Made by a program: the position numbers and the translations under genes
Notes under the pieces: model-generated
Seen by the model: only the letters and a program-made list of their open reading frames with translations
Told to the model about the DNA's origin: nothing
Database searches by the model: none
IMG/VR virus record: IMGVR_UViG_3300046515_000280
Coordinates: 1 to 39,963 of that record
Strand: one strand, 5' to 3'
Length of the DNA stretch: 39,963 bases
DNA from: a virus
Part shown: piece after piece, positions 1-39,963 of the stretch
Layout: each line of letters starts with the position of its first letter
How positions within the stretch are numbered: position 1 is the first letter of the stretch

Positions 1-267
1 ATGTATCAAGAAGAACGTAGGAATATAGTCGGCGAAACATGGGTTGAGGAAGAAGAGGTCGTCAAGACCAAGTCAACCAAAAACACTGAGCGCATGACTA
101 TCCATCGCACCAGAACTCGCGCCCTCATCCTCGAGTGCGGTCACGCCGTCAAGGTGACCCGATTCACCGCGAACATCCCAACGAACAATACACGCTGCTC
201 AGAATGCGAGAGACCTGCCATCGATGCGCACCTCGCTAGAATCGCATCCGAGCACACGCTCAGCTGA
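1..267 (+). CDS. small zinc-ribbon-like hypothetical protein, possibly 5'-truncated
   Basis: An open frame begins with ATG at the first base of the window and encodes 88 residues, so the true start could lie upstream. The C-terminal half has a C-G-H and a C-x-x-C pair (CGHAV ... RCSEC), suggesting a small metal-binding knuckle; the N-terminal part is rich in Glu, Lys and Thr. It points towards the lysis genes that end the phage late operon on the other strand, so it may be a phage-end accessory gene or a host gene next to the left prophage end. I do not recognise the family. The 130 bases between it and Rz hold nothing I can identify. Confidence 0.4.
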   Translation: MYQEERRNIVGETWVEEEEVVKTKSTKNTERMTIHRTRTRALILECGHAVKVTRFTANIPTNNTRCSECERPAIDAHLARIASEHTLS

Positions 268-400
268 GCAGCGCCGGGGATGATGCAGGACTGGGCCAAC
301 GTCATCGACTCACCTGGAACAGCCATAAACCGCTAACCGCAGCGGCATTTCGGTAACATTTGCAGTCGCTGCGAGTAAATCAATAACGCGGGTTTAGCCG

Positions 401-913
401 CTATTTCCACAACCCCTCGTAAGCCTGCTCGCATGTCACTCCGCGGGCTCTGGCTTGGTCAGCAACTTCAGCCAGGTCGCCCGCTCGCTGGTCAGCGCGC
501 TTAAGCACGTCGGCAAGCACCATTGCGGCGCGGGTAGCTGCCTTGCTTGCGGCGGCAGTGCAGGAATTGCCGCTTGCTTGACTGGCTGCGAGGCTAGCGG
601 CAAGGCTGTCGGCTGCTCCGCGCAGGCTGTCAGCAGAATTGCGAGCGGCAGCAGCGTCAGTAGTTGCTTGATCGATGAGTCGTTGGCCATCTTGCACCGC
701 CTTGTTGATTGATTGCTGATAGGCCTGCTCCTGTGCCCGGGCGGAGGCCTCGTTTTCGGCCTTGGCGAGGGCGTCCTGGGTGTCGCGATCGTTCCATTGG
801 GCCTGCCATGTTGCGTTTGTGACACTCACGCCGTGGTGGTAGGCGCCGAACAGCGCGGCGGCCACCAACAGCACCGCAGCTACATAAGGAAGGAATCGCA
901 GCCAAACAGTCAT
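401..913 (-). CDS. Rz: Rz-like inner-membrane spanin (i-spanin)
   Basis: 170 residues with an N-terminal membrane anchor (about residues 7-27, FLPYVAAVLLVAAALFGAYH) followed by a long Ala/Gln/Glu-rich region predicted to be a periplasmic coiled coil, then two Cys residues near the C-terminus. This is the architecture of Rz-type i-spanins, which with an outer-membrane Rz1 partner fuse inner and outer membranes in the last step of lysis. The ATG overlaps the TGA of the endolysin gene by four bases (ATGA), so the two are translationally linked. A second gene with a lipobox is entirely contained in it in another frame, as in lambda Rz/Rz1, which strongly supports the call. The family resembles Pseudomonas phage DUF2514-type proteins. 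Confidence 0.85.
   Translation of the reverse strand: MTVWLRFLPYVAAVLLVAAALFGAYHHGVSVTNATWQAQWNDRDTQDALAKAENEASARAQEQAYQQSINKAVQDGQRLIDQATTDAAAARNSADSLRGAADSLAASLAASQASGNSCTAAASKAATRAAMVLADVLKRADQRAGDLAEVADQARARGVTCEQAYEGLWK
436..690 (-). CDS. Rz1: Rz1-like outer-membrane spanin lipoprotein, nested in Rz
   Basis: 84 residues starting at ATG 690, wholly inside Rz in a different frame. The N-terminus is a lipoprotein signal: a short charged start (MANDSSIK), a hydrophobic stretch and the lipobox L-T-A-C at about residues 20-23, so lipidation would occur on that Cys. The mature part is rich in Pro, Ala and Gln, as in lambda Rz1. The predicted product is an outer-membrane lipoprotein that pairs through the periplasm with Rz. 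An AAGGCGG-like ribosome site lies about 7 bases upstream of the ATG. A longer reading from 825 exists, but its N-terminal 45 residues look like shadow coding and would bury the signal peptide. Confidence 0.8.
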   Translation of the reverse strand: MANDSSIKQLLTLLPLAILLTACAEQPTALPLASQPVKQAAIPALPPQARQLPAPQWCLPTCLSALTSERATWLKLLTKPEPAE

Positions 914-1461
914 GCCAGCACCTCAAGCCCGCGCTCGTAGAACTCCACCCGCTCAGCCAGCCCGTTAAAGCCGCCGTTTATACGCCGGGTGATCTCTTTC
1001 ATGTCGCCGGCATCTGCTAAGGCGTTCAGGTTGCGCGAGTTCCAGAACCACGCCGCGGACTTGCACGCCCACTCGGCCTGCTCCAACAGCTCAGGTGTGC
1101 GCAATAGTCGATCGTCGCCGAACAGAGCCTTGCTACACGCGAAGTAGTTGTCGCGGCCAGTTACTTGAATGCAGCCTCTTCCACGATATCGCTGGCCATC
1201 ACCATCGGCCTCGGGCGTGTTGCCCAGGCGTCTCGCCAGTGAGCCGGTGTCGTACTTGCTCAGGTACTGGTCGCCGCCGAGTTCCTTCACATAGCGGAAC
1301 TGGCCAGACTCATGCCCAACCTGCGCAATGAACGCCGCCATCCTCAGTCGCGTATTAATCTGGAAACGATCCATAGCCAAATTCAGCGCAGACGCAAAAA
1401 CGCCGGCTTGTTTGCCGGCGCTTGGGAGGATATGCAGCAATTGCTGCTGGGTGATGGTCAT
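910..1461 (-). CDS. endolysin, glycoside hydrolase family 19 (chitinase-like muramidase)
   Basis: 183 residues. It carries the GH19 endolysin hallmarks: the AQVGHESGQF segment with the first catalytic Glu, a loop containing LGNTPEADG, and the block YRGRGCIQVTGRDNY. It would cleave the glycan backbone of peptidoglycan at the end of infection. ATG 1461 was chosen because GGAG lies about 8 bases upstream; a longer reading to 1611 adds non-homologous residues. No signal peptide is seen, so export would need the holin. The gene overlaps Rz by four bases. The holin-like genes are about 17 kb away at the promoter-proximal end of the same late transcript. Confidence 0.9.
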   Translation of the reverse strand: MTITQQQLLHILPSAGKQAGVFASALNLAMDRFQINTRLRMAAFIAQVGHESGQFRYVKELGGDQYLSKYDTGSLARRLGNTPEADGDGQRYRGRGCIQVTGRDNYFACSKALFGDDRLLRTPELLEQAEWACKSAAWFWNSRNLNALADAGDMKEITRRINGGFNGLAERVEFYERGLEVLA

Positions 1462-1520
1462 CACTTTTCTCCAGGCGAAAAAATACCCGCTCGCTGGCGG
1501 GTTGTCGGTGCAAATGGGAC

Positions 1521-1937
1521 TTACACGGGTCGAGCAGGCCGGTGGGCTTGATCCGGAAAATGTTCTGCGCCCTCTTTCCAAGCCCTCAGCAGGGTTCTGT
1601 AGTCGCGCCACTGTCGTTCCGTCCCCGGCAATGCACTCGGGTCACTGTCTTCCATGGCGATCAGTTGATCGGCGATGAAGTCCATCTCCTCAAGCTTCCA
1701 GGCGTCCTCTTCCGCGATCAGTTGTCCGATGGATTTAGGAGGCTCGACGTATTCGGCGATCTCGCCGAAATCCCCGTCAAGAGCACGCTGGAAAAGCTCT
1801 CTGCCGTACGCCTCAACGTCATATGGCGCGGCCGTAAACTCCACTTCCTCGCTCAACCATTCGAAAGTGACCATCAGGTTGATGATGGTATGTGCAGCAT
1901 TTCCCCAGACCGGGGTATGCGGATTCGAGTAAGTCAT
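1521..1937 (-). CDS. tail fibre assembly chaperone-like protein
   Basis: 138 residues. The C-terminus has the pattern ERQWRDYRTLLRAW ... FPDQ, the conserved end of phage tail fibre assembly proteins and tail assembly chaperones (usually 130-200 residues). The middle is acidic and helical. It begins one base into the stop codon of the tail fibre gene upstream, a common fibre/chaperone pairing, so it probably helps fold or attach that fibre. The call rests on the C-terminal motif and position; the N-terminal half is not diagnostic. Confidence 0.65.
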   Translation of the reverse strand: MTYSNPHTPVWGNAAHTIINLMVTFEWLSEEVEFTAAPYDVEAYGRELFQRALDGDFGEIAEYVEPPKSIGQLIAEEDAWKLEEMDFIADQLIAMEDSDPSALPGTERQWRDYRTLLRAWKEGAEHFPDQAHRPARPV

Positions 1938-2485
1938 TACGAGATCCTCTGGAATAGTGTCCGGCCGCCCGCGATGGTGTCACCCATGCAACGCCAAAGA
2001 CCGGTGGGGCTTGTGCCTCCATTCCCGACAGCAAAGGCATACTGCAAATTTCCGCCCGCTGTAGTTGCTCCGGGTGTAAGGCCGGTATTGGTCAAGAAAA
2101 AACCATATGACCCAACCCCACCAACCGCGATCGACCCAAGCTTGTTACCACAGTTGGAATCGTTCCAGGCTGTGAAACCGTTGATTCTGAACTCGTTTGC
2201 GTTTGTTACGAGTGCTTCAAGGGTGCCAGACGCCGAATTGATCAGCCGCACATTGTAGTCAGTGACCGTATTGTTGAAGTGGAAGTCGATGAAGGGGGTG
2301 AGTGCATTTATCTCAAGGGGGCCAATTGCGAGCGAAGCCGTTGGGCCGGTGCGATCACGCAGCAGTGCGATGTATGATGCATAGGTGCGCAGGTAGTCAT
2401 CGATCAAGCCGGGGGATTCAGACCCCGCCGGGCTGTTGGCACTGGCCGTTGTCGATAGATCTGCTATTGAAGACGGGATCGGCAT
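1937..2485 (-). CDS. short tail fibre / phage tail protein
   Basis: 182 residues. The N-terminus (MPIPSSIADLSTTASANSPA, then DDYLRTYASYIALLRD) is the conserved virion-attachment segment of many Pseudomonas tail fibre proteins. The remainder is rich in Gly, Thr and Asn with short beta-type repeats, as in receptor-binding or collar proteins, and has two Cys residues. It is short for a complete fibre and shows no adenine-type variable repeat, so it is not the DGR target here. It is followed by a chaperone-like gene with a one-base overlap and preceded by a terminator-like hairpin. Confidence 0.65.
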   Translation of the reverse strand: MPIPSSIADLSTTASANSPAGSESPGLIDDYLRTYASYIALLRDRTGPTASLAIGPLEINALTPFIDFHFNNTVTDYNVRLINSASGTLEALVTNANEFRINGFTAWNDSNCGNKLGSIAVGGVGSYGFFLTNTGLTPGATTAGGNLQYAFAVGNGGTSPTGLWRCMGDTIAGGRTLFQRIS

Positions 2486-2501
2486 GTTTTTTTATCCCAA
2501 T

Positions 2502-2521
2502 AAAAAAGCCCGCACTAGGCT
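2502..2521 (-). terminator. terminator-like hairpin before the tail fibre gene
   Basis: On the minus strand a short GC stem (AGCC with GGCT, possibly extended to AAGCC/GGCTT with a larger loop) is followed by six T residues. It lies between the stop of the internal virion gene and the start of the tail fibre gene, so it could attenuate late transcription there. The stem is only 4-5 bp, so confidence is moderate. Confidence 0.45.
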
Positions 2522-2536
2522 GGCTTGGAGGAGTTG

Positions 2537-2644
2537 GTGGATTTCTCAAACTTTACGATGATCGACTTCATGATCTGGAAAGGGATCTTTCTCGTCGTTG
2601 CGGCAATCATTTATGGCTTTTGGCAGGGAATCACCGGTCATTAA
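2537..2644 (+). CDS. tiny opposite-strand membrane protein (35 aa)
   Basis: A GTG-started 35-residue frame on the plus strand, inside an otherwise minus-strand late operon. A strong GGAGGAG ribosome site (2527-2533) sits just upstream; an in-frame TTG lies one codon earlier. The product has a short polar start (MDFSNFTMID), a hydrophobic helix of about 18 residues (IWKGIFLVVAAIIYGFW) and a polar tail, so it is a single-pass membrane peptide. Its last 14 bases overlap the 3' end of the internal virion protein gene on the other strand. Opposite-strand membrane genes in phage late regions are often lysogenic-conversion or superinfection-exclusion genes, but no function can be assigned here. Confidence 0.6.
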   Translation: MDFSNFTMIDFMIWKGIFLVVAAIIYGFWQGITGH

Positions 2645-4349
2645 CCGCCGACGGGACCAGAAGAGGGAGAACCTTGTTCGCCCTTTCGGCGCCTTGCGTA
2701 AGCAGCCCGGCACCTTGATTGGGAGCCCGCATCAGCAGGCCGCGCATGGCATTACTGTTAAGGGCCGCATTCGCCCCTCTCCCCGCCGCCACAGCGCCGC
2801 CGAATAGCAGCGGCGACACCACGCCAGACCCAGCCCCCGCGGCCCCGAGACCGCCAAGCATCAATCGCTGCATTGCACCATGAGGGCTTTCGCGTGATTT
2901 CAGGAACTGCGCACTGATGTCGGCCAGATCCTGCAGCTCCGGGTTGCCGATGTTCTTCATGTTGGCCAAACGGGCAATGGAGATATCCCCATCGGCGCCG
3001 TTCTGCGCCATCTTTTTCAGATCGAGCATAGTGCCGTACTGCTGACGGACCTTCGCGAACTCGGCGGCATCCTCCGGTTTAAGAGACCGATTGAGCGCCC
3101 CCATTAATGACTTTTTCAGGTCGCCGGCATACCAGGCTTCAGGACTGTTGCGCTGGCCGATACGATCGAGGGTCTTCTTTATGTTGTACGCGGCTTGCCC
3201 ATCGATCTGGCCGTTGGGGGCCTTAGCGGCGATCTCTTCGATCTGTTTCAGAATAATGCTGGCCTGCCCGCTTTCCAGCTCACTTGTGGCGCGCTGGGCG
3301 TGATCTGCCAATTCCTGAGTAAACGTCGGGTCTACCTTGACCGTGTTGTTTTGCAATACGGTGTCGAACTTGCTGCCGAGGTCGCCTTGAGCCTTGCGTA
3401 AGGCCATGGTGACATTGTCAGAGTCTTGGCCGAAGGTGCGTGATACAGCGCGATTGAGCTGGCTCTGCATCTTGTCGACGGTGGCGGTCCGACCACTGAA
3501 AGGCATGTATTCAAGCGAGGCGGCCAAAGCGTTCATGGGCTTGCTGTTGACGAGGCGATCGGCAGGTACGCTAATGCCGAGGTCCTGCGCCTTTTTCGCC
3601 AGCATGCCGACTTCCGGGGAGATCTCGCCGCCGCGCAGCGCCCGACCGATACCCCGAGCCGAGTTGCCGGCGATGGACACGGCGCCAGGGATAGCGCCGC
3701 CGACCATTGCACCAAGCCCCGCATCTTCCGGGTTAACAATTCCAGCCGATGCGCCGCCAGTGATGGCGCCGCCAGCACCGCGAGTCGCCAAAGCTGGAAG
3801 TCCCGTCAGGCCGCCAACACGAAACCCACCAGAGCCAATTGATTCAATAAACGGCTCAATCTTGGCCGCTCCAGGCAGCGCGCGAGCTGTGTTGGCCAAT
3901 GCACCACCCATGCCGGCCGTACCGAGGATTTCAGTCCCGAGCTTGCCGCCTTTATAGGCCGCCGATTCTGGATTGGCACCCAGTGCAAACATCATCTCGT
4001 CTACAGCTGCTCGGCGCTGACGGTTCGACTCCAACGTCATGCCCTTGCCGGCCATGGCGTCCTTGACGATATCGTAGGGAGCCATGAGCGTTGCGCCAAT
4101 TGAACTGGCCCCGCGCCCCGCACCGGCCGCCAAGTTCCCAAGGTCGCCCATGAGTTCTTTCCCGGCATTGGCAGGCAGCCGATCAAGTAAAGTACCCATG
4201 CGGCCAGCCTGGTGCGCTGGCATCTGCACTGCTATTGGTGGAGCTTGATCAGCGGCGGTCTCGACTTGAGGTTGCTCGGCAGACTGTGGAGCTTGCTCTT
4301 GCTCCTGCTCCAGGCGCATACGAAATTCAAACTCTTCGTCTTCGGTCAT
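2631..4349 (-). CDS. internal virion / DNA-injection-type protein
   Basis: 572 residues, Ala/Gly-rich, with an acidic Gln-rich N-terminus (EDEEFEFRMRLEQEQEQ) and repeated small-residue amphipathic stretches that could insert in membranes (for example GGAITGGASAGIV and GLGAAGAGSGVVSPLL). The central part is helical and charged. It is the last and largest of four consecutive genes (2631-7177) located after the tail-hub genes, the usual place for podovirus ejection proteins that leave the capsid with the DNA and build the channel through the cell envelope. The role is inferred from position and composition; I see no catalytic motif. Confidence 0.55.
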   Translation of the reverse strand: MTEDEEFEFRMRLEQEQEQAPQSAEQPQVETAADQAPPIAVQMPAHQAGRMGTLLDRLPANAGKELMGDLGNLAAGAGRGASSIGATLMAPYDIVKDAMAGKGMTLESNRQRRAAVDEMMFALGANPESAAYKGGKLGTEILGTAGMGGALANTARALPGAAKIEPFIESIGSGGFRVGGLTGLPALATRGAGGAITGGASAGIVNPEDAGLGAMVGGAIPGAVSIAGNSARGIGRALRGGEISPEVGMLAKKAQDLGISVPADRLVNSKPMNALAASLEYMPFSGRTATVDKMQSQLNRAVSRTFGQDSDNVTMALRKAQGDLGSKFDTVLQNNTVKVDPTFTQELADHAQRATSELESGQASIILKQIEEIAAKAPNGQIDGQAAYNIKKTLDRIGQRNSPEAWYAGDLKKSLMGALNRSLKPEDAAEFAKVRQQYGTMLDLKKMAQNGADGDISIARLANMKNIGNPELQDLADISAQFLKSRESPHGAMQRLMLGGLGAAGAGSGVVSPLLFGGAVAAGRGANAALNSNAMRGLLMRAPNQGAGLLTQGAERANKVLPLLVPSAVNDR

Positions 4350-4351
4350 GG

Positions 4352-5572
4352 TTATTGCCCCTGACGGCGTTTGAATTCTTGATAGCGGGCTTCTTTGTCT
4401 GGATCGGCAAAGGCTCCTGCTTGCGGCATAGGCACCGGAACCTGCGGCTGGGTATTGCGCGGCGCGGCTTTTTCCGCGCCACGCCCCGCAGGTATCGCCA
4501 TATCCTTGACCGCCTGTGCGCGAGCTAACCTTTTTTGCTTTATTACTTCGTCGCTGTCGCCTACCACCGGGAAAAAGGTGCGCAGGTTTGCGGCCATCTC
4601 TACTGGAGTCGATGCAGCCCCAGTCTTAGCGCGCAAGAACCCCTCTGCCCACTGCTCCTGCGCCTGTGCAATCCGCTGCCCATCCTTTCCAGCCAGTACG
4701 TTGGTAAGCGGACTGCGAGCGAGCTCTACACGTGCAGGTGACGCTGAACCGCTGACCTTATCAAGGACGTTTTCAGCACCGGTCATCTGACTCAGGTACA
4801 GCGCGTTCTTGCCTTCCGACTCAGTGAGCTTGGACCCAGAGCCGTCCTGAAATGGCACGCCGTTCGACGTAACCACTGGTGTAGCTTGCCCAGTCCCCTT
4901 GTCGACTCGATAAGTAGTGCCGTCGGGGGCGGTGATGATCTGGATGCGCTGGGCTTCTTTCTGGACGTCGTTAGTGTTCTGAAGAATTCTGTTCTGCTCC
5001 TGCTGGTTCGCAATGCCTGCCCAGCCGCGAGCATTGGCCGCGTTCTCACCTGGCGACATACCCATGGCAAAACTCTGGCCGGCTTTCGGTATGGCAAACT
5101 GTTTGGCGGCACCCGTGTCAACCAGTTGCGGCGCGACATAGGAGTCGATCGCCTGGCCAACTGGCCGGCCGTACTCGTCATACTGCATGGTCTGCTTGCC
5201 GCCATCGGCGCTTGGTACTTCGACCGTGCGCGCGACCTTGCTCTTTGTTGAGTTGGGCAATTGGGCATATTTCGCGATGTCCTCAGGACCAAGCCCGAGC
5301 GCGGCAGCACTTTTCCAGTCGAATGTCGGGGTTCCGTCCGCGTCTTTTCCATACAGCGTCGGAATGGTTTCGCTCTGCCGCTGTAGCAGTTCGGCCTTTT
5401 GTCGCTTCAAGGCATTGTTACTTGCAGCCGAGTAGCCAGCGATACCTGACAGGCCGGCCGCGCCGAGCGAGTTGATAGGGCCGCCGCGACCAGCAGTAGC
5501 CGCAGCACCAAAGGCAGCTGCCAGCAAACCCTGGCCTTCAGGTGTTTTAACAAAATCGAGAAGTCCGTCCAT
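4352..5572 (-). CDS. probable internal virion protein
   Basis: 406 residues. The N-terminal 50 residues are small and hydrophobic (LLAAAFGAAATAGRGG ... GAAGLSGIAGYSAA), resembling the membrane-active start of phage ejection proteins; the rest is a soluble Gln/Lys/Ala-rich helical region with a Pro/Gln-rich stretch near the end. It starts two bases before the stop-side neighbour and ends two bases from the next gene, so it is part of the tightly packed ejection block. No enzyme motif is visible. Assignment is by context and composition. Confidence 0.5.
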   Translation of the reverse strand: MDGLLDFVKTPEGQGLLAAAFGAAATAGRGGPINSLGAAGLSGIAGYSAASNNALKRQKAELLQRQSETIPTLYGKDADGTPTFDWKSAAALGLGPEDIAKYAQLPNSTKSKVARTVEVPSADGGKQTMQYDEYGRPVGQAIDSYVAPQLVDTGAAKQFAIPKAGQSFAMGMSPGENAANARGWAGIANQQEQNRILQNTNDVQKEAQRIQIITAPDGTTYRVDKGTGQATPVVTSNGVPFQDGSGSKLTESEGKNALYLSQMTGAENVLDKVSGSASPARVELARSPLTNVLAGKDGQRIAQAQEQWAEGFLRAKTGAASTPVEMAANLRTFFPVVGDSDEVIKQKRLARAQAVKDMAIPAGRGAEKAAPRNTQPQVPVPMPQAGAFADPDKEARYQEFKRRQGQ

Positions 5573-5573
5573 A

Positions 5574-6128
5574 TCAGCCCCACATGGTCCGATGTTGAGC
5601 CATCATTTGCTGACGGCGAGCGACAAGTGGATCTTGAGCGCCCTGGGCGATCTGGCCCAAGGTTTGAGCGCCGCCTTGCGGCATCGGCGCCAATGGCGGA
5701 GGGGTTTGTTCGCCCTGCCCTTGAGTCAGCAGCCCAGCCGTCTGCATGCCGGTATTCGCGGCGGACAAATAAGGCTGCGCTGCTTTCATGTACTGCCCGG
5801 CCTGAGCGCCGTAAGTGCCCATGGTGCTGAGCAGGCCGCCAGATTGAGCGGCTCCAGCCGTCGTGGCGGCTGTTCCTGCACCAGCAGCACCAGCACCTGC
5901 CGCGCCCGCTCCAGCGGCACCTGCCGACGCGGCGCCAGCTCCGGCCGCTCCTGCGCCAGCCGCGCCCGCACCACCAGCCGCTGCCGCACCAGCACCCACA
6001 CCAAGCAGTCCGCCCCCAGTAGCGCCAGCCGCGGCACCCAAGGCGGCGCCGCGCAGTGGCTTTTTCTTGTCTGAAAATGCGCCAATGACGGCACCAGCAA
6101 CAATCGGGATTGCCAATAGTGGAAGCAT
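5574..6128 (-). CDS. Ala/Gly-repeat membrane-active virion protein
   Basis: 184 residues. It starts with a hydrophobic segment (LPLLAIPIVAGAVIGAF), then a basic patch, then about 60 residues of tandem GAAGAGA-type low-complexity repeat, followed by a Gln/Pro-rich tail. The repeat forms imperfect short direct repeats in the DNA (about 5860-6010). Such Gly-zipper-like segments occur in phage ejection proteins that enter membranes. It overlaps the start codon of its upstream neighbour by one base. Function is inferred from composition and its place in the ejection block. Confidence 0.5.
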   Translation of the reverse strand: MLPLLAIPIVAGAVIGAFSDKKKPLRGAALGAAAGATGGGLLGVGAGAAAAGGAGAAGAGAAGAGAASAGAAGAGAAGAGAAGAGTAATTAGAAQSGGLLSTMGTYGAQAGQYMKAAQPYLSAANTGMQTAGLLTQGQGEQTPPPLAPMPQGGAQTLGQIAQGAQDPLVARRQQMMAQHRTMWG

Positions 6129-7177
6129 TATTTGCCGCCTCCGGAGGATTTGGTGGATTGGGATTGCCCAAGGCCGGAATCGAACACACCTGACATGGCA
6201 GCGAGCTGCTTATATGGAAGGTTCTGTTGGTCCAGATAACTCTGGTATTGGGCATCCAGGCCTTGCTGGGCGTTGTCCTGATACTGCTGACCAACTTTCA
6301 TCAGCTGGGCTGCGTCGGTGTATGCCTGGTTACCATAGGTTGGTGCCAGATTGAGCATGTTGTTCTTCATCTGGTCGTTGCGCGAGGCGTAGTCGTTACC
6401 CATGGTGGAGTTGAACTGATTGTTTTGCTGGGTACGCCCGAGCGCCGAATCGGACAGTCCGCTATTGAACTGGCTGGTCTGCATGTTGCGGTTGATTTGG
6501 TTCTCGGCCAGGCCTTGCTGAGTGGTGTAATCCTGCATACGCATGTTGGACGAGGTGTTTGCCAGATTTTTTGTCAGATCGTTGAGCGCATTGGCGGTCG
6601 AAGCCTGAGCCCCGGTGTTGCCAAATGATCCAGAATTGACCATTTGACTTGTGAGGCCTGGCGCGACCGCATCGTTGTAGTTGCGCGTGATGTCGCCCAT
6701 CGCGGCATCGATATTTTGCTGCAAGTACTTGTTCGCCCCTGCATACTGATTGGCGCCGCCGTTGTAGGCCGCTGATGCCGAGCCAACATTGCCAGAATAA
6801 CCATAAGGGTTGCTGGTCGCCGCATTACCACTGCTCAGCGCATTCTGCATGGTGCTTTTAGCCTGGTTCATCAACTGATCACCGCCGACTGCGCGGTTAT
6901 AAATCCCCTGGGCTCCTTGTTCCTGCGTCCAGTTCATATTAGCGACTTGTTGCCCGCCATATTGCTGATAACCCTGGCTGGCGAGATCCATCGCCTTATT
7001 TCCATATGCGGTCGCTAGTGGCTTCAACTCCTCAGGGATTGACTGAACAGTGGTGCTCGATCCGCCACCACCACCTTTGTGCGGTCTCATCACGTCTCCC
7101 GGGAACGCCGGCAGAGCGCAAATGGCTGGGCCGCCGAATTCTGCGCTGATCTGTTCATGCAGGGCATCAATGTTCAC
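6128..7177 (-). CDS. probable virion (internal or tail) protein, Gln/Asn/Gly-rich
   Basis: 349 residues with a Gly-rich start (HKGGGGGSSTT) and a long region rich in Gln, Asn, Ser and Tyr with frequent Q-Q, N-N and Y-G steps. The GTG start at 7177 overlaps the stop of the preceding gene (GTGA) and has GGAGG 7 bases upstream. An alternative ATG at 7090 (MRPHK) also has a good GGGAG site, which would shorten the protein by 29 residues. It lies first in the block of probable ejection proteins. I do not recognise a catalytic domain. Confidence 0.5.
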   Translation of the reverse strand: MNIDALHEQISAEFGGPAICALPAFPGDVMRPHKGGGGGSSTTVQSIPEELKPLATAYGNKAMDLASQGYQQYGGQQVANMNWTQEQGAQGIYNRAVGGDQLMNQAKSTMQNALSSGNAATSNPYGYSGNVGSASAAYNGGANQYAGANKYLQQNIDAAMGDITRNYNDAVAPGLTSQMVNSGSFGNTGAQASTANALNDLTKNLANTSSNMRMQDYTTQQGLAENQINRNMQTSQFNSGLSDSALGRTQQNNQFNSTMGNDYASRNDQMKNNMLNLAPTYGNQAYTDAAQLMKVGQQYQDNAQQGLDAQYQSYLDQQNLPYKQLAAMSGVFDSGLGQSQSTKSSGGGK

Positions 7178-7584
7178 AGTTCAACCTCCAGGACTTGATA
7201 GACCGGCGCGAATCCGCAGCGCTGCCGATAAAGACGTTCTTGCGCCGGCTTGGCCGCGCACCGCATGCGCAAGCAGCCAAAGCCATGCGACATGGTTTTC
7301 AATTCATCAAAAAAACTTTCGAAGTGGCCGTGCGGGGCGTACATCTCGTAGATGTACATGACGCGGAAGTTCGGTAATTGCTCAACACCGATGACAGCCC
7401 AGCCCACGATTTCATCGTCACGATCCAGCCTGACCAGTGTTCGCTCGCCGCGGCTGAGCATCATCTTCAGCTGGTCGCCGGTGATCTCGCCGCCCGAGGT
7501 GGCGCAAGCCAAGCCCAGGTTGTGCGCACCCTCCTTCCAAGCCACGTCGATATGCGTCGTTGGCACTACGATCAGTTTGTTCAT
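7174..7584 (-). CDS. GNAT-like acetyltransferase-type phage protein
   Basis: 136 residues. The layout resembles a small GNAT fold: a strand-rich core with a substrate-side segment (RDDEIVGWAVIGVEQLPN), a following strand (MYIYEMYAPHG), a helix (SFFDELKTM) and an end consistent with the GNAT C-terminal segment (QERLYRQRCGFAPV). The acetyl-CoA loop (Q/R-x-x-G-x-G/A) is degenerate, so activity is uncertain. Similar short proteins occur beside tail-hub genes in podoviruses. It shares one base with its upstream neighbour. Confidence 0.45.
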   Translation of the reverse strand: MNKLIVVPTTHIDVAWKEGAHNLGLACATSGGEITGDQLKMMLSRGERTLVRLDRDDEIVGWAVIGVEQLPNFRVMYIYEMYAPHGHFESFFDELKTMSHGFGCLRMRCAAKPAQERLYRQRCGFAPVYQVLEVEL

Positions 7585-7877
7585 CAGTTACCTGTCAGGA
7601 AGCGCTTCTGTACCCAGGTGCCGGGCGTGCCGGAGACAACGCACATCCAGCCTTCTATGACGTATTTGGAGCCTGCGGTGCCGAGTTCAGAAGGGGCCGA
7701 GTTGTAAACCTCGTCGCCACTCATCCAATCTCCATTGGTTGGCGGGGCAGTCGTTGCGGCATAGAAGCCAGCAATACGGCCCTCGGATATCAAATTGACC
7801 TGAGTGGCGTGCTCGCGCAGCTCGCGCTGAAGCACCGGGTCGTTTGTCGCGACCGTAGGCGTTGTCCTGAGCTTCAT
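7584..7877 (-). CDS. phage structural hypothetical protein
   Basis: 97 residues. The N-terminus is polar and helical (RELREHATQVNLISEGRI); the C-terminal half looks beta-rich with Trp residues (GDWMSGDEVYNSAP, then GTWVQKRFLTG). It shares single bases with both neighbours, so it is cotranslated with the tail-hub-like gene and the GNAT-like gene. It is probably a minor tail or tail-tip component, based only on position. Confidence 0.45.
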   Translation of the reverse strand: MKLRTTPTVATNDPVLQRELREHATQVNLISEGRIAGFYAATTAPPTNGDWMSGDEVYNSAPSELGTAGSKYVIEGWMCVVSGTPGTWVQKRFLTGN

Positions 7878-9322
7878 CAGCGGCCACCAGCCGGGGCAAG
7901 ATCGGCATCCATGTGCGTGACCCTCACCGGACCGGTGAAGCTGAACGTCGCCTTGTGCCAGCGAGCGGACTGCCTCAGGTCGAATTTCCCATCCAGGACA
8001 GCACCGGTCGCTGCATCAGTGAAGCCGACACCGGAATTCATCTGAATAAAGGTTTGCACCGATGCTGCCAGAGGAGCCAAGGCATACCGCAGGCGGATCA
8101 TGTTCATCGCCGACACCGCATAGTCATCCCCCACTTCACCGGTCGTCATGGAGCTGGCAACCGACGCGCCGGTCATGGCCTGAAGCTGGTGCGAGGTGTT
8201 GAAGATCGACAGCGATTTACCGCCAGCCAGCCAGAATTGCGAATCGAACGAATAAGGTGCCAGCCCATCAATCGTGGGCGAAATGGTCGGCAGGCCATCA
8301 ATCGTCACGCCACTGGAGACGTAGTTGAGTGCAGCCTCGACGCTGCGATTGGCCACGCCCCACTTCTTGGCGTTGATGTGGTAGACGATGGCCGAATCTG
8401 GCGTGGTTGAGCCTAACGATGGATAAAACACCCACACCAGGTTCTTCTGCCTATCAAACGTACAGATCGTCCTGTAGCGGTAGGCCGGGTTCGAATTGTC
8501 GTAGAAGAACTGCCGCACATAGCCGTCAGCTACCGGAACGGGCCGGGTGCCGTCGAAGATCCACAGGTTGTCATCACCGACGAAGAAGTGTGCGCCACCA
8601 ATGTCGCAGATGGCCTCCTTGCCGATGCAGCCAGCCTCACCGCCCGGGACCTGAATCCAGTTCCACACGGTCGGGGCGCCAACATATTGGCCCAGGTAGA
8701 TCGAGCGGGCTTTGTAGGCGATCGCGTATTCACCTAAACGCATCCCGGCAGTGAGCCGCCCAGCCGTAGCAACCAGTCGCCCCGATGTGGCCTGGGTCGC
8801 CAAGCTGGGCGTCCACGACGTGTCATCGAAAGCGGCGCAGCAATGCCAACCATCTGGCTTTTCCGAGCCGTCATTGGTATTCAGTGCCATGACGAAGGCG
8901 CCAACCGTGAACAGAACCTCAGCCTTTGGTGCGGTGGCTACATCGGCAAACGCGGCACCGGTAGAGCGCTGAATGACGTCAGCCCGGTTCGCGCACAGTG
9001 TGGCGTCGCCGAATTGCGTGATAGACCAGCGCGTGTCCACACCGCCCGTATACGCAGCCGCTCGACCAATATCGACCCACGCACCCGCCGACAACTCATA
9101 AAGCTTGGTCGTGGTACCGGCGATGATGCGGCGTGTATCGTCCAGCCTGGACACCACAGCAGCGCCAATGCAGGCCGCCGCCAGTACAGGAGTGGCGGCT
9201 GGTGTAGCGGGCTCCGGCGCGCCTTCCATGCCGTTCTGATACGGGACCAGATTGACGCAAGACGTGAGCACGCCCGGGGTTGTCAGGTCGGCATCAGGCG
9301 CAAACCCCATCAGCGGGATCAT
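7877..9322 (-). CDS. tail hub / packaged-DNA stabilisation-like protein (P22 gp10-like position)
   Basis: 481 residues from ATG 9322, chosen because it overlaps the TGA of the preceding gene (ATGA); a reading to 9406 adds residues that are shadow of that gene. The sequence is beta-rich with repeated blade-like segments (for example IAYKARSIYLGQYVG, HFFVGDDNLWIFDG and NLVWVFYPS), typical of beta-propeller tail hubs. Length and position, after a connector-like gene and before ejection proteins, match P22 gp10-type proteins (about 470 residues) that close the portal and hold DNA in the head. Family membership is inferred. Confidence 0.6.
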   Translation of the reverse strand: MIPLMGFAPDADLTTPGVLTSCVNLVPYQNGMEGAPEPATPAATPVLAAACIGAAVVSRLDDTRRIIAGTTTKLYELSAGAWVDIGRAAAYTGGVDTRWSITQFGDATLCANRADVIQRSTGAAFADVATAPKAEVLFTVGAFVMALNTNDGSEKPDGWHCCAAFDDTSWTPSLATQATSGRLVATAGRLTAGMRLGEYAIAYKARSIYLGQYVGAPTVWNWIQVPGGEAGCIGKEAICDIGGAHFFVGDDNLWIFDGTRPVPVADGYVRQFFYDNSNPAYRYRTICTFDRQKNLVWVFYPSLGSTTPDSAIVYHINAKKWGVANRSVEAALNYVSSGVTIDGLPTISPTIDGLAPYSFDSQFWLAGGKSLSIFNTSHQLQAMTGASVASSMTTGEVGDDYAVSAMNMIRLRYALAPLAASVQTFIQMNSGVGFTDAATGAVLDGKFDLRQSARWHKATFSFTGPVRVTHMDADLAPAGGR

Positions 9323-9924
9323 CGTGCGCGCACCTTCATGGTAGTACCGCTGTACCAGTCGACGTCGTTGATGCCATTCACGGCCTGGGCGTAAAGCGAT
9401 TGCCATACCGGCAGGCGCGCATCATTCATGATAAACGGCGTGGCCGCGAGCAGAGCGGCCCAAAGGTAGGCATCTGGCCAGTTGGTTAGCAGCCAGTTGG
9501 TTGTGTTTGTTACCGAAAGCGCGGGGATGCGCTGCCGATAGGTCAGTTCTATGGAATAAACGGCATCGGGAATCGGGGCGAGCTCGGCATTTGAACCGAT
9601 CACAGTGAAGACGATCGGCTGGCCTGAGGAATTGGCTGAGAAGTCGATACTTTGCTCGTCCGGAGTGCGATACGACAAAGGCTGGTTGTAGCTGCCTGCC
9701 ACCTGAAATCGACGCATCTCCAACATGTCCGTTGGCAAAGCTACTGTGCTCACCCCAACCACCGTCGATAGAGTGGTCTTGAGCTCCATCTGTCTTGCTT
9801 TCAGATCACGGCTCAGTTGCGCCTCAGCCAGGGTAATGAAATCGGGCACGCTGGCCGACAGATCGCCACGGTTGAGCCAGGAAGCCACGGACGCCTGCAA
9901 TTCGGAGTAGCTGGTGATGCTCAT
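9319..9924 (-). CDS. head-tail adaptor / connector protein
   Basis: 201 residues. The N-terminus (YSELQASVASWLNR-DLSASVPDFITLAEAQLSRDL) is the characteristic start of phage adaptor proteins (SU10/P22 gp4-like group), which bind below the portal and connect it to the tail. A WPDAYLWAALLAA segment near residue 150 is also usual in this family. It overlaps the tail-hub gene by four bases and its own upstream neighbour by four bases. The order capsid, small head genes, adaptor, hub supports the call. Confidence 0.75.
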   Translation of the reverse strand: MSITSYSELQASVASWLNRGDLSASVPDFITLAEAQLSRDLKARQMELKTTLSTVVGVSTVALPTDMLEMRRFQVAGSYNQPLSYRTPDEQSIDFSANSSGQPIVFTVIGSNAELAPIPDAVYSIELTYRQRIPALSVTNTTNWLLTNWPDAYLWAALLAATPFIMNDARLPVWQSLYAQAVNGINDVDWYSGTTMKVRAR

Positions 9925-10208
9925 ACCTTGCCCTTCCAGATACGAAACGCCGACAGGTCAGGGTTATTGAGCATCCGGCGCATGTGCTCCTTGTTGGAGA
10001 TGCACTCATGGAAGGTGATGTCGTTCTTGTTGCAGTAGTCCTCGATGATCACGAACGGGATTTTGGCCGCGTGTTTCATTTCCGACCCGCCGTGCATCCC
10101 GGCGTTGTGCAGGGACTTGGTGTACTCGGCGATGGGCGTGCAATCCTGCGTGCGCTCGACTGTCATGCTGCCATCGTGGAAATGGAACTTCGTATCGAGG
10201 TCGAGCAT
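9921..10208 (-). CDS. phage hypothetical protein in head-tail region
   Basis: 95 residues from ATG 10208; a GTG one codon upstream is possible, but the ATG fits a TGATG stop/start overlap with the previous gene and has GGAG upstream. It is His-rich and charged (FHFHDGSM, SEMKHAAKIPFVIIEDYC). No domain is recognised. Its place between a head-decoration-type gene and the adaptor gene suggests a virion-assembly role. Confidence 0.5.
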   Translation of the reverse strand: MLDLDTKFHFHDGSMTVERTQDCTPIAEYTKSLHNAGMHGGSEMKHAAKIPFVIIEDYCNKNDITFHECISNKEHMRRMLNNPDLSAFRIWKGKV

Positions 10209-10516
10209 CACGCATTCTCCATCGGGGAGACCTGCACGACGCCTGGGGCCGTGACCTGTATGGCGGCTATCTTCGTGCAGCCTCCGGTTGCCAGCACAAC
10301 AGCGTCTCCCGGTTGAACCAGTAGATCGGTGGTGAGTGCGACAGGTGTGCCCGTACCGATACGCACGGTTGCTGCAGCCGTGGCCGTGACGCGGATGTAC
10401 TTCGGCACGTTGCCCGCCGAATCGAGCGGAATGGTGGCGTTGGCAGACGCGCCTGACGTGGCCATGGCGATGCCAGTGACCGTCACTGTGATGGCGAAAT
10501 CGAGGGTATTGCTCAT
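10208..10516 (-). CDS. small head/decoration-type protein
   Basis: 102 residues from ATG 10516, which has GGAG 6 bases upstream; a longer reading to 10528 has no ribosome site. It is rich in Thr, Val and Ala with alternating beta pattern (TVTVTGIAMATSG, YIRVTATAAATVRIG), typical of small beta-sandwich virion proteins. Its ribosome site lies directly after a strong terminator, so expression needs read-through, presumably by Q-modified polymerase. Confidence 0.5.
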   Translation of the reverse strand: MSNTLDFAITVTVTGIAMATSGASANATIPLDSAGNVPKYIRVTATAAATVRIGTGTPVALTTDLLVQPGDAVVLATGGCTKIAAIQVTAPGVVQVSPMENA

Positions 10517-10526
10517 GGCGGACTCC

Positions 10527-10549
10527 AAAAAAAACGCCCCGAAGGGCGT
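10527..10549 (-). terminator. rho-independent terminator with UUCG loop
   Basis: On the minus strand a perfect 6-bp stem ACGCCC/GGGCGT closes a TTCG loop and is followed by eight T residues. The C(UUCG)G tetraloop is unusually stable. It sits between two head genes and would limit transcription beyond the decoration-type gene unless antitermination acts. Confidence 0.85.
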
Positions 10550-10568
10550 CTGGTTGAGCGGCGCTGGT

Positions 10569-10991
10569 TTAGGCCGGGTTAAGAGTCACGCTGATCGCGC
10601 CAACGGCAGACGTTGCGGTGCCGGTTAGGTCGAAGCAGATGGAGTCGCCAGCAGCCAGCAGCAAGTCACTGGCGGTAGTTGACAAGGTCAATGCCTGCTG
10701 AGTTGCCGCAGTTCCGACCAGGTTGAAGCTTCCAGTGTGCAGGGCGGTACCAGAAGTCAGTGCGGTACCACTTGCCACCTTGCGAATGGTTGCAGTGCAG
10801 GCGCCTCCAGTCCCAGCCACATCGACGCGGCCACGAATGGCCTTGACGGTGTATGGGCGGTCAGCAGTGAACATGGTGCAGTCGACGACTGATGCGGTGT
10901 AGTTGAGCGTCAGCGGAATAAATCCACCGTCGCCGCCAGCCGCGCCCTCGATGCCGAGCGAACTGTCGGCATTCTGTTTGATCATGGGCAT
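10569..10991 (-). CDS. head decoration / minor capsid-type protein
   Basis: 140 residues with GAGGAG about 7 bases before the ATG. It is Gly/Ala/Thr-rich and beta-patterned (FIPLTLNYTASVVDC, TVKAIRGRVDVAGTGG, SICFDLTG), as in small capsid decoration proteins. It lies downstream of the major capsid gene, separated from it by an HNH endonuclease gene and a terminator, and is followed by a terminator. This suggests a strongly expressed virion component. The exact family is not recognised. Confidence 0.5.
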   Translation of the reverse strand: MPMIKQNADSSLGIEGAAGGDGGFIPLTLNYTASVVDCTMFTADRPYTVKAIRGRVDVAGTGGACTATIRKVASGTALTSGTALHTGSFNLVGTAATQQALTLSTTASDLLLAAGDSICFDLTGTATSAVGAISVTLNPA

Positions 10992-11008
10992 GTCAAATTC
11001 TCCTCAAA

Positions 11009-11031
11009 GAAAAGGGGAGCCGAAGCTCCCC
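11009..11031 (-). terminator. rho-independent terminator after HNH endonuclease gene
   Basis: A perfect 7-bp stem GGGGAGC/GCTCCCC closes a TTCG loop on the minus strand, followed by TTTTCTTT. A T-run also exists on the other side, so it could work in both directions. It lies just after the HNH gene and just before the ribosome site of the decoration-type gene. Confidence 0.8.
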
Positions 11032-11056
11032 TTTTTAGGATGTCGCAACCAAAACG

Positions 11057-11731
11057 TCAGTCGGCGTGCGACAGACCTTTGCGAATGTTTGCAATAGTAG
11101 TTTTGCTTACCCCGTACAGCTTTCCGAGCCCTCGCGTTCCGGGCTTGGTGCTGCGTATGTGGGCAATGGCTTCTGCGGATAAAGGCTTGTTCACGAACTT
11201 GCTGGGGTCTGGCGATGCGCATCCGTTGCGCTGCCTGATTCGTTTTATGGTGCAAACGTCTACACCATATTTTTCGGCGAGGGCCTTTGTCTGGCCTTTC
11301 GTCGAACAAATCAGGTCGATATCGGCTTGGGATTTAAATGCACTTCTGAAGTGATCGATGCCCTTGCGTTTTTGAAACTCACCCACTACGTGGCGGCGCT
11401 TCGTCTCCATATCCGCAACGTTGTCAGCCTGCGTTCCAAGCATTAAATGCTGAGGATTGACGCAGCCTGGGTTATCACATGAGTGCATCACAACAGTGCC
11501 GTGAGCGCCTTCGCCTTCAGGAATTTCACCGCGAAACAGGATCCAGGCGACTCGATGAGCAAGCATATTCGTACCTTTTGGGGCATATCGCTTACCACTG
11601 ATTTCGCCGCAAATCGTTCCGTATCCTTTTTTGTTCTTGGCTCCGGTCCAGTTCCAGCAACCAGTCCCAGAATCAACCTCAAACCGTGTAGCAAAGCGTT
11701 CGTTAACAGAGCCAACTCGCGTATTCCGCAT
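11057..11731 (-). CDS. free-standing HNH homing endonuclease
   Basis: 224 residues. The N-terminal half carries an HNH signature: CWNWTGAKNKKGYG, then LAHRVAW and VMHSCDNPGCVNPQHLMLG with the paired Cys and His residues, followed by GTQADNVADM. The C-terminal half has two helix-turn-helix-like units (LAEKYGVDVCTIKRIRQ and LGKLYGVSKTTIANIR), suited to sequence-specific DNA binding. It lies between the major capsid and decoration-type genes, a typical site for mobile endonuclease genes in phage late operons. It would cut uninterrupted alleles of related phages and spread by repair. Confidence 0.85.
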   Translation of the reverse strand: MRNTRVGSVNERFATRFEVDSGTGCWNWTGAKNKKGYGTICGEISGKRYAPKGTNMLAHRVAWILFRGEIPEGEGAHGTVVMHSCDNPGCVNPQHLMLGTQADNVADMETKRRHVVGEFQKRKGIDHFRSAFKSQADIDLICSTKGQTKALAEKYGVDVCTIKRIRQRNGCASPDPSKFVNKPLSAEAIAHIRSTKPGTRGLGKLYGVSKTTIANIRKGLSHAD

Positions 11732-11790
11732 AATTGCACCCCTCGCTCAATGTCTAAGGGTGCAGTTTACCACATAGCTACTTACAAGAC

Positions 11791-12714
11791 CTACAGCACA
11801 TCATATATCGCGCCGTTTGCCTTTGGCGCGCGGGCTTCAACGGTCCACTCCACTTTCAGCATGCGCTTCTCGGAGTCGCCGGTTTTGGCCAGCTCGTCGG
11901 TGCTGAATGGGCGCAGGTAGCTGATGGCCCACTTGTCTGCCTGGAGCACGAACACGTCGTTCGCATCCTGGAAGCGCGAAGGGATTGCCTTCAATTCGCC
12001 GAAGTCCGACACGTACACGTCGACCGAGGCGAACAGCTTGGCGTCTTCGCTCTTGTCGAAACGGGTGGCGTTACCGGTGAAGGTGGAGAAGGTTTGCTTG
12101 GCGCCAGGCGGCAACAGGATCGAATCCGGATCGCCGCCAGCGGTGAAGCACTTCTGAAGCACGTCCTTCAAGCGAGCCTCGGTGAACGCGATGGCAGTGC
12201 CCTTGGTACGACCAGTGTTACCGGTGTACGAAGCCAGGGTGCCGCCGTTGCGGTTCACGTTGTCAACGACCCAACCAACCAGACCGCGAGATTGGCGCGG
12301 CGCAGTGGCAGTTACGTCCAGCTGGGTCGCCGAGCTTTCCATGTCGCGGCGCAGTTCCAGCGAGGCCAGGCTGAGCTGGTAGGCCAGTTCATCCTTGCGC
12401 CCGGCCGGGTTCATGCCTTGCTGGGTGCCGGACACGATCACGGTTTTGGTCGAGATCTGGGTGCGGTTGTTCAGGCGCACGGTTGGGGTCACGGTCTTGG
12501 CGGTGGCGTCATCGCCTTCAGCCTGGGCGTTGTTCGCCACGGCAGCCGCCAGATCCTGGGTCTGCCATTCGTGCAGGGTGTTGGATGCTTTGCCCTTGGC
12601 TGCCAGCGAGATGAACGGCGTGGCAGTCGGGGAAATGCGGTAGATGGTGTCGGTGAGGTCTTCACGGTTACCGATGGCGGCCGTGGTGAGGAATGTGCCA
12701 GTAGGGGCAGTCAT
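11791..12714 (-). CDS. major capsid protein, SU10-type (DUF5309 family)
   Basis: 307 residues, the usual size of this HK97-fold family. Diagnostic segments are YRISPTATPFISLA near the N-terminus, EWQTQDLAAA, and ELRRDMESSA in the middle. The C-terminus ends with a beta segment (MLKVEWTVEARAPKANG). It follows the scaffold-type gene and has GGAG upstream (TCAGGAGCTACATC). It forms the icosahedral shell. Confidence 0.85.
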   Translation of the reverse strand: MTAPTGTFLTTAAIGNREDLTDTIYRISPTATPFISLAAKGKASNTLHEWQTQDLAAAVANNAQAEGDDATAKTVTPTVRLNNRTQISTKTVIVSGTQQGMNPAGRKDELAYQLSLASLELRRDMESSATQLDVTATAPRQSRGLVGWVVDNVNRNGGTLASYTGNTGRTKGTAIAFTEARLKDVLQKCFTAGGDPDSILLPPGAKQTFSTFTGNATRFDKSEDAKLFASVDVYVSDFGELKAIPSRFQDANDVFVLQADKWAISYLRPFSTDELAKTGDSEKRMLKVEWTVEARAPKANGAIYDVL

Positions 12715-12729
12715 GATGTAGCTCCTGAA

Positions 12730-13722
12730 TCAAAGGAATTGGCGAAATACTTCGGCGCCCGTCTCGACTGTCCCGTTGCGCTCATGCCGTTTCGCGGCAG
12801 TGGTGCGACCATCAGGAGTGCCATTTGACGTGACGCCCGGCTTGACCACCCGCTGGGGCGCTTCCTTGACCTTCTTGGCTTGCACATTGGCTTTGGCCAT
12901 CAGTTGGTCGTAGAGCATCGCCTTGCGCGCAATGAGCACGTGGCGGTGGTCGGCAATGGACGAAATGTCCTCATCCCCGAAGCCCTGGTCTTGCAGGAAC
13001 TTGGAGATAGCGGTTTTTTCGGCTGCAGCCTTGGCATCGTCTTTCCAGTCCGGAAGCTTGGCGAGAAGGTCATCCCGCTGCTGGGCCAGGTAACTCTGAT
13101 GGGCTTGTGCCTGTTCGTTCTGGAACTGCTGATTGAGTTTTTGCTGCTCCGCCATGTTTTGCTGATACAGCGCTTGTCTCTGTTGAAAGAGTTGCTGCTG
13201 TTTCAGGTACTCCACCGGACTTTCTTCAAGCAGTGCGCCCCAGTCGATTTGACCTTGTTGCTCCAACACGCCTTCGAGCTGGACGGCCATGCGCTGGAGT
13301 TCGCCGGCGTACTGCTGCCGCTCCTGCTGGGCCTTCTGCGTCTCGGCGTCTGCTGCTTTGCGTTGCTCGGCCGCCTCCATCGTCTTCTTGGTGTAGTCAG
13401 ACTGACGTTGGTAGCCATTCAACAGCTCGCTGAGTGGAACCTGAACTTCCTTGCCGTCGATCTTGACGGTGAAGGTCTGGGGTTCTTCCTCTTGCTCGCT
13501 GGGTTCTGCATCTGGATCAGCCTCAAGCTCGGCTTCAGGCTCATCAGGTAATTCTGGGTGATCTTCCGAGCCTTCGGAAGGATCTGCTTTGGGCGGGTCC
13601 AGCAGTGCGGCGAAGGCGGCGGCGCCACCATTCACGTCAAGCGAACCACCACCATCGCCCCCATCGGCGCCGGCTTCGTTCATGAGGAAATGGCCTAGCG
13701 CGCGGTGAATAAACAAGCTCAT
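12730..13722 (-). CDS. scaffolding protein
   Basis: 330 residues, with a very acidic N-terminal part (EPEAELEADPDAEPSEQEEE), a short conserved-looking module (FTVKIDGKEVQVPLSELLNGY) and a long Gln/Ala/Glu-rich coiled coil (about residues 115-215), then a basic C-terminus that would contact capsid protein. It lies directly upstream of the major capsid gene. An internal ATG at 13683 (MNEAG) could also be used; the first ATG has AGGGGA 6-7 bases upstream. The YQRQSDYTKK segment is common in this scaffold family. Confidence 0.8.
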   Translation of the reverse strand: MSLFIHRALGHFLMNEAGADGGDGGGSLDVNGGAAAFAALLDPPKADPSEGSEDHPELPDEPEAELEADPDAEPSEQEEEPQTFTVKIDGKEVQVPLSELLNGYQRQSDYTKKTMEAAEQRKAADAETQKAQQERQQYAGELQRMAVQLEGVLEQQGQIDWGALLEESPVEYLKQQQLFQQRQALYQQNMAEQQKLNQQFQNEQAQAHQSYLAQQRDDLLAKLPDWKDDAKAAAEKTAISKFLQDQGFGDEDISSIADHRHVLIARKAMLYDQLMAKANVQAKKVKEAPQRVVKPGVTSNGTPDGRTTAAKRHERNGTVETGAEVFRQFL

Positions 13723-13782
13723 TGATTGTCCCCTATGGGATTCATTTGCGAATGATTACGGACTGGCCCGTGAGAACGGCCC

Positions 13783-14073
13783 TCAGAGCGGCCAGATCCC
13801 TTTGGCGCGGTCCAGTAGCGACTGCTGGTAGATCCGTTCCGCTTCCGCCAACTTGCCCGTCTCCAGGCTGGTCGTTAGCGCTGACTTCAATCGGCCCAGT
13901 AGCTTGAGCGTCAGGTAGATTTTTTCCCGACCTGCCTCGTCCCTTGCCGGTGAGGTTTGCCATGCGTTGGTCAACTCCTGCTCGATGCTGTCGAAGGCCC
14001 GGATAAACTGCTCGTTTTCGAGACATTCACGGGCTCGGTTACCGTCGTAGATCTGTTCTTCAAGCGTTGCCAT
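13783..14073 (-). CDS. small helical phage head-region protein
   Basis: 96 residues, predicted mostly helical and acidic (EEQIYDGNRARECLENEQFI, AFDSIEQELTNAWQT). It overlaps the 3' end of the portal gene by 14 bases and precedes the scaffold gene. Small proteins of this kind are common between portal and scaffold in podovirus-like clusters, but their role is unknown to me. Confidence 0.55.
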   Translation of the reverse strand: MATLEEQIYDGNRARECLENEQFIRAFDSIEQELTNAWQTSPARDEAGREKIYLTLKLLGRLKSALTTSLETGKLAEAERIYQQSLLDRAKGIWPL

Positions 14074-16345
14074 CGGTTGCCCCTGGCTGTTCGAATGACT
14101 CGGCAGCGCGCATCTGTGCTGTGCTCAGCGTGGTTTGCTGGGCGATCTGCGCCACGGCGATCTTGGTCTCGGCGTCGAGTTCGGCCTTCCAGCGGTCGAA
14201 GTCGAGCTGCATGGCAAGCTGCTGGGTCTTCTGCTCGTCCTTCAGCGCGTCCAGTTGGGCCTGCTGCTGGCTTTGCAGCGTCTTCTGGTCGGCCTCGACC
14301 TGCTGACGGTTGGCGTCCACCTGGGCCTGCATGTTCATCCGTGCTTGCTCAAGCTGGAGCTCATGGTTGCGCTTGGCTTCGTCGAGCTGAGCGTTGTGCT
14401 GAAGCTCCATCTGCTTAAGCTGCATGCTCGACTGGATCTTGGCCTGCTCGACCTGCATCTGCGCCTGAGCCTTCATCTGCTCAGGGTCAGGCTTGTTCTG
14501 CGGAGGCTGCTTGGATGGATCAGTGAAGAACTTGTCGGCGTTCTTGAAGCCAAGCTGCTTGGTGAGCTCGGTGGCCGAGTGATAGATGTTGTCAGGTGTT
14601 GCGATGCCGATTTGCAGGCCTTGGGCCTGAGCCTGGCCGAGCATGGTCAAGTGCTGGATCTTCTGATCCTTGTTGCCCATGCCGATGCCGACGTTGATGC
14701 ACACGTCGAACTGGTTGCTCCACTCGCGCGGGTCGATCGGCACCCAGCCGCCAGTGAGCTTCACAATCTGTTCTTTCTGCTGGTACTGGCAGACAAGCTT
14801 CAGGATCAGCTTGAACAGGTCGACGTAACCCTCGGAGAAGTTCCGGGCGATCAGGTCGAGGCGCATGTCGGCACGGTTGGTCAGCACGTTGACGCCGGTC
14901 GCGGTGTCGTTAAGTGCGGCGCCGTCATTGCCCTGGCTATAACGTGTCCAGCCGGTCTTGTTCTCAAGGTCCTGCTGCATGTACTCCATCATCTGCATGG
15001 AGTTACCGATATCTGGTGCGCCCTGATCGAGACGGCCGACGGCCCCAGCCGACTTGACCCTCACGACGCCACCTGGGCGCGAGGTCAGCAGGTCGTCAAG
15101 GTTGACCTGCTGTTCTACCGCGAAGTACCGGCCATTGACGGCCAGATACATGTTGTCGAGCTGAGAACGCAGAATGCTGGTTTTGGTCTTCTGGCTTTCC
15201 ATTGCCAGATCGGCAATGGACAGGCCAAAGAACTCATGCGGCAGCGGAACTGGCGTGATCGAAACGAACGGAATGGCGTCGACCGGCTCGTTATCGAGCA
15301 GTTCGTTGCCCGCCATGGTGATCTTGCGCAGCTCGGCAATGCCGTCGCCGTCGTAGTCACAGCGCATGTAGGCTTCAAGCACCCAGATCAAGTCCTGGCT
15401 CTTGTCGCCAGCACCGTCGTCGCCAGAAGAGGCGTTCTCGTCGTTCCAACTCAGGCGCTGGATGCGTTCGGAGTTAACCGCCGAATCAGCGTCTTGCGAG
15501 GTGAGCTGATCCACGTTCTTGTAGCCCATGGACTTCAGTTCGGAGCGCGAACGCTGCACGCGGTGAGCTACAAACGATGCCGTCTCGATGTCCTTGGCGT
15601 TGCGGGCAATCAGGAACTCTTCAGGCGGCACGTTCTCGATGCAAACCTTGCCATCGGTCTTAGTGCGCTTGCAGACGACGTCATAGACCAGCTTGGGTGG
15701 CTGGGATTCGATCTGCTGGATCTGCTGCATCACTTGAGGAGCGGACTGCGGTTGAGCCTGGGCCTGTTGCATCAATTGCTGGATAGCCTGCTGACGCTGT
15801 TCCTGGTCTTCCTCGTCTACAGACGTGGACTGCTCAGCGACTTCGACCTCGTCGTCTTCCAGCAGCTGAGTGAGTTCGATCTCGGACAGATCGCGGTATT
15901 CCTCGCGCGTCTCTTCATTGCGCGTGTCCCACCAGACCTTGACGATGCCGTTCTTCTGGAGCAGCGCATCCTTCATCCAGGTGTAGGCGATACGGTGTCC
16001 GCTGTTCTTCTTGTAGAACAGGTAGTTGACGTATTCAGTCGCCTGCTCGGCCTTCTGCTCGTCGCCGGGCTTGGTCGCTTCGAACTCTGCCACCGTGTCA
16101 GAGCCCACGAACGTGACCATGAGCTGCGGCAGCATCGATTCAATGGTGTCGCGCACGTCGGTCGATACCACGGACGAACGCCCATCCACCTCAGGCGGTG
16201 ACAAATCGCCAACCGGCATGCCGAGGTAGTAATACATCGACTTCTGCCGCGCATTGCTCAGCTTCGACGACGAATACCCAAGCGACTGGCGCATCTCGGC
16301 CCCGACCAGGGCTTTGAGTTCGTCCTGTGTCAGACCCTTCGTCAT
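14060..16345 (-). CDS. portal protein
   Basis: 761 residues, in the range of large podovirus/P22-type portals. Recognisable features are the N-terminal YYYLGMPVGDLSPPEVDGRS segment, the VVSTDVRDTIESMLPQLM helix region, a central wing/stem region (DLIWVLEAYMRCDYDGDG) and a long Gln-rich coiled coil at the C-terminus (about residues 630-740) resembling the barrel helix of P22 portal. The protein forms the dodecameric DNA channel and terminase dock. It lies directly after terminase. The long open frame on the opposite strand here is a coding shadow. Confidence 0.85.
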   Translation of the reverse strand: MTKGLTQDELKALVGAEMRQSLGYSSSKLSNARQKSMYYYLGMPVGDLSPPEVDGRSSVVSTDVRDTIESMLPQLMVTFVGSDTVAEFEATKPGDEQKAEQATEYVNYLFYKKNSGHRIAYTWMKDALLQKNGIVKVWWDTRNEETREEYRDLSEIELTQLLEDDEVEVAEQSTSVDEEDQEQRQQAIQQLMQQAQAQPQSAPQVMQQIQQIESQPPKLVYDVVCKRTKTDGKVCIENVPPEEFLIARNAKDIETASFVAHRVQRSRSELKSMGYKNVDQLTSQDADSAVNSERIQRLSWNDENASSGDDGAGDKSQDLIWVLEAYMRCDYDGDGIAELRKITMAGNELLDNEPVDAIPFVSITPVPLPHEFFGLSIADLAMESQKTKTSILRSQLDNMYLAVNGRYFAVEQQVNLDDLLTSRPGGVVRVKSAGAVGRLDQGAPDIGNSMQMMEYMQQDLENKTGWTRYSQGNDGAALNDTATGVNVLTNRADMRLDLIARNFSEGYVDLFKLILKLVCQYQQKEQIVKLTGGWVPIDPREWSNQFDVCINVGIGMGNKDQKIQHLTMLGQAQAQGLQIGIATPDNIYHSATELTKQLGFKNADKFFTDPSKQPPQNKPDPEQMKAQAQMQVEQAKIQSSMQLKQMELQHNAQLDEAKRNHELQLEQARMNMQAQVDANRQQVEADQKTLQSQQQAQLDALKDEQKTQQLAMQLDFDRWKAELDAETKIAVAQIAQQTTLSTAQMRAAESFEQPGATDGNA

Positions 16346-16354
16346 TTCGTGCCC

Positions 16355-17614
16355 TTATGCGTTGTTGAGCTTGCGATAGTTGAGCTGTCCGCCCCACTCA
16401 TCGTTGCTGAGTTGATCGGCGACAATGGCGAGGTAGCGCATCACGTCAGCCCCGTGGCTGTATTCGTCATGCAGTGGCGCGCCTGGCTCGTTGGTCTGCT
16501 GATTGATCTGCCGGCGATAGCGCTTCAAGCACTCCACCAGGCGGCCCGTGCGGTCACGGTTGAAGTAGGTTCGAGGGAAGACCTCGCGGACGCGGTTGAT
16601 ACCGGTCTCGACATGCATGTTCGGCACTGGCATGACAGTCCAACCAAGCTGACCCATCACTTCGGCGTCTGACTTGCCGCTCTGGTGACGCTTGGCGTAG
16701 CCGTCATGAGGCAGGTAGACGTTGCCCCAATTGATCGGCTGACCATCCAGCGTCAGGCCCTTCAGCTCAGCGCTGTACTCGGCCAGCGTGCGCTGATGCC
16801 CTTCGATGTAGTGGATGAGGCGGATCTCGCCGGCCACCTTCTGCGCCAGGATGATCGTCATTGCGTCATTCCAGCCCAGGTCGAAGATGACGTGGGTTTT
16901 CAGCAGCCCATCGTGCGGCACATTGGCGATGCGCGACTCGGCCTGGCTCATCTGCTCGAAGTAGATGGCGCCTTCCACTGCCGGCATGCACTTACCTTCC
17001 CAGATGTGAGCGTATGACTCAGGTTTCATGGTTGCTTTTGCGTGGAGGCGCTCTTGTTCAAGCACTTCAGGGAACCATGGGTTGTCGTCGTAGTTCATCA
17101 GCACCGACACGCAGTCGGGCGGCGGCTGAGTCACGAAGCGTTGGTGCGTCTCATCGGACTCAAGCTGCGGGTTGTATGTGATCCATATTTCTGAGCCAGG
17201 CTTGCGAATGGTCGGGAGCAACACGTCCCAACTCTTCTTCACCACCGCGTGAGCCTCTTCGACCCAGACGATGTCAACACCCTCGTATGACTTGATCGAG
17301 TCGATCGTGTGCTGCTGAAGCCCGGCAAAGCTGAACTCTGTGCCGTTCCTGCCCCTGATATAGGCCTGCTGGATGTCGTAGAACGATCCCAACCCTAAGG
17401 CCGCGATCTGGTCAGAGAGAAGTTTGTGCACCGAATCCGCAATACTCTTCTGGATCTCCCGAGCGCACAGAATGCGCAATGGCTTCTGTGCACCCAGGAT
17501 CAGCAGCCCGCGGCCATAGCTCCACGATTTGGTGCTCCCCCGTCCGCCGTACGCCACCTTGTACCGGTGCTGCTCGAACAGGAATGCGAGCTTGTCCGGG
17601 AACTCAATTGCCAT
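16355..17614 (-). CDS. terL: terminase large subunit (PBSX/Terminase_3 family)
   Basis: 419 residues. It has a Walker A variant near residue 23 (YGGRGSTKSW), a Walker B with catalytic Glu (VDIVWVEEA, about residue 115) and the RNase H-like nuclease part with acidic residues in VIFDLGWND and HDEYSHGADVMRY. It powers DNA packaging and cuts concatemers. It overlaps the small-subunit gene by 11 bases. The family is typical of phages with short tails and headful-type packaging, but the packaging mode cannot be decided from this sequence. Confidence 0.92.
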   Translation of the reverse strand: MAIEFPDKLAFLFEQHRYKVAYGGRGSTKSWSYGRGLLILGAQKPLRILCAREIQKSIADSVHKLLSDQIAALGLGSFYDIQQAYIRGRNGTEFSFAGLQQHTIDSIKSYEGVDIVWVEEAHAVVKKSWDVLLPTIRKPGSEIWITYNPQLESDETHQRFVTQPPPDCVSVLMNYDDNPWFPEVLEQERLHAKATMKPESYAHIWEGKCMPAVEGAIYFEQMSQAESRIANVPHDGLLKTHVIFDLGWNDAMTIILAQKVAGEIRLIHYIEGHQRTLAEYSAELKGLTLDGQPINWGNVYLPHDGYAKRHQSGKSDAEVMGQLGWTVMPVPNMHVETGINRVREVFPRTYFNRDRTGRLVECLKRYRRQINQQTNEPGAPLHDEYSHGADVMRYLAIVADQLSNDEWGGQLNYRKLNNA

Positions 17615-18233
17615 TGGGCTTGACGAAGCTGATGGTCAGGCTCTGGTCTGCTGAATTGCCACCCTCGGGCGTTGCGTCGAGGCTGTAGGCTTGGCGCTCC
17701 AGCGTGATCAGGTTCTTCAGCGTCTCGCCGAGTTCCTTCATCGTCTTGGTGCGCGACGGCAATGTAGCCATCTTGCTGGCCAAGGCGAGAACATCGCTCA
17801 TCTCCGCGCCTGAACCTCCTTCGCCTTCGTCGCCATCCTTCAGCTGAGCAATCAACTCTTTCAGCGTGCCCTGCTCATCGGTCAGGCTTTCCAGCTCATC
17901 CAGCAGCTTGATTGCCAGCTTGCGAGAGCGGCTGATGTCAGTGCGGTGACCAAGCCGAACGTTAGCAATGGCCTGAGCGTTGGCGTCAATCACGCTTCGA
18001 TCTGTTACGGCTCTGTCCGCTGTAACAGATTCTGTAACAAGCTGCCTTGTAACAAGGTCTTCAGCCTTAGCCTTGATCTTGGCGGCCAGATCCTGAGTCC
18101 ACCCAAGCTTCTTGGCACGGCGAGCGATCGCCATGTGATTCGAGCCTGGGCAGGCAGCAGCGATCTCTCTGAGCGAAAGCACACCAGCCCGGTAGAGCTG
18201 CTCAATGCGCTCCCAGTCAGGTTGGTCTGTCAT
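17604..18233 (-). CDS. terS: terminase small subunit
   Basis: 209 residues. The N-terminus is a helix-turn-helix (QLYRAGVLSLREIAAACPG, then MAIARRAKKLGW) for binding the packaging site; the middle is a charged oligomerisation region and the C-terminus (SFVKPNG) resembles the tail that contacts the large subunit. It immediately precedes the large subunit and overlaps it by 11 bases. Confidence 0.85.
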   Translation of the reverse strand: MTDQPDWERIEQLYRAGVLSLREIAAACPGSNHMAIARRAKKLGWTQDLAAKIKAKAEDLVTRQLVTESVTADRAVTDRSVIDANAQAIANVRLGHRTDISRSRKLAIKLLDELESLTDEQGTLKELIAQLKDGDEGEGGSGAEMSDVLALASKMATLPSRTKTMKELGETLKNLITLERQAYSLDATPEGGNSADQSLTISFVKPNGN

Positions 18234-18248
18234 GTGGACTTCCTTCAG

Positions 18249-18407
18249 TTATTCGATCTCGCGGTAGCGAGTGGCGCTCTTGGCTTGCTTGCTGATGACT
18301 TCGTGATCGACTTCGAGGCCGGCCAGATAAGCAAAGGTCTCGACTGCGCGGACGTATAGGCGAAACCACCAGGGCAGGTATGGAATCACCTTGATGGTTC
18401 TGGCCAT
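18249..18407 (-). CDS. small phage protein next to holin genes (52 aa)
   Basis: A 52-residue frame starting MARTIKVIPYLPWWFRLYVR and continuing with a hydrophobic helix-like segment (VETFAYLAGLEV), then a charged tail ending at RYREIE. The region between holin and terminase would otherwise be empty. The Pro-Trp-Trp start followed by an amphipathic region suggests membrane-surface association. It is similar in size and position to small proteins seen in this slot in other Pseudomonas phages. Function unknown. Confidence 0.6.
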   Translation of the reverse strand: MARTIKVIPYLPWWFRLYVRAVETFAYLAGLEVDHEVISKQAKSATRYREIE

Positions 18408-18459
18408 GTTGTTCACCGTGGTAATCGGTAATGTAATGCCGTTATTCCGTACGAATTCG

Positions 18460-18491
18460 GCCTTAACAGGAAATATATTGCCGGTTAAGGC
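18460..18491. repeat. inverted repeat at the holin stop codon
   Basis: Arms GCCTTAAC and GTTAAGGC (8 bp, perfect) flank a 16-base loop; the right arm contains the TAA stop of the holin-like gene. There is no T-run, so it is not a standard terminator. It could be an mRNA stability or processing hairpin. Confidence 0.5.
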
Positions 18492-18703
18492 GCTGTTGAA
18501 GCTGTCAGCGCCGGCTGTTGGATGGCTCGAACAACGGCGATGCCGGCTGCAAGCAAGCCGTTTACGGCAGCGAAAACTTCAGGGCTGAATAGCGCCTGGA
18601 ACGATGGCCACATGTATGCAGCGGTGTTGAGCGCTACCAGCACGGCAGCCAACTGAACGCTGTACATCTTCCAAAGCTGTGTCCACTGGGGAATGAGGTT
18701 CAT
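18485..18703 (-). CDS. holin-like membrane protein
   Basis: 72 residues starting MNLIPQWTQLWKMYSVQLAA, with two hydrophobic helices (about residues 15-35 and 46-62) and a short tail. The layout matches small class II-type holins of Pseudomonas phages. GGAG lies 6 bases before the ATG. It would form the membrane lesion that releases the endolysin, which is encoded about 17 kb downstream on the same late transcript. A second multi-span gene lies directly upstream, so one could be holin and the other antiholin. Confidence 0.7.
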   Translation of the reverse strand: MNLIPQWTQLWKMYSVQLAAVLVALNTAAYMWPSFQALFSPEVFAAVNGLLAAGIAVVRAIQQPALTASTAP

Positions 18704-18716
18704 GGCGTACTCCGGC

Positions 18717-19118
18717 TTACTGGTGGGTGATGGTCTTCTTGAGGTCCGTCAGTTCCGTGGCAAGCTCTGCCAGGTCCTTGTCCTTGCGTTTCTCGGCCCA
18801 TTTGAACCAGGCCCGGACCAATACCCAAGCAGGCAGGCCACAGACGAAGATGATGCCGCCAATGGCAATCAAGCCAATGTCGTCATGGGCCCACACTCCA
18901 AGATCGAACCAGCGCACCACGAAGGCTCCGCCGCATATGCTGGAGACCGTGGTGCTGATCATCGCGACAACGAACTCACGGACTGTCTTGGGCAACGTCA
19001 TCGCCATCACGACAATGGCTGCCAGTACAGCCACGAAACCAAAGGCGCCGAGCTTGTAGAGCGCGATGCCACCCAAAGCGGTAAACGGTCCGGGTTCTGA
19101 CATGGCTTGCGATCTCAT
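18717..19118 (-). CDS. multi-span membrane protein, probable holin/antiholin
   Basis: 133 residues from ATG 19118 (MRSQAMSEPG), which has GAGG 5 bases upstream; an alternative start is ATG 19103 (MSEPG). It has three hydrophobic segments (FGFVAVLAAIVVMAM, FVVAMISTTVSSICGGAFVV, IGLIAIGGIIFVCGLPAWVL) and a charged C-terminal tail (WAEKRKDKDLAELATELTDL), the usual pattern of phage holin-family proteins. It is the second gene after the late promoter and lies directly before the 72-residue holin-like gene. Confidence 0.65.
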   Translation of the reverse strand: MRSQAMSEPGPFTALGGIALYKLGAFGFVAVLAAIVVMAMTLPKTVREFVVAMISTTVSSICGGAFVVRWFDLGVWAHDDIGLIAIGGIIFVCGLPAWVLVRAWFKWAEKRKDKDLAELATELTDLKKTITHQ

Positions 19119-19149
19119 AGGCGCCTCGTTGGTCTCGGCGTTGGGGAAT

Positions 19150-19172
19150 AAAAAGGCGCCACAATGGGCGCC
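19150..19172 (-). terminator. rho-independent terminator upstream of holin genes
   Basis: On the minus strand perfect arms GGCGCC/GGCGCC close a 6-base loop and are followed by five T residues. It lies between the 54-residue gene and the holin block, the second terminator that late transcripts meet after the late promoter. Passage is expected to need the Q-type antiterminator. Confidence 0.8.
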
Positions 19173-19206
19173 AAGACCGCTGGGGAGCGGTATCAGGGGA
19201 AATCTG

Positions 19207-19371
19207 CTAGTGGAGTGTTTCGGTGCTCTGGATACTTTGGGCCAGCAAGTCAGAAGCAGCCTTGGCGAATGTCTCAGCAAGCTTAGGCATCCCGCTTTCC
19301 TTACACTGCGATGCCGTGGCCGCGAGACACTGAGCGATCTCGATCAGCTTGGCGTCGACAGTGATGGTCAT
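19207..19371 (-). CDS. small helical phage protein (54 aa)
   Basis: 54 residues starting MTITVDAKLIEIAQCLAATA, with GGAG 6 bases before the ATG. It is helical and Ala-rich with two Cys residues and no membrane segment. It is the first gene of the late transcript, flanked by two terminators, so its expression would depend on antitermination at the first of them. Function unknown. Confidence 0.6.
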   Translation of the reverse strand: MTITVDAKLIEIAQCLAATASQCKESGMPKLAETFAKAASDLLAQSIQSTETLH

Positions 19372-19393
19372 TGCTGACTCCAGATCGCAGGCA

Positions 19394-19421
19394 TAAAAAA
19401 GCCCCGCACTGTGGCGAGGCT
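19394..19421 (-). terminator. tR'-like terminator just after the late promoter
   Basis: On the minus strand AGCCTCGC pairs with GCGGGGCT (8 bp with one G-T wobble) around a 6-base loop and is followed by six or seven T residues. It begins about 25-30 bases downstream of the predicted late start site, matching the lambda pR'-tR' arrangement in which Q lets polymerase read through into the late genes. Confidence 0.85.
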
Positions 19422-19454
19422 TGTTTGGAGCGGTAAAACCGCATACTGGAAAGC

Positions 19455-19484
19455 AATATACCCCAAAGCGTCCGGACGTCTCAA
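19455..19484 (-). promoter_or_regulatory. late promoter (pR'-like)
   Basis: On the minus strand TTGAGA (-35, 19479-19484) and TATATT (-10, 19455-19460) are separated by 18 bases. It lies just after the Q-type gene and immediately before a strong terminator, the standard late-promoter layout. Predicted transcription start is near 19448. Confidence 0.7.
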
Positions 19485-19506
19485 GCAAGATTTGCACCAA
19501 AACACA

Positions 19507-19869
19507 CTACGCTGCAATTTTTTCGTCAAGCGCACCGTCAACCCATTGTTCTGCTGACTTCACCAGCGACTCCGCGCGGGTCTTTGAAATACCCATCAGA
19601 CGCGCCAGCGTTGCGTAGCTGATGTCGCGCCCGTAGTAATAAATCAGAGCCTTGCCCATGTCCTCGTTACGGTGCCGCAGGCGTGCGGCTATCCCATCAA
19701 TCAGCATACAGAGATCATCACTGATGCAGGCCACCGGCGCCGATGAGTGCTGCTCGATGTTGTCGCGAATCAGCGCGAAGTGAGGCGACACGTAGCGTGG
19801 GATGCCCGATCCGTAGCGCAGCCAGATACCCCATTGGGTGAGCAGGTAGTGCGTGTCGAGTTGCTTCAT
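19507..19869 (-). CDS. Q: antitermination protein Q-like
   Basis: 120 residues. Segments typical of the lambdoid/Pseudomonas Q family are LLTQWGIWLRYGSGIPRY near the start, a central acidic segment (ISDDLCMLIDGIAARLRHR), and a C-terminal helix-turn-helix (ISYATLARLMGISKTRAESL) ending AEQWVDGAL. It would load on RNA polymerase at the adjacent late promoter and allow transcription through the terminators at 19394 and 19150 into the 19-kb late operon. It overlaps the metallophosphoesterase gene by four bases. Confidence 0.85.
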   Translation of the reverse strand: MKQLDTHYLLTQWGIWLRYGSGIPRYVSPHFALIRDNIEQHSSAPVACISDDLCMLIDGIAARLRHRNEDMGKALIYYYGRDISYATLARLMGISKTRAESLVKSAEQWVDGALDEKIAA

Positions 19870-21005
19870 GCTGCCACCTCCTTGAGCATCGAAGGATGTA
19901 CGGTGTGACGCGCTACCTCGCCGTGCTCACGGTGCAGGACGATTGCCTTCATGTTCTGGCGCGATCTCCAGCCGCCGGCGGTGGCATAGCTGTCGTTCGG
20001 GGCCAGGGTGTTGAATGACTCGACGGTGCAGCCCGGGTATTCCTTTTTGCTTTCGTGGTGGATGTGGCCGGTCCACCAGTAGCGGTGCAGGGTTTCGCCC
20101 CAGTCCTTGGCGCGGTCGGTCGCCATGACGCCAGGCAGCTTGTCGGCCTTGCTGGTGTGCCCGTGGTGCATGCCGATGAGGTTCTTACCCCAGCGGTAGT
20201 AGCTGAAGACGCTCGGTGAAGTTTCGACGGTGACACGTGGCTCATTGGCGTACAGGTGAGCGAACAGACGGCTCAGCCAAACGGCGCCGGTTTCGTCATG
20301 GTTACCAATGACATGCACCACATGCACGAACTTGTGCTTGGTCAGGGCTGACTCCACGCACTGGCGCATGGCGAGGATGAGGATGTCTACCATCTTGGCG
20401 TAGCGACTGTCTGCGTCCAGGTGGTGGCCACTGCGCGGAGTGATGGCGGCCATGGAATCGTAGTGCGCAGCGTCCCCAAGGTTGACGATGATCGCCGTCT
20501 CGGTTGGTGGCGCTGATTCGACCAGTGAAGCCATGGCGGCGCAGTGCACGCGCTCGGCGATGCTCAGGTCCCAGTCCTCTCCACACTCGGCAGCCCAGAT
20601 GTACTCCCCGAAGTGTGGATCGCCGATGGGGTAGGCAGTCATCAAGTCAGACAGGTAGTTACCGGCGAATGGCCGAGCCGGCACATGCGGCAGATCTTTA
20701 ACCGCTGCCTCGCATGAGGCCTCAATGAGGGCCTGTAATGCTTCTGTGTCAGTATTCGTCTTCACCCAGGAAAGTAATGGTTCAGCCTCGCCGCGCCGCA
20801 TGAGCTGCGACGTTCCCCTGATCTTCAGGAACGCTGGCAGCTTCGACTCGATATGCATCTCTGGGATGTGACCACGCAGAGCCAGTTTCGCCTTGCGACG
20901 CTCAATGCTGCGCACGTTCATCTCGAAGTGCCTTGCAGTCTCCGCCACGCTCATGGTGGTCAGCGCCTCGATGATCTGCTCGTCCGTGACTTTGCGTTCG
21001 GCCAT
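19866..21005 (-). CDS. metallophosphoesterase with N-terminal helix-turn-helix
   Basis: 379 residues. The first 50 residues form a helix-turn-helix-like unit (EQIIEALTTMSVAETARHFEM, then VRSIERRKAKL). The remainder has calcineurin-like metal motifs in order: GDPHFGE, LGDAAHYDS, VIGNHDE, GMHHGH and GHIHH. This set coordinates two metal ions and hydrolyses phosphodiesters or monoesters, as in Mre11/SbcD-type nucleases. It sits between nin-type genes and Q. The DNA-binding start suggests a DNA-directed phosphodiesterase, but the substrate is not shown. Confidence 0.8.
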   Translation of the reverse strand: MAERKVTDEQIIEALTTMSVAETARHFEMNVRSIERRKAKLALRGHIPEMHIESKLPAFLKIRGTSQLMRRGEAEPLLSWVKTNTDTEALQALIEASCEAAVKDLPHVPARPFAGNYLSDLMTAYPIGDPHFGEYIWAAECGEDWDLSIAERVHCAAMASLVESAPPTETAIIVNLGDAAHYDSMAAITPRSGHHLDADSRYAKMVDILILAMRQCVESALTKHKFVHVVHVIGNHDETGAVWLSRLFAHLYANEPRVTVETSPSVFSYYRWGKNLIGMHHGHTSKADKLPGVMATDRAKDWGETLHRYWWTGHIHHESKKEYPGCTVESFNTLAPNDSYATAGGWRSRQNMKAIVLHREHGEVARHTVHPSMLKEVAA

Positions 21006-21280
21006 TACTGAGCTCCCGAGAGTGCTTCAGCCTTCAGGGCGGCATAGGCCACACAATCTTCAGCGGAGTCGGCGTGGTAGGCCGGGTTCTGCCATTGGCG
21101 CACGTCCTTCAGGATCTGGAGCAGAAGCCAGCCTTCAGCCTCGGACAGCGCCTGACCAGTGATTGTGTTGAATGCAGACACAGCCGCCCCCATGCTGCGC
21201 TCGCCTTCCGGCTTGTCGTACTGCTCACCACGCTCCAACATGAGCGTTTGGGCCTTTCCGAGAAAATCGTGCGCTTTCAT
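21005..21280 (-). CDS. DUF6378-type phage protein
   Basis: 91 residues. Family-like segments are MLERGEQYDKPEGERSM, FNTITGQALSEAEGW and HADSAEDCVAYAALKAEAL. These match a small phage family of unknown function that is often near nin genes. It overlaps its upstream neighbour by four bases and shares one base with the metallophosphoesterase gene. No catalytic residues can be named. Confidence 0.7.
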   Translation of the reverse strand: MKAHDFLGKAQTLMLERGEQYDKPEGERSMGAAVSAFNTITGQALSEAEGWLLLQILKDVRQWQNPAYHADSAEDCVAYAALKAEALSGAQ

Positions 21281-21474
21281 GCTGCTTTCCCCTGTGTTGA
21301 TTCAAAATGGTCGATGCATGCCGCCTTGGCCTTGGCCAGATCCTTCCCCGAGTGCAGGATTTTCCCGGCAGGCGCCCGAGCCACGTAGGCCGAGCCGTCT
21401 TGCATTGCGTACTTGCTCAGCAGGTAACCCTCTTCGCTGGACATGCAGTGCTTGCTGATGGCTTTCCAATTCAT
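21277..21474 (-). CDS. small phage hypothetical protein (65 aa)
   Basis: 65 residues from ATG 21474 (MNWKAISKHCMSSEEGYLLS). A longer reading to 21603 crosses another small gene and lacks a ribosome site. The sequence AYVARAPAGKILHSGKDLAKAKAACIDH suggests a short alpha/beta domain; similar proteins occur in nin regions of Pseudomonas phages. It overlaps both neighbours by a few bases (ATGA type), so it belongs to a tight operon. Confidence 0.65.
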   Translation of the reverse strand: MNWKAISKHCMSSEEGYLLSKYAMQDGSAYVARAPAGKILHSGKDLAKAKAACIDHFESTQGKAA

Positions 21475-21581
21475 GGCCGAATCCCCCGCGCGATCCGATC
21501 CCGACGTATCAAGTGACGAATCCCCTCCAGCAGACCAACGCCGAGCAACAACATGAAGCCTGAATAGAGATGGATGATCAT
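21471..21581 (-). CDS. tiny membrane peptide (36 aa)
   Basis: A 36-residue frame from ATG 21581 (MIIHLYSGFMLLLGVGLLEG) that overlaps the NinG stop codon by four bases and the next ATG by four bases (ATGA at both ends), filling the gap between NinG and the 65-residue gene exactly. It has one hydrophobic helix followed by a strongly basic tail (RHLIRRDRIARGIRP), so it should be N-out/C-in. The coupling at both ends is the main evidence that it is real. Confidence 0.6.
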   Translation of the reverse strand: MIIHLYSGFMLLLGVGLLEGIRHLIRRDRIARGIRP

Positions 21582-22174
21582 GCTGCGGCCCTCTTGAGTT
21601 CACGGGTTTTGGCGCGGTATTCGGCGGTGATGGCTTTCAGGTCTTCGATGGTGTACTTGCGAACCGTCTGGTCGCGCTCCAGCGCCTCGACTTCGGCCAG
21701 CCCGATACGCCTGATGAGGCCAATGCGGTAGTCAGTGGCGTTGCCAGACAGATAGCGGTTGTCCTGCTTGCTTTGGGCGTGGCAGTTTCGCTCGTCGAAG
21801 CGCAAGTGCGGCGCGGCACCGACTGACCTGTAGTGCCCAGCATCGACCGCGTTGCCGGCCCAATCCAACGGCCGACCGCTGGAGATGCACGCATGTCCGG
21901 CAAGCTGGTCACGAACGCGAATGAACTCGTTGAACGATTTTTGCGCGTCACGCATGTAGTCGGCGCGACTTTTCAGGGCCTCTTTGCGCGTCTTGATCTC
22001 GGCGCGCTCAAGCTGAGCCAGCGACTTGCGCGCCTTGTCAGCGTTCAAGTCCTTGGACGCCAGTCCGCAGGCTGGGCTGCAGACCTTCTGACCGAGGCGC
22101 TGCGGTACGAATGAGGCCCTGCACTCTTCGTTGATGCAGGTCTTGGGGCGGGGTTGTTTGGCTGAAAGACTCAT
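21578..22174 (-). CDS. ninG: NinG-like recombination protein
   Basis: 198 residues from ATG 22174 (MSLSAKQPRP). A zinc-knuckle start (CINEECRASFVP ... CSPACG) is followed by a long basic helix and the conserved NinG core: KSFNEFIRVRD, CISSGRPLDWAGNAVDAGHY, LRFDERNCHAQSKQDNRYLSG. NinG (Rap) is a Holliday-junction/D-loop-processing protein in lambda-type phages and acts with Red recombination, which this phage encodes at 29.9-31.7 kb. ATGA overlap with the phosphatase gene fixes the start. Confidence 0.9.
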   Translation of the reverse strand: MSLSAKQPRPKTCINEECRASFVPQRLGQKVCSPACGLASKDLNADKARKSLAQLERAEIKTRKEALKSRADYMRDAQKSFNEFIRVRDQLAGHACISSGRPLDWAGNAVDAGHYRSVGAAPHLRFDERNCHAQSKQDNRYLSGNATDYRIGLIRRIGLAEVEALERDQTVRKYTIEDLKAITAEYRAKTRELKRAAA

Positions 22175-22908
22175 GCGCGCGCCTCCCAGTCCCAATGGAG
22201 CTTGGGATTCAGTGGCGGGATGCATTCCAGTGTCGCGAGATTCACCAGCGTGAAGTGGCCGTCCATCCAGCCAGCGGTGTCGATGTGGTAGACGTTGCCG
22301 AGAACTGCGGGCTGGCGCAGAGGCGTATGACCGACGATAACGGCCCGGACACCATTCACGCCGCTATGGTCTTCATCGGTGATGCGCTTGCGTGACCACT
22401 GAAGCATCGCGGCGGTGTGATCAGCCTCCGCAGCTGGGCCGGCAAGAGCTTTCAGCATCTCGTCCCAGCTACCGCGAGGCACATCGGCGTGAACGATCCC
22501 AATGAGGCCCTGCGCCGTCTCGACCTCGATCGCCAGAGGCAAGTCCTCAAGGATGCTTGCGTAGCAGTCCTGTTCTACGCTGGAAAGTCCGTAGAACCAC
22601 GCGCCCCCGTTGATGAAGTGCATACCGCACTGGTCGCTGGTACGGCCGGCAGTGTGCGAATCGACGGTCATCTGCTCATGGTTGCCGCGCACGGCGTGGA
22701 ACCAAGGCTTGCGCAGGATCCATTCATCGACATCCAGCGACTCAGGTCCGCGGTCAACCAGATCGCCGACGCTGAACAGGCGGTCAGCGGCCGGATCGAA
22801 GCCGGCCGCGTCCAGCGCAGATTGCAGGCGTGTGAAGTGCCCGTGGATATCACCAACCGCAAAATCCCGGCCGACCGTGTTCATGGCGAAGCGCTTAACT
22901 TGGCTCAT
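22171..22908 (-). CDS. serine/threonine phosphatase (NinI/lambda PP-like)
   Basis: 245 residues from ATG 22908 (MSQVKRFAMNT), which overlaps the NinB stop by four bases and has GGGAGAGG upstream. PPP-family motifs appear in order: GDIHGH, GDLVDRGPES, RGNHE and, further on, HADVPRG and GHTPL. These coordinate a two-metal centre as in lambda phosphatase (NinI, 221 residues). The reaction is hydrolysis of phosphoserine/threonine and other phosphate esters; the target in infection is unknown. Confidence 0.88.
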   Translation of the reverse strand: MSQVKRFAMNTVGRDFAVGDIHGHFTRLQSALDAAGFDPAADRLFSVGDLVDRGPESLDVDEWILRKPWFHAVRGNHEQMTVDSHTAGRTSDQCGMHFINGGAWFYGLSSVEQDCYASILEDLPLAIEVETAQGLIGIVHADVPRGSWDEMLKALAGPAAEADHTAAMLQWSRKRITDEDHSGVNGVRAVIVGHTPLRQPAVLGNVYHIDTAGWMDGHFTLVNLATLECIPPLNPKLHWDWEARA

Positions 22909-23363
22909 GCCGCCTCTCCCATGTTGCAACGCATTTTCATGTACTCGCTGTCTTCTGGGTGCGGCAGGTAGATCCCGTGCTCGGATGCCCAGACGTCGAC
23001 GCAGGTCATGAAGGCGTGCATATCTCCCTTCGCAAGGTCACTGGTGTGGCGCAGTTCGTAACGCTCTGTTACCTCGCCGGTTTTCAGATTTATGTCGCGC
23101 ACAACCTCCTCGCCAAGGAAGGTCAGCTTCAGATTTCTCTTCATGTTTTCCATGTTCATCGCGGCGCCGGTGGCAAAGGTGGTCTTGCCCATCGACACGA
23201 AGAATTGAGCAGCGCACTCGCACCACTTGTGGAACAAGGCATTCTGCGGAAGGCTCCGGCCTGCACCGGTAATCGCTACGTTGCAGGGGAAGCCCTTCTT
23301 ACGGATGGCAGCCTGGAGCAGCGACAGCTCGTCGATTGAGTTGAGGCGAAGTTTGTCAGCCAC
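22905..23363 (-). CDS. ninB: NinB-like recombination protein
   Basis: 152 residues from GTG 23363 (VADKLRLNSID), with GGAGG 8 bases upstream. A reading to 23564 is open but its start is shadow of the neighbouring gene. The NinB core is clear: FPCNVAITGAGRSLPQNALF, HKWCECAAQFFV, and KGDMHAFMTCVDVWASEHGI. NinB (Orf) is a single-strand-DNA-binding recombination mediator that helps Red-type recombination. It overlaps the TraR-like gene by 8 bases. Confidence 0.87.
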   Translation of the reverse strand: MADKLRLNSIDELSLLQAAIRKKGFPCNVAITGAGRSLPQNALFHKWCECAAQFFVSMGKTTFATGAAMNMENMKRNLKLTFLGEEVVRDINLKTGEVTERYELRHTSDLAKGDMHAFMTCVDVWASEHGIYLPHPEDSEYMKMRCNMGEAA

Positions 23364-23571
23364 GGCGAACACCTCCGCGAACCAGCGATTCCCGCTCAGC
23401 ACAACCCACGCACAGCTGTACCCCCGGAATAGCCAGACGACGACCTTCCGGAATCTCTTCGCCGCACTCGCACTCAGTGGCGCTGATGCCGGTGTATACG
23501 GTGCGCGTGGCGATGCGATGAGCGATGTCCGCCTCAATGCGGTCTTGGGCGATATCGATTTCATCGGCCAT
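23356..23571 (-). CDS. TraR/DksA-family zinc-finger protein
   Basis: 71 residues from ATG 23571, with AGGAGG upstream. It begins with the helical MADEIDIAQDRIEADIAHRI and ends with a four-Cys zinc finger (CECGEEIPEGRRLAIPG, then CVGCAE), the pattern of phage TraR/DksA proteins. Such proteins bind in the RNA polymerase secondary channel and can alter host promoter activity without ppGpp. It sits between the P-like gene and ninB. Confidence 0.85.
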   Translation of the reverse strand: MADEIDIAQDRIEADIAHRIATRTVYTGISATECECGEEIPEGRRLAIPGVQLCVGCAERESLVRGGVRRG

Positions 23572-24301
23572 TGGAAACCTCCTGATCCTTGTTCTTGCCG
23601 AACTTCGCGAGCAGCAGCGCACGAGCAGACTTGCCGTCGGCCGGGATGCCTTGCTGAAGGATTCGTGCTTGGGTTTGCTGGTCGGCCAGCTCATTGGCCA
23701 GTTCAAACGCGGTCTTCTGGCTGTCGTGTCCGATTCCAGTCAGGATCTTGCCATCGAGGGGCTGACCAGCCTGGGCGCGGCGCAAAACGATCTCGTAATT
23801 GCGGTCAAATCGCTCATTCAGCCCTTTGTCGCTCTGTTTGGCTGCGCGCAGGTCGAAGATTCCGGTGGACTGAGCTGCAAGACGCACTGCCTCATGGCTA
23901 TACACCCCCATCAAGGCCTCGACCCACGCAGCTGCGGCAGTAGGCATGCCGAAACGCTCAGGTCCTGGTGTGCACCAGCCAATGAACTGCCCAATGCTTG
24001 GCGCGAAGGGCGATCCACTACGACGGCACTCCTCGATCCCGTAGCGAACCTGATCAAGGTCGTTTATGCCTGCGTCGATGAAACCCTTCGTCCAGCTGCG
24101 CTGGGCCGATTCAAGAGCCTTTTTATCGGGCCATGCCTGTTTCCATGCCGGGAAAATCGCCTGCAGCTGGCGGAAGATCTTTTCGACAATGGTGCCGGTC
24201 TGGTCGTCAACGACTCCAAGCGGCAGAGCGACTGGCATTTGTGGGTTGTTGGTGCGCAGCGCACGTGCCGCGCCCGGTACGACCTGATTGACCGGCTTCA
24301 T
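23561..24301 (-). CDS. P: replication protein P-like helicase loader
   Basis: 246 residues. Lambda P-like features: a central segment (WTKGFIDAGINDLDQVRYGI followed by EECRRSGSPFAPSIGQFIGWC) that is the signature of this family, then a charged C-terminus. It overlaps the O-like gene by four bases and follows it directly, as in lambda. P-type proteins recruit host DnaB helicase to the origin complex made by O. Confidence 0.82.
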   Translation of the reverse strand: MKPVNQVVPGAARALRTNNPQMPVALPLGVVDDQTGTIVEKIFRQLQAIFPAWKQAWPDKKALESAQRSWTKGFIDAGINDLDQVRYGIEECRRSGSPFAPSIGQFIGWCTPGPERFGMPTAAAAWVEALMGVYSHEAVRLAAQSTGIFDLRAAKQSDKGLNERFDRNYEIVLRRAQAGQPLDGKILTGIGHDSQKTAFELANELADQQTQARILQQGIPADGKSARALLLAKFGKNKDQEVSNGR

Positions 24302-25146
24302 AGGTCATCGCTCGTATCGCGGCGCCAGTCAGTGGCGTAGAAATCAGGACCGCTCGACAAGCCGGACTGCCTGCTTTCCTCGGCCAGGCGTTTGGCTACC
24401 CACTCCATGCGGAACCCCTGCCAGCCTTGCAGAACAGCCTGTTTCATAGCGATGTCGGCAGAGATCCCGGCTTCAACGCAGCGGTCAAGTTCGGCATTGA
24501 GCGAGTCCCACACGGTCTGGCTCATAGCTGCGCGTTTGCCCTTGCGGACTTTTAGCCAGTCAACGATCAGCTGCTCAGTGAGCAAGTGTGGGTTGTTGGC
24601 GAGCATTTGCGTTTTGCCGAAATCAGTGGCGCTTTCCGCTTTCGGCTTGCGAGGTGCACGACTCGGCTTTACAGGGGGGGGATTAATCTCTTCCGAAGGA
24701 AGAGTTAATAGGGGTTCTTTCTTTGTATAAAGAAGGCAAGTTGCCGTTTTGGTCTCACTCACGTCATTTCTCAGTGAGACGATTTGTGCTGAGTGAGACG
24801 ATTTGGTCTCAGTGAGACACTCTTGCTTTTCCTCGTAGAAAGACCACTCCGACACCGGTGCAATACCGATATCGCCGCGGCTTCCGCCCACCCGGTAAAT
24901 GATCCGGCGCTCAAGCAGATGGCTGATCGACTTGGAGGTAACGTCGCGGCGCATGTTGGTAAGTTTGCCGATCTCGTCGGCGGTGAGACGTTTGGTGTCC
25001 AGTTGGAAGCCTATGGTCTGACGGGCAATGGCCATCAGAACACGCAGGTCACGCGCAGGCAGGTCAACCGCAGCCAAAGACTCCATCAGAGCATTGTCCA
25101 TCCGGGTGAACCCCCTGGACTTGTCAAAGTGAACGATGTTTGTCAT
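24298..25146 (-). CDS. O: replication initiation protein O-like
   Basis: 282 residues from ATG 25146 (MTNIVHFDKSRGFTRMDNAL), with GGAG 6 bases upstream. The N-terminal half is a winged-helix domain of the phage O type (RDLRVLMAIARQTIGFQLDT, then LTADEIGKLTNMRRDVTSKS and SHLLERRIIYRVGG). The middle is a linker encoded by the iteron region (24752-24818), and the C-terminal part (LIVDWLKVRKGKRAAMSQTV, WQGFRMEWVAKRLAEE) should contact P. As in lambda, the origin is inside the gene. Confidence 0.85.
   Translation of the reverse strand: MTNIVHFDKSRGFTRMDNALMESLAAVDLPARDLRVLMAIARQTIGFQLDTKRLTADEIGKLTNMRRDVTSKSISHLLERRIIYRVGGSRGDIGIAPVSEWSFYEEKQECLTETKSSHSAQIVSLRNDVSETKTATCLLYTKKEPLLTLPSEEINPPPVKPSRAPRKPKAESATDFGKTQMLANNPHLLTEQLIVDWLKVRKGKRAAMSQTVWDSLNAELDRCVEAGISADIAMKQAVLQGWQGFRMEWVAKRLAEESRQSGLSSGPDFYATDWRRDTSDDL
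24752..24818. repeat. replication origin iterons inside O
   Basis: The 8-mer AGTGAGAC occurs at 24773, 24792 and 24811, an exact 19-base period, and an inverted copy (GTCTCACT) occurs at 24752. The flanking repeat units are also similar (AGTGAGACGATTTG twice). An AT-rich stretch with short dyads lies at about 24680-24750. This matches the lambda ori layout of iterons plus AT-rich region in the O gene, where O dimers bind. Confidence 0.75.
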
Positions 25147-25149
25147 AGT
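25121..25149 (+). promoter_or_regulatory. candidate promoter for an oop-like antisense RNA
   Basis: TTGTCA (25121-25126) and CATAGT (25144-25149) are spaced by 17 bases on the plus strand, opposite to O. The -35 matches consensus at 5 of 6 positions, the -10 at 4 of 6. A plus-strand terminator follows within 60 bases, so a very short RNA is predicted. Confidence 0.35.
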
Positions 25150-25155
25150 TGGCTC

Positions 25156-25210
25156 CAGAACGTTATGCAGTACGCAATGCAAGAAACCGGGATTGCGCCC
25201 CGGTTTTTTT
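25156..25210 (+). ncRNA. candidate oop-like short antisense RNA
   Basis: A short predicted transcript (about 55 bases) from the promoter at 25121-25149 to the terminator at 25185-25210. It would be antisense to the leader of the O mRNA, between O and the gene in the cII position, the same place and orientation relative to the early operon as lambda oop RNA. No experimental or sequence-family evidence beyond position, promoter and terminator. Confidence 0.35.
25185..25210 (+). terminator. plus-strand terminator between O and the cII-position genes
   Basis: AACCGGG pairs with CCCGGTT around a 7-base loop and is followed by eight T residues on the plus strand. No protein gene reads into it on that strand, so it points to a short antisense RNA. 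Confidence 0.8.
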
Positions 25211-25250
25211 TCGCCTGCGATTCGGTGATTCTGTTCATCGAGTCCTCAAT

Positions 25251-25265
25251 AGTCCCTCGGGGACT
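25251..25265. repeat. short hairpin after the cII-position gene
   Basis: Perfect arms AGTCCC and GGGACT with a 3-base loop, just past the stop codon at 25268 in the early rightward-type operon. No T-run. Possibly an RNA-stability element. Confidence 0.4.
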
Positions 25266-25267
25266 TA

Positions 25268-25456
25268 TCAGCCCTTACGCCCCAGTGACGCGACATTGCT
25301 CCGACTTTTTGGAGGTCGTGTCATGCGGTCCAGCGCTTTGTTGATGATTCTTGCCGCGAGCTCTTCGGGTGGAATGCCTTCTTGCCTGGCCAATAGCTCC
25401 AGTTCTGCAATTCCTCTCCCGTCAAGCTGGATTTCCAGCTCTTTTGTTTCGGGCAC
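25268..25456 (-). CDS. small ribbon-helix-helix-like regulator (62 aa)
   Basis: 62 residues from GTG 25456, with a very strong AAGGAGG 4 bases upstream. The pattern of a beta strand (ELEIQLDGRG), helix (IAELELLARQEG) and helix (PPEELAARIINKAL) is that of CopG/Arc ribbon-helix-helix DNA-binding proteins. The tail is basic (RMTRPPKSRSN). It occupies the position of lambda cII between cro and O. Whether it replaces cII in promoting lysogeny is an inference. Confidence 0.6.
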   Translation of the reverse strand: MPETKELEIQLDGRGIAELELLARQEGIPPEELAARIINKALDRMTRPPKSRSNVASLGRKG

Positions 25457-25474
25457 AGGTCCTCCTTAGGCACT

Positions 25475-25663
25475 TCAGGCCACATCATTCTTCGCGGTAA
25501 GCTCTTCCATCATCTGAGTCAGTCCGCGCTCGAGGATCTCGCGTGCCAGCACAGCTTTCTGGGTACGCTGATATCTGGCCATTGCGGTCAGGAGGTCGTC
25601 CGCAGCGTCGTCCAGGCGGACCTTTGTCGGCTTGTCATGTAGATGGGTCGGGTCTGTGTACAT
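25475..25663 (-). CDS. ribbon-helix-helix-like regulator (62 aa)
   Basis: 62 residues from ATG 25663. The core TKVRLDDAADDLLTAMARYQ, then TQKAVLAREILERGLTQMME, has a strand-helix-helix layout typical of Arc/MetJ/CopG-type repressors. It directly follows cro and is followed by a second, unrelated ribbon-helix-helix-like gene, so two small regulators stand in tandem in the cII position. AAGGA lies about 8 bases upstream of the ATG. Confidence 0.6.
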   Translation of the reverse strand: MYTDPTHLHDKPTKVRLDDAADDLLTAMARYQRTQKAVLAREILERGLTQMMEELTAKNDVA

Positions 25664-25694
25664 AGGTTGGTTCCTTGCGTGGTTGGAAAGTTAT

Positions 25695-25904
25695 TCAGGC
25701 TGCGGATCTTTTGGCGGCAGGCGCTTGCGAGGGAAAGGGACGCACTTCTTCGGCGGTATAACTGCCGTCAGGGTGCTGAGTGACGTAGATGTCGCGGCCT
25801 ACTCGGATGGCTTTGCTGAGGCCGCCCTGAGTCATGTCGAGCAGACGAGCTGCTTCGGCCTGGCCCTTCTCCTGTGCGAACTGCGTGATGTGGATACGGG
25901 TCAT
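25695..25904 (-). CDS. cro: Cro-like repressor
   Basis: 69 residues from ATG 25904, with GGAG 6 bases upstream. Layout and residues follow lambda Cro (66 residues): ITQFAQEKGQAEAARLLDMT as first helices and turn, GGLSKAIRVGRDIYVTQ as recognition helix and strand, and GSYTAEEVRPFPSQ at the end, closely matching the conserved end of lambda Cro. It is the first gene of the leftward early operon, divergent from cI, and should bind the operators at 25938-25982. Confidence 0.92.
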   Translation of the reverse strand: MTRIHITQFAQEKGQAEAARLLDMTQGGLSKAIRVGRDIYVTQHPDGSYTAEEVRPFPSQAPAAKRSAA

Positions 25905-25933
25905 GGCTGACTCCATGGTTGTTCATGCCCTGA

Positions 25934-25962
25934 ATATTACCTATGGCATTTGCCAAAGTAAA
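25934..25962 (-). promoter_or_regulatory. pR promoter for cro and the replication operon
   Basis: On the minus strand TTTACT (-35, 25957-25962) and TAATAT (-10, 25934-25939) are separated by 17 bases. The operator at 25938-25952 overlaps the -10/spacer, and the second operator flanks the -35, so repressor binding would block the promoter. Confidence 0.75.
25938..25952 (+). promoter_or_regulatory. operator OR-a
   Basis: TACCTATGGCATTTG. It shares the core TACC-n3-GGCA with three other sites (25963, and reverse-strand sites at 27142 and 27117), as expected for CI/Cro operators in the right and left control regions. Confidence 0.7.
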
Positions 25963-25977
25963 TACCTACGGCATTTG
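25963..25977 (+). promoter_or_regulatory. operator OR-b
   Basis: TACCTACGGCATTTG, differing from OR-a at one base and spaced 25 bases from it. It is extended to a partial dyad by TGTAGTA on its right. It lies between the pR -35 and a likely cI promoter -10 (TAATAT at 25981-25986). Confidence 0.7.
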
Positions 25978-26010
25978 TAGTAATATTACTGGAAGGAATA
26001 AAATTTCAGG

Positions 26011-26787
26011 ATGAGCAAAAAACCACTACCGCCAGACAAGAAAGAGGAAAGCCTTCGCCTGAAGGCTCTCTTTAACTCCCGAAAAGCCGACTTGGGCCTG
26101 ACCCAGGAAAAGTTGGCGCACGCGCTGGAAATCAATCAGAGCTCAGTCAGTCATTACCTGAATGGGGTTAACCCGCTCAATGCACCTGTGGCTTCGGCCT
26201 TTGCCAGAATCCTTGGCATTGATGTGGCGGACTTCAGTGAACGCTTGTCTGATGAAATCGCCAGAATGACGACAGGCGTCACACCTATTCGTCGAGATTT
26301 GTCGAACGCCCAGTTCCTCGACTCTATTGAGGTGTGGGACGATGAGACTCCGCTCGATGATGACGAGGTCTATGTGCCGTTTCTCAAGGAAGTTGAGTTG
26401 TCCGCTGGAAGTGGCCGGACCGCAGTCCAGGAGTCATCGAATCGGAAGCTTCGATTTGGTCGTATCAGCCTTCGAAATAAAGGCGTCGACCCTTACAGCG
26501 CGAAGTGTGTAACCGTAGCTGGAAACAGCATGGAGCCCGTGCTGCGCAATGGTTCTACCGTCGCGGTTGACACAAGCAATACACGCGTTGTTGATGGCGA
26601 TATGTATGCCATTGATCACGCCGGGCAGCTTCGGGTTAAGCAGCTCTACCGCCTTCCTGGTGGTGGCTTGCGGCTTCGCAGCTTCAACCGCGACGAGCAC
26701 CCGGACGAGGAATACACCGCACAACAAATTCAGGATCAGGGTCTGGCCGTTCTCGGGCGAGTGTTCTGGTCTGGCGGGTTTCATTGA
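26011..26787 (+). CDS. cI: CI-type repressor with S24 autocleavage domain
   Basis: 258 residues. The N-terminal domain has a helix-turn-helix (LTQEKLAHALEINQSSVSHY, LNGVNPL). After an acidic linker comes a LexA/CI-type peptidase S24 domain: a probable Ala-Gly cleavage bond in ELSAGSGR, the nucleophile Ser in AGNSMEPVLRNG, and the catalytic Lys in LRVKQLYRL. It should bind the TACC-n3-GGCA operators, keep pR and pL silent in the lysogen and be inactivated by RecA-stimulated self-cleavage after DNA damage. It diverges from cro. Confidence 0.92.
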   Translation: MSKKPLPPDKKEESLRLKALFNSRKADLGLTQEKLAHALEINQSSVSHYLNGVNPLNAPVASAFARILGIDVADFSERLSDEIARMTTGVTPIRRDLSNAQFLDSIEVWDDETPLDDDEVYVPFLKEVELSAGSGRTAVQESSNRKLRFGRISLRNKGVDPYSAKCVTVAGNSMEPVLRNGSTVAVDTSNTRVVDGDMYAIDHAGQLRVKQLYRLPGGGLRLRSFNRDEHPDEEYTAQQIQDQGLAVLGRVFWSGGFH

Positions 26788-26814
26788 GACTGAAACGACC
26801 ATAAGGAGTTGGGC

Positions 26815-27057
26815 ATGGGCAAAGATCTAGGGTGGTTAATTATCGTTCTGATCATCGGTTTCGGAATCGGCAGGTCAACCGCGCCCGACCCTAATGCGGT
26901 GCCAACCTTCGGCAAAACAGGCCTCCCAAAAAATTGCAGAGCGGTGATCCAGGCCAATCTGGATGCATGGTCAGCCAAACAATATTCCGCTGACGATATT
27001 TTCCTATCCATCGAACGGAACTGTGGACAGAACGGATACGCCTGGGACTACAAATAG
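26815..27057 (+). CDS. small membrane-anchored protein downstream of cI
   Basis: 80 residues from ATG 26815, with AAGGAG 6 bases upstream. One N-terminal membrane helix (LGWLIIVLIIGFGIG) is followed by a soluble part with two Cys residues (NCRAVIQ ... RNCGQ) that may form a disulfide on the periplasmic side. It is cotranscribed with cI and ends at a terminator, so it would be made in the lysogen. That expression pattern fits a lysogenic-conversion or exclusion protein, but no function can be assigned. Confidence 0.7.
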   Translation: MGKDLGWLIIVLIIGFGIGRSTAPDPNAVPTFGKTGLPKNCRAVIQANLDAWSAKQYSADDIFLSIERNCGQNGYAWDYK

Positions 27058-27077
27058 CTTTCACCGTCGGAAATGAG

Positions 27078-27099
27078 CCCGCCTAAGCGCGGGTTTTTT
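27078..27099 (+). terminator. terminator of the cI transcript
   Basis: CCCGC pairs with GCGGG around a 6-base loop, followed by six T residues. It ends the cI operon and lies just upstream of pL. Confidence 0.8.
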
Positions 27100-27116
27100 A
27101 TTGCTCATGAAAAATA

Positions 27117-27131
27117 TTATTGCCATTGGTA
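27117..27131 (-). promoter_or_regulatory. operator OL-b
   Basis: Minus-strand TACCAATGGCAATAA, sharing TACC-n3-GGCA with the other three operators. It lies directly upstream of the pL -35. Confidence 0.65.
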
Positions 27132-27160
27132 TTGACGACCAATAATGCCAGTGGTAATTT
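27132..27160 (+). promoter_or_regulatory. pL promoter of the early-left operon
   Basis: TTGACG (-35, 27132-27137) and TAATTT (-10, 27155-27160) with 17-base spacing. An operator (27142-27156) fills the spacer and another abuts the -35, so CI would shut it off. It drives the plus-strand operon with recombination genes, DGR and the excisionase-like gene. Confidence 0.8.
27142..27156 (-). promoter_or_regulatory. operator OL-a
   Basis: Minus-strand TACCACTGGCATTAT, inside the pL spacer. Part of the four-site TACC-n3-GGCA set. Confidence 0.65.
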
Positions 27161-27435
27161 TCTCTCAACGCCAACAAACAAGAAGGCGCCAGGGCCTGAA
27201 AAGGTTCGCCACAACAAGGCAGCGATGAACCGGCCTCAACGGTTCAGAGGGTTGGCAACTGACCCGGGTGTGCAGCGTAAAGCACCGAAAGCAGTTTTCT
27301 GGCGGACAGGGTCGCGGCTGGAAGAACCAATTGAGATTCAAGCCGGTGACTGCCGCCAGTAGCGGGTCACGGAGAAAAGATTCCACTGGCTGGCCTTGGG
27401 GACAGGGCCAGACGGGAAATCAAAGGAGTAAATCC
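27161..27435 (+). other. pL leader region with two strong hairpins
   Basis: 275 bases without a convincing gene. Near its end are two stable hairpins 19 bases apart: GTGAC-TG-CCGC with GCGG-GTCAC (27346-27370) and CTGGCC with GGCCAG (27390-27411). They precede a GGAG site for the next gene. A 45-residue basic frame (27225-27362) exists but is not persuasive. The leader may hold an antitermination or regulatory RNA element, because a terminator must be passed at 27811. Confidence 0.45.
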
Positions 27436-27594
27436 ATGCGAACAGTAAAAGTTAGATTCAAAGTCGATACCCTAGATGGTCGTGAAATTTGCGATGCCAT
27501 TGATAAAGCTCGGGGTAGTGATCTCTTGCAGGCAGCGCTACGGAATCACTTACAAGCTGCGATGCGCGCCGGCCTTCGTCAGTTGATCAAGTAA
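27436..27594 (+). CDS. small early protein (52 aa)
   Basis: 52 residues from ATG 27436, with AAGGAG 7 bases upstream. It starts with a strand-like segment (MRTVKVRFKVDTLDG) followed by helices rich in Leu, Arg and Gln (ICDAIDKARGSDLLQAALRN). The product is basic. It is the first gene of the pL operon, the place of regulators such as N, but it has no arginine-rich N-type motif. Function unknown. Confidence 0.6.
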   Translation: MRTVKVRFKVDTLDGREICDAIDKARGSDLLQAALRNHLQAAMRAGLRQLIK

Positions 27595-27702
27595 ACCCCA
27601 CCCGATCCTCTCTGTGAGAGCGCATCGGAGTGGACGTTGTGACAATGCCAGCGCCGTGATTGCAAAGCGGAATGCTTCAGCGTCCACCCTCATGCAGATT
27701 CA

Positions 27703-27727
27703 AACCGTCAAGGATTGCTTGACGGTT
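27703..27727 (+). repeat. perfect 10-bp hairpin
   Basis: Arms AACCGTCAAG and CTTGACGGTT with a 5-base loop, and no T-run after it. It stands in the gene-free stretch between two early genes. Confidence 0.6.
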
Positions 27728-27810
27728 CAACTCAACGCGGAGGATTTGCAGCCATGTAACAGACAGCCACGATCCGACGCCCCATGCGTCCGCTCGTTAT
27801 GTAGGGAAGG

Positions 27811-27838
27811 TAAAGCCTCGGTTCTCCGGGGCTTTTTA
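27811..27838 (+). terminator. early-left operon terminator
   Basis: AAGCCTCGG pairs with CCGGGGCTT (one G-T wobble) around a TTCT loop, followed by TTTTTATT. It lies 650 bases into the pL transcript and would block the recombination and DGR genes unless antitermination occurs. Confidence 0.75.
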
Positions 27839-27861
27839 TTGGGCGATTGGAGGTGATCGAA

Positions 27862-28161
27862 ATGTGTGATTGCAGAAGCAAGAACGAAGAGCGGCTGACC
27901 GAGCACTTCGCCAAACAGCTTCCTGAAGGCGCGACCGGCCTGAAGGTAACTCTCGGCGGCTACGCAATGATCTTCAGCGGCCCGGTGAGCATGAAGAACT
28001 ATTCCGAGGTGACGGCGACGTACAGCTCGCCAACCAAAGGCTCCGCCAAGAAGCCAAGCCGGATGCGCGAGCAGAAAGAGACGGTGAGCCTTCTCGGCAA
28101 CTTCTGCATGTTCTGCGGCGTTGAATACCCGAAGGACGAACCGAAGGCGGTGCAGCCATGA
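27862..28161 (+). CDS. early phage hypothetical protein (99 aa)
   Basis: 99 residues from ATG 27862, with a near-perfect ribosome site (GGAGGTGAT) 5-8 bases upstream. Four Cys residues occur in two pairs, CDCRSK at the start and CMFCGVEYPKD near the end, suggesting a zinc site. It overlaps the next gene by four bases. I do not recognise the family. Confidence 0.65.
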   Translation: MCDCRSKNEERLTEHFAKQLPEGATGLKVTLGGYAMIFSGPVSMKNYSEVTATYSSPTKGSAKKPSRMREQKETVSLLGNFCMFCGVEYPKDEPKAVQP

Positions 28162-28283
28162 AACGCACAACCCCATCACCCCGCAAGCCCCGCCCTGACG
28201 TCCACGACTGCGCCAAAGGCCGTATGCACGACCCCGCTGCGAAGAAGGTCGTCGTCACTATGCCGGGCGGATATATCGCCTAA
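28158..28283 (+). CDS. small basic early protein (41 aa)
   Basis: 41 residues, basic and Pro-rich (MKRTTPSPRKPRPDVHDCAK), starting in an ATGA overlap with the previous gene. The coupling supports it; no function can be suggested. Confidence 0.5.
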   Translation: MKRTTPSPRKPRPDVHDCAKGRMHDPAAKKVVVTMPGGYIA

Positions 28284-28304
28284 CACGCCACTCAGGAGGC
28301 GAAC

Positions 28305-28712
28305 ATGAACGCAAGACTGAATATCTGTCAGGCCGCGTACGACGCGAAGCTGCCGCCTCCAGTGAGCAATACCACGCAAGAGGTTGCGCGGGCCGAGTGG
28401 TTGTACAACGCCGCCGAGCAACTGGTGCTGGGCTGTGACGTCGTGATCCGCACTCGCCGCCAGACGAAGGTGATCAGCTCCGCGGAATTCCTCGACAAGG
28501 TTCAGGCACAACTGAATCAGCGCCAGATCGACGGTGAGGACGACGAAGACAACTTTGCGCAGTTGGTCATCGCCGCAATCAACGGCGGCAACGTGAAGAC
28601 CTTCGCGGAGAAGCTGCTGGGCCAGCAAGACCCTCAGGACATCGCAGTGGATCTGGTGTCGCCGTGGTTCGACCTTGCCATGGAGCAGGCCGCAGAGGAC
28701 GACGACTCATGA
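28305..28712 (+). CDS. early phage hypothetical protein (135 aa)
   Basis: 135 residues with AGGAGG before the ATG. Mostly helical; an acidic stretch (RQIDGEDDEDNFAQL) and an acidic C-terminus (MEQAAEDDDS) are notable, so it could be a DNA-mimic-like or partner-binding protein, but this is only composition. It overlaps the next gene by four bases. Confidence 0.6.
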   Translation: MNARLNICQAAYDAKLPPPVSNTTQEVARAEWLYNAAEQLVLGCDVVIRTRRQTKVISSAEFLDKVQAQLNQRQIDGEDDEDNFAQLVIAAINGGNVKTFAEKLLGQQDPQDIAVDLVSPWFDLAMEQAAEDDDS

Positions 28713-28903
28713 GCCCTCATATCCTGCTCGACGAAGACCTCGACGAACTGGCGCAACCATCCTGCCCTCCCCTGTACGAAGTCCTGGTGCTGAAAAACAT
28801 CACCGCCTTCATGGAAGCCAGCACGATCACCATCGCTGAGTTCCACCACTACTGCAAACGGCTGGAAAGCGCACTGGCGCAGCGGCCAAGGAGTGCAGCA
28901 TGA
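28709..28903 (+). CDS. early phage hypothetical protein (64 aa)
   Basis: 64 residues from ATG 28709 in an ATGA overlap with the previous gene. Acidic start (MSPHILLDEDLDELAQ) then a helical part (VLKNITAFMEASTITIAEFH) with a basic end. No recognised domain. Confidence 0.55.
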   Translation: MSPHILLDEDLDELAQPSCPPLYEVLVLKNITAFMEASTITIAEFHHYCKRLESALAQRPRSAA

Positions 28904-29034
28904 CCATCATCGCCATCAACCACAAAGCAATGAACGAAGCCTTGAGAAACCAAGGCTTTTTTCTGGTCACCGATCTACCACGGCGCATTTCTATTCAGAC
29001 CCGCCGCGGAATGCTGGTAGCGAGGATCTCATGA
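28900..29034 (+). CDS. small early protein (44 aa)
   Basis: 44 residues starting MTIIAINHKAMNEALRNQGF, overlapping both neighbours by four bases. A short alpha/beta-type sequence with a basic C-terminus (RRISIQTRRGMLVARIS). The double overlap is the main evidence. Confidence 0.5.
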   Translation: MTIIAINHKAMNEALRNQGFFLVTDLPRRISIQTRRGMLVARIS

Positions 29035-29258
29035 ATTCCTGTCCAAAATGCACGAGCGCAGACCTGCTCGTAACCTTTACACCGAAGGGTCTGATTATTG
29101 ATTACGCCGGTCGCCGGGAAATCGAGGACGCATTCGTAACGTCGAACCAATATGAATTTTACTGGCAGCACAAGTCCGCGAAAGATCATCTGCGGAAGCA
29201 CTGCCGAAGCTGCCAATACCAGTGGCGTGAAAATACTGCTGATGAGGTGGCGCCATGA
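29031..29258 (+). CDS. zinc-ribbon-like small protein (75 aa)
   Basis: 75 residues from ATG 29031. Two CxxC pairs, CPKCTS at residue 4 and CRSCQYQW near residue 58, form a likely zinc ribbon around a beta-rich middle (DLLVTFTPKGLIIDYAG). It overlaps both neighbours by four bases. Probably nucleic-acid or protein binding; role unknown. Confidence 0.6.
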   Translation: MNSCPKCTSADLLVTFTPKGLIIDYAGRREIEDAFVTSNQYEFYWQHKSAKDHLRKHCRSCQYQWRENTADEVAP

Positions 29259-29386
29259 AACGCCTCGCCACCCGCGTCTACACCTTCCAGGAACTGATGA
29301 ACCGCATCGACATGGAATACTGGCTCGTCCATCACCACGGACGCGGGCAGTACACCTTCGTGCCGATCCAGTACAAGGGGAAATGA
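29255..29386 (+). CDS. small early protein (43 aa)
   Basis: 43 residues from ATG 29255, in ATGA overlap with the previous gene. Aromatic- and His-rich (FQELMNRIDMEYWLVHHHGR) with a beta-type end (QYTFVPIQYKGK). Function unknown. Confidence 0.5.
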   Translation: MKRLATRVYTFQELMNRIDMEYWLVHHHGRGQYTFVPIQYKGK

Positions 29387-29387
29387 G

Positions 29388-29501
29388 ATGAAGCCACTCT
29401 TCTGGATTCTCGCCTTCGGCCTGACCGTGGTCATGCTTCAGTACAGCCTGTTCAAGGAGAACGGCGAGCCTCGATCAATTCCTGTGATGGTGGTGCGATG
29501 A
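29388..29501 (+). CDS. small membrane peptide (37 aa)
   Basis: 37 residues from ATG 29388, one base after the previous stop. One hydrophobic helix at the N-terminus (LFWILAFGLTVVMLQYSLF) and a polar tail. It overlaps the following ATG by four bases. Confidence 0.5.
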   Translation: MKPLFWILAFGLTVVMLQYSLFKENGEPRSIPVMVVR

Positions 29502-29761
29502 ATATCTCTATCGTGCAAATCATCATCGAAGTCGACGGCCAGCTCTGTAACGCAAAGGTACCAAAGGGCATGGAGCACATGATCCTGAGCATCTTGCAGG
29601 CCAACGAAGACGGCAAGATCGCAGCCGTGAAGCTGCCACCATCGTGGAAGAAGATCAGCTTGGCCGAGGCGGTAGCGGATGAGCATCCAATCCGCGACAA
29701 CGCCGCATTCATGGAAGGCGACTGGGGTTCAGATCCTCGAGGCCGGTTGGTAGAACAATGA
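29498..29761 (+). CDS. early phage hypothetical protein (87 aa)
   Basis: 87 residues from ATG 29498. Strand-rich start (NISIVQIIIEVDGQLCNAKV) and a helical middle (MEHMILSILQANEDGKIAAV), ending with an acidic segment. It overlaps both neighbours by four bases. No family recognised. Confidence 0.6.
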   Translation: MNISIVQIIIEVDGQLCNAKVPKGMEHMILSILQANEDGKIAAVKLPPSWKKISLAEAVADEHPIRDNAAFMEGDWGSDPRGRLVEQ

Positions 29762-29874
29762 CCGCCTTCCAAAAGGCCCGCAGAATCGTCATCTGGCGCG
29801 GATCCGCAGTCGTCCTCCTCAGCACTACCTTCGTCATGCTGGCCAGCGCCTACGTCAGCACCATCACCCAATAA
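29758..29874 (+). CDS. small membrane peptide (38 aa)
   Basis: 38 residues starting MTAFQKARRIVIWRGSAVVL: a basic N-terminus and a single hydrophobic helix (SAVVLLSTTFVMLASAYV). It overlaps the previous stop by four bases and precedes bet by 40 bases. Confidence 0.5.
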   Translation: MTAFQKARRIVIWRGSAVVLLSTTFVMLASAYVSTITQ

Positions 29875-29914
29875 CTCGAACTCATACGCCGCCTGCATGG
29901 CGGGGAGAACCGTC

Positions 29915-30658
29915 ATGTCCGCACAAAATCAAGGCGTTGTACCACTGAAACCCAAAAGCCTGGCGTTACGCATGGCCGACCGCTTCGGCGTAGACCCGGG
30001 CGAAATGCTGGCAACCCTCAAGGCCACCGCGTTCAAGGGCAACGTGACCGATGCGCAGATGCAGGCGCTGATGATCGTGGCCGACCAGTACGGTCTGAAC
30101 CCGTGGACGAAGGAGATCTACGCCTTCCCAGACAAGGGCGGCATCGTTCCAGTCGTCGGTGTTGACGGTTGGGCGCGGATCATCAACGAGAACCCGGCCT
30201 TCGACGGTATGGAGTTCGCCATGGACAAGGACGGCACCGAGTGCACCTGCAAGATTTACCGTAAGGACCGTGGCCACGCGATCAGCGCAACCGAGTACAT
30301 GGCCGAGTGCAAGCGCGGCACGCAGCCGTGGCAGTCGCACCCGCGCCGCATGCTTCGCCACAAGGCCATGATCCAGTGCGCTCGACTGGCATTCGGATTC
30401 GCTGGCATCTACGACCAAGACGAGGCAGAGCGGATCGTCACCAATGACGTCTTGGCGCCCTCTGCTGACGCTGGGCCAGCTATCGAAACCATCCGTAACG
30501 CTCAGTCGATGGAAGAGCTGCAAGCGGCCTTCACGGCGGCGTGGAAGGATCTTCCTACCGAGCGAGCAGCACTCACCAAGGCCAAGGACGACCGCAAGAA
30601 AGAATTGTCCGAGCCGGTCGACGCTCAGTTTGAGGAGGTGCCAGATGGACAAGCTTGA
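29915..30658 (+). CDS. bet: Bet/RecT-family single-strand annealing protein
   Basis: 247 residues from ATG 29915, with GGGGAG upstream. Bet-type segments: ATAFKGNVTDAQMQALMIVA, YGLNPWTKEIYAFPDKGGIV, VVGVDGWARIINENPAFDGM and the conserved WQSHPRRMLRHKAMIQCARLAF. It anneals complementary single strands and works with the exonuclease encoded 440 bases downstream. NinB and NinG in the other operon are its usual partners. It overlaps the next gene by 14 bases. Confidence 0.93.
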   Translation: MSAQNQGVVPLKPKSLALRMADRFGVDPGEMLATLKATAFKGNVTDAQMQALMIVADQYGLNPWTKEIYAFPDKGGIVPVVGVDGWARIINENPAFDGMEFAMDKDGTECTCKIYRKDRGHAISATEYMAECKRGTQPWQSHPRRMLRHKAMIQCARLAFGFAGIYDQDEAERIVTNDVLAPSADAGPAIETIRNAQSMEELQAAFTAAWKDLPTERAALTKAKDDRKKELSEPVDAQFEEVPDGQA

Positions 30659-31112
30659 GCGGACCAGGCTGATGTATGTCTGGAGCGACATGAAAAGGCG
30701 GTGCCATCGCGAGAAACACCATGCCTACCACAACTATGGTGGCCGAGGCATTACAGTCTGCGATCGCTGGCGCAATTCGTTTTCTGATTTTCTTGCCGAT
30801 ATGGGGCCGCGGCCGGATCGGAGCATGACTCTTGAAAGGAAGAATAACGACGCTGGCTACTCTCCAGAAAACTGCATATGGGCTACGCGCTTGGCGCAAA
30901 GCCTGAATAAGCGGGATTACGCAAATAACACATCAGGCAATAGAAACATCGCTCAAGAAACCAGGGTGATTCGCGGCTACAACTACACCTGCTGGCGCGT
31001 GCGAATTAGAAGGGCTGGGTTAATTGTTGCAAGCCGCCGGTTCAAATCTATTGATGACGCTATCCAGTACCGCAATATGGCTGAGAAGGAATATCAAAAT
31101 GGCGGAGCATAA
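30645..31112 (+). CDS. HNH-type (AP2-like) homing endonuclease-like protein
   Basis: 155 residues. The N-terminal part follows the pattern of phage HNH-related proteins: WSDMKRRCHREKHHAYHNYG, GRGITVCDRW, FLADMGPRPDRSMTLERK and YSPENCIWAT. The C-terminal part (YTCWRVRIRRAGLIVASRRF, then DDAIQYRNMAEKEY) resembles an AP2-type DNA-binding strand-helix unit. It is wedged between bet and the exonuclease gene, overlapping both by 14 bases, which suggests a mobile gene that was fixed in the operon. Confidence 0.7.
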   Translation: MDKLERTRLMYVWSDMKRRCHREKHHAYHNYGGRGITVCDRWRNSFSDFLADMGPRPDRSMTLERKNNDAGYSPENCIWATRLAQSLNKRDYANNTSGNRNIAQETRVIRGYNYTCWRVRIRRAGLIVASRRFKSIDDAIQYRNMAEKEYQNGGA

Positions 31113-31743
31113 ATTTGTCCAAGGCGGCCCTGAGTGGCACCAGTTCAGACTTGGAAAAGTTAGTGGCAGCCGAGTAAAAAATGTCATGGCTAGCGGCCGC
31201 GGGAGCGCTCCATCTGCTACCAGAAAAACGTACATGATGGAGCTGCTGTGCGAGCGGCTTACTGGAAACTCATCAGGTGTAGACCTCTCAAGAAACTTGG
31301 CAGTCCAACGCGGTGTCGAGCTCGAGCCACTTGCTCGCGCTGCTTACGAGATTGATACAGGCCTGATGGTTATGGAAACCGGTTGTTTCTCGCATTCGAC
31401 GATCGACAGCTTCATCGCGTCGCCTGATGGACTTGTTGGCGACACGGGTTTGATTGAGTGCAAATGTCCTAATACCGCGACCCACATCGCCGTGATTCAG
31501 TCCGGCCGGCACGACAGCCAATATGAGTGGCAGATGTTGGCCCAGATGGCCTGCACCGGCCGAGCGTGGGTCGATTTCGTCAGCTTCGATGACCGCATGC
31601 CAGAAGAACTGCAGTACGCCTGCTTCCGCTTTGAGCGTGACGACAAGCGCATCGCTGAGATGGAAGCCGAGATCACGGCCTTCCTGGAAGAGCTGGCCGA
31701 ACTTGAGAAAGAAATGCGCGGCCGTATGAGAGGTGCAGCATGA
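31099..31743 (+). CDS. exo: YqaJ/lambda Exo-type recombination exonuclease
   Basis: 214 residues from ATG 31099. YqaJ-type nuclease motifs: EWHQFRLGKVSGS, RGVELEPLARAAYE (Glu), then SPDGLVGDTGLIECKCP with the Asp and Glu-x-Lys catalytic set. It degrades one strand of duplex ends to load Bet. It pairs with the annealing protein upstream. The start overlaps the HNH-type gene, and the stop overlaps the next ATG. Confidence 0.9.
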   Translation: MAEHKFVQGGPEWHQFRLGKVSGSRVKNVMASGRGSAPSATRKTYMMELLCERLTGNSSGVDLSRNLAVQRGVELEPLARAAYEIDTGLMVMETGCFSHSTIDSFIASPDGLVGDTGLIECKCPNTATHIAVIQSGRHDSQYEWQMLAQMACTGRAWVDFVSFDDRMPEELQYACFRFERDDKRIAEMEAEITAFLEELAELEKEMRGRMRGAA

Positions 31744-32399
31744 ACGCCTACATCAGCAACGATCTGAACATGGTCAAGGAGCTAGACCCGCAACGCCATG
31801 AGCTGGCCTTGAAGATGGAAGAGTTTTTGAGTCACGGAGGGACTATTGAGGTCTTGCGGGGGCCAACCTTTGTGCCACCACCGACGAGAAATGAGCCGCC
31901 ACGGCGCAAGAGATCGCCGATCAAGGCAAAGGTTGTGAATGAGCCTGTGCCGCGCAAAGTCGACAAGCTGACCCAGCGCGAACTTGAGCGCGAGGAACGT
32001 GCCGTAGCCCGAGCCAGAGAACGAGTTGCGCTGGTAGACAGAATCCGCAAGTTGGCTGAAACGATGACATATGCCCAGGCAGTTGAATCCACCGGCATAT
32101 GCTTGCGCAGCCTTCAAAAGATCGCAGTCGATGCAGGATTCAGGTTCCAGCCGGCCGTCCATTACAACAGCCAAAACCTGAAGCGTTATGTGCCGGATGA
32201 CGCCAAAGATTCCAAGGACGCCGAAAGAATAAAGGCGTTCATGGAGATCGGTCTTTCTCGCAACCAGGCCATGGTCAAGCTCGGCGTATCGTTCAAAACT
32301 TTCGCCAGACTCCTGGATAAATTCAGCATCGACTATCCCAAGCGCAAAGCAGAGCCTCATCCGGCCTTCTTCCCAAAAAACAAGGAAGCATCTCAATGA
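31740..32399 (+). CDS. helix-turn-helix-containing early protein
   Basis: 219 residues. The N-terminal third is charged and Pro-rich, with a basic stretch (PRRKRSPIKAK). Two HTH-like units follow: TYAQAVESTGICLRSLQKIA and GLSRNQAMVKLGVSFKTFAR, the latter ending in DKFSIDYPKR. It lies between exo and the first DGR target and overlaps both by four bases, so it is translationally coupled to the target gene. It may be a DNA-binding regulator; targets unknown. Confidence 0.65.
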   Translation: MNAYISNDLNMVKELDPQRHELALKMEEFLSHGGTIEVLRGPTFVPPPTRNEPPRRKRSPIKAKVVNEPVPRKVDKLTQRELEREERAVARARERVALVDRIRKLAETMTYAQAVESTGICLRSLQKIAVDAGFRFQPAVHYNSQNLKRYVPDDAKDSKDAERIKAFMEIGLSRNQAMVKLGVSFKTFARLLDKFSIDYPKRKAEPHPAFFPKNKEASQ

Positions 32400-32998
32400 A
32401 AGCCGAAATGATCACTCTTAAACATGGCGAAACCACGATCAAGATGCCCGCTTCATCACTGGCCAAGCTGGCAATGGCCAGTGTGTTTGCCCAGGTGCTT
32501 CCCCCCGCCGCCAACGTCCAACCGGTAGGGCCTACGGATATACCCGAACTCGGCGCTGAATGGCCTGGGCAAGGGGGTTTCAACGGCGGGCTGGTAGCGG
32601 CGCGCGGCGCTGTCCCAGCGCACTACCTGATCATCGCCAAGGAAGACGTCGGTGATCACAAATGGGGCGGACGCGATAAGGTGTCAGCAGCCGTCAGCAA
32701 AACTGACGGGGTGGCGAACACTGAAGCCCTGAAGCCCGAAGGCGATCACCCTGCGGCCAAGGCTGCATCGGCGTATTCCGCCGATGGCCACGCTGATTTC
32801 TACCTGCCTGCCTGCGCCGAGCTGTACCACTGCTGGGTGAACGTTCCCGAACTGTTCGCCAAAGACACCTGGTACTGGTCCTCAACGCAGCGCTCCGCCA
32901 ACCTCGCATTCCTCATGCTCTTCGATGCTGGCTATCAGCTCAACCTCGTCAAGGACAGCGATCTCCGCGTCCGCCCCGTCCGCAGATTCTTTATTTAA
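32396..32998 (+). CDS. DGR target protein 1 (DUF1566/C-type-lectin-like)
   Basis: 200 residues; ATG in a four-base overlap with the preceding gene. The first 40 residues are a polar leader without signal peptide. The C-terminal region has the DUF1566/Lcl-type pattern: DFYLPACAELYHCW, then DTWYWSSTQRS, a variable stretch and LRVRPVRRF at the end. VR1 (32886-32989) encodes residues about 164-198. Compared with the template, residues 170, 173, 175, 178, 180, 182, 184, 185, 187 and 188 are changed by adenine substitutions. The fold is known to tolerate massive surface variation, so this protein should be a variable binding protein. Its ligand and location (virion, cytoplasm or envelope) are not shown. 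Confidence 0.9.
   Translation: MKAEMITLKHGETTIKMPASSLAKLAMASVFAQVLPPAANVQPVGPTDIPELGAEWPGQGGFNGGLVAARGAVPAHYLIIAKEDVGDHKWGGRDKVSAAVSKTDGVANTEALKPEGDHPAAKAASAYSADGHADFYLPACAELYHCWVNVPELFAKDTWYWSSTQRSANLAFLMLFDAGYQLNLVKDSDLRVRPVRRFFI
32886..32989 (+). repeat. DGR variable repeat VR1
   Basis: 104 bases aligned without gaps to the template at 34279-34382. It starts CGCAGCGCTCCGCC and ends with the invariant block CTCCGCGTCCGCCCCGTC + CGCAGATTC. I count 16 differences: 15 at template adenines (to C, T or G) and one G-to-T at 32962. Confidence 0.93.
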
Positions 32999-33030
32999 TC
33001 CTTCATTCATTCGTTGTTGATCTGGCACCG

Positions 33031-33050
33031 GGCGCATCAGCGCCTTTTTT
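33031..33050 (+). terminator. hairpin downstream of VR1, also terminator-like
   Basis: GGCGC pairs with GCGCC around ATCA, followed by six T residues. It begins 42 bases after the end of VR1. DGRs often need a GC-rich hairpin downstream of the VR for retrohoming; the T-run means it could also end or attenuate the transcript between the two targets. Confidence 0.7.
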
Positions 33051-33075
33051 GTTGCCTTCGAAAAGAGGAAAGACC

Positions 33076-33696
33076 ATGACCGCAGTTCAGAAAGAAGCGC
33101 CAGCAGTGACCATTCCCGAGATCGGCCAGCCATTCGGCGGCGGCTTCTTCTCCGGCATCACCCGCGATCCTGACACCGGCAAGCGCTACCTGAATATCAC
33201 CGCCGGCGCCGCGCATGAGCTGGCCGGTGCCTGGGGCGAGTACGGCGATAAGATCGAAGGCGCCGACAGCTTCACCAACAGTCGCGGCAATACTGAGGCG
33301 ATGGCGGTAGCAGGCAGCGAACTGGCGCAGAAGGTGCTGGCCTTGGACATCGGCGGATTCACCGACTGGGCAATCCCGGCGCGTGATGTGCAGGAGCTGC
33401 AGTACCGTCACTTCAAGCCGACTACCGAAACGAACTGGGCAGGGCGGCGCGACGGCGACAACCCCAACAGCGAGCCGGTCGGCTTGCTGTACAGCGAAGA
33501 GTCGCCGACCCAGACCACGCTGGCTGCCTTCCAAGAAGGTGGCGCAGAGGCCTTCCGCGATACCTGGTACTGGTCGAGTTCGCAGCGCTCCGCCCACTAC
33601 GCATTCGGCTTGACCTTCGATGATGGCGGTCAGTACGTCACCGTCAAGAGCTACGAGCTCCGCGTCCGCCCCGTCCGCAGCACGCTTATTGATTAA
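33076..33696 (+). CDS. DGR target protein 2 (DUF1566/C-type-lectin-like)
   Basis: 206 residues from ATG 33076 (MTAVQKEAPAVTIPEIGQPF), with GAGGAAA upstream; a longer reading to 33049 has no ribosome site. Same layout as target 1: an IPEIGQPFGGG start, FTDWAIPARDVQELQY in the middle, then DTWYWSSSQRS, variable stretch, and LRVRPVR. VR2 encodes residues about 169-202; twelve residues differ from the template (174, 175, 178-180, 185, 187-190, 192, 193). Identity to target 1 is low outside the C-terminal part, so this is an old, diverged duplicate served by the same template. No signal peptide. Confidence 0.9.
   Translation: MTAVQKEAPAVTIPEIGQPFGGGFFSGITRDPDTGKRYLNITAGAAHELAGAWGEYGDKIEGADSFTNSRGNTEAMAVAGSELAQKVLALDIGGFTDWAIPARDVQELQYRHFKPTTETNWAGRRDGDNPNSEPVGLLYSEESPTQTTLAAFQEGGAEAFRDTWYWSSSQRSAHYAFGLTFDDGGQYVTVKSYELRVRPVRSTLID
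33580..33680 (+). repeat. DGR variable repeat VR2
   Basis: 101 bases aligned without gaps to the template at 34278-34378. I count 15 differences, all at template adenines (to C, T and G). The 3' block through CCGTCCGCAG is unchanged; similarity stops there. Confidence 0.94.
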
Positions 33697-33710
33697 TTCA
33701 TTTATTCAAT

Positions 33711-33728
33711 CCGGCCGCTTGCGGCCGG
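33711..33728. repeat. GC-rich hairpin downstream of VR2
   Basis: CCGGCCG/CGGCCGG arms around CTTG (7-bp stem; the arms are symmetric for 8 bp with a 2-base centre). It begins 31 bases after VR2. No T-run follows, so it is not a terminator; it resembles the cruciform/hairpin element found downstream of VRs in other DGRs. Confidence 0.7.
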
Positions 33729-33749
33729 TTGCTCTTGGAGAGCAAGCCG

Positions 33750-34106
33750 ATGTCAATGCACACGGATTTGAGTATCTACAAAAGTTCGCTCGGCCTGCTA
33801 CAGATGGCCACGAATCTCACCCGCAACATACCCCGAGATCTCAAGCAGTCTCTCGGGAAGCGCGTTATTGATGAGTGCATCGACGTGCTGATGTTGATTG
33901 CCCGGGCTAACTCGACCCGGGACAAGCAGCCACACCTGACTTTGCTTGTCGAGAAGGTCCAGGTAATCGAGTTCCTGATGCGGCTTTTCAAAGAGAGTCG
34001 ATTTATCAGTGTCGGGCAGCACGCCACCGCGATAGAGATAACCAGTTCTATCGGCAAACAGGCGAATGCCTGGAAGCGCAACACCCCAGCCGCGCCCGCC
34101 ATCTGA
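33750..34106 (+). CDS. avd: DGR accessory variability protein Avd
   Basis: 118 residues from ATG 33750 (MSMHTDLSIYK), with GGAG 9 bases upstream. The four-helix-bundle Avd pattern is clear: LTRNIPRDLKQSLGKRVIDE, then a second helix ending LIARAN, DKQPHLTLLVEKVQVIEFLM in helix three, and the typical FKESRFISVGQHATAIEIT followed by IGKQANAWKR. Avd forms a pentamer that binds the template RNA and the reverse transcriptase and is needed for adenine-mutagenic cDNA synthesis. It lies between target 2 and the template, the standard order. Confidence 0.88.
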   Translation: MSMHTDLSIYKSSLGLLQMATNLTRNIPRDLKQSLGKRVIDECIDVLMLIARANSTRDKQPHLTLLVEKVQVIEFLMRLFKESRFISVGQHATAIEITSSIGKQANAWKRNTPAAPAI

Positions 34107-34277
34107 GAGTTACGGCTTTCAGGTCTGTGCGAATTGAATCTGGTCGTGCCGCTGGCCCCTGGGTCACCGCCATGCGCATCAGAGATACCGACGGTCTAAA
34201 ACGTCCGTATAGGTCTCGCGCAGTTTCCTCGCTGATCGGTTATGCCTTCGGCTTGGCGACATAGATAGCACGATAGG
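34107..34277 (+). other. spacer between avd and the template repeat
   Basis: 171 bases with no gene that I can support. It contains short dyads (for example GACGG ... CCGT near 34195-34210). It is probably the 5' part of the DGR template RNA. Confidence 0.5.
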
Positions 34278-34382
34278 TCGCAGCGCTCCGCCAACAACGC
34301 ATTCAACATGAACTTCGATGATGGCAATCAGAACAACAACGACAAGAACAACGAGCTCCGCGTCCGCCCCGTCCGCAGATTC
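34278..34382 (+). repeat. DGR template repeat TR
   Basis: 105 bases. Read in the target frame it would give mostly Asn codons (AAC/AAT at nine to ten positions), the signature of an adenine-dense template. Its 3' end matches both VRs exactly, except one base in VR1. Bases 34318-34382 are also coding for the first residues of the reverse transcriptase in another frame. Confidence 0.94.
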
Positions 34383-35529
34383 GACTGTTGGTCCCTACCC
34401 GTTCAGCGAACTGGTTCAGGCCTATTACGACTGCCGGCGCACGAAGCGCAACAGCGCCAGTGCATTGGCCTTCGAGTTGGACCTGGAACGCAACCTGATC
34501 GGCCTACACGACGACCTGCTCGCCGGCACTTACCGGCCAGGCCGCTCGATATGCTTCGTGGTCACCCGGCCGAAAGCCCGCGAGGTTTGGGCGGCAGCCT
34601 TCCGGGACCGCGTCGTCCACCACCTACTGTACAACCGCGTGGCACCTCGCTTCTACGCCAGCTTCATAGTGGACAGTTGCGCCTGCATTCCCGGGCGCGG
34701 CACGTTGTACGCCGCCACCCGGCTTGAGGCGAAGATCCGCAGCGCCAGCCAGAACTGGTCGAGGCCCTGCTGGTATCTAAAGCTTGACCTGGCCAACTTC
34801 TTCGTCGCGATCGACAAGCAGGTGCTTCGCCGGCAGTTGGCCGCCAAGATCACCGAACCCTGGTGGCTGGCACTCGCCGAGCAGATCCTGATGCACGACC
34901 CGCGCGAAGACTACGAGGTACGCAGCCCGGCCCATCTGTTCAACCGGGTACCGCAGCACAAGCGCCTCACCGCGCAACCGGCGCATCTCGGACTGCCGAT
35001 CGGCAACCTGTCTTCACAGTTCTTCGCGAACGTCTACCTCGACGCGCTGGACCAGTTCGCAAAGCACAAGCTCGGCGCCAAGCATTACGTCCGCTACGTC
35101 GATGACTTCGTGTTCCTGCATGAATCACCGCAACAGCTGAATGCCTGGAAGGTCGAGGTCGAAGCATTCCTGCCCAGCCTAGGTGCCAAGCTGAACCCGA
35201 CGAAGACCATTCTGCAGCCGGTCGACCGCGGCGTCGACTTCGTTGGCCACGTCATCAAGCCTTGGCGGCGAACCACCCGCAAGCGTTCGCTGGCCCAGGC
35301 GCTGAAACGGACCGCAGCGGCACCGGCCGAAGACCTTAGGGAAACGGCCAACAGCTACTTCGGCCTGCTCAGTCAGGCCAGCCACAGCGAGAGAGATCGC
35401 GAGAAGCTGGCCAATGTCGTGCTGAAGCGCGGGCATAGCGTCAATTCGGCGCTGAGCAAGACCTATAAGAAGGTGGACGCATTTCAGCCCCGTAGGCCAG
35501 ATCACGCCAGCGCGCCAAATCGGAAATAA
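34318..35529 (+). CDS. DGR reverse transcriptase
   Basis: 403 residues. The first 22 residues are encoded by the template repeat (MMAIRTTTTRTTSS...). The RT domain starts near residue 27 (YPFSELVQAYYDC). Key motifs: PKAREVWAAAFRDRVVHHLL, LKLDLANFF with Asp157, GLPIGNLSSQ at residues 225-234 (the SQ form is characteristic of DGR RTs), and the catalytic YVDD at 260-263. A DGR RT copies the template RNA with adenine misincorporation, and the cDNA replaces the VR. An in-frame TGA at 34309 means the start must be ATG 34318 or 34321, inside the template; no clear ribosome site precedes it. The C-terminus is basic and helical. Confidence 0.93.
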   Translation: MMAIRTTTTRTTSSASAPSADSTVGPYPFSELVQAYYDCRRTKRNSASALAFELDLERNLIGLHDDLLAGTYRPGRSICFVVTRPKAREVWAAAFRDRVVHHLLYNRVAPRFYASFIVDSCACIPGRGTLYAATRLEAKIRSASQNWSRPCWYLKLDLANFFVAIDKQVLRRQLAAKITEPWWLALAEQILMHDPREDYEVRSPAHLFNRVPQHKRLTAQPAHLGLPIGNLSSQFFANVYLDALDQFAKHKLGAKHYVRYVDDFVFLHESPQQLNAWKVEVEAFLPSLGAKLNPTKTILQPVDRGVDFVGHVIKPWRRTTRKRSLAQALKRTAAAPAEDLRETANSYFGLLSQASHSERDREKLANVVLKRGHSVNSALSKTYKKVDAFQPRRPDHASAPNRK

Positions 35530-35641
35530 GGACGAGCCCAGCGAGGGCCTGCTCTTCAAGCTGATCATCGGAAAGACTTAGCAACCGTACTACCTCTTCC
35601 CCGATCAACCTGATCGCCATTACATCGGTTTTCGCATTCAT
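35441..35641 (-). CDS. possible antisense small protein (66 aa)
   Basis: A 66-residue minus-strand frame from ATG 35641 overlapping the 3' end of the RT gene by 89 bases. The central sequence (LIGEEVVRLLSLSDDQLEEQ, then ALAGLVLISDLARWRDLAYG) has a natural amphipathic helical composition, unlike most shadow frames here. The ribosome site is weak. It would be the only minus-strand gene in the early-left operon except the integrase. Confidence 0.4.
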   Translation of the reverse strand: MNAKTDVMAIRLIGEEVVRLLSLSDDQLEEQALAGLVLISDLARWRDLAYGAEMRPPSYRSCSAPN

Positions 35642-35714
35642 CGCCGCCACCGTCAGGATTGTGCCTGCCTCAGATCATCCGCCCACTTTATGAATCACGC
35701 CACCGGGAGGCCCT

Positions 35715-35858
35715 ATGCCATCCACAGGAAAGCTCGCCGCGGGCTACATGGAGCTCCATTTCTCTTGCGAGATCTGCAAGCGACCTCGCAGCAAAGGCAA
35801 CCACGACAAATGCAGCAAGGCCCGCCAACGGGAACACGCACAGAGGAATGAGCCATGA
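35715..35858 (+). CDS. small Cys-knuckle protein (47 aa)
   Basis: 47 residues from ATG 35715, with GGGAGG 4 bases upstream. Cys/His residues (FSCEICKRPRSKGNHDKC) suggest a small zinc knuckle. It overlaps the next ATG by four bases. A frame in another phase here (35659-35877) lacks these features and was set aside. Confidence 0.6.
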   Translation: MPSTGKLAAGYMELHFSCEICKRPRSKGNHDKCSKARQREHAQRNEP

Positions 35859-36160
35859 CAGCCAAGTTATCGCCTGACTCGATCGGGCTGATTTTCACAA
35901 TGCACGCGGCGGGACACTCAGTAGATCAAATCATGGACGCTGCCGGATGCTCCTACGCCTCCGTCGTGCGCTACCTGAACAACGCCGGGATTGTGCTGGG
36001 CAACAAAGGTCGGCGCCGTGAGTGCACCGACGAGTACCTGAACATGGCGCTGGATATGCGCGCCCAGGGTACGAAGTGGGACGACATCGAGGCGCATATC
36101 GGCTTCTGTCGGCAGACCTTCCAAACGTGGATTAGGGCTACGAGGGCTCAATCATGCTGA
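35855..36160 (+). CDS. helix-turn-helix DNA-binding protein (101 aa)
   Basis: 101 residues. The sequence HAAGHSVDQIMDAAGCSYAS, then VVRYLNNAGI, is a resolvase/transposase-like helix-turn-helix; a second similar unit is RAQGTKWDDIEAHIGFCRQT followed by FQTWIR. This repeated HTH suggests a regulator or DNA-recognition protein. It starts in an ATGA overlap. Confidence 0.6.
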   Translation: MTAKLSPDSIGLIFTMHAAGHSVDQIMDAAGCSYASVVRYLNNAGIVLGNKGRRRECTDEYLNMALDMRAQGTKWDDIEAHIGFCRQTFQTWIRATRAQSC

Positions 36161-36249
36161 CGAACTTCATCACTGGATGGGCGCTGCTGTCGGTGTTGGC
36201 AGTCATTGCCGCGTGCTGCCTGTTTCATAACGGGCTATCGGATAGCTGA
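36154..36249 (+). CDS. tiny membrane peptide (31 aa)
   Basis: 31 residues from ATG 36154 (MLTNFITGWALLSVLAVIAA), overlapping the previous gene by seven bases. A single hydrophobic helix with two Cys residues and a short polar tail. Confidence 0.45.
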   Translation: MLTNFITGWALLSVLAVIAACCLFHNGLSDS

Positions 36250-36281
36250 GGGCGCCCCATAAACGGCAAGGAGTTTTGGAA

Positions 36282-36776
36282 ATGAGTGATAAATGGTCCG
36301 AATACAGAAAACAGTTCTGCGGCTGCAAAGATGCAAGCCGCCTGAATTCCTGCAAGGCTCTGGCTAACTGCTCTCTGCGCGCCGGACATCCTGAACGAAA
36401 AGCACCAAAGGCCGGAACAGCCCAATCCGAACTGGCTGCGTTGCGGGAAGAGCTGGCCACCGCTAATCGTGCAGGCCCTCCGCATTTTTGCGGGCTGCCA
36501 ATGTCGCTGAATCCGCATCCTGAAGCGGGCGTGCCCGGCAGATTCCTTGAAGTCGGAACAGTTAGCGAGTGCATCCCATGTTTGGTTGCGAGCCGACATG
36601 GCTGGGCAAAGACTGCGAGCGATCTGCAACAGCGCCTGACAGCCGCCGAGCAGCGGAATGCGGAGCTTGGGAGAGTGGGTGGTATTGCTGCGGCATACCT
36701 ACAAAATGACCATCCCGCACTGGCGAGCATGCTGCGCAATGCAATCAAACCCACCGAATCGGGAGCAAGCGAATGA
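36282..36776 (+). CDS. early phage hypothetical protein (164 aa)
   Basis: 164 residues from ATG 36282, with AAGGAG 8 bases upstream. The N-terminal part is Cys-rich (FCGCKDASRLNSCKALANCS), the middle has a further Cys and Pro segment (HFCGLPMSLNPHPEAG, ECIPCLVASRHGW), and two coiled-coil-like stretches flank it (ELAALREELATAN; DLQQRLTAAEQRNAEL). Proteins of this build are common in Pseudomonas phage early regions; function unknown. It overlaps the next gene by four bases. Confidence 0.6.
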   Translation: MSDKWSEYRKQFCGCKDASRLNSCKALANCSLRAGHPERKAPKAGTAQSELAALREELATANRAGPPHFCGLPMSLNPHPEAGVPGRFLEVGTVSECIPCLVASRHGWAKTASDLQQRLTAAEQRNAELGRVGGIAAAYLQNDHPALASMLRNAIKPTESGASE

Positions 36777-36997
36777 GCAACTGGATCAGCTGCAAAGATC
36801 GATTGCCGGCAGCGACTGGAGTTTATCCGGCCTGCTCGATGCATCCCGAGCGGACCTACGAGGCAGAGAGCTGGATTGAAATGCTTTACGAGTTCAATGC
36901 CGACGCCAAGAAAGGCGAAACTCCGTGGCAGCACGGGTCCGGCTTTTACGATGGCGCCATCACTCACTGGCTGGATCTTCCGGGGCCTCCGAAATGA
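36773..36997 (+). CDS. DUF551-like protein
   Basis: 74 residues. The start WISCKDRLPAATG and the end FYDGAITHWLDLPGPP are the two conserved ends of DUF551, a small phage family of unknown function. It overlaps both neighbours by four bases. Confidence 0.75.
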   Translation: MSNWISCKDRLPAATGVYPACSMHPERTYEAESWIEMLYEFNADAKKGETPWQHGSGFYDGAITHWLDLPGPPK

Positions 36998-37422
36998 ACA
37001 ACGATAAAACCGTAACCATGTCGTGGGAGCTGGTCGAAGACATGATAGATGCCTTCGAATACGAAGGGAGAAACGAGTGGGCTGAACCGCTGCGCACCCT
37101 TCTCGCCGCCCCAGTCATCGAGCGCCAGCCTATTGGATGGTTCACCGATGATCATCTGACAGACAAATCCGCAACGACTTACGACCGCGCTGTAGCTGAT
37201 CGCTGGATAACCAAGGGCTGGCCGGTTTCGTCGCTCTACGCCGACCCGGTAGAAATGGACGCAGCCAAAGCCTTCGCCAAAGGGTTCAACACTCTGGAGC
37301 AGGCCGGTGGCAAGTACCGGATCAATATGCAGTTCGCCAATCACGACGACGCATGGGCCGCATACATGGCGCTCGGTAAGCTGACCGCCGGCCTCGACAA
37401 GGTCAAGGAGCTGAATCAATGA
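36994..37422 (+). CDS. early phage hypothetical protein (142 aa)
   Basis: 142 residues from ATG 36994 in an ATGA overlap with the DUF551-like gene. A short helical start (WELVEDMIDAFEYEGRNEWA) is followed by a segment with IGWFTDDHLTDKSATTYDRA and WPVSSLYADPV, a pattern common in phage DUF551-neighbour proteins. Function unknown. Confidence 0.6.
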   Translation: MNNDKTVTMSWELVEDMIDAFEYEGRNEWAEPLRTLLAAPVIERQPIGWFTDDHLTDKSATTYDRAVADRWITKGWPVSSLYADPVEMDAAKAFAKGFNTLEQAGGKYRINMQFANHDDAWAAYMALGKLTAGLDKVKELNQ

Positions 37423-37460
37423 TCGCCCTCGCCTGGTTCTACTTCATCTACGTCCGCTGA
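37419..37460 (+). CDS. possible 13-residue hydrophobic peptide
   Basis: ATG at 37419 overlaps the previous stop and gives a 13-residue frame (MIALAWFYFIYVR). The coupling and hydrophobic composition are the only evidence; it may be chance. Confidence 0.2.
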   Translation: MIALAWFYFIYVR

Positions 37461-37500
37461 TCCCTTCAGTTGTATCCCCCATAAAATCTTAACTCCACCG

Positions 37501-37518
37501 CGAAAATCTTAATTTTCG
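37501..37518. repeat. AT-rich hairpin in a gene-free stretch
   Basis: CGAAAAT and ATTTTCG flank CTTA (perfect 7-bp arms). It lies in the 130-base gap (37461-37590) that is locally AT-rich and holds no gene I can support. A direct repeat AAAATCTTAA occurs twice here. Confidence 0.45.
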
Positions 37519-37590
37519 GCGCTTTCCCTCACTTTTAATTAACGAAACCCCATTCCCAAGCTTGCCGCCCCGTGCGGCCGGAGCATCCCT

Positions 37591-37785
37591 ATGTCTCGCA
37601 TTGAAGAAAGAGAAGGCTGGAATCTGGCTGATCAGTTGATCGCGGCCGGGCGCCAAGTAGACCAGCGATTCGGTGGCGTCGAGCGCGTCATCGCCAATAT
37701 CGAAAAGACCGCCGCCATGAGGCCGGAAGGCTACCGGGCGGGCATCCAGAAACGTATCGAGGGGGAACGCCATGGCAACGTTTGA
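37591..37785 (+). CDS. small early protein (64 aa)
   Basis: 64 residues from ATG 37591, with CCGGAG 8 bases upstream. Mostly helical (WNLADQLIAAGRQVDQRFGG, VERVIANIEKTAAMRPEGY) with a basic end. It overlaps the next gene by 14 bases. Unknown function. Confidence 0.55.
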   Translation: MSRIEEREGWNLADQLIAAGRQVDQRFGGVERVIANIEKTAAMRPEGYRAGIQKRIEGERHGNV

Positions 37786-37984
37786 CGTGCACGAACAGAA
37801 CACAGACGGTCGCCCTGGAAAGCTGCTGGACGTCATCGACCGCGTCCCCGAGACCCGCAAGACAGGCAGCTTCGTCGAGTTCGACGGCGAAATGCACAAG
37901 GTCATGACTGGGATTCGCAACTTCATCATCGTCACTCAAGAGCGCTGGGCTCGGGTGTCGGCTGCTGCGTGGAGGAAAATATGA
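37772..37984 (+). CDS. small early protein (70 aa)
   Basis: 70 residues starting MATFDVHEQNTDGRPGKLLD; a beta-type middle (FVEFDGEMHKVMTG, NFIIVTQERWARV) suggests a small barrel. It overlaps both neighbours (14 and 4 bases). No family recognised. Confidence 0.5.
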   Translation: MATFDVHEQNTDGRPGKLLDVIDRVPETRKTGSFVEFDGEMHKVMTGIRNFIIVTQERWARVSAAAWRKI

Positions 37985-38436
37985 CTGATATCAAACTATT
38001 GCCATGCCCGTTCTGTGGTGGCGATGCAGTCTTGAAGCAATATCGAGCTGATGGCCTAGAGATCAGATGCTCGGGGTGCCAATCCATGCGCCAGCAGCGC
38101 TGGATGTACAAGGGGCGCGATTGGCTTGAGGCGAAAATGATCGAAAAGTGGAATGAGCGCACCGGCTACACCGCCGTAGACATGACCACCGCTGCGGCGC
38201 AAGGGTTCAGGGATGGGGTGGCGAGCAAGTCAGAGCCATGCGATGGCTGCTTCATGGCTGATGCCGAGGCCTTGAGCCAAAATGCCGATCGGTATCAAGT
38301 CCTGCGAAATGGATATCTGGGTGGAGAGCTACGAATTTCAGTCCAATACGAGAACACACGGACCGGCATGAGGGTTCTCGTTAACGGCGAGCAACTGGAT
38401 GCAATCGTTGATGGCGCCATGAGCAAGGAGGGTTGA
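37981..38436 (+). CDS. Lar-like restriction alleviation family protein
   Basis: 151 residues from ATG 37981. The N-terminal 60 residues are a zinc ribbon of the Lar type: LLPCPFCGGDAVLKQ, then IRCSGCQSMRQ and an end with MIEKWNERTG. Lar-type proteins reduce host type I restriction by helping modification. The C-terminal half is an unrelated extension with a further CDGC pair. Family membership is by the N-terminal ribbon only. Confidence 0.7.
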   Translation: MTDIKLLPCPFCGGDAVLKQYRADGLEIRCSGCQSMRQQRWMYKGRDWLEAKMIEKWNERTGYTAVDMTTAAAQGFRDGVASKSEPCDGCFMADAEALSQNADRYQVLRNGYLGGELRISVQYENTRTGMRVLVNGEQLDAIVDGAMSKEG

Positions 38437-38437
38437 G

Positions 38438-38689
38438 ATGACCGATGAATCCGAGATTATTTACATGGATGGCTTGGGCAAGATGATCGGACGAACCGAG
38501 TCGGCAGTAAGGCAGGGGCTCAGCCGTGGCGTGGACTGGCTGCCAAAGAGTTTCAGGATGGGCAACAGGCATTGCTGGCTGAAAGAGGACGTGCGGGAGT
38601 TTTTGCGGGGGTGTCGGGATGGGAAAAACAAGGCGCCGAAGGTCGGACGGAAGCGGCTACCGCCGCCGACGTTGCACGGGGTTGCCTGA
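38438..38689 (+). CDS. excisionase-like DNA-binding protein
   Basis: 83 residues from ATG 38438, with GGAGGG upstream. A winged-helix-like start (MDGLGKMIGRTESAVRQGLS, RGVDWLPKSFRMGNRHCWLK, EDVREFL) is the layout of small phage excisionases and AlpA-like proteins; the tail is strongly basic (KNKAPKVGRKRLPPP). It is the last gene of the pL operon and converges on int with a 2-base gap, so it is the best candidate for Xis, expressed upon induction. Confidence 0.65.
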   Translation: MTDESEIIYMDGLGKMIGRTESAVRQGLSRGVDWLPKSFRMGNRHCWLKEDVREFLRGCRDGKNKAPKVGRKRLPPPTLHGVA

Positions 38690-38691
38690 TG

Positions 38692-39669
38692 CTACCCCAG
38701 CTTCTCGGCGAGATCGTTCGGGCACAGGTGAGTGTACCGTTTGAGCATTGCCAGAGTCTTGTGCCCGGTGATGCTCGCCACCTCCATCAGGGACAGGCCG
38801 CGCTCGAACAGGCGGCTGGTCGCTTCGTGGCGCATATCGTGAAGGCGTAGGTCTTTGATCTTCGCTGCCTCACAGGCCAGAGCGAAGTAATTGCTCACGC
38901 TGTCCAGCTTCAGATGGAAGTACCTGCCGCCGTCGATCGGCGTCGGCAATCCCTCCAAGAGCTCCACGGCCCGCGTTGATAGCGGTACGGACCTGCGCTC
39001 GCCGTTCTTCGTATCTTCAAGGAACGCAACTCTCCCCCTGATTTGATCCTTCCGCAGCATGACCAATTCGGATCGGCGCATCGCCGTCTCCACTGCCAGC
39101 TCGATGATTACGGGCAACTCTGCATTGACTTCGCCGGCATGTTTGTACAGCGTCTTCAGTTCGGCGGTGCTCGGGCGGCGTTCCCGCTGCTTACTGCCTT
39201 TTGGCATGCGGATGGCCGTGCAAGGGTTCTTCAGCCCCTGTATACCCCAGTCCTTTGACGCGACCGTATAAAGGTGACTGATTAGCGCCAGATTGAGCCT
39301 GACAGTTGCCGTGGATTTTCCTGCCTTGAGCTCAGAATCGCGGTAGGAAGCCATGTCGCTGGAGCGGATCGCGGCGAGCGACTTGCCGGCATATTCCGAC
39401 TTCTGCCACTTCTTGGCGCGCACCTTCTCCTGCTGCTCTCCCTTCTTGGATTTGCTCACCTCGTTCAGGTACCGGGTCAGCGCTTCTTCGAGGGTGGTCT
39501 TTTCCGCCTCGCGCATATCGACAAATCGCGAGCGAGACATATCGCCCTCGATCTCGGCGGCCCATCGCTGGGCTTCTGCCTTGGTGTCAAAGGTAGATGA
39601 AAGTGTCGGGTGTCCTTTGCGACGGATCTGGACTCGCCAGGCGTCACCGCGTTTTTCGTAATAGGCCAT
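38692..39669 (-). CDS. int: tyrosine-type integrase
   Basis: 325 residues. An N-terminal arm-binding domain (MAYYEKRGDAWRVQIRRKGH) and a SAM-like core-binding domain precede the catalytic domain: Arg in AMRRSELVML, Lys in EDTKNGERR, HDMRHEATS (His277, Arg280), GHKTL (His303) and the nucleophile Tyr312 in LKRYTHL. It integrates the phage at the adjacent serine tRNA gene. It is read away from the tRNA, with the tRNA 3' end about 110 bases from its start, the standard arrangement. int is not in the pL operon but on the opposite strand. Confidence 0.93.
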   Translation of the reverse strand: MAYYEKRGDAWRVQIRRKGHPTLSSTFDTKAEAQRWAAEIEGDMSRSRFVDMREAEKTTLEEALTRYLNEVSKSKKGEQQEKVRAKKWQKSEYAGKSLAAIRSSDMASYRDSELKAGKSTATVRLNLALISHLYTVASKDWGIQGLKNPCTAIRMPKGSKQRERRPSTAELKTLYKHAGEVNAELPVIIELAVETAMRRSELVMLRKDQIRGRVAFLEDTKNGERRSVPLSTRAVELLEGLPTPIDGGRYFHLKLDSVSNYFALACEAAKIKDLRLHDMRHEATSRLFERGLSLMEVASITGHKTLAMLKRYTHLCPNDLAEKLG

Positions 39670-39690
39670 TTGCGGATAGTAGCGCGTGTC

Positions 39691-39732
39691 TGGGGGAATG
39701 ACACGGGGAGCGATTCCCCCATATTTCCCCCA
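39691..39732. repeat. inverted and direct 9-bp repeats upstream of int
   Basis: TGGGGGAAT (39691) and ATTCCCCCA (39713) are perfect inverted copies; a related TTTCCCCCA follows at 39724. A nested GTGTC/GACAC dyad (39686-39704) overlaps. They lie between int and the tRNA, where integrase arm sites or int regulation would be. Confidence 0.55.
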
Positions 39733-39737
39733 AATAC

Positions 39738-39770
39738 AAAAAAGCCCCGAGGCTGTTAAGCGCTCGGGGC
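39738..39770 (-). terminator. rho-independent terminator after the serine tRNA
   Basis: On the minus strand GCCCCGAG pairs with CTCGGGGC around an 11-base loop and is followed by six T residues. It begins about 10 bases after the tRNA CCA end and would terminate the tRNA transcript before int. Confidence 0.85.
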
Positions 39771-39779
39771 CTTTAAATA

Positions 39780-39869
39780 TGGCGGAGAGATAGGGATTCG
39801 AACCCTAGGTACCGGTGAAGGTACAACGGATTTCGAATCCGTCCCATTCGGCCACTCTGGCATCTCTCC
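39780..39869 (-). tRNA. tRNA-Ser (anticodon CGA)
   Basis: 90 bases. A 7-bp acceptor stem (GGAGAGA with TCTCTCC), discriminator G and encoded CCA are present. The anticodon stem ACGGA/TCCGT encloses TTCGAAA, giving anticodon CGA for serine UCG codons. The long variable arm (TTGTACCTTCACCGGTACC region) is typical of class II tRNAs, and the GGTTCGAATCC T-arm is canonical. It is the probable attachment gene of the prophage. Confidence 0.95.
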
Positions 39870-39879
39870 AACGGCGCGC

Positions 39880-39908
39880 ATCATAACAACACTTTTGCCG
39901 GAAGCGAA
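39880..39908 (-). promoter_or_regulatory. promoter of the serine tRNA
   Basis: On the minus strand TATGAT (-10, 39880-39885) lies 10 bases before the mature tRNA; a weak -35 (TTCGCT, 39903-39908) is 17 bases further. A GC-rich discriminator (GCGCGCCG) follows, typical of stable RNA promoters. Confidence 0.55.
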
Positions 39909-39963
39909 CCCCCTGAGCGAAATATTTCTGTGCTATCAGATGCTTGCGTCGGTTAAAGCGGTA

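Follow-up and report, generated by a model that had tools for sequence, protein, structure and literature searches.

The 39,963-base window analysed here (the whole of IMG/VR record IMGVR_UViG_3300046515_000280, positions 1-39,963) almost certainly carries a complete diversity-generating retroelement (DGR) of a temperate short-tailed phage, in which two lectin-like target genes would be diversified by the mechanism proposed below. One template repeat (TR), two variable repeats (VR1 and VR2), Avd and a reverse transcriptase (RT) were all found, in agreement with an earlier note on this DNA that had described a complete DGR with one template and two VRs. On its gene content, the window itself reads as a temperate short-tailed phage and a Pseudomonas-type prophage. 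Profile matches place terminase, portal, scaffold, head, SU10-type adaptor, ejection and lysis genes on the minus strand, and cI, Bet-like and YqaJ genes, the DGR and a Lar-like gene on the plus strand, with an integrase gene (minus strand) beside tRNA-Ser at the right end. The DGR targets are co-directional with the cI, Bet-like and YqaJ genes, and the structural operon, with its portal, SU10-type adaptor and ejection proteins, is ~14 kb away on the opposite strand.

TR (34278..34382) and both VRs are on the plus strand. VR1 (32886..32989) is a 104-base ungapped match to TR positions 34279-34382 with 16 differences, 15 of them at TR adenines (7 to T, 6 to C and 2 to G); the lone non-adenine change is G-to-T at TR 34355. 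VR2 (33580..33680) matches TR positions 34278-34378 over 101 bases, also without gaps, and all 15 of its differences are at TR adenines. The probability of this concentration at adenines arising by chance is 1.6e-8 for VR1 and 1.0e-9 for VR2 (hypergeometric). An adenine-blind 51-base pattern detected exactly three copies in the 39,963-base record, and its reversed control detected none. Compared with each other over a 100-base core, the two VRs have different bases at 21 of the 31 TR adenines, and the 8 adenines altered in both carry the same new base at just one site. Each VR is at the 3′-end of an open frame (200 and 206 aa). Both alignments in the earlier note were reproduced, as were its statements that the changes go to C, T and G and that the VRs diverge at most mutable sites. 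Its interval, 32886-34382, places the repeats correctly but leaves out most of the RT gene (34318-35529).

The avd gene (accessory variability determinant; 33750..34106, plus strand) predicts a 118 aa protein that matches Pfam bAvd (PF22296, E 3e-12, above the cut-off) and phrog_3206 ('Avd protein of DGR', E 2e-30), as well as NF033474 (NCBIfam DivGenRetAVD) below the cut-off (E 8e-14). The 403 aa DGR reverse transcriptase (34318..35529, plus strand) matches RVT_1 (E 2e-17) and phrog_1423 (E 2e-117). Its best solved relative is PDB 8ub7 (E 9e-36; table title 'Reverse transcriptase'), which we take to be the BPP-1 enzyme. The motif IGxxxSQ is a mark of DGR RTs, and it is present together with YxDD in all 54 RTs compared, as IGNLSSQ and YVDD in the window. 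The presence of Avd next to the repeats and of an RT with YVDD and the SQ motif, both proposed in the earlier note together with a search against DGR profiles, is therefore borne out by these matches.

Both RT start codons identified in the window, 34318 and 34321, are inside TR (the range covered runs from the upstream stop of the frame to TR position 126), and no ribosome-binding site was visible by eye before 34318. Of 54 sequences, 47 have a stop codon at TR positions 31-33 that closes the RT frame, and 52 have an ATG at TR position 43 (starts listed up to TR position 126). Given this stop and this ATG, the RT most likely starts inside the template, so that the template and the start of the RT message would overlap. 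Among 48 RTs, two blocks span TR plus the 22 bases that follow, and the proportion of four-fold sites that differ in them is 0.084 and 0.110; it is 0.410 and 0.371 in the following two and 0.19 to 0.54 in the others. BPP-1 has a 3′ spacer after TR. A conserved spacer of this kind in the RT coding sequence after TR was considered and rejected on the variability of these four-fold sites, which in the 48 RTs give no sign of a long hidden RNA element past ~34404.

The region from the end of avd to the first TR bases (34090..34280, plus strand) is a full-length match to the structured RNA RT-15 (Rfam RF03018), scoring 175.2 bits against a gathering score of 82. The Rfam entry names 'RT-15 RNA' alone, and the link to a DGR template is drawn in the present analysis; among the literature matches listed, no paper ties RT-15 to DGRs. 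The family probably originates from Weinberg 2017. A survey of 199 genomes of the genus Pseudomonas (the genus of the genome carrying L073), some of which were already known to carry the RT, detected 17 RT-15 matches above the cut-off, in 15 genomes. Each of the 17 is followed, 38 to 41 positions on, by the start of a strong match to the RT of the window, and three further RT-15 matches, below the cut-off, have no such RT alongside. Conversely, of 18 RT matches with E below 1e-150, RT-15 is missing solely at a partial one in G243. RT-15 is also present in 10 of 12 other loci, and absent from L058 and L062. It is likely that RT-15 is the leader of the template RNA in this DGR clade, and it would then be transcribed together with TR; an orphan Rfam family thereby gains a likely identity. 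The leader segment TTGAATCTG can pair with the bases right after TR, CAGATTCGA, in the close relatives of the window, with a matching change in L044/L045. This pairing was rejected as the stem is not found in L054, L055, L057, L059, L060, L062, L067 and L069-L072. The leader motif is largely kept in the divergent loci where that stem is not found.

The adenine pattern recurs across relatives, which bears on the earlier note's proposal to align TR with VRs in related genomes. TR-like stretches were sought in 61 loci from a scan of viral contigs, ignoring adenines and allowing up to 20 of 69 non-adenine sites to differ from the TR of the window. The window and 51 loci contain a TR plus one or more VRs. 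Within this limit 8 of the 61 loci gave no TR-like match, L009 has one copy near the contig start, and L058 has one poor copy. Compared with the cognate TRs, 103 VRs from 52 sequences carry another base at 1456 of 3159 template-adenine sites and at 25 of 7141 other sites; these totals include VR1 and VR2 only, leaving out extra copies in L018, L027 and L038, and count near-identical loci separately. The adenine-site changes are to G (686), T (523) and C (247). A further 14 loci or phage records, mostly more divergent, were scanned for stretches with no more than 2 non-adenine differences per 60 bases, so that an adenine bias is partly built in; 13 have adenine-specific pairs and L058 has none. 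Among 30 loci of bacterial or archaeal genomes, some of which repeat viral-contig loci, 21 contain a TR with VRs; in 2 only a TR was found and in 7 neither. In those 21, 645 of 1401 A sites and 37 of 3299 other sites differ, with 21 of the 37 non-A differences in L095 and 7 in one VR of L084.

Changes in TR at other sites are common to both VRs of the same relative. The TR of L043, for example, differs from that of the window at 13 non-A sites, and both L043 VRs match their own TR at every non-A site. Changes spread over all bases, named in the earlier note as evidence against a DGR, were looked for and not seen. Divergence of the repeats through chance or point mutation, with no DGR involved, found no support, and given the probabilities calculated for VR1 and VR2 in the window and the pooled counts across relatives, it is so improbable as to be negligible.

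The context of an adenine influences how often it is changed. Among TR-VR pairs that differ at no more than 3 other sites (129 distinct pairs), an adenine that precedes G or stands in AAG is seldom changed (1 to 7%), and adenines in other contexts are changed in 43 to 72% on average, with variation between single sites such as TR position 16, an AAC, at 11%. The base following the adenine also governs the error profile of BPP-1, according to the excerpt of PMC12875486, which in addition describes a raised change to C at the second A of AAC; here that change is at 6% and not raised. The base-change profile matches the BPP-1 measurement only in part, and codon selection could influence it.

TR is identical or nearly so between close relatives while their VRs differ. 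L019 and L021, two prophages that bear one IMG number, have in common a 3.4-kb cassette of 3366 aligned bases with 40 mismatches and one gap. VR1 accounts for 13 of these mismatches and VR2 for 19, together 32 and every one at a TR adenine, and the remaining 8 fall in the RT gene; no difference was seen in TR, in the avd stretch or in the 380 bases leading up to each VR. Hence the VRs differ in almost identical cassettes, and the other adverse outcome named in the earlier note, identical VRs in all isolates with a disrupted RT, is not what was found. No VR difference was seen in the near-identical sets L011/L041, L028/L029/L030 and L034/L035, as expected for the same or a very recent phage, and L022/L023 have two VR differences, both at non-adenine sites. 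None of the loci compared is a record with the cassette of the window and other VRs. The adenine-restricted differences and the divergence of the L019 and L021 VRs mark the DGR of the window, on sequence grounds, as a genuine DGR of a recently active family. Recombination between VR alleles, with the local RT inactive, could also produce VR differences among relatives. L019 and L021 have little in common beyond the cassette except one other long block of 935 bases in a different place, and right after the point of RT loss the phage Aurca01, discussed below, matches Cruim01 at 99.8% identity over 3.75 kb. Recombination would, however, only shuffle variants; the adenine pattern still requires a DGR. 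Non-A changes of TR common to both VRs, such as the 13 sites in L043, also speak against this explanation, which is considered improbable.

A GC-rich hairpin follows each VR on the plus strand, GGCGC-ATCA-GCGCC at 33031..33044, 45 bases after the VR1 core, and CCGGCCG-CTTG-CGGCCGG at 33711..33728, 30 bases after VR2. At a threshold of 15, which includes the five-base VR1 stems, hairpins were found after VR1 in 49 of 51 sequences (at 34-58 bases; shuffled rate 0.02), after VR2 in 46 of 51 (at 28-33 bases; shuffled rate 0.05) and after TR in only 1 of 51, with shuffled rates of 0.02 to 0.07 overall. At a threshold of 16 the counts are 5/51, 46/51 and 0/52, respectively. The stem sequences vary among relatives with the pairing preserved, and several different stems occur after VR2. 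The excerpt of PMC3240598 describes a hairpin after the VR that is needed for efficient homing in BPP-1, and a GRNA hairpin loop in other phage DGRs. The window loops, ATCA and CTTG, do not fit that loop, and a GATA or GGCA loop is present after VR2 in four relatives.

The proposed mechanism is that the RT, together with Avd, would copy a transcript containing the RT-15 leader and TR into cDNA, making errors at template adenines, and that this cDNA would replace the 3′-ends of the two neighbouring lectin-like genes. Replacement would be guided by the GC-rich 3′-end common to the repeats and by the hairpin after each VR, and the lack of a hairpin after TR would protect TR from overwriting. The parts, the adenine pattern, the TR changes common to both VRs and the differing VRs in near-identical cassettes can be read directly in the DNA; from these we infer the transcript limits, cDNA priming, integration, the role of the hairpins and function.

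Both targets are predicted to be lectin-like, with the C-terminus encoded by the VR. Target gene 1 (32396..32998, plus strand; an open frame of 200 aa ending in VR1) matches phrog_4245 (E 4e-31) and, below the cut-off, Lcl_C (E 0.002). Target gene 2 (33076..33696, plus strand; 206 aa, ending in VR2) matches the same families (E 3e-30, and E 9e-7 below the cut-off). Alignments of the target proteins were made from 29 and 30 sequences picked by hand out of 51 loci. A C-type lectin fold, the kind expected where a VR ends a DGR target gene, is a tentative assignment for both. The structural models are modest, with a mean pLDDT of 76 and 69 and the VR-encoded part largely under 60 in both. The target 2 model aligns with the C-terminal domain of Legionella Lcl (8q4e) with a middling score (Z 6.9, 109 residues, rmsd 3.5) and with 4eps (Z 6.9, 157 residues, rmsd 6.7). 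A Foldseek search of the target 1 model against the PDB gave 46 matches, none at E 0.001 or better, and no PADLOC family matched either target. The two lectin-like targets are most likely diversified ligand binders.

The cassette has a similar setting in named phages. It lies between a cI-like repressor gene and the integrase gene in Cruim01, again in this position in Aurca01 and Medea1, where avd, TR and RT are missing, and near repressor or recombination genes in Haboob and Magia. A methyltransferase gene is present in the examined stretch of 4 of these 5 phages. PF13550 was matched in 16 of 37 records of relatives (15 over the cut-off), 11 of which also match PF05100, and presumably these two families are markers of lambda-type tails; the records may be fragments or contain more than one phage. 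A PF13550 profile search of the window gave no match, and the portal of the window was matched in 1 of 38 records, weakly. As the same cassette occurs in this short-tailed phage and in records with lambda-type tail genes, it is not tied to one tail-gene set. The family phrog_13, matched in 16 of 37 records, was considered as a tape-measure family and set aside, as its identity was not established.

Two roles for the targets have to be weighed. The targets may be ordinary receptor-binding or tail-tip proteins, like Mtd of BPP-1 but encoded remotely, so that diversification would change adsorption. This is the established role of several phage DGRs, and targets of DGR clades 1, 4 and 6 are mostly annotated as tail proteins (both in the excerpt of PMC8144416); the lectin-like family matches also fit. 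On the other hand, the targets sit with the cI, Bet-like and YqaJ genes, far from the structural operon, the cassette is also found alongside lambda-type tail genes (PF13550 in 16 of 37 records, PF05100 in 11 of these), and separate frames of the window, 1937-2485 and 7584-7877, have weak tail-fibre matches of their own. Receptor binding is accordingly rated a serious candidate at slightly under an even chance. The targets may instead act in the lysogen or in early infection, in superinfection exclusion, counter-defence or display on the cell surface, and not in the virion. Their early or lysogeny location, shared with Cruim01, Aurca01, Medea1, Haboob and Magia, the methyltransferase gene near the cassette in 4 of these 5 phages and the Lar-like restriction-alleviation match in the window point in this direction, as do second VRs of gut prophages near counter-defence genes (excerpt of PMC12629997). 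Gene position is circumstantial, however, and the PADLOC families do not match the targets, leaving this role at about an even chance. The operon that holds the targets, and their occurrence in phages with differing tail genes, make a role outside the tail no less likely than receptor binding. With the cI-recombination-integrase location and the company of lambda-type tail genes, a tail role is not obvious; such a role is possible without being indicated. Should the targets prove not to be tail proteins, phage DGRs would have uses beyond host attachment.

The mechanism is an ordinary one, and earlier accounts already include both a pair of targets and a template that overlaps the RT start; what is new is the setting and the relatives, not the kind of element. 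In BPP-1 the genes are in the order target, avd, TR and RT on one strand. The window resembles BPP-1 (mtd, avd, TR, brt) in this order, in the RT match to 8ub7 and in the hairpin after the VR (excerpt of PMC3240598), but differs in having two targets outside the tail gene cluster, a TR that overlaps the RT start and hairpin loops that are not GRNA. In DiGReF, DGRs whose TR overlaps either end (5′ or 3′) of the RT frame already form a listed group, group 3, and two-VR DGRs, including that of Pseudomonas fluorescens WH6, have two paralogous targets (both in the excerpt of PMC3521204). Nothing on the phage setting, the RT-15 leader or the hairpins of this clade appears in that part of the account. 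Bacuni phages of Bacteroides also combine two DUF1566-type targets with Avd, RT and TR, but one target is distant from the core and a host-range role is proposed (excerpt of PMC8143477), in which the window differs. With their many members, the relatives make a clean comparative set for a phage DGR whose two tandem targets lie outside the tail module.

Some targets have no RT of their own. Allowing up to 3 mismatches, a search of 16 whole genomes with an adenine-blind pattern found VRs additional to the neighbouring pair in several of them. G046, the draft genome of L080, in which several hits are near contig ends, has one TR, on contig 15. Contig 18 carries two VRs near a 44-residue RT remnant and an integrase-like frame (by eye), and contig 25 carries two more, ~126 kb apart. 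At one TR position the G046 TR alone has an A; 52 TRs have G (49) or T (3), and the 21 genome-locus TRs have G in 15, T in 5 and the A of G046. All six G046 VRs have A (3) or C (3) at this position, an indication that this TR was copied into loci lacking an RT. Three of them differ at one further site where TR has C, which is explained if TR changed later.

Aurca01 and Medea1 have no TR-like copy in their whole records at up to 3 mismatches and retain only an RT remnant (query residues 314-391, with two stops). The two are collinear, without gaps, across the join that replaces avd, TR and RT. Between the two phages, the VR1s have 15 differences, all at adenines of the Cruim01 TR, against 4 in the 480 bases immediately upstream, and the VR2s have 16, of which 15 are at these adenines, against 30 in 480 upstream. 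The simplest reading suggested by these differences is that rewriting in trans continued after RT loss. The 99.8% identity of Aurca01 and Cruim01 indicates that recombination acts, and it could also import VRs. Both this near-identity and the VR2 hairpin, gone in Aurca01 and Medea1 while the VR1 hairpin is retained, stand against trans rewriting. With either trans help or recombination, the differing VRs of RT-less relatives do not contradict the DGR reading.

A broader proposal is that temperate phages of Pseudomonas share a service, one RT and TR rewriting the lectin-like genes of other resident prophages that no longer have Avd, TR and RT and persist as hypervariable dependants, with diversified proteins that are not tail proteins and RT-15 as the handle of the template RNA. 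It is put forward tentatively, with slightly less than even confidence. RT-less DGR targets served in trans between phages are not reported in the excerpts consulted, from a partial collection, and PMC4891356 and PMC7517822 use the wording 'remote target'. The same kind of sharing has been inferred for Pseudogulbenkiania NH8B, in which distal VRs are thought to be served by an RT elsewhere, with a mutated RT nearby (excerpt of PMC3521204). Unlike in NH8B as described there, the RT-less target pairs found here are also in separate temperate phage genomes, and these natural relatives provide a direct testing ground for diversification in trans.

Ten loci from relatives contain an additional VR, located 1.6 to 8.5 kb 5′ of the tandem VR pair. 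It lies at position 2653 in L018, 2656 in L027, 494 in L073, 4653 in L074, 3004 in L084, 2450 in L087, 628 in L091, 4974 in L092, 12010 in L065 and 11568 in L066. In L018 and L027 the extra copy falls within a third lectin-like frame, as judged by eye. No additional upstream VR is present anywhere in the 39,963-nt window. Downstream of this third VR in the related phages Cruim01 and Aurca01, GC-rich hairpins at or above the threshold score of 15 are absent. A further match of 26 residues to the beginning of the RT lies at 43574–43651 in Cruim01 [GenBank accession number PP179333.1]; its overlap with the third VR explains it.

VR pairs were also found near a contig end in two genomes, contig 21 of G042 (L138) and contig 388 of G047 (L137), with the TR on a different contig in each case. 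Rather than being remote targets, these pairs may have been split off where the assembly broke at the repeats.

The RT in L095, from Pseudomonas fluorescens HK44, may be broken, as the match (94% identity) is confined to residues 23–302. The VR nearest to it shows 0 non-adenine changes and the next VR shows four. The ATG at TR position 43 is missing in the relatives L052 and L058. L058 has a repeat pair, but a clear adenine-specific pair was not found there.

At the right end of the window, a tRNA-Ser (CGA) gene at 39780–39869 adjoins the integrase and is the likely attachment site; no direct repeat of at least 30 bases joining it to the left end was detected. A frame at 37969–38436, co-directional with the DGR, matches Lar-like restriction-alleviation proteins.

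Follow-up and report, generated by a model that had tools for sequence, protein, structure and literature searches.

Do the two GC-rich hairpins that follow the variable repeats of a phage DGR both serve the retroelement? The window, a stretch of 39,963 nt (IMG/VR virus record IMGVR_UViG_3300046515_000280), carries a complete DGR in the order VR1 gene, VR2 gene, avd, template repeat (TR) and reverse transcriptase (RT), all on the + strand (Table 1). TR and VRs form pairs with adenine-specific differences, and the cassette holds RT and Avd genes (RVT_1 and bAvd, Pfam). The element is assigned to a Pseudomonas phage and rewrites its own genes. An earlier note had taken both hairpins, H1 after VR1 and H2 after VR2, to be DGR target hairpins. 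This stands for H2, on the grounds of a VR-tied position, a covarying GC stem and DNA-stable loops, and probably fails for H1. The two are different things, and within one cassette a true target hairpin can be told apart from a look-alike that is most likely a terminator.

Table 1. Features of the DGR cassette in the window.
Feature	Position	Strand	Sequence or basis
VR1 target gene	32396..32998	+	ORF; weak Lcl_C (C-type-lectin-like) C-terminal domain
VR1	32886..32989	+	TR/VR scan; 15/32 TR adenines differ, 1 other mismatch
AT island 3' of VR1 IMH	32986..33015	+	ATTCTTTATTTAATCCTTCATTCATTCGTT
H1	33031..33050	+	GGCGC-ATCA-GCGCC + TTTTTT; most likely intrinsic terminator
VR2 target gene	33076..33696	+	Lcl_C-like C-terminal domain
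VR2	33580..33680	+	15/31 TR adenines differ, 0 other mismatches
AT island 3' of VR2 IMH	33681..33710	+	CACGCTTATTGATTAATTCATTTATTCAAT
H2	33711..33728	+	CCGGCCG-CTTG-CGGCCGG; proposed DGR target DNA hairpin/cruciform
avd (bAvd family)	33750..34106	+	Pfam PF22296 E 3.4e-12
RT-15 structured RNA (RF03018)	34090..34280	+	Rfam 175 bits, E 2.2e-42; directly upstream of TR
Template repeat TR	34278..34382	+	TR/VR scan
DGR reverse transcriptase	34390..35529	+	RVT_1 E 2e-17; start codon uncertain

The Pfam Lcl_C matches of the target genes lie under the curated cut-off (E 0.0022 for the VR1 gene, 8.8e-7 for the VR2 gene). The DGR targets here (32396-33696) and in two relatives (L095, L099) are small lectin-like genes, not tail fibres, and in relatives they lie near replication and recombination genes (SSB, RecT, endonuclease). 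The RT-15 RNA abuts the TR (34090-34382 together), and the TR passes into the RT gene without a spacer; an alternative ATG-started RT frame opens within the TR at 34318. In BPP-1 the TR and RT are separated by a structured spacer that primes the cDNA, and priming in the DGR of the window may differ.

For comparison, about 90 loci were gathered through the RT from IMG/VR and GTDB genomes, nearly all of them Pseudomonas, and named phages were added. The scan for VRs disregarded TR adenines, and with BPP-1 as positive control the pipeline retrieved GCGGGGCC-GAAA-GGCCCCGC. Hairpins with a score of at least 18 were called strong. Covariation was counted on the CCGG-like H2 types alone (alignment A2); a single alignment of all H2 types was dropped for this purpose because MAFFT displaces the GGGCGC types by one column. 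Rfam gave no match for H1, H2 or the three-way element.

Both hairpins exist as described in the earlier note. H1 has a 5-bp stem (33031-33044), or 6 pairs counting a terminal G-T (33030-33045), followed by the T-run at 33045-33050; H2 has 8 pairs if the C and G of its loop pair too. TR/VR identity stops at 32989 (VR1) and 33680 (VR2), and the gaps measured are 41 nt (VR1-H1) and 30 nt (VR2-H2), where 42 and 31 had been claimed. As ssDNA, both folded better than their dinucleotide shuffles, with z values of about -3.4 (H1) and -3.5 (H2). Random 75-nt windows drawn from the same contigs hold a hairpin of H1 strength in ~10% of cases and one of H2 strength in ~0.9%. H1 alone is unremarkable because of this ~10% chance frequency, and the argument must rest on conservation. 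The similar distance of the two hairpins from their repeats, which had been read as a sign of function, fails among relatives: with distances counted from the end of the IMH, H2 mostly lies at 28-33 nt and H1 at 31-58 nt.

A strong hairpin was found 3' of 55 of the 71 distinct VR2 ends; the corresponding rates were 1.8% for shuffles, 2.3% for random windows and zero 3' of the TR. It starts a median of 30 nt from the IMH (SD 2.1). In alignment A2, 97.8% of the stem cells are paired, with double changes at pairs 4 and 5, where the CCGGCCG types show two-sided changes (CCGGTCG/CGACCGG, CCGCCCG/CGGGCGG), and the covariation score was reached by 0/500 shuffles. Elsewhere on the RT tree, GGGCGC or AGTCGC stems substitute the whole hairpin in the same place; counting losses, the H2 stem changed at least 24 times on that tree and its loop class at least 18 times. 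Unrelated tail-gene DGRs also have hairpins of the H2 kind at this position. Compared with the BPP-1 type, H2 has the 7-10 bp GC-rich stem 4-34 bp past the VR (7-8 bp, at 30 bp), and the structure rather than the sequence of the stem is conserved; its 4-nt sense-strand loop, CTTG, is not GRNA and fits gCNNGc. By these features H2 behaves as a DGR target hairpin, and it probably aids the writing-in of new variants.

The loops of the H2 slot point in the same direction. In their title, Nakano et al. 2002 (as listed among the references of PMC5090098 and PMC2984261) name cGNNAg, cGNABg, cCNNGg and gCNNGc as stable DNA tetraloops, and all four classes are present in the slot among relatives: GATA, GGCA, GTTA and GCCA closed by c-g, GGAC (L081), CTCG closed by c-g (L078), and CTTG, CCTG, CAAG, CGTG and CTCG closed by g-c. 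With the motifs taken as the title gives them, 11 of the 12 distinct types of closing pair and loop fit, the sole misfit being GCAA closed by g-c, while the RNA rules (GNRA, UNCG, gCUUGc) fit 2/12. The DNA motifs fit 7/97 control tetraloop hairpins of the same contigs and 0/8 H1 loops. The p values (4e-8 for the random-loop null and 1e-12 for the control tetraloops) ignore shared ancestry and are indicative, as loop types are not phylogenetically independent. GNA triloops occur in L059, L088 and L087. Of ten unrelated DGR phages, nine have cGRNAg loops, including BalMu-1 (interrupted stem, judged by eye), the loop of the tenth, FP_Lagaffe, being 7 nt long; c-g-closed GRNA is itself a subset of cGNNAg. 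Since 11/12 loop types fall in DNA classes and 2/12 in RNA classes, H2 looks selected as DNA, and we take selection in this slot to favour high stability of the hairpin as DNA; against a DNA-only reading of H2, gCUUGc forms a stable tetraloop in RNA as well. Guo et al. (2011) left open whether the loop acts through DNA stability, nuclease strand bias or contact with a DGR component (PMC3240598). The repeated natural swaps among ultra-stable DNA loop classes favour a stability role and indicate which loops to test.

H1 has another set of relations. Its short stem is almost invariant among relatives, with loops of 3-4 nt, and TTTT stands directly 3' of the stem in 39/45, as T6 does in the window, which is the arrangement of an intrinsic terminator. 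The next ATG follows at 27-32 nt in 42/45, whereas the distance from the VR1 IMH varies over 31-58 nt. Against the 7-10 bp stem, GRNA loop and 4-34 bp distance of the BPP-1 type, H1 has 5 bp, ATCA and 41 nt. Two relatives carry a cGNNAg hairpin 31 nt past VR1 (TGGCC-GATA-GGCCA in L080, GGCC-GTCA-GGCC in L042), and an H1-type T-tailed hairpin stands further on, at 55-58 nt from VR1. Counting in the other direction, H1 occupies the canonical slot in the L074-L082 clade, 31-36 nt past VR1. Because of the T-run, the ATG-fixed spacing, the separate hairpins of L080 and L042 and its replacement in other relatives, H1 is best read as a terminator, most likely an intrinsic one. A terminator role for H1, raised in passing in the earlier note, is the better reading, given the T-run, the spacing and loops outside the DNA-stable classes.

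Where H1 is replaced between target genes, a conserved ~72-nt structured element stands in its place (GCAGGCGATTC..CAGACCAGAAGC..GCCGGGAAGCGCCGGC..GCCTGC; L041:3125-3196). It occurs without H1 3' of VR1 in L041, L043, L072, L078, L081, L083, L085, L096 and L101, and 3' of VR3 in L010 and L019; its closing stem shows compensatory and wobble changes, and the L041 copy had no match in Rfam at E <= 1. H1 was also considered as a generic phage terminator, but 69 of the 70 IMG/VR occurrences of its motif with GTTGC are at this locus; the motif is locus-specific, and searching for it does not discriminate.

The earlier note also held that DGRs such as BPP-1 need a hairpin or cruciform just downstream of the IMH for efficient target recognition, and named in advance active related loci without one as the counter-evidence. 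Such loci were found, and "need" is too strong: this DGR family has no strict requirement for a hairpin. L052 and L063, of the same RT clade, have identical RTs, flanks 99.7-100% identical and no GC hairpin 3' of either VR, yet differ at 18/36 TR-adenine sites in VR2 (no other change) and 18/36 in VR1 (1 other change). Among P. aeruginosa phages, phPA-G and Haboob (L096, L101) show the same pattern with somewhat more diverged flanks (97% and 93%), and the hairpin-less Burkholderia phage Magia and Shewanella phage QDWS show A-specific differences from their TRs. DGRs of this RT clade can thus stay active without a GC hairpin, and a BPP-1 reconstitution (2026) likewise found the stem-loop important and not strictly required (PMC12875486). 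VR1, with H1 only, has an A-mismatch fraction of 0.456 and VR2 one of 0.446; VR1 being as diversified as VR2, either H1 may serve homing too or a hairpin is not needed. Diversification did not track hairpin state (0.446, 0.456, 0.443), but the A-mismatch level is a poor clock. The 28 VRs classed as having no hairpin include one-mismatch or wobble stems (L007, L010, L029, L074) and one deletion (L047).

The IMH and the hairpin are separated by an AT island of 30 bp. Over the final 20 nt of the VR, G+C is ~0.8; it is 0.24-0.28 over the next 30 nt and 0.67-0.78 at the hairpin, with a contig mean of 0.59. The island holds ATTYA/TTCATT repeats ~7-8 nt apart, ~2.2-2.5 per VR vs 0.3 in shuffles. An AT content of at least 0.69 was found in the 30 nt 3' of 76% of 106 VRs and 0/537 other ORF stops, the latter taken from high-GC3 ORFs of the same contigs only. 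It follows VR1, VR2 and VR3, is kept in most hairpin-less DGRs and is absent 3' of the TR; likeness among distant loci is 0.57, vs 0.42 expected from composition. The third, more distant VRs (L010:1080-1184, L019:1083-1187, L083:1404-1504) have the island and lack a canonical hairpin 30 nt downstream. Pairing with the DGR RNA (34000-34420) was considered and dropped, as shuffled sequences yield shared or complementary runs at least as long. AT-rich flanks lower the cost of melting or cruciform extrusion, and the island would ease either beside the IMH. It is a candidate target element; no description of an AT island or a DNA-tetraloop rule for DGRs was found in the open-access papers searched.

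H2 might instead be an RNA element of the avd leader, a weak terminator or a translational control unrelated to homing. It does lie in that leader, 21-25 nt 5' of the avd ATG in most loci, it adjoins a second hairpin over the avd Shine-Dalgarno, and a loose terminator scan flags it (5 T in 8). However, its spacing is tighter to the VR than to the ATG (5-57 nt, SD 6.6), its loops obey DNA rather than RNA stability rules, and unrelated tail-gene DGRs hold the same kind of hairpin in the same slot. Nor does a contiguous T-run follow: TTGCTCTT is interrupted and not conserved, 0/56 begin with TTTT, and T-richness is not conserved, with 0-1 T in 16/56. We consider this reading quite improbable. The neighbouring hairpin (TTGCTCT-tgg-AGAGCAA, 33729-33745) has counterparts at the avd Shine-Dalgarno position of other loci (GCCC-aagga-GGGC or GGCCA-gga-TGGCC), which suggests translational control of avd.

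That both hairpins are target hairpins, H1 doubling as terminator, also seems unlikely. H1 always lies 3' of an AT island and persists across most of the Pseudomonas clade, VR1 has diversified recently (L030 and L033 differ at 13/32 A sites, with flanks 100% identical), and a likeness to group IIC introns targeting terminators has been pointed out (Guo 2011, PMC3240598). Yet BPP-1 becomes inactive once 2 of its 8 bp are removed and the H1 stem has 5, its loops are in none of the DNA-stable classes, its spacing is variable from VR1 and fixed to the next gene, and L080 and L042 carry canonical hairpins beside it. We likewise doubt that the hairpins are passive and the island with its ATTYA repeats is the real target element. 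The island's frequency after VRs, including those of hairpin-less DGRs, and the activity of L052 and L063 speak for this, but a useless H2 would neither covary nor be repeatedly replaced, and BPP-1 has a spacer of only 4 bp and needs its hairpin for efficiency.

The account that we regard as likely is that H2 is the cis-acting target hairpin of VR2, with a loop of any ultra-stable DNA type, that H1 is probably a partial intrinsic terminator between the VR1 and VR2 genes, and that VR1, with no canonical hairpin, relies mainly on its IMH and AT island. H2 would form as DNA, either a ssDNA hairpin or a cruciform, 30 bp beyond the IMH and beside an island expected to melt easily. Together they would hold the 3' end of VR2 open, and mutagenised TR cDNA would anneal to the target strand at the IMH and take the place of VR2, the hairpin raising homing efficiency. 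The loop need not be GRNA under this scheme but would have to be an ultra-stable DNA loop. Positions, conservation, covariation, loop classes, the T-run, the AT island and diversification without a hairpin are read directly from sequence, whereas extrusion as DNA, the effect on homing, terminator activity and the role of the island are inferred. A stem-loop as target-opening aid has been proposed for BPP-1, where pairing is argued to use transiently single-stranded target DNA and the stem-loop to slow re-annealing (PMC12875486). More tentatively, and short of an even chance in our judgement, target hairpins in general may be selected as ultra-stable DNA, with GRNA a subset of a cGNNAg/cGNABg/cCNNGg/gCNNGc/cGNAg rule, loop classes swapping freely, and in RT-15-type DGRs the 30-bp ATTYA island primary and the hairpin a booster.

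Among the closest known systems is BPP-1 (Guo et al. 2011, PMC3240598), which shares the VR-avd-TR-RT order and whose target-gene tail carries, as with H2, a GC-rich inverted repeat immediately past the IMH, with stem sequence free and pairing kept. The H2 distance is inside the published 4-34 bp range (PMC3240598); H2 differs in its CTTG loop, where BPP-1 has GRNA, and in its 30-bp AT-rich spacer, against 4 bp. H1 departs from BPP-1 in stem length and distance and resembles intrinsic (rho-independent) terminators, with a GC stem and T6 conserved together in an intergenic position; its 5-bp stem is short for this class, to which it is assigned from sequence. The hairpins of the archaeal DUSEL4 DGR (PMC4372165) lie near the IMH and have a constrained purine-rich loop (GRA trinucleotide), which the GNA triloops of L059, L088 and L087 recall, but they stand inside the target gene, unlike those described here. 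Group IIC introns target terminator stem-loops recognised as ssDNA, a further case of retroelement insertion beside terminator-like stems (PMC3240598), although in these, unlike in DGRs, the loop sequence is reported to be unimportant.
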